Shown: one piece after another, positions 1 to 21,320 of the stretch
Layout of the letters: each line of letters begins with the position of its first letter
How positions within the stretch are numbered: position 1 is the first letter of the stretch
Origin: a virus
Length of the DNA: 21,320 nt
Virus record (IMG/VR): IMGVR_UViG_3300037264_001178
Span: 1-21,320 of that record
Strand: one strand, 5' to 3'
The notes under the pieces: generated by a model
The model's database searches: none
Told to the model about the DNA's origin: nothing
What the model saw: only the letters and a program-made list of their open reading frames with translations
Position numbers and translations under genes: made by a program

Positions 1-18
1 TGACCGCCGAGGCGTGAC

Positions 19-684
19 GTGGCTGGTATCAACCCACTGACCGAGCAGGAAATCTGGAACGAGTACGCGCAGGCCAGACCGCGGCCAGGCGTCGAGTACA
101 AGCAGTGGGTGGCACTGACCGCTGAGAAATATCAGGTCCTGCCGAAGGAAGTTGTTCGAACGGTTGGAGCCGAGATCTCTTCCAGGAAAATGGCCGTTCA
201 GCAGGCCAACTACACTGAGGCGCAGCATGTGGCGCAAGCGATGGGCGTCACCATGGCGCTGGCGATTGAGCGGTTGGGCCAGCAACTCAATGCCAAGAAG
301 GTAGTCCGCCACTTTGATAAGGACGGCGAACTGGTGTACGAAGCCACGGACATCGACAACAGCGCGAGGAACTTCGCCATCCGGTCGGCGTTCGCCATGT
401 GGGGGGCGAATGCGCCTCAGACGTTCCACGTGGAACATGACGTTGGGGAGAACCTGTCGGCGCTTGGAGAGGCCGCGATCAAGGTGCGGATGCTGGAAGT
501 GGCGGCCAAAATCAAGAAGTTAGCCGGTGAAGGGGGAGTAGTGGATGTCAGCCCTGCAAACGTCAAATCTGCAAACGGAAGCAACACTCCTCCTCAAAGA
601 GTTCGAACAGTACGAGCGGGAACTGCTAATCCGCCGAGCGGAGACGGACTGCTACTACTGGCTGACGGAACTGACACGGACTGA
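19..684 (+). CDS. Putative terminase small subunit
   Basis: This 221-aa protein starts at GTG with GAGG about 6 nt upstream. It lies immediately before the terminase ATPase gene, the usual place for a small terminase subunit, which recognises phage DNA and loads the large subunit. The N-terminal 50 residues are predicted helical and could form a helix-turn-helix. The middle (residues about 60-170) is Ala/Glu/Lys-rich and helix-prone, as in oligomerising small subunits. I recognise no diagnostic motif, so the role rests on position and general character. The last 46 residues overlap the start of the large terminase by 140 nt. In that overlap the protein becomes Ser/Asn/Pro/Gly-rich and looks like a disordered tail shaped by the other frame. 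It could instead be an unrelated phage protein. Confidence 0.55.
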   Translation: MAGINPLTEQEIWNEYAQARPRPGVEYKQWVALTAEKYQVLPKEVVRTVGAEISSRKMAVQQANYTEAQHVAQAMGVTMALAIERLGQQLNAKKVVRHFDKDGELVYEATDIDNSARNFAIRSAFAMWGANAPQTFHVEHDVGENLSALGEAAIKVRMLEVAAKIKKLAGEGGVVDVSPANVKSANGSNTPPQRVRTVRAGTANPPSGDGLLLLADGTDTD

Positions 685-1327
685 GGACGAGCAAGCCCTT
701 AAGGAAGCGAGCCGATACGCCAAAGAGCAGCGGGTAAGCCTGAAAAAGGCGCTCGAAGTGCTCGGTGAGTCGGTGAATCCTTATAAGCCGTTCCCACGCA
801 AGGAATACCTGCGGTGGGTGTTGACGGTGATGGAGAAGGAGGACATCCTTTTCCTGGAAAAGTCACGGACAATGATGATTTCGTGGCTGGTGAGCGGCTA
901 TTGCGCTCATTGGGGCTTCACGCGAGCTGCGACGGTGACGGTGTTCCAGTCCGAGGACGAGGATCGGGCCGTTCATGACATTGATTACGTGAAAATGTTG
1001 TGGAAGAACAGCCCGGACTGGCTCAAATGCAGGTGGCCGCTGAAGAAGGACTTGGACAAGCAGAGTTACAACGAGTTTGAACTGGCGAACGGGAGCAGGT
1101 TCAAGGCGATTCCTGGGGACCCGGACAAGATCCGGTCAGAGCACCCCACCTTGATCGTTCTGGATGAGGCAGCTCACATTACCAAGGGCGAGGACTCCTA
1201 CAATATCTCGATGGGATGCAGCCCGGTGAAGATGATCGCACTTTCGAGTGCGGCACCGGGATGGTTTCAGGACGTGGCTGAGGAGGCTAAGGAGGTTCCT
1301 TGGCCTTACGTGCTAGAGGAGGGATGA
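545..1327 (+). CDS. Terminase large subunit, ATPase half (split gene)
   Basis: This 260-aa protein is the packaging-motor ATPase domain of a large terminase. Visible motifs, in order, are an N-terminal RRAETD segment (30-35), a KPFPRKEYL segment (81-89) ahead of the ATPase core, a degenerate Walker A EKSRTMMIS (105-113), a Walker B LIVLDEAA (203-210) with its catalytic Glu, and a coupling motif SSAAPGW (234-240). It stops after VLEEG, exactly where a one-piece terminase would run through a linker into its RNase H-like nuclease. Whole large terminases are usually about 450-600 aa. The nuclease half is a separate gene 1.4 kb downstream. ATG 545 follows a GGGGGAG run. N-terminal family residues begin near residue 17, so a much later start is unlikely. 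The ATPase identity is clear. Whether the two proteins reassemble is inferred. Confidence 0.9.
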   Translation: MSALQTSNLQTEATLLLKEFEQYERELLIRRAETDCYYWLTELTRTEDEQALKEASRYAKEQRVSLKKALEVLGESVNPYKPFPRKEYLRWVLTVMEKEDILFLEKSRTMMISWLVSGYCAHWGFTRAATVTVFQSEDEDRAVHDIDYVKMLWKNSPDWLKCRWPLKKDLDKQSYNEFELANGSRFKAIPGDPDKIRSEHPTLIVLDEAAHITKGEDSYNISMGCSPVKMIALSSAAPGWFQDVAEEAKEVPWPYVLEEG

Positions 1328-1328
1328 C

Positions 1329-1784
1329 GTGTACAATTACGCGCAATACGGGCTTCCGATGCAGGGGTGGGGTGCAATGCCTGGGAGCGGAGCACCGCCG
1401 TCGCCCGCCCAAGACCAGTGGGACCCGCAGCAGTTGAGAGGGGTAATGGGACAAGGCAACTACCAACCCGCCGCTCCAGAAGTCCCAGACTACGTTCGCC
1501 AAGGGACAGCCAACTACCAGGCCGCCAACGCACCGCCGCCGCCGCCCGGTGCTCCTCCGATGCAAGACTATGCCAGGATGCAAGAACGAATGCGGGGACC
1601 CGACGAGGCACTACGACGTCCGCCGCTAGGTGTTCCAGACTATGTTGCCCAAGGCACAGCGAACTACCAAGCCGCCAACGCCGCTCAGCAAGGCGCACAG
1701 GGTCCGCAACCAGGCGTAACCGTTCCACAGCCACAGCGTGTGCGACAATTGCCGTCACAGGGTTTCGGGAGGCCGTTATGGTAA
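1329..1784 (+). CDS. Proline-rich repeat protein inside the terminase locus
   Basis: This 151-aa protein starts at GTG two bases after the ATPase stop, with GAGGAGGG upstream. It is rich in Pro, Gln, Gly, Ala and Tyr and is probably disordered. It contains two near-identical 17-residue units, VPDYVRQGTANYQAANA (52-68) and VPDYVAQGTANYQAANA (102-118), spaced 50 residues apart, plus a PPPPPG run. A weaker related piece, GQGNYQPA, lies just before the first unit. Its end overlaps the start of the next gene by 7 nt. I recognise no family. Position among virion genes suggests a minor virion or assembly protein, but nothing in the sequence proves this. It is the first of four genes separating the terminase halves. 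Confidence 0.75.
   Translation: MYNYAQYGLPMQGWGAMPGSGAPPSPAQDQWDPQQLRGVMGQGNYQPAAPEVPDYVRQGTANYQAANAPPPPPGAPPMQDYARMQERMRGPDEALRRPPLGVPDYVAQGTANYQAANAAQQGAQGPQPGVTVPQPQRVRQLPSQGFGRPLW
1482..1682 (+). repeat. Two 51-nt imperfect direct repeats, period 150
   Basis: The segments 1482-1532 and 1632-1682 encode 17-residue units that differ at one residue (Arg versus Ala). Most DNA differences are synonymous, which suggests an older duplication kept at the protein level. The 150-nt period keeps frame. Confidence 0.85.
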
Positions 1785-2341
1785 TGTTCCTACTGGCATT
1801 GCTCCTGATCGGAGCCGCCGAAGCGCAACAGACCTATTTCTACAACCCCATCAGCCGGAAGCTCGACTACGGTGTGATCGACACCAACACGGCCGCCAAC
1901 TGGTCAACATGGGTGCGTTACCGCGTCACTCTCGGGGCCTCTGGCTGGACAGTCTCAAAGAACGGTGCGGCTGACGGTGCGCCTGTAGCCGCTGAAGCCG
2001 ATACTTCTCAGGACGTCGTTCTTTTCTCCAAGGCTGCCCGCCAGCGGATTGAGAATTTGCAGATCAAGACTGCAACTGCGTGCGCCGGCGCGACGACCAT
2101 CTTGGTCGGTGCTGGCGTGGCCTCCAGTGGTGCGCTGTTCCTCGCGGCCCTGTACGACGCGAAGGTCGCAGTCAGCGACACGAACTACACCACCGGAATT
2201 GCGGCCGCGTTACTCTCAGGTGGGACCACGTTCGCCGCCGAGAACGTCACAGCCAGAGTCACAACAACTGTGCAGAACGTAAGCGCGATCACGCAGGGCT
2301 GCGCGTTCGACGTGTTCGTGTTGACCAGTCTGCTACCGTAG
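1778..2341 (+). CDS. Secreted or virion beta-rich protein with signal peptide
   Basis: This 187-aa protein opens with a classic hydrophobic segment, MVMFLLALLLIGAAEA, ending in AEA-Q, a good signal peptidase I site. The mature part starts QQTYFYNPISRKLDY and is Thr/Val/Ala-rich with predicted beta strands. It ends NVSAITQGCAFDVFVLTSLLP. ATG 1778 was chosen because the signal peptide begins there and overlaps the preceding stop by 7 nt. The frame is open further upstream, but that part is Arg-rich shadow sequence. A signal peptide is unusual for an intracellular head protein and suggests export or envelope insertion late in infection. Alternatively the hydrophobic segment may be a virion membrane-contact tail. 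No specific family is recognised. Confidence 0.75.
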   Translation: MVMFLLALLLIGAAEAQQTYFYNPISRKLDYGVIDTNTAANWSTWVRYRVTLGASGWTVSKNGAADGAPVAAEADTSQDVVLFSKAARQRIENLQIKTATACAGATTILVGAGVASSGALFLAALYDAKVAVSDTNYTTGIAAALLSGGTTFAAENVTARVTTTVQNVSAITQGCAFDVFVLTSLLP

Positions 2342-2354
2342 AACGGAGGGTGCA

Positions 2355-2543
2355 ATGAACAAGGTGTTCACCTACAAGGATGAGCTCGGAGCCACTGTGG
2401 ACCTCGTGGGGGCGCATATCAACTCCGTGCTGGACAACGGACCCAACGTGCTCATCTGGTTCTCGGACGGAGACCGCGAGGACCTGGACGGCGAGAATGC
2501 GGTTGCGTTTCGGAAGTGGTGGAAGAAGTTCAAGGAGAGTTGA
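2355..2543 (+). CDS. Small phage protein, 62 aa
   Basis: ATG 2355 follows GGAGGGTGCA, a strong SD. The product is 62 aa, acidic in the middle (FSDGDREDLDGE) and ends with KKFKES. Alternating hydrophobic and polar residues suggest a small beta fold followed by a C-terminal helix (AVAFRKWWKKF). It overlaps the next gene by one nucleotide (TGATG), implying translational coupling. No function can be assigned. It is part of the block between the terminase halves. Confidence 0.7.
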   Translation: MNKVFTYKDELGATVDLVGAHINSVLDNGPNVLIWFSDGDREDLDGENAVAFRKWWKKFKES

Positions 2544-2716
2544 TGCGCTGGAGACTCTACCGCGTTGTCATGCGGCTTGCCCATCGGTTTCACTGGCATT
2601 ACGCGCCTCCGATCTACCCGGAGGGAGATACCGTGCTGTGGTGTCAATGGTGCGGCTTCCGACAAACTACGAAGAAGTTTGCAGATAAGCAGATAGCGAA
2701 GGTGCTCAGCGAGTGA
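2543..2716 (+). CDS. Small basic protein with a WCQWCGF knuckle
   Basis: This 57-aa protein starts at the ATG overlapping the previous stop (TGATG). An in-frame upstream ATG at 2516 exists but would extend into the previous gene, so 2543 is preferred. It is basic and aromatic, with HRFHWHY near residues 14-20 and a single CxxC in WCQWCGF. One CxxC plus nearby His residues could bind a metal, but a full zinc ribbon is not present. It resembles short phage proteins with an LWCQWCGFR segment, as far as I recall. Its stop overlaps the GTG start of the terminase nuclease half, so translation is probably coupled. Confidence 0.65.
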   Translation: MRWRLYRVVMRLAHRFHWHYAPPIYPEGDTVLWCQWCGFRQTTKKFADKQIAKVLSE

Positions 2717-3645
2717 CGGGTGTCTCAGGCCCGCTCCCCGGCCTCTCTCTGCGGCGAACCTCCCAAGGCATCGCCGTCCTCCGCGTCCATCACACCTGCG
2801 ACCCTGACAAATCCAGCGCTGAGTGGCGGGCCAAGGAACGGGCAAAGTTCACTTCCGAGGCGATCTTCCGCCAAGAGATCGACATTGAGTACGACGCCAA
2901 GCAAGGGGCGCTGGTCTACTCCGAGTTCGAGCCGCAGATCCACGTCATACCGAACGATCAGGTTCCCGCAAAGCTGACCCGGTACATGTCGATTGACCCG
3001 CATCCGAGGACACCGCACGCGATGCTCTGGGTCGGCATCGACCAGTGGTCGGACTGGTACGTTTACCGGGAATTGTGGGACAGCCAGGTGTACGGTCAGG
3101 CGCGTCAACTTCGGGACAACGACTCTGAGAACTCCTACACCGTGAAGGAGTATGTGGGAGCCATCGTCGCTCTCGAAGGCAACAGCATCGAGTGGCATAA
3201 CGAGGAAACCGACGACGAGTACGGGATCTTCAGGCGCGGTGCCAAGGGCGAGAACATCGTCTACCGCTTCATGGATCAGGCCGGGAAAGCGTTCCGGGCT
3301 TCGGGTGAGGGCCAGCAGGTCGAGACGTATGCCAAGCGGTACGACCGCTTCGGGATTCAGTGTGTGGACCCCAAGAAGTCCCATGAGTCAGGCGAGGACG
3401 CGATCCGCCAGTTGCTCAAGAGTCGGCGGCACGACACCAAAGGCGCATGGCCGCGGATTCACATTGCGGCGCGGTGCGAAGAGTTGATAATGGAGTTCCG
3501 GCGCCACCGCTGGAAGTCGATCAGGAAATGGACGGCGGACCGGGAGTTGTTCCAGGAAGGTTCGCTCGTCAGAACGCACATGCTGGACAATCTGAGATAC
3601 CTCGCCACAGGGGATCTTTGTTGGATAGGAAATTTGGCAAGTTAA
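2713..3645 (+). CDS. Terminase large subunit, nuclease half (split gene)
   Basis: This 310-aa protein is the C-terminal RNase H-like nuclease of a large terminase, which cuts concatemeric DNA before and after packaging. It starts at GTG overlapping the previous stop (GTGA). Residues 11-33 (LSLRRTSQG... through HHTCDPDK) match the strand that normally follows the ATPase domain. RQEIDIEYDAKQGALVYSEF lies at 53-72. Likely catalytic acidic residues are Asp95 in MSIDPHPRTPH, Asp188 in RFMDQAG and Asp292 in HMLDNLRYLA, matching the usual spacing of three metal-binding acidic positions. There is no ATPase motif, so it must work with the product of the gene at 545. Both halves look intact, which argues against simple decay. 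Domain identity is strong. The two-chain motor is inferred. Confidence 0.88.
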   Translation: MTGVSGPLPGLSLRRTSQGIAVLRVHHTCDPDKSSAEWRAKERAKFTSEAIFRQEIDIEYDAKQGALVYSEFEPQIHVIPNDQVPAKLTRYMSIDPHPRTPHAMLWVGIDQWSDWYVYRELWDSQVYGQARQLRDNDSENSYTVKEYVGAIVALEGNSIEWHNEETDDEYGIFRRGAKGENIVYRFMDQAGKAFRASGEGQQVETYAKRYDRFGIQCVDPKKSHESGEDAIRQLLKSRRHDTKGAWPRIHIAARCEELIMEFRRHRWKSIRKWTADRELFQEGSLVRTHMLDNLRYLATGDLCWIGNLAS

Positions 3646-3671
3646 GCAAGCAAGCTAAGAAGGAGAATCAA

Positions 3672-4067
3672 ATGCACATTGTTCCAATGATGGATTGCGG
3701 CGATGGTATCGAGCGGGCCGATCACGGCAGCATGGGTCCTATCGTCCCGGTGATCGTAGCCGCCTACACACTGAAAGCCGAGGAAACAGGGAAGGTGTTC
3801 ACCAATCGCGGATCAGCCCTGGATTTGACGTTCACCCTGCCGGCGCCGAAGGCCGGTTTGCGTTACCGCTTCCAGAAGGCCGTCATCGACAAGGACATCA
3901 TCGCCACCACCAACGTTGCCGCGACGAAGATCCACGGAGGCGTTGCCGCCACACAGGGAGTCACGGTGACCAACAACACCGACACCGAGTATGGGGCCTG
4001 CGAGGTCTACTGCGACGGTACGGCGTGGTGGGTTGCGAATCAGTTGGGGACCTGGGCCATCAGCTAA
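3672..4067 (+). CDS. Probable small virion (decoration-like) protein
   Basis: This 131-aa protein has a strong SD (AGAAGGAG) before ATG 3672. The core reads YTLKAEETGKVFTNRGS, then LTFTLPAPKAGLRYRF, then TATAA-free beta-rich sequence ending GTAWWVANQLGTWAIS. This pattern (a Thr/Gly turn, TFTLP, then GLRYRF) recurs in small phage virion-associated proteins, from memory. No catalytic residues are evident. The frame is open well upstream inside the terminase gene, but that part is shadow. Its stop overlaps the next start (TAATG). A decoration or minor head role is a positional guess. Confidence 0.7.
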   Translation: MHIVPMMDCGDGIERADHGSMGPIVPVIVAAYTLKAEETGKVFTNRGSALDLTFTLPAPKAGLRYRFQKAVIDKDIIATTNVAATKIHGGVAATQGVTVTNNTDTEYGACEVYCDGTAWWVANQLGTWAIS

Positions 4068-4231
4068 TGAACGAGGTTGAGACCGCTGCCAAGGCCGCCT
4101 ACGCGGCCTACGGGAAGTTCCTCCGCGACCGTGGCTTGCTCGGCCGCAACACGGCGATACCGTGGGAGGACATCTCACAGCGCCTCCGGGAAGCCTGGAT
4201 TGAGGCGGCCAAGGCAGCGAGAGCGACCTGA
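4067..4231 (+). CDS. Small helical phage protein, 54 aa
   Basis: ATG 4067 overlaps the previous stop by one base, and its own stop overlaps the portal start by one base (TGATG). The product has two Ala-rich helices around a central IPWEDISQRLREAWIEAAKAA segment. Short proteins with a W-x-D-x(4)-L-REAW-x-EAA pattern are common in phage genomes and have no known function, as far as I recall. Tight coupling to the portal suggests co-expression with head genes. Confidence 0.7.
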   Translation: MNEVETAAKAAYAAYGKFLRDRGLLGRNTAIPWEDISQRLREAWIEAAKAARAT

Positions 4232-6282
4232 TGGCAACCACTGCCGGAGAGATCAAAGACCAGCGCAGAGTCTCCGAACGCTGGATGGAGTCCAACTTCT
4301 ACGAGCAGTGGGAGACCGTCTGGAAGAACTACTTCTGCGAGGCGGACCCAGAGAAGGATGAGCGCGGTAAGCCAGATAGGGAACTGACTTCCATTGGGAT
4401 GCCGGATACGTTCGGCTTCACGCGCCGGACGGTGGCGAGAATCACCGCGCAGCCTCCAAACTTGCGGTTCCACGCTAAGGACCCGGAGCTGGCGGAACTC
4501 ATCAGCCGGACGCTCATGTACCAGTGGGACAAGGCGAAGCAGCAGCGGCTTCAGAAGAAGCACGTCGCGCAAGCACTGCTGTTCGGCATCTCCATCAAGG
4601 CGTGGTATTGGGAAGTCGAAGAGTACCAGCGCACCAAGCGGATTGACCCGATGGGGCAGTTGACCCCAGAGGACATCCGGCTCATCAGCAATACGTACAA
4701 GGTTGACCCGCGCTGGTTCAGTGTGCCGGTGGCGGCCAAGATGAAAGCGGCCAGCCTGTTATCCGAGTACAGCCGCAACGGACTCCTGCCCGTCAAGTAC
4801 GCCTATAAAGCGTATGAAGGGCCGAAGGCGGACTGGATCTTTGCCGGGGACTGTTACTTCGAGCCAAACTTTCAGACGCTCCAGACATCGAACTGGTTCA
4901 TCCTGGACAGGCGCCGGAACCTGCCGTATCTCAAGCGCCTCTCTAGACTGTACCCACAGATGCGGCAAGGGCTGGAGAAGTTGGTTCGAGACCATCCAAC
5001 CGGCTCACCGGGTGTTTCATCGAACACGAACAGGGACACGACATCACTTCGAAACCGGCTGTTGACGGCGATTGACAGGAGCACTGAGGTCGAGAGCAAC
5101 GTCACGCTGAACACGCAGGAATGGACGATCACAGAGCGCCATATTCCAGGGGTGAATCCGAAGTGGGCGCTTGTCGCTGAAGAGGACATCTACCTCGGCG
5201 AGATCGACCATCCGTATGACCTCCAGGGGAAGATTCCGTTCACGGACTGCGTTCTGATCGACAACCTGCTCTGCGGCATCGGTGACTCCACTGCCCGCAT
5301 CATGCGCGGCCTTCAGTTGCTCCACCAGAGGCAAGTGAACCGGCGCTTCGACCTGATCTACAACATCCTGCGGCCGCTGATCGGGACGACCAACCGGGAA
5401 CTGTTCGAGAATCCTGGACTCATCAAGCGGCACGGCGGGTTCAGGCTGGTCTACATGCGTGGGCAAGGGGACATGTGGGTCCAACCGGAGCAAGCGGCGA
5501 TGGCTTCGGCCGCGGCCAGCATGAGCGACGAGCAGGGCATCATGCAGTTGTTGCAGATGATGACCGGCGAGAGCAACATGTCGATGATGGCCAACGTAGA
5601 TCCAATGCAGTCACGGACGGCGACCGGGGCGAAGTTGCTGCAAGCGAACCTCGACGTGCTATCGAAGGATCTGAACGACATGTTCGCCATGACCTCGCTG
5701 GCAGCGGACGGGGAGTTGATGTACCTGCTGAACCGGTCAGAGTTGAGTGAGCCAATCGAGTTCAACGGGGCGATGTACAACCGGAAGTACAGCCACGAGC
5801 AGGACATGCTCCGCGAACAGTGGATGAAAATAGGGCCGGAACAGTTCCAGATCGACGGGGAAGTTATCCCGGAGGTTGGCTCCACGTTGGCCGATGACGA
5901 TGAAGCCCGCGTTGGAAAGGCAACAATGCTGTACGGGGCGGCCATGCAAGCGCCCACTCTGTTCAATGTGGCGAAGGCCAGGGACGAGTTCCTGATCGCG
6001 CATGGCAAGGGCAGAGAACTGGCACAGTGGGCCGCCGAACCGCCGCCACCACCGCCGCCACCTGAAATGAAGTCGTCCACCAGTGTTTCGTGGAAGGGCG
6101 AGGAGTTGCGTGCCGACGTGCAGGCTCAACTGCTGAGCAAACTCCTGGGAGTTGAGGTCCCGATGGAAGGGCAATCACCTGAGCAGCCACCCGGTCCTAT
6201 GCCGCCGCCCGGACCGCCTGGAGTCGGTCCTATGCCGCCCGGACCTCCTGCCCCCGGCCCACCGCCTGGAGCAGTGCAGTGA
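4231..6282 (+). CDS. Portal protein
   Basis: This 683-aa protein has the size and position (after terminase, before scaffold and capsid) of a podovirus-type portal, the dodecameric ring through which DNA is packaged and ejected. Telling parts are the N-terminal helical wing (WMESNFYEQWETVWKNYF), RRTVARITAQPP followed by an LRF strand, the crown/stem region with GIGDSTARIMRGLQLLHQRQ, and the Met-rich MQLLQMMTGESNMSMMANVDP stretch, then a long helix (ATGAKLLQANLDVLSKDLNDMF). The last about 90 residues hold a run of seven prolines, then GPMPPPGPPGVGPMPPGPPAPG, an unusually Pro-rich tail. The start overlaps the upstream stop. Assignment rests on remembered portal patterns and synteny. The tail is probably flexible and of unknown role. 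Confidence 0.85.
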   Translation: MATTAGEIKDQRRVSERWMESNFYEQWETVWKNYFCEADPEKDERGKPDRELTSIGMPDTFGFTRRTVARITAQPPNLRFHAKDPELAELISRTLMYQWDKAKQQRLQKKHVAQALLFGISIKAWYWEVEEYQRTKRIDPMGQLTPEDIRLISNTYKVDPRWFSVPVAAKMKAASLLSEYSRNGLLPVKYAYKAYEGPKADWIFAGDCYFEPNFQTLQTSNWFILDRRRNLPYLKRLSRLYPQMRQGLEKLVRDHPTGSPGVSSNTNRDTTSLRNRLLTAIDRSTEVESNVTLNTQEWTITERHIPGVNPKWALVAEEDIYLGEIDHPYDLQGKIPFTDCVLIDNLLCGIGDSTARIMRGLQLLHQRQVNRRFDLIYNILRPLIGTTNRELFENPGLIKRHGGFRLVYMRGQGDMWVQPEQAAMASAAASMSDEQGIMQLLQMMTGESNMSMMANVDPMQSRTATGAKLLQANLDVLSKDLNDMFAMTSLAADGELMYLLNRSELSEPIEFNGAMYNRKYSHEQDMLREQWMKIGPEQFQIDGEVIPEVGSTLADDDEARVGKATMLYGAAMQAPTLFNVAKARDEFLIAHGKGRELAQWAAEPPPPPPPPEMKSSTSVSWKGEELRADVQAQLLSKLLGVEVPMEGQSPEQPPGPMPPPGPPGVGPMPPGPPAPGPPPGAVQ

Positions 6283-6533
6283 CGGCATTAAACACTGAGG
6301 ACCGCAAATTCCTTCGGGCCATTGTCCAGAATCAGGAATTTCAAAGGGTTATAACCATCGTCCTGGAAGAACACAAAACCAGGGCGGTGGAGTACATGCG
6401 TACCTGCTTGAACAGGACACCACCTGTGATTGAAGATGCGATTCGAGCAGCGGCCCAAGCGCAAATCCTGGAAGGACTACTCCAGGAAGTGCTGATCCCG
6501 GCCACCAAGGAACCAGAGAGCAGTACCGGGTAA
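6279..6533 (+). CDS. Small helical protein between portal and scaffold
   Basis: This 84-aa protein starts at GTG overlapping the portal stop (GTGA). It is almost entirely helical, with LRAIVQNQEFQRVITIVLEEHKT followed by IRAAAQAQILEGLLQEVL, and has no Trp. It may be a small assembly factor or chaperone, but no family is recognised. The coupling to portal translation and the real-gene-like amphipathic helices support coding. Confidence 0.7.
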   Translation: MTALNTEDRKFLRAIVQNQEFQRVITIVLEEHKTRAVEYMRTCLNRTPPVIEDAIRAAAQAQILEGLLQEVLIPATKEPESSTG

Positions 6534-6552
6534 CCCCCGGAGGGAGTAAAGT

Positions 6553-7683
6553 ATGCCAGAAGTAGAAACAGCAGACCCGGCAATCGAAACTCAACCGATT
6601 GACGCGATCTTCGAGGGACCGGCATCCACCGAAGTAGCAGAGACAGGAGCACCTGACGAGGGCCAGGAACCTGCTGTTAACGAGCCTGAAGGCCAAGACG
6701 ACCAAGAACTGGCCGGCCTGATCGAGAAATACGCCAAGCAGTACGGGCTTAAAGATCTTAACGACCCGGATGCTTGGAAGAGTACCGATCTGCCGAAGCT
6801 GTTCAAGCAACTGGCCGACAAAGAGAACTTCATCCAGAAACTCAAGGGGCAAACCAAACCTCCTGAAGTGCCGTGGAACGAAGGACTCGAACAGGCGCCT
6901 GCGGACGCAAGGGCGGACAAAGCACCGCCTGACCAGCAACAGCCACCACAGGAGCGGCAAGATGAACAGGCACCCCCTGACATCGGAGCATCCTGGAGAG
7001 CGCAAGAAGACGCAATCGCGGATATGAATGAGGCGTGGGCAGCCGGAGACTTCAAGAAGGTTTCCGAGGTCGAGAACGCCATGTGGGCTAGGCAATTCGT
7101 TGGCATGGGGTTACCCCACATGCAGCGGATTGTCCAGCAAGCGGTTGCTCAACTGCGGAACGAACTGCAAGATGTCGTCCCCGCGATGCGTGAAGGCGTG
7201 CAACGGCAACAGGTCCAGCAGGACAAGGATTTCGCAATATCGCAACTCAGGGGCAACCCTGACTATGCCGAAACGATTGAGGATCTTTTTAAGGTCGAAG
7301 AAGGCCCGAACATTCAGTACAACGGAGAGGAATTTCCCAACACCCCCTACAACCGGATGTTGGCGGAACACCCCCACCTGCTGAAGATTCGGGAGATGGA
7401 CGAGAACCCGCGTGTGGCTCAGCGTAAAACCGCATACACGCGCTACGAGGCCGCCCTTCGACTGTATAAGACCTCACTCAACGGCTCACTCGGACCGGAG
7501 AAAGCTCAGCAATTGGTCGAGGCCGGCAAGAAGATTGCCGGACGCAACGAAAAGGACAGGGTGCGCCGAGGGCTGAATGCTGGACCTGGTTCAAGACAAA
7601 CAGGCGGACGCCCCGAAAGGGATTACGCCAGTACGCTGCAAGATCTGCCGGGTTATGGAGCAGTGGACGAACTGTTCAAATAA
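6553..7683 (+). CDS. Scaffolding-like head assembly protein
   Basis: This 376-aa protein has a GGAGGGAG SD before ATG 6553 and lies directly before the capsid gene, the standard place for a scaffold. It is highly charged. An acidic N-terminus (residues 1-55) is followed by a predicted helix, a Pro/Gln-rich disordered section (about 110-145, QQQPPQERQDEQAPP), and then a long helical half with IVQQAVAQLRNELQDVVPAMREGVQRQQVQQD. The C-terminus is basic (KKIAGRNEKDRVRR) and then ends GYGAVDELFK. Basic C-terminal segments often contact the capsid protein in known scaffolds. No protease motif is seen. The assignment relies on composition and synteny. Confidence 0.7.
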   Translation: MPEVETADPAIETQPIDAIFEGPASTEVAETGAPDEGQEPAVNEPEGQDDQELAGLIEKYAKQYGLKDLNDPDAWKSTDLPKLFKQLADKENFIQKLKGQTKPPEVPWNEGLEQAPADARADKAPPDQQQPPQERQDEQAPPDIGASWRAQEDAIADMNEAWAAGDFKKVSEVENAMWARQFVGMGLPHMQRIVQQAVAQLRNELQDVVPAMREGVQRQQVQQDKDFAISQLRGNPDYAETIEDLFKVEEGPNIQYNGEEFPNTPYNRMLAEHPHLLKIREMDENPRVAQRKTAYTRYEAALRLYKTSLNGSLGPEKAQQLVEAGKKIAGRNEKDRVRRGLNAGPGSRQTGGRPERDYASTLQDLPGYGAVDELFK

Positions 7684-7696
7684 AAGGTAGAAAACT

Positions 7697-8908
7697 ATGG
7701 CCCAAAACATTGGGGTCAGAACAACCAATCAGGCGATCACTGAGGAACGGGTAGTACGGAGTGTCTTTCCTGACATTTCCCTGCTCGATCCCGACGAGAC
7801 TCCCCTGGTAACTCTTCTCAACCGCATCAACGGGCGCAAGTCTCCCGTTGACAACACGAAGTTCGAGTGGCTCGAAGATGATTACTGCGCCCGGTGGGCC
7901 AGCATCGGAGCCACAACCATCGCGGCGACATCCGTTCTGGTGACCGTCGTCGATGGGACGCTGTTCATCCCAGGTGATCTGGCCATTGTCCCCAAGGCTG
8001 TGACCAGTTCCGCAGCGCCGGAAATGTTCCGCGTGACCTTGGTCACCGGCAACATCCTCACCGTGGTCCGAGACGTTGGCGGCGGCGGCGCAGCCACAAT
8101 CGAACCCGGAGACGCCCTCCGCATCGTCGGCTCGGCGTTCGAGGAGAACTCCGCATTCCCGTCCGTCAAGACCACTTCTCCGGTGACTCGCTTCAACTAC
8201 ACCCAGATCATCCGGACTGCCACGAACTTCTCTGGCACGATGGAAGCATCGAAGGTGTACGGCGCCGCTGGTGGCGACCGGAAGCGCGAGCACCGCAAGA
8301 AGCTGATCGAGCACAAGGAGAAGATCAACTCGGCTCTGATCTGGGGGCAACGGTCTCAGGCGCTTACCGGCGGCCCGACCGGCAACCCGATCAGAACCAC
8401 CAACGGCATCAATGCCGTGATCTCGACCAACGTGCTCGACATGACCGGGATTCTCACCCGGAAGAAGCTCGACCAGTTCTTCCGCATGGGCTTCCGCTAC
8501 GGCCGCAAGAAGAAGATCCTGCTGTGCGCTCCGATCATCCAGAGCGCCATCAACGAGTGGGCCATCAACTTCCTGAACGTGGCACCGTCCGAGACCAAAT
8601 GGGGTATGTCGATCACCAAGATCGAGACCCCGTATGGCATCGCTGCGATGGTCAAAGATTGGATGCTCGAAAGCGGCGTCTCCGGCAAGAACGGATTCGC
8701 CAATTGGGGCTTCCTGCTCGACATGGACGAGATCCGCTATCGGCATCTGGCCGGCAACGGCGAGAACCGCGACACGCGGATTGAGATGGATTCCGTCAAG
8801 GATGGTACTGACGGTAAGCGCGATGAGATCCTGACCGAGGTCGGGTTTGAAATCAAGCAGGAGAAGTTCCACGCCAAGATGTTCAACGTGACCGACTGGA
8901 TGCAGTAA
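7697..8908 (+). CDS. Major capsid protein, SU10-type (DUF5309)
   Basis: This 403-aa protein forms the icosahedral shell. The pattern matches the DUF5309/SU10 major capsid family, which has an HK97-like fold: an N-terminal SVFPDISLLDPDETPLVTLL motif (28-43 region), the TKFEWLEDD strand, an inserted GDLAIV...MFRVTLVTGN beta domain, RFNYTQIIRTATNFSGT, and a basic helix GGDRKREHRKKLIEHKEKI. The C-terminal half contains WGMSITKIETPYGIAAM and DMDEIRYRHLAG. ATG 7697 has an AAAGGTAG sequence upstream. The gene sits alone between the scaffold and a stem-loop, consistent with high expression. The opposite strand is open for almost the full length, a composition artefact. Confidence 0.88.
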   Translation: MAQNIGVRTTNQAITEERVVRSVFPDISLLDPDETPLVTLLNRINGRKSPVDNTKFEWLEDDYCARWASIGATTIAATSVLVTVVDGTLFIPGDLAIVPKAVTSSAAPEMFRVTLVTGNILTVVRDVGGGGAATIEPGDALRIVGSAFEENSAFPSVKTTSPVTRFNYTQIIRTATNFSGTMEASKVYGAAGGDRKREHRKKLIEHKEKINSALIWGQRSQALTGGPTGNPIRTTNGINAVISTNVLDMTGILTRKKLDQFFRMGFRYGRKKKILLCAPIIQSAINEWAINFLNVAPSETKWGMSITKIETPYGIAAMVKDWMLESGVSGKNGFANWGFLLDMDEIRYRHLAGNGENRDTRIEMDSVKDGTDGKRDEILTEVGFEIKQEKFHAKMFNVTDWMQ

Positions 8909-8922
8909 GTTTCCAGTAAGTT
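8903..8922 (+). repeat. Short tandem duplication at the capsid stop codon
   Basis: CAGTAAGTT occurs at 8903-8911 and again at 8914-8922. The first copy contains the TAA stop of the capsid gene. It is probably a small slippage duplication just outside coding sequence. Confidence 0.6.
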
Positions 8923-8951
8923 CCTTCCTGCCCAGTATGTCGCGTTAACGA

Positions 8952-8981
8952 GGGGGACGGTTATTCCCGTTTCCGTCCCCC
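8952..8981 (+). terminator. Strong stem-loop after the capsid gene
   Basis: GGGGGACGG (8952-8960) and CCGTCCCCC (8973-8981) form a perfect 9-bp GC-rich stem with a 12-nt loop, 43 nt after the capsid stop and 21 nt before the next start. No U-run follows (the next bases are AAACTTTC), so it is not a canonical intrinsic terminator. It may be a partial terminator, an RNA-stabilising 3' end for the capsid message, or a processing site. Confidence 0.55.
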
Positions 8982-9002
8982 AAACTTTCAAAGGAGTAGT
9001 TC

Positions 9003-9419
9003 ATGATCGCAACAGAACAAGCCGCCACAACTGCACCCGCAGTACCCACTGCGGCGCCAGTAAGACGCACCTTCTACGCCCGCGCCGGCCACCTTTCGTT
9101 CTACGTCGGCGCCCCAAAGCGGATCATCGAAGACGGACAAACAAAAGTCCTGGACCCGCCGTTGATTCAATTCTCGCCAACCGGTGTGTCCGATGGAGAG
9201 GTTTCCTGGGGCCAGTACACCACTGACGACTCGGCTGAGATCGCAGCACTGGAGCAGAGAGACGACGTGGTTGGGCCGGAGGAATACAACAAGCACGTCA
9301 CGCCGCCCGCCATTCGCGTTACGCAGCTCGAAAAGTCCAACGCGGACCTGTTGCGCGAACTGAGCGAACGCAACACGCTGATCGAACGACTGCAAGCGCA
9401 GGGGAAGCTCCCAAAGTAA
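9003..9419 (+). CDS. Hypothetical head-associated protein with C-terminal coiled coil
   Basis: This 138-aa protein has AAAGGAG 8 nt before ATG 9003. The first 20 residues are Ala/Thr/Pro-rich and disordered. Residues about 22-90 look beta-rich (RTFYARAGHLSFYVGAPKR). The C-terminus (about 108-136) is a clear heptad-like helix with VTQLEKSNADLLRELSERNT. It directly follows the capsid gene and stem-loop. A head completion or decoration role is possible but unproven. No family is recognised. Confidence 0.7.
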   Translation: MIATEQAATTAPAVPTAAPVRRTFYARAGHLSFYVGAPKRIIEDGQTKVLDPPLIQFSPTGVSDGEVSWGQYTTDDSAEIAALEQRDDVVGPEEYNKHVTPPAIRVTQLEKSNADLLRELSERNTLIERLQAQGKLPK

Positions 9420-9421
9420 GG

Positions 9422-10255
9422 ATGGCCGCAGGGCACGTTGTTGAGATCGCCGTCCTGACTTACCGCGGCTGGCCGGACCATTCGCGGCGGGCCATCAACC
9501 GCATGGCCTTCCATTCACACCGCGCCGGGACAAAGGTTGTCGGGCCGGTGGAGTATGGAAACGCGCTTGTTCATCGGGCGCGAAACGAAGTACTGGCGCA
9601 CGTTGGCGAGGACGTGACCCACCTTCTGTTTGTTGACGATGACATGGTGCCGTTTGAGGATGCACTGGAACGACTGCTGATCCACAGCGTTCCAGTAGTG
9701 GCGGCACTTTATGCGAGCAGGCACGACACCCCTGAGCTCGTCGTTAGAGCATACGACGAGCGGTCCTGCCAGTTCGCCCGGATGGAGGCCATGCGTCCAG
9801 GTCTCCATACCGGGAAGTTCGGTGTTGCAACCGGCTTCCTTCTGTTGCGCCGCGACGTGGTAGAGGCAGTAGTCAAAGATTACTTGACCGCTGCCGACTG
9901 GCTGGAGGAGAACCGGAGGATGCTGGACCGGCTTCACGTTCGCGTGGAGTACCGGGAAAAGGAACAGGCGCATAAGGCTGAGATCCGCCAAGCGCGATGG
10001 GAAAGAGACAAGTACCTGCGCGTGTTCGACTTCCCGGTTGGGGACGATGAGATCCAGAAGGGTGAGGATATCGCCCTATCGTCCCGTCTGATTCGGTTGA
10101 AAATCCCAATTGCCGTGGATGCTTCAATTCAGGTCGGGCACCTGGGAGAGCGAGTGTTCACGCCTGACGATGTGCAGTTCAGCCGTGATGATATGACGCT
10201 TGTGCAGGAGTTCGACAAGCTCTCAAAAATGGAGACTGTTCTTGAACACCACTGA
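9422..10255 (+). CDS. Glycosyltransferase, GT-A fold
   Basis: This 277-aa protein has the signature of a GT-A (GT2-like) nucleotide-sugar glycosyltransferase. The N-terminal strand EIAVLTYRGW is followed by NEVLAHVGEDVTHLLFVDDDMVP, where DDD (72-74) is the metal/nucleotide-binding DxD. VATGFLLLRRDV lies at 136-146, GEDIALSSRL (214-223) is a plausible acceptor-side acidic motif, and GHLGERVF (239-246) has a candidate metal-binding His. A charged helical insert of about 50 residues (150-200) interrupts the C-terminal part. It transfers an unknown sugar to an unknown acceptor. Its position between capsid and tail genes suggests virion protein or host-surface modification. The start at ATG 9422 is 2 nt after the previous stop. 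Confidence 0.8.
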   Translation: MAAGHVVEIAVLTYRGWPDHSRRAINRMAFHSHRAGTKVVGPVEYGNALVHRARNEVLAHVGEDVTHLLFVDDDMVPFEDALERLLIHSVPVVAALYASRHDTPELVVRAYDERSCQFARMEAMRPGLHTGKFGVATGFLLLRRDVVEAVVKDYLTAADWLEENRRMLDRLHVRVEYREKEQAHKAEIRQARWERDKYLRVFDFPVGDDEIQKGEDIALSSRLIRLKIPIAVDASIQVGHLGERVFTPDDVQFSRDDMTLVQEFDKLSKMETVLEHH

Positions 10256-10400
10256 CAACGAACACGACGATATGTGGCTCAGAAATGCCAAGGATTTGCT
10301 GTGGCGTTTGACCTTGAGACCGCCAACCGACGAAGAGGTAAGACGCGGACTGCTACTCCAACCACTCGCGGAAAAATATTTACAAAGGGGTGGCATCTGA
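10242..10400 (+). CDS. Small protein, 52 aa (TTG start proposed)
   Basis: A TTG start at 10242 with GGAG 7 nt upstream gives 52 aa. It overlaps the end of the glycosyltransferase by 14 nt. ATG 10272 is an alternative (42 aa) but lacks a clear SD. The main segment WLRNAKDLLWRLTLRPPTDEEVRRGLLLQPLAEKYL looks like a genuine two-helix protein. Its stop overlaps the proposed CTG start of the next gene (CTGA). Function is unknown. Confidence 0.6.
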   Translation: MNTTDNEHDDMWLRNAKDLLWRLTLRPPTDEEVRRGLLLQPLAEKYLQRGGI

Positions 10401-11089
10401 ACACTACTGAAATCGAAGAACTGGCAAACCAGGACGGCTTGGCGACCACGGACATGGAAGCGAAACTCCGCGTCCGGCTGCGCCGCATGGTCCTGCCTGA
10501 GTTCTTCAAGGACATCGACCGCCGCATCGGGCGCGTCCACTGGCGCCGGCGCTCGACCACAATCGCTGTGGTTGTTCCGACGCGGAACTATGACCTACCC
10601 TCAGACTTTGACAAGTTCAGCATCGTTCAGCGGAGCGATTCGACGACGCCCAACAACCTCGGCTCGGAACTCAACTACATCGGTGAGGACGATGACCTCG
10701 TTATTGAATCGGAGGCGGCTACGGAGACGGCTCCACCAACCGGCTATTCCATCGTGGCCGGGACCGGCACCGTGGACGGGGGTGGGATTCCACGGCGATA
10801 CGCCCTTCGCCTATCACGGATACCGGACAACGCCTACACGCTGTACGGGGTCTATTACCGGATGGTCCCATTCGCCAATGACAATGCCCCAATTGATCTG
10901 GACCCATACATTCCCTGGGACGTTCAGGGCGGCCTCGTGAAACGCCTGCGAATGTACATCCTTGAGGACCGCGTTGGCATTCGAGATAACCGGTACGCGC
11001 TGGCTAAGGAAGAGTACGGAGAGTGGATCAACAGCTTGGAGTTCGCCAAGGAACCTGCGCAGCGGACCAAGGTGGTGAGCGTCCGATGA
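10397..11089 (+). CDS. Head-tail adaptor / connector candidate
   Basis: From CTG 10397 the product is 230 aa. AAAGGGG lies 6 nt upstream, and CTG overlaps the preceding stop (CTGA), so reinitiation is plausible. The frame is open back to GTG 10274, but the extra 41 residues look like shadow sequence. ATG 10454 is the first in-frame ATG and has no SD. The protein begins with a helix (DMEAKLRVRLRRMVLPEFFKDIDRRIG), then beta strands (VVVPTRNYDLPSDFDKF), then YTLYGVYYRMVPF, and a C-terminal helical part with DVQGGLVKRLRMYI. This helix-strand-helix plan and the tyrosine/LP motif recall podovirus gatekeeper/adaptor proteins that dock under the portal. The role is inferred from pattern and synteny. 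Confidence 0.65.
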   Translation: MNTTEIEELANQDGLATTDMEAKLRVRLRRMVLPEFFKDIDRRIGRVHWRRRSTTIAVVVPTRNYDLPSDFDKFSIVQRSDSTTPNNLGSELNYIGEDDDLVIESEAATETAPPTGYSIVAGTGTVDGGGIPRRYALRLSRIPDNAYTLYGVYYRMVPFANDNAPIDLDPYIPWDVQGGLVKRLRMYILEDRVGIRDNRYALAKEEYGEWINSLEFAKEPAQRTKVVSVR

Positions 11090-11103
11090 AACTCATATTA
11101 TGA
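11086..11103 (+). other. Five-codon mini-ORF bridging two genes
   Basis: ATG AAA CTC ATA TTA TGA begins overlapping the adaptor stop (ATGA at 11086-11089) and ends overlapping the start of the next gene (ATGA at 11100-11103). It repeats the ATGAAACTC that starts the real gene. It may pass ribosomes from one gene to the next, or be a duplicated start. Confidence 0.35.
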
Positions 11104-11957
11104 AACTCCGCGTGTGCCAGATCATGCACAACATCTATTCGCACGCCTTTGATGAAGTGCGGACGATGCTGGTGGCGTGTCTGCGAGAACTTGGCCACGA
11201 TGTTGAGGAAGCCCACAATGACCTTTCCAGATCCAGGCTGAACATCATCCTTGGATCAAACCTCCTGGAGCCACACCAGAACCTCTACGGCTTTGCATAC
11301 GTCTGCTGGCAGTGCGAGCAGTTGTTCACGGAGTCGCCGTGGTGGAAGATGGGGAAACTGGAGCCAGTTCTGAGGCACGCCTACGCGGTATGGGACTACT
11401 CCCCACAAAACATTCAGTTCCTCTCCGAGCGCGGTATACCGGCACTCCATCTCCCGGTTGGTTATCACGACAGCCTCAAGACGATGACGCTTCAGACCCC
11501 TGTCTACGATGCAGTATTCTACGGTGCCCGTCCAGAGCGCAGGATACGGATTCTCAAGCAGATTGCGGAACTGCCGCAACAGCCGCAACTCTGTCTTGTT
11601 TACGGCGGCTATGGGGCTGGCCGAGATAAGTTCATCGAGCAAGCCCTAATGGTCCTGAACATCCACCAGTACGATGCCGCCAACGTGTTCGAGGCTGTCC
11701 GGGTCAGCTACCTGCTCAACAACGGCTGTCTCGTGGTCTCGGAGGAGTCGGAAGCCTACCCCTACCCCGGTGTGGACATCCCCATGGCGTCGGCCGCCGG
11801 ACTCCCGGCGCTGTGCGCTCAGTTCCTCGATGACCGAGAGAGTGCCGTCAGCCGGCGCGAGCTTTGTGCAGAGCAGTTCCGCGACCTCTATCCAATGAAG
11901 AAATTTCTAAAGGAAGTCATCGGTGGGACAGCAAGTAAAGCCAGCAACGCAGCTTGA
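11100..11957 (+). CDS. Glycosyltransferase, GT-B-like
   Basis: This 285-aa protein looks like a GT-B glycosyltransferase or close relative. The N-terminal domain is alpha/beta, with VCWQCEQLF (68-76) and AVWDYSPQNIQFL (96-108). The C-terminal nucleotide-sugar domain carries AVFYGARPERRIRIL (138-152), LNIHQYD (186-192), FEAVRVSYLLNNG (197-209) and LVVSEESE (211-218). The LNIH...E..R...LL.N...VVSE pattern is typical of this group, from memory. No signal peptide is seen. Donor and acceptor are unknown. It is the second glycosyltransferase in 2.6 kb of virion genes, and the two may act in sequence. Its last 35 nt overlap the next gene. The start is ATG 11100, matching the mini-ORF overlap. Confidence 0.72.
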   Translation: MKLRVCQIMHNIYSHAFDEVRTMLVACLRELGHDVEEAHNDLSRSRLNIILGSNLLEPHQNLYGFAYVCWQCEQLFTESPWWKMGKLEPVLRHAYAVWDYSPQNIQFLSERGIPALHLPVGYHDSLKTMTLQTPVYDAVFYGARPERRIRILKQIAELPQQPQLCLVYGGYGAGRDKFIEQALMVLNIHQYDAANVFEAVRVSYLLNNGCLVVSEESEAYPYPGVDIPMASAAGLPALCAQFLDDRESAVSRRELCAEQFRDLYPMKKFLKEVIGGTASKASNAA

Positions 11958-13995
11958 GTTCAGGGGGATCATCACCAACGGGAACCCGTTGCGGCGGCCA
12001 TTCGCGTCCGCCTCCTACTGCCACAACCTCCGCATCATGCCGGGGAACTGGCTTCGGACCTGGGGCGGGACCAAGGCGCGGTTCTTCAGCACCGATGGGA
12101 CCTGGAAGCAGTTCCACGAGTACAAGGACCCGGCGTTCTCAGGCTGGCAGAACCATATCTGCCAACACGCGGCAGCGGCCAACGTCAACCGCTGGCGCTG
12201 GCTGTCGCTGAATAATTGGCTCTTGGTGGAGATCGTCACCATCACCGGGACGTATGACGACAACTTCGCCAGCACGCACGCCGCGGCCGTAGTCAACCTG
12301 CGTGACCGAGTGGTGCTGTACAACGGGCTCGGAGTTAGGGAAGCGGCTGGCTCACGCCCGCCGTTCATGGCCTACTTGCCGACCCTCAATCAGAACATCT
12401 ACTTCGGGCTGGACGCCCATGCTCCAACCGCAAAGCCTGTCGTCTCTGTCAGCGGAGATGGCGACATCTTCATCTATAACAGCGTGAAGGTCTACGTGGG
12501 GCTGTTCAACACCCAGACCGGGCACTTCAGCAACGGAGTGCCAGCCGGCGAGATTGTAGGGCCGCAACCGCCCGATGCTCCAGCCCTGCCCGGTATCGGG
12601 ATCATCGTGAACACGCTTAGCAACCTGACGGTGGTCTTCCACGACGCCATTGAGGAGGGGTTCATTCGGTACGTGTTCTACGCCACCAACGACGGTGGTG
12701 AGGTTCCGTACCTATTGATGGAGCCAGACGGGATCAACCCGCTGCAAAAGATCCTTGGCACAGGGAACTCCATGACGATCACGGCGCTGAACCGGGACAT
12801 CACCAAGGAAATGCCCACTGACAACTGGCCGCCGCGACCGATGCGCTGGCTGGCGCTGGTCAGTGGCAGGATGTATGGCTGCCTGATGTACGGCGGCATC
12901 GGCGGCGGCGCCAACGACGTGGACTTCAGTTACGTGGCCGAGATCAAGTTCTACAGCGGGGTGGTGTATTCGGCGGCGCTGAGCGATGCGGTTGACCGCG
13001 AGTTCCTGGGGGTGCCGGAAGAGTCGTGGCCTCTCACCAACTTCAGTCCAAGCCCGAACGGGGAGATCCCGATATGCGGGGCGCCGGCGCCGGACGGTTA
13101 CCGGCTGCTGGCGATCACCGGCTCGGCCACCTACCTGGTGGAGGAAGCGGCCGATGGCGTCCACGAGTGGAAGAAGGTTTCAGAGGTTCATGGGATTTCG
13201 AGGCTGGAGACGTTCGTCCAGACCGATCACGGCCCATGCTGGCTGACCCAGAGGAACCAGATCGTCCGGCTGGTGGGCGACCAACTGGAGGTCCTGAGCA
13301 ACCCCTACCAGACGGCGCTCCTGGGCAAGACGCCGCGGTTCGCCACATACACGCTGGACCCGATCAACCAGATTGATCGTTACGAGGCGTACTTCACGGA
13401 CGGCAAAGGGGTAGCCTACGACTTTCTCAGCATGGACGCCGTGACGATGGATGGCGACTGGACGGCTGGTAAGACGGTCTCCCGGCAGGACAACAAGCAG
13501 TTCCACCTGCTGGCGAATCAGCACATTGTTACTCAGGCCGGCCAGCCTGAGAACGGCGCCGAGAAGTTCCAGCATGAGACCTATGTCGATGAGGACACGA
13601 CAGCGTACACCCAGATTACCGGGGAGTGGCGGTCCCAGTGGGGCGACTTCGGAGACAGTTCGGCTCGAAAGACGTTCCCATGGATCGACACCATCGGGGA
13701 CGGGGAGCAGATCGAGGTTGAATGGTATCCGGACCTTCAGGCGCGTAACGATGGCAACAAACAGAGCACGGTCAGGACGGCCCTGCCGCAAACGGGTGCC
13801 TTCTCGATGCACCGGCACAAGATGTCGAAGTGCGACCGCTTCTTCTACAAGCTCGTGTTGCGGATTCTCGGTCGAAGTGACATCGATGAACACCCGTTGT
13901 TGAGCGAGTACGGCGACAGCGAGGCAGGGGAGGAGATGCCAGGGGCGATCCTGGAGGCGAGGTATACCATTGAGAACGTGGAGAATAGACCGTAG
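11923..13995 (+). CDS. Tail nozzle / tail tubular B-like structural protein
   Basis: This 690-aa protein starts at GTG with AAAGGAAG 6 nt upstream, overlapping the glycosyltransferase end. The N-terminus (LEFRGIITNGNPLRRPFASASYCHNLRIMPGNWLRTWGG) matches the opening of podovirus tail nozzle proteins, which list genome-exit components with a Gly/Arg pattern near residue 40. The rest is long, beta-rich and Asp/Gly/Trp-containing, suggesting a beta-propeller-like body. Family size (roughly 600-800 aa) and the place just after the adaptor fit. It would assemble as a hexamer below the adaptor and form the tail channel. Identity is moderate. A receptor-binding domain cannot be located by eye. Confidence 0.65.
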   Translation: MGQQVKPATQLEFRGIITNGNPLRRPFASASYCHNLRIMPGNWLRTWGGTKARFFSTDGTWKQFHEYKDPAFSGWQNHICQHAAAANVNRWRWLSLNNWLLVEIVTITGTYDDNFASTHAAAVVNLRDRVVLYNGLGVREAAGSRPPFMAYLPTLNQNIYFGLDAHAPTAKPVVSVSGDGDIFIYNSVKVYVGLFNTQTGHFSNGVPAGEIVGPQPPDAPALPGIGIIVNTLSNLTVVFHDAIEEGFIRYVFYATNDGGEVPYLLMEPDGINPLQKILGTGNSMTITALNRDITKEMPTDNWPPRPMRWLALVSGRMYGCLMYGGIGGGANDVDFSYVAEIKFYSGVVYSAALSDAVDREFLGVPEESWPLTNFSPSPNGEIPICGAPAPDGYRLLAITGSATYLVEEAADGVHEWKKVSEVHGISRLETFVQTDHGPCWLTQRNQIVRLVGDQLEVLSNPYQTALLGKTPRFATYTLDPINQIDRYEAYFTDGKGVAYDFLSMDAVTMDGDWTAGKTVSRQDNKQFHLLANQHIVTQAGQPENGAEKFQHETYVDEDTTAYTQITGEWRSQWGDFGDSSARKTFPWIDTIGDGEQIEVEWYPDLQARNDGNKQSTVRTALPQTGAFSMHRHKMSKCDRFFYKLVLRILGRSDIDEHPLLSEYGDSEAGEEMPGAILEARYTIENVENRP

Positions 13996-14010
13996 GTATC
14001 AAATGATACC
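13995..14010 (+). promoter_or_regulatory. 6-bp inverted repeat GGTATC-N4-GATACC
   Basis: GGTATC (13995-14000) and GATACC (14005-14010) form a perfect dyad immediately after the tail protein stop (13993-13995). It could be a weak hairpin or an operator half-pair. No U-run follows. Confidence 0.45.
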
Positions 14011-14012
14011 AG

Positions 14013-14041
14013 TTGGTGTGTATTGCAATCTGCAATACAAT
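14013..14041 (+). promoter_or_regulatory. Candidate sigma70-like promoter
   Basis: TTGGTG (14013-14018), a 17-nt spacer and TACAAT (14036-14041) approximate a -35/-10 pair. The -10 matches 5 of 6 consensus bases. The -35 matches only the TTG core. It lies in the longest spacer of the window and is locally AT-rich. Confidence 0.4.
14019..14039 (+). promoter_or_regulatory. 21-nt dyad, candidate operator 1
   Basis: Perfect 9-nt arms TGTATTGCA and TGCAATACA flank a 3-nt spacer. The dyad covers the spacer and most of the -10 of the candidate promoter. As RNA it would be a tight hairpin with a 3-nt loop and 9-bp stem of modest stability. No T-run follows, so a protein-binding site is preferred over a terminator. 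Confidence 0.5.
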
Positions 14042-14060
14042 CTCCAAAAGATTCCGACGT

Positions 14061-14081
14061 TGTATATCACTTTGCAGTACA
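14061..14081 (+). promoter_or_regulatory. 21-nt imperfect dyad, candidate operator 2
   Basis: Arms TGTATATCA and TGCAGTACA with a 3-nt spacer resemble the upstream dyad (7/9 and 8/9 matches) with identical length and spacing. Its centre is 42 bp from the centre of the first, four helical turns. It ends 9 nt before the SD of the next gene. Confidence 0.45.
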
Positions 14082-14103
14082 TTTTGAAAAAAGGAGCAAG
14101 CTA

Positions 14104-15801
14104 ATGGGCTTTTGGGACATGTCGAAAGTCGGCAAAGACGCTCGCGGTAACCTCAACGAGATGCCCAACTGGCTCAAACAGCAGGCACAGGACTGGTGGG
14201 GCCAACAAAACGAGCAGCGGCCAATCTCCAAGCAGTTGCAAGACTTCCAGATGCAGCAACTCATGGAGCGGTACGGCCAGGGGTTCGGCAGTCCTGATGC
14301 GCTCCGCGCTGCCGGCGGGGAGATCATGCCTGGGGTTGGGGAAGCCGTTGATCGACGCAACCAGCGAACGCAAGGCTTGCGAGACCAGGCCGGGCAGATT
14401 CCAACGGCGGGTGACACCACCAATCGGCTGAACAGCATCACGGATGAGTACGGGAACACGATCACCGGGGCATTCGATGACGCCGAAGGGGTCATCAACC
14501 GTGGCTACGGTGGCCTGTTGCAGAGGAATGAGCGGGCTGGTCGGGACATCACCGGGAACATCTCTGACTCCTACGGCGCCGCGCAGAAGAACGCGGAGGC
14601 GCTGACCGGCGAGGCCAGAGGAAACGTCGGCAACGTCTACGGCGGCATCGGGCGCAGTATCGACGACACTTATGGCGGCATAGGTCGAAACATCGACACG
14701 GCTTATACTGACGTTGATGCGACGACGGGGAAGGCTTTCGGAGAGAGCGAAGCCACCCTGAACCGGTTAAACCCGAACGGGGACTTCCGTGCAGCTCGAG
14801 TGGGGCGGTCCTTCGCCCCGGCGGCGGCGTCCACTGCGCTCCGGTTGCGTCGTGGCGGAATCAACCCGGACAGCCTGGAAGGCAGCGCGGCGCTGAACAA
14901 GGTGGAGAACCAGCGTTCGCGGGCGATGGACGACGCCTACGCCGATGAGAACCGCTACTTCGTCGGGGCGAAGAACGCTCTGACCCGCGACAAGCTCGGC
15001 CTGGACCGGAGTTCCAAACTTAGCCGGCTGTCCGACAAGACTGGTGCCGCTGAGCGTGGCTTGGGCCTGGACATCGGGACCAAAGAGCGCGGGCTGAACA
15101 CGGATGTAGGTCTGACCACCGACTGGCGGAATATGCAGGCGAAAATGGGCTTGCAGCAGGGGGCAGACTTCCGCGACGAGTTGCGCCGTGGATATGGTGA
15201 GGAAGCCGGCCTGACGCAGAACCAGATGGGCGCCAACCTCAGCAACATGAACACGGCGTTCGACCGGGGGACAGACTACTACAACCAGCGCCGGGGCGAT
15301 GCCATGACTGGCAGGAACATGGGGTTCCAGGACTTCGGTATGCAGGAGGGCCTTGCCAACCGTGGCAATGCGGACGACCTCACGGCGTTCGGCCTGAACC
15401 AGCAGCAGTTCGATCAGGGTGTCGGGCAGCGCGGCCGTGAACTCGGCTTCACCGGGGATCAGTTGAACCAGATGGGCGCCATGGGGAATCAGGCGTGGAA
15501 CCGGGGGATGCAAGCTGGGCAGATGGGCGGCCAGTATGCCGGCGATGCCACGCAAGGCTACGGCGGAACGCTCTCGCGTGAAGCGCAGAATGCCGGGTGG
15601 GGTAAGAAACTCTTGGGTGGAATAGCGCAGGCTGGATTGAGCCTCATTCCAGGAGTCGGTCCGTTCCTTGGTGCCGGCCTTGGCGCTGCGATGGGGGGCG
15701 GTGGTGGTGGCGGTCTTGGGCAGTCCATTGCCGGGTTTGGCAAGAAACTCCTTGGTGGGAACAATAGGAACCTAAGTTTTGTTGGTGGCGGGTGGGGGTG
15801 A
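14104..15801 (+). CDS. Probable internal / ejection virion protein
   Basis: This 565-aa protein starts at ATG 14104 after AAAAAAGGAG. Further upstream the frame is open, but it crosses the regulatory spacer. It is Gly/Asn/Gln/Arg-rich with repeated YGGIGR-S/N-ID segments (about residues 180-200) and many short helical, polar repeats. The last about 70 residues turn hydrophobic and Gly-rich (IAQAGLSLIPGVGPFLGAGLG, then eight glycines), like a membrane-inserting segment. No enzymatic motif is seen. Large low-complexity proteins after the tail tube in podoviruses are often ejection proteins that enter the cell ahead of DNA. This role is inferred from position and composition. The candidate promoter and dyads lie just upstream. 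Confidence 0.6.
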   Translation: MGFWDMSKVGKDARGNLNEMPNWLKQQAQDWWGQQNEQRPISKQLQDFQMQQLMERYGQGFGSPDALRAAGGEIMPGVGEAVDRRNQRTQGLRDQAGQIPTAGDTTNRLNSITDEYGNTITGAFDDAEGVINRGYGGLLQRNERAGRDITGNISDSYGAAQKNAEALTGEARGNVGNVYGGIGRSIDDTYGGIGRNIDTAYTDVDATTGKAFGESEATLNRLNPNGDFRAARVGRSFAPAAASTALRLRRGGINPDSLEGSAALNKVENQRSRAMDDAYADENRYFVGAKNALTRDKLGLDRSSKLSRLSDKTGAAERGLGLDIGTKERGLNTDVGLTTDWRNMQAKMGLQQGADFRDELRRGYGEEAGLTQNQMGANLSNMNTAFDRGTDYYNQRRGDAMTGRNMGFQDFGMQEGLANRGNADDLTAFGLNQQQFDQGVGQRGRELGFTGDQLNQMGAMGNQAWNRGMQAGQMGGQYAGDATQGYGGTLSREAQNAGWGKKLLGGIAQAGLSLIPGVGPFLGAGLGAAMGGGGGGGLGQSIAGFGKKLLGGNNRNLSFVGGGWG

Positions 15802-15808
15802 CGATAAG

Positions 15809-17212
15809 ATGCTGAACCCCATCCAACTCGCCTTCATGCGCCTCCAGCGAGCCAGGGCTATGGACGACCCGGAGGACCCTTACGGCGGCGGCGGTCTGAT
15901 GATCGACGACAACCAGTACATGGATCAAGAGGAGCAGAGTCCATACGCGGTCAACAACCTCCCATTCGGCCTGCCGGAGATCGGCGCCGATGACATGCAG
16001 CGGGCTCAGCAGCAGATGCAGGAGAACTTGCCTGTGCTCAACCAACGGCCTCCTGGTATCGGTGGCAGGTTGAAGGCGGCCATCCCGGACATGATAACGG
16101 GTGGACTGAACGCCGTAGCCACGCCGAACATCGCTATGGGCGGGCCGGTGGACATTGCCAGAGGCATTCTCTCCGGCCAGAACGCTGTGCGGGCGCGGCA
16201 GATTGATGATGAGCGGCGAGGGCAGGTCGCGCATGGGGAGCGGCGAAGAGATCTTCAGACTGAGGCAGAACTGGCGTTGCGGAAGCGGCAGATTGCGGCG
16301 GCTGACGCTCAGTTGGAACGTGCGAAACGTCCTCCAGCGCGCTACCTCAACCTTGGCGGTGGCGCATACCTTGACCAGCAAACCGGCAAGGTAATGAATG
16401 AGGCCGACATCCGGCGTGAACGGGCTCGCGAGGAACGGGCAGGGCGGGCTTCTCAACTGGGGCTGAAGCCAGGGACGCCGGAGTTCAACATCTTCGTCGA
16501 GGAGGGCAAGTTCCCAGAATGGTACGGGAAGCCGCCGGCCGTGAGCAGGGCCTCACAGAAGGCGATGGTGAAACTACCCGCTGTGACACCGGAGGATAAG
16601 GCGTTCCTGAAGAAGTACCATATCCAACCTCCAGAAGAGGGGCAGCCGACTGTTGAGATTCCAGAAACGGTCCACGCCAGGATCATTGCGGCGGAAGCAA
16701 CAGCAGGCAGAGCTAACTCCCAAGCTGTCCAGTGGGCACGACTTGAAAACGACAAAGACAAGGCCGCAGTGGCGCAAGGCGAGAAGGCAAAGAGTGAACT
16801 GAAGGAGATCGAGAAACAGGAATACGGCGACGGTACCGTTGCGAATCCTGGGTTACATCACCTCCGTAAAGCAGCGACCGACAGGATCGCAAAGGCGAGG
16901 CTCGATAAGGACGATAAAGACGATAAGGACGATAAAGAACTGACAGAGGCGGCAACGGAACTCAATTCTGTCAACACACGGCTTAGAATACAATTGCGAC
17001 GGAAGAGGGACCTTGGCGCTATCTCTCCAGAGGACTACCAGAAGTATGTACTCCAACTCCAGGAGTACACGCCGGTAAAAGTAGCCAAAGAAGAGGGTGA
17101 AGGGGCGTGGAATAGGATCAAGGGCGCACTCGGTTTGAAGGGCACTTCCAAAGGACCGGGCACTGCTCCAGCAGGGCGAACGCCGATTAAGGACTTCAGA
17201 GTACACAAATAG
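15809..17212 (+). CDS. Probable internal / ejection virion protein 2, coiled coil
   Basis: From ATG 15809 the product is 467 aa. GGGGGTGA lies about 9 nt upstream. A TTG 10 codons earlier would overlap the previous gene. The N-terminal 100 residues are Pro/Gln/Asp-rich (DDPEDPYGGGGLMIDDNQ). Residues about 130-210 and 280-410 are strongly helical and charged, including ERRRDLQTEAELALRKRQIA and a Lys/Asp tandem (DKDDKDDKDDKE). The C-terminus is basic (GTSKGPGTAPAGRTPIKDFR). There is no enzyme motif. The next gene starts 2 nt after its stop. Together with the gene before it, it may form an internal-protein set. Identity is tentative. Confidence 0.6.
   Translation: MLNPIQLAFMRLQRARAMDDPEDPYGGGGLMIDDNQYMDQEEQSPYAVNNLPFGLPEIGADDMQRAQQQMQENLPVLNQRPPGIGGRLKAAIPDMITGGLNAVATPNIAMGGPVDIARGILSGQNAVRARQIDDERRGQVAHGERRRDLQTEAELALRKRQIAAADAQLERAKRPPARYLNLGGGAYLDQQTGKVMNEADIRRERAREERAGRASQLGLKPGTPEFNIFVEEGKFPEWYGKPPAVSRASQKAMVKLPAVTPEDKAFLKKYHIQPPEEGQPTVEIPETVHARIIAAEATAGRANSQAVQWARLENDKDKAAVAQGEKAKSELKEIEKQEYGDGTVANPGLHHLRKAATDRIAKARLDKDDKDDKDDKELTEAATELNSVNTRLRIQLRRKRDLGAISPEDYQKYVLQLQEYTPVKVAKEEGEGAWNRIKGALGLKGTSKGPGTAPAGRTPIKDFRVHK
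16904..16939 (+). repeat. Four 9-nt tandem repeats (Asp-Lys-Asp)
   Basis: The units GATAAGGAC, GATAAAGAC, GATAAGGAC and GATAAAGAA encode a DKD-type repeat in the middle of a coiled-coil protein. The AAG/AAA alternation suggests an 18-nt unit duplicated once. It may be slippage-prone. Confidence 0.85.
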
Positions 17213-17214
17213 GT

Positions 17215-20200
17215 ATGGCAACAGCGGCATTCCAATTCGACGTTCGTGGGGCACGGAAGTCCGGGTACTCCAATCAGGAGATCCTCGACGAAATCCGCAG
17301 CGACTTCGATGTTGATGGAGCAAGGGCCGCCGGGTATTCAGACGATGAGATTCTGAGCGAAGTCGGTGTTCCTCTGACCAAGGGTGAAGCTGCGAGTGAA
17401 ATGGATCGGGCGCTTACGGTCAGGCCCATGGGGCCTCAGTCAGCAATCGCCAAGCCAAAGATAGCGGCTCCGTTCTATACCAGAGAGAAGCCGATCCACG
17501 GCACGGAACAAACCGGTTTACCCGGTGTGCCACAGCCACAGATGAATGTCGAGTACGACATCCGCGGCGAAGAACCAGGCGCCGTCATGATTCCAGGCAA
17601 GGGAGTTGTACGGCCGCCAGTGGCAGAGTTCCCACGAGTGCCTGTCCTCGATACTCTCATGCGGGCTGGCAATCAAGCTACGATGGGGGTTGTCGGCGGG
17701 ATGGGGACTGCTGCTCAAGTTCTCGGCCAGCAGTACAAAGGTGGATTGCGGCCCGATGCCGAACCGCTAGGGGACCTTCTGACTGGCATCGGCGAAGGCG
17801 TGAAAGAGTTCGCTAAACGCGGCACTGCTCCTACACGACAGGAACTCAGTTACGTACAGGATTCCTGGTTAAAGGACCCGACATTGCTGCTGGACCCGCA
17901 CTATGTCGTCAATCAAGTAGGCCAGGCCAGCGGCTCCATGTTGGCTTTCCTGGGGCCGTCAATCGCTCTCTTCGGTGCTCCCACAACATTCGGTTCCGCG
18001 ATTCGCACTGTGCTCGGTTCCTCTGGGTTGGAGTCGCTAGTCAACGCGGCCGAGGTTCACGACGCGGCAAAGAAAACCTATGGGGCCACTGACGAGGAAG
18101 CCGCAAAAGCATTCACCACTGCCCTAACCAGGGATCTGCCAGTAACAGCCTTGACAAACCTTGCTGGCTTGTTGAATCCGCTCATCAAGTCGAAGGTCGT
18201 CCGAATGGGCGCCGGCGCGATCAGCGAGCCGATACAGGAAGTAGCACAGGGGGTAAGCGGACGTACAGTTCTCAAGGAAAAGTTCGATCCTAACCTCTCG
18301 CTGAGTAAGGGTGCCGACGTAGAAGCCCTCGGCGGCCTCATCGGCGGTGTCATGGGCGGTCACATGGTCGGCGAGACAGCGCGTGAACCGAGTGCGGCTG
18401 AACAGGAGATGGCGAACCTCAAGTGGAGCGTTCGCGAGGGCAGAGGTTCGCTACAGGATCTGGCAAAGCGCCGGATGGAATTGCTTCGGCAACAGGAACA
18501 GGTGGGAACAGGTCGGCCCCGGCAGGAACCGACAGGAACCGATACTATCCGACAGGAACCGATAGAGACGCCAGGGTCACAAGTAGGGACACAAGCACAG
18601 TTCGCTGAGACGATGGAGCCAGAAATCGAGACGCCAGGGCCACAAGTACGGCCGCCAACCCAGTTTGACGAGACAGGAGGGTACAATGCTCCGCAGGACA
18701 TCGAAGGGATGGGTGGTGGTCAGCCACAGCGGGAAGAGGCTATCGCGCCCGGCGACCAAGAAAGCGGCGGTCAACCGGCTGAGGCAGGTGGAGTACTTCA
18801 AGAACCGGAAGTAGGGTCACCGTGGCGCCGGCTGATGAACGCGGTCAAGGGCGCACTCGCCAAAGGGGAGTCCTTCAACAACCCTAAGTTCGACGCGCTG
18901 GCTGAACAGCAGCTCGGCGGGTCCAGAGCAGAAGGCACCTTCAAAATGAAGGAAGCCTACGACGCCCTCGAAGCTGCGGTCAATGAGGCGTTGGATACAC
19001 CGGAGGGCAAGACCGGAGTAACGCTTGGTGAAGCGATGCTGAGTCGCTCCGAGGACCCATCGCGGGATGCGGATTGGGCGCTCCGTGGCCTGCGTGAACT
19101 CGTCACCAGGCTTCCAACCCAGAATATCCGGTCAGCCGAACAGGAAGGACTTCAGCAGTTCTCTACCCCGCCCACCTTGGCGTGGCTGGCGAACATGGCT
19201 CTGAACCCACGGAAGGATGATGTTGTTCTGGAGCCATCGGCAGGTACTGGGTCACTGGTCACCATGTTGCGCCGCATGGTCAAGAAGGTGATGGTCAACG
19301 AGATCGACCCTCACCGGCAAGCACTCCTGAAGGAGCAGGGCTACGAGAACATCACCGATGCTGATGCGGAGTTTCTGAATGGGACTCTCGAAGCGAAGGG
19401 AGTGACTGAGCGACCAACTGCCATCGTGATGAATCCGCCATTCTCATCGACTGGTGGCAGGGTTGCCAAGAATGCCAACAAGTTCGGCTACTCCCATGTA
19501 ATGTCGGCACTTCAACGACTCGCTCCTGGAGGCCGCTTGGTCGCCATTCTCGGAGAAGGTGCCACTCCGACAGCGCCGACGGCCAGAGCATTTTGGGGCA
19601 ATGTGAAGGATGCGTATACGCTCCGCGCCAACATCGGAATCAGCGGACGGGAGTATACTAAGTACGGAACGACGTTCGGGAACCGGCTCATTGTGATCGA
19701 CAAGACCGGTCCGACGCAAGCACAACCGCTGACAGGTGACTTCGAGAACATCGAGGAGGCATGGAATGCAATCCAACGCATCGCCGACGATAGGCCATCC
19801 ATCGGTCAGCCGGGCGGCGACCTCATCGCAGATGGAGTGGATCAACAGCCTGGACTTCCAGAAACTCAACAGCCTGACCGACAGCCTGATGGAGGTCTAC
19901 GACCAGGTGGAGAACGAGGACCGGAAGGAGGAGATAGCGGACAGCCTGGGCCTGGAGAGCGCGGAGGGCGCGATAGGCTACGTGGCGAAGGCGCTGGAAC
20001 AAGAACCGAAGAAGGCCCTCAACAAGCTCCTGCGTCAGATGCCACAGTTCAACCTCCGCGACCTCAGCCAGAACCCACCGGAAAAGGTGATCGAGGCCCT
20101 GCTGATGATAGCGGCAAGCGAAGGCTAACACCGCCGACCGAACAAGAGATTGAACAGGCGCTGGACGCTGACATCAAGCAGCGGTCAGACGATGCAATGA

Positions 20201-21320
20201 CCCGCCTGCGGAATAAGCTCCGCAAGTCTGGCGCTTCATATGCTCCAAGCGTTCTTGGGTTCGAGCCGGGGGAACTCTCGGATGCCGAAATCAAGGACCT
20301 CTGGCCGGATCTTGTAGAAGCCTCAGCCGGACTCATGCGTGGCCGTAAAGCCAGCGAGTGGCGGGCGGCCATGATAGGTGAGTTCGGCGAAGGGATACGG
20401 AATCATCTCAATGAGTTGTTCGAGTCCACCCACGATCACTTGGAGGAACGGCGCCGGGCTGTTGTAGCCCAACTGGCAGAACCTCCACAACCAGAGCCAC
20501 AAGACCAAAAGCCTGAAGAAGGCGGCGTTGATATTGAGGCCAAAGAACAGACGGAATCAGAAGAGGATGAAGAAGGGTCCAACTTCGCCGTCTATCAACC
20601 AGCCGTTGCCGGGCCGCCGCATCCAGGACGTCTTGTAGAGACAAAAGTGATGGCGTCGGTGGAAGCGCCAACCGTGACATACGCTCCGAATCTGCCAGCG
20701 ACGATCATCAGCGAAGGCAGATTGTCTGCGGCTCAGCTTGAAACCGTGGCACGCGCTGGCATGATGCACGAGCAATTCGACGCAAACGGTCAACGGCTTG
20801 GGTATCTGATCGGTGACGGGACTGGTGTCGGTAAGGGGCGCGAGATTGCGTCCATCATCCTTGACAACCACAGAAATGGCCGGAAGCGGGCAGTCTGGGT
20901 ATCGGCTGGTAAAGACTTGATTTCTGATGCTCGACGGGATTTCGTCGGAATTGGAGCAATGAGGGTAGAGGCCGGTGAGGTCAAAGCGTCAGATATTGGA
21001 GAGTTACAGCGTGTGAACAAGTGGCCCGCAGGAGCCAAGATCCCCATAAAGGATGGTGTCATCTTCACCACCTTCGATACGCTCAAGATGGCGGAAACCA
21101 AGGAGGGTGGCAGAACCAGAGTGGAGCAAATCGCCGAGTGGCTCGGCCAAGATGGCGTCATCGTATTTGACGAGATTCATAAGGCGAAGAACTTCTTGGC
21201 GGCAGAGAAGGGTGCCGAGGGGACACAAATGGGTGCAGCCGTTGTAGCTATCCAGGAGAAACTTCCCAAGGCCCGCATAGTCTATGCTTCCGCTACATTT
21301 GCCAGTGAGGTCCGCCATCT
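17215..21320 (+). CDS. Polyvalent DarB-like protein: methyltransferase + helicase (3' end outside window)
   Basis: This frame is open for 1368 codons and leaves the window without a stop. ATG 17215 is 2 nt after the previous stop, implying coupling. Domains in order: two repeats FDVRGARKSGYSNQEILDEI (8-27) and FDVDGARAAGYSDDEILSEV (31-50), typical of phage-delivered megaproteins; a Gly/Ala/hydrophobic region (about 230-390); low-complexity linker 1 (about 430-535); a DNA methyltransferase core with EPSAGTG (673-679) and NPPF (740-743), consistent with N6-adenine or N4-cytosine methylation; linker 2 (about 850-975); then the start of a strawberry-notch-type SF2 helicase with GDGTGVGKGR (1200-1209), DEIH (1319-1322) and SAT (1359-1361). 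P1 DarB and related polyvalent proteins combine such domains and protect incoming DNA from restriction. Antirestriction here is inferred from architecture. Both linkers carry small genes in the +1 frame. Confidence 0.85.
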   Translation, partial: MATAAFQFDVRGARKSGYSNQEILDEIRSDFDVDGARAAGYSDDEILSEVGVPLTKGEAASEMDRALTVRPMGPQSAIAKPKIAAPFYTREKPIHGTEQTGLPGVPQPQMNVEYDIRGEEPGAVMIPGKGVVRPPVAEFPRVPVLDTLMRAGNQATMGVVGGMGTAAQVLGQQYKGGLRPDAEPLGDLLTGIGEGVKEFAKRGTAPTRQELSYVQDSWLKDPTLLLDPHYVVNQVGQASGSMLAFLGPSIALFGAPTTFGSAIRTVLGSSGLESLVNAAEVHDAAKKTYGATDEEAAKAFTTALTRDLPVTALTNLAGLLNPLIKSKVVRMGAGAISEPIQEVAQGVSGRTVLKEKFDPNLSLSKGADVEALGGLIGGVMGGHMVGETAREPSAAEQEMANLKWSVREGRGSLQDLAKRRMELLRQQEQVGTGRPRQEPTGTDTIRQEPIETPGSQVGTQAQFAETMEPEIETPGPQVRPPTQFDETGGYNAPQDIEGMGGGQPQREEAIAPGDQESGGQPAEAGGVLQEPEVGSPWRRLMNAVKGALAKGESFNNPKFDALAEQQLGGSRAEGTFKMKEAYDALEAAVNEALDTPEGKTGVTLGEAMLSRSEDPSRDADWALRGLRELVTRLPTQNIRSAEQEGLQQFSTPPTLAWLANMALNPRKDDVVLEPSAGTGSLVTMLRRMVKKVMVNEIDPHRQALLKEQGYENITDADAEFLNGTLEAKGVTERPTAIVMNPPFSSTGGRVAKNANKFGYSHVMSALQRLAPGGRLVAILGEGATPTAPTARAFWGNVKDAYTLRANIGISGREYTKYGTTFGNRLIVIDKTGPTQAQPLTGDFENIEEAWNAIQRIADDRPSIGQPGGDLIADGVDQQPGLPETQQPDRQPDGGLRPGGERGPEGGDSGQPGPGERGGRDRLRGEGAGTRTEEGPQQAPASDATVQPPRPQPEPTGKGDRGPADDSGKRRLTPPTEQEIEQALDADIKQRSDDAMTRLRNKLRKSGASYAPSVLGFEPGELSDAEIKDLWPDLVEASAGLMRGRKASEWRAAMIGEFGEGIRNHLNELFESTHDHLEERRRAVVAQLAEPPQPEPQDQKPEEGGVDIEAKEQTESEEDEEGSNFAVYQPAVAGPPHPGRLVETKVMASVEAPTVTYAPNLPATIISEGRLSAAQLETVARAGMMHEQFDANGQRLGYLIGDGTGVGKGREIASIILDNHRNGRKRAVWVSAGKDLISDARRDFVGIGAMRVEAGEVKASDIGELQRVNKWPAGAKIPIKDGVIFTTFDTLKMAETKEGGRTRVEQIAEWLGQDGVIVFDEIHKAKNFLAAEKGAEGTQMGAAVVAIQEKLPKARIVYASATFASEVRH
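18562..18675 (+). repeat. Two imperfect 51-nt repeats, period 63, in linker 1
   Basis: The segments 18562-18612 and 18625-18675 both encode an IETPG-S/P-QV...QF..ET unit. GACAGGAACCGATA also recurs just upstream (about 18529 and 18550). The repeats lie immediately before the SD of the embedded 42-aa gene and show that this linker grows by duplication. Confidence 0.7.
18686..18814 (+). CDS. Embedded small gene in +1 frame of linker 1, 42 aa
   Basis: ATG 18686 has AGGAGG at 18675-18680, an ideal 5-nt spacing. The product begins MLRRTSKGWVVVSHSGKRL and ends RLRQVEYFKNRK. It is basic and looks like a three-strand plus helix miniprotein. The GWxVxS-x-GK-x(n)-A-x(2)-RLRQVEYFK pattern matches short free-standing phage proteins of unknown function, as I recall. 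By hand count 38 of 42 sense codons end in G or C, while the giant frame over the same bases has 20 of 42 and encodes Gly/Gln/Pro/Glu-rich linker. The giant frame has no stop here. Both reading frames therefore appear to be used. Translation would start internally on the giant mRNA. Function is unknown. Confidence 0.75.
   Translation: MLRRTSKGWVVVSHSGKRLSRPATKKAAVNRLRQVEYFKNRK
19766..20128 (+). CDS. Embedded gene in +1 frame of linker 2, up to 120 aa
   Basis: ATG 19766 has GAGGAGG at 19753-19759, 6 nt upstream, giving 120 aa. ATG 19832 (98 aa) is the alternative, without an SD. From 19832 the protein reads like a genuine folded acidic helical protein: MEWINSLDFQKLNSL, then LMEVYDQVENEDRKEEIADSLG, AIGYVAKALEQEPKKALNKLL, MPQFNLRDL and EKVIEALLMIAASEG. 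By hand count 85 of 98 sense codons end in G or C. The giant frame over the same bases has only 29 of 98, and its product is a Pro/Gly/Gln/Arg-rich linker between methyltransferase and helicase. The estimated net charge is about -9. No family is recognised. A partner of the giant protein or an independent inhibitor is possible. Confidence 0.75.
   Translation: MQSNASPTIGHPSVSRAATSSQMEWINSLDFQKLNSLTDSLMEVYDQVENEDRKEEIADSLGLESAEGAIGYVAKALEQEPKKALNKLLRQMPQFNLRDLSQNPPEKVIEALLMIAASEG

Follow-up and report, generated by a model that had tools for sequence, protein, structure and literature searches.

The window analysed here is the whole of the viral IMG/VR record IMGVR_UViG_3300037264_001178 (21,320 bp), which encodes a terminase, a capsid protein and other structural proteins. 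At its right end lies a giant ORF, and a second ORF is nested in the +1 frame of this gene. The features of the locus are as follows.

17215..21318, + strand: giant ORF, comprising an N-terminal region, a DNA methyltransferase (MTase), a linker and a strawberry-notch-type (AAA_34) helicase; open at the contig end
19096..19797, + strand: methyltransferase domain of the giant (about aa 628-861, motif NPPF)
19753..19759, + strand: Shine-Dalgarno (SD) sequence GAGGAGG of the nested gene, 6 nt from the ATG at 19766; overlies giant codons for E-E-A
19766..20128, + strand: nested gene, +1 frame relative to the giant, ATG at 19766, stop TAA at 20126-20128; 120 aa, pI 4.6, predicted to be all-helical
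19832..19834, + strand: alternative internal ATG (98-aa product), without a good SD, near the onset of the codon-usage anomaly
19832..20128, + strand: giant-frame linker (about aa 873-971), low-complexity G/P/E/R/Q; z for G/C at third codon positions (GC3) -5.6
20617..21315, + strand: AAA_34 (strawberry-notch-type) helicase domain of the giant (E 1.5e-75), from aa 1135, truncated by the contig end

DarB-like polyvalent proteins are giant phage and plasmid proteins in which an adenine MTase is fused to a strawberry-notch helicase of the SWI2/SNF2 clade (Iyer et al. 2017, PMC5512222). Judged by sequence matches, the giant combines the same two elements, an adenine-type MTase and a SWI2/SNF2-clade helicase of the strawberry-notch type, and is thus the same type of host gene as those described in PMC5512222; its MTase is akin to those of phage DarB-like and plasmid strawberry-notch proteins. 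P1 DarB is reported to be incorporated into the virion and to shield DNA in cis from type I restriction, and a Methylomonas example of an MTase-helicase protein is named in the same study (PMC5512222). The segment of the giant at 20134..20472 (+ strand), between linker and helicase, is probably helical and is missing from the plasmid relatives compared with it by alignment. The giant was unmatched in the capsid and portal relatives of the window phage, many of which are fragmentary records. Elsewhere in the window, the gene for the terminase large subunit is split into two ORFs (545-1327 and 2713-3645) by a cassette of ~1.4 kb (1272-2728), in which no intron was found by Rfam; the cassette is also present in L002 (about 89% identical), and L003 matches both flanks almost contiguously, without it. 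A glycosyltransferase-like gene (9422-10255; phrog_1574, phrog_2456) lies amid the structural genes.

An earlier note on this DNA, made from the letters alone, had described a +1 ORF with a strong SD over the linker, and the ORF proved to be exactly as described. The note had also read the codon usage of the overlap as a signal of the +1 frame. The depression of GC3 in the giant frame stands: over 19831-20130 it is 0.29, compared to 0.66 +/- 0.05 expected from the amino acids encoded and about 0.55-0.7 in the flanks of the nested ORF, and 19822-19920 is the most extreme 33-codon stretch of the whole contig in GC3, amino acids given (z -5.6). Over 19855-19974 the GC content of giant codon positions 1/2/3 is 0.95/0.65/0.28, which corresponds to a GC3 of 0.95 in the +1 frame. 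The extent of the signal has to be amended, as the anomaly begins near 19832 and not at 19766, because the first 22 codons of the nested ORF (19766-19831) lie over sequence that also encodes the conserved end of the MTase. A second low-GC3 stretch of the giant, at 20449-20580, was considered as a further nested gene and rejected; it encodes a Q/P/E linker and holds no comparable ORF.

Both frames are open over the overlap, as the note had it, but in the window the openness of the +1 frame is unsurprising by itself (P 0.67 over 98 codons, 0.18 over 120), because the linker is poor in Leu and Val. The hydrophobic character ascribed to the +1 product is borne out by its residue count: it has 32 V/I/L/M/F/W/Y per 98 aa, where synonymous resampling of the giant frame predicts 14.8 +/- 3.4 (P 5e-5). 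The +1 protein of the window, used alone as a query, found no match in viral contigs, phages, plasmids, Pfam, PHROGs, NCBIfam or PDB, and on its own would pass for an orphan.

With the giant as the query, plasmid-borne MTase-strawberry-notch proteins were matched, the best from Thioflavicoccus and Methylococcales. Three of these plasmid relatives (L017-L019) have an unannotated ORF of 114-117 aa in the same linker and the same +1 frame, and the encoded proteins are 66% (L018 and L019) and 43% (L018 and L017) identical; the nested gene is unannotated in the plasmid records examined. The SD-ATG of these homologues lies in the part of the MTase end equivalent to that in the window, which, with their length, favours 19766 over 19832 as the start. 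Scans based on the giant alignment yielded 80 viral and 80 genomic loci; with five loci lacking the nested ORF and one duplicate excluded, the set comprised 71 relatives with the ORF (72 loci including the window). The nested +1 ORFs of the relatives are about 90-155 aa long, and their SD-ATG usually falls within the last codons of the MTase. An SD equivalent to that of the window is present in nearly all homologues, although the frequency of 94% is inflated, the starts having been picked partly by SD. The carriers include viral contigs, plasmids, chromosomal loci and metagenome-assembled genomes labelled Firmicutes, Clostridia, Planctomycetota, Nitrospira, SAR324, Deltaproteobacteria and others. 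The nested proteins have a median pI of 4.7 and a median charge of -7, with several members at pI 6-8.

By the note's own account, its reading would be contradicted by homologues that keep the giant frame but have stop codons in the +1 frame, and such homologues were looked for. No stop was found in the nested ORF at any of the 72 loci, whereas 23 open ORFs and 106 stops are expected when each giant is resampled synonymously, a count in which related sequences are not independent. In low-GC genomes the probability that the +1 frame would be open is only 0.0015-0.02. We also applied one fixed rule to all groups (ATG, SD of at least 4 nt, position near the MTase end, ORF of at least 85 aa): it is satisfied by 67 of 80 loci in the two clade-rich groups, by two of 35 other MTase loci and by three of 50 alphaproteobacterial-type loci. 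The alphaproteobacterial strawberry-notch giants (L132-L181) have shorter linkers, and the subset tested keeps the giant codon pattern save for one 60-nt stretch, which indicates that the nested gene is not general in this group.

The pattern of substitution shows which of the two frames is constrained. In seven gapless copies of the Methylococcales type, differences at giant codon positions 1/2/3 occur at rates of.147/.087/.507 over the MTase and.417/.244/.134 over the nested ORF; the fast-changing position thus moves, at the ATG, from position 3 of the giant codon to position 3 of the +1 codon. We compared selection in the two frames, as the note had proposed, by reshuffling the observed substitutions and counting the resulting amino acid changes per frame. 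In Methylococcales pairs with enough differences, +1 amino acid changes are 0.45-0.67 of the number expected (P < 0.0005), and the ratio is 0.57-0.81 in viral, Firmicute, Planctomycete and Thioflavicoccus/Halochromatium pairs (0 of 1,000 shuffles). Giant-frame changes over the overlap are not depleted (observed/expected 0.95-1.23). For gapped pairs the alignment followed the +1 protein, a choice that favours the +1 frame; the gapless pairs are free of this bias. Within the sub-family of the window, the ratio in the +1 frame is 0.77 for L030 and L031 (0 of 1,000 shuffles) and 0.90 (P 0.005) for the window and L030, a pair too diverged for a strong test. Since amino acid changes in the giant frame are near the number expected, the linker is near neutral over the overlap and is largely an unselected, out-of-frame shadow of the nested gene. 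The note had considered an insertion in register or a de novo origin in a tolerant linker; the constraint pattern suggests instead that constraint acts on the +1 gene, with the linker frame as its by-product. The earlier reading of the +1 frame as the locally selected one therefore holds, with the frame open and conserved in 71 relatives and substitutions that track the +1 codon, and the nested gene is almost certainly real and under selection.

Sequence similarity does not tie all of these ORFs together. The nearest nested relatives of the window protein are L030 and L031 (phmmer 2.2e-5 and 6.4e-5) and L108. Another relative of L030, L220, is likewise nested. An HMM of L030, L031 and L108 gives the window protein 25.9 bits, compared to maxima of 7.0 bits in 3,000 synonymous resamplings of the window giant and 9.9 bits in 3,000 shuffles. 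Identity to the nearest relatives is 26-27%, which makes the codon-level test weak for the window itself. In profile comparison, the sub-family of the window, the main family and the Planctomycete sub-family are not significantly related, and the match of the window sub-family to the main family (E 0.013 one-to-one, probability 3%) is only suggestive. Compact MTase-helicase genes of Planctomycetes and Nitrospira (L120, L121, L124-L126, L129 and L131) also have a nested +1 ORF, which in most begins with MGEFA and has no detectable similarity to the main family; these ORFs are either a distinct family that occupies this site or the outcome of extreme divergence. It is position and frame, and not sequence, that speak for a shared ancestry of all sub-families.

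The earlier note had raised the question of free-standing copies, and one intact stand-alone homologue was found. Among 301 genomes of the order Methylococcales, 19 have the nested gene, and in 18 of these it lies inside the MTase-helicase gene; in the remnant L198 (genome G109, contig 2) the nested ORF is intact and both MTase and helicase have been deleted from either side. A set of 398 genomes, from the phylum of a Defluviitaleaceae carrier, gave seven matches, of which four are nested; the others are a decayed copy with two TAGs, a partial copy and a stand-alone ORF. The last (L215, 9463-9897; G971 contig 154) encodes 144 aa and is 39-40% identical to nested copies, and its former giant frame has ten stops. 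That it is intact despite these stops shows that the nested ORF can persist without the giant. The stand-alone ORF adjoins a duplicated fragment of an ADP-ribosylglycohydrolase-like gene, a neighbour named by eye.

No significant match to the nested proteins was found among Pfam, PHROG, NCBIfam and PDB profiles, and by these sequence comparisons the nested family matches no known family; it is missed by annotation. The protein is predicted to be mainly helical, with a confident globular fold predicted for the homologue from Methylobacter luteus: AF2 with family alignments gave a pLDDT of 90.6 and a pTM of 0.85 for this copy, and 79 and 0.60 for that of the window. Comparison with PDB by VIA-align gave best Z scores of 2.4 for the homologue model (5o9z, 58 aligned, 4.3 A) and 3.9 for the window model (2o7g, 71 aligned, 4.4 A), neither of which is meaningful. 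The profile and PDB comparisons thus returned no homology or fold match that would assign a function.

Our preferred reading is that ribosomes would start independently at the SD-ATG embedded in the final codons of the MTase, and that a helical, usually acidic protein of ~115 aa would thus be made from the giant's own mRNA. MTase-helicase proteins of this class are presumed to accompany the DNA into the new cell (PMC5512222), and the product may be a chaperone that keeps the MTase-helicase inactive or delivery-competent until it enters a new cell with phage or plasmid DNA; alternatively, the partner could be a small subunit of the active enzyme. The note's proposal that the product could act together with the DNA-protection machine encoded around it is plausible. 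We infer that a dedicated partner of the giant, whether chaperone or small subunit, is the most likely job of the product, with a probability that we put at about even. Consistent with such a role, the family is acidic and the gene is nested in nearly every genome that has it, although the tight linkage to the giant is also expected from physical nesting alone. Most carriers are long polyvalent giants, with a median of 881 aa before the MTase match compared to 134 aa in alphaproteobacterial-type loci, a difference that is phylogenetically confounded. The compact giants of Planctomycetes and Nitrospira also carry nested ORFs, so that the link to polyvalent forms is not strict, which counts against the partner role.

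The product might instead work independently of the giant, as a small acidic early effector (in anti-restriction, as a DNA mimic or in host takeover) that merely shares its mRNA and time of expression. The acidity of the family would suit such an effector, as would the intact stand-alone homologue, which has no MTase-helicase nearby, and the Methylococcales remnant in which the +1 ORF outlasted its surroundings. Against this, the gene is nearly always nested in an MTase-strawberry-notch gene, the members at pI 6-8 are unlike DNA mimics, and the remnants may be recent decay, one of them (G922) having two TAGs in the +1 frame. We regard an independent effector as the main rival, though well short of an even chance. 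A regulator of the element (a transcription or replication factor, or an antitoxin-like inhibitor), for which the giant would be only an address, is improbable: many small regulators are of this size and mainly helical, but the nested proteins have no significant match to HTH or other regulator profiles, no fold match and, being mostly acidic, little resemblance to DNA-binding proteins. The start of the ORF within the MTase end region, in the +1 frame, could also be seen as the mark of programmed +1 frameshifting, which would yield a shorter MTase with a helical tail and no separate protein. However, the distance from the ATG back to a +1 stop is no more than one codon in 15 of 71 loci and no more than ten codons in 40 of 71, so that hardly any space is left for entry from upstream, and it is the SD-ATG that is conserved; internal initiation is therefore favoured, and frameshifting is very unlikely. 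An ORF open by chance in a stop-poor linker low in Leu and Val, tenable on the window alone (P(open) 0.18-0.67), is scarcely credible given that frame, SD, sequence and purifying selection are conserved across phyla, low-GC genomes included, and that the homologue has a confident predicted fold; an assembly error was rejected in view of independent assemblies.

Several known systems offer likenesses to the nested gene. Cas11 small subunits, e.g., Cas11b, are produced by internal initiation within the gene for the large subunit (PMC11899642). The likeness lies in a small helical protein from an internal start in the gene for the larger subunit of a nucleic-acid-targeting complex; the difference is that Cas11 is in frame with its parent and the nested gene is in the +1 frame. 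Similarity to Cas11 was considered and not accepted on sequence, as the match to a CT1133-family CRISPR protein (E 0.24) is not significant; structural comparison of the window model with Csm2 gave Z scores of 2.4 and 2.2. Out-of-frame nested genes with an independent SD-ATG include comS within srfAB and Rz1 within Rz. The gene described here likewise has its own SD-ATG inside a larger gene in another frame, but it spans several phyla and types of element, and its outer frame is unconstrained over the overlap. VirE1 and the type III chaperones are small, acidic, helical proteins encoded with a large protein that is delivered into another cell. The nested product is also small, acidic and predicted to be helical, and is encoded with a large protein that is presumed to be delivered, features that are not specific; no similarity in sequence or fold to these chaperones was found. 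The paper in which the MTase-helicase dyad is defined (PMC5512222) makes no use of the word "overlapping"; subscription journals and preprints lay outside our search.

Genes nested in another frame are usually portrayed as young, restricted to one lineage and poorly supported. The gene described here, by contrast, occurs in several phyla and on three kinds of replicon. It has an independent codon-level signature, its fold is predicted with confidence, and it provides a clean case in which the large annotated frame is the unconstrained one. It is also tractable, as a substitution silent in the giant would suffice to abolish the nested start. Tentatively, the nested family may be a cis-encoded partner (delivery chaperone or small subunit) of the MTase-strawberry-notch polyvalent proteins of phages and conjugative plasmids, in which the constrained frame is probably also the older one, the giants having formed from a three-gene operon (MTase, small gene, helicase) that became a single gene through translation across the small gene in the other frame. 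If this is the case, part of a large enzyme would be the unselected shadow of the gene nested within it. With the nested gene, a widespread class of presumed anti-restriction proteins gains a component that had gone unrecognised.
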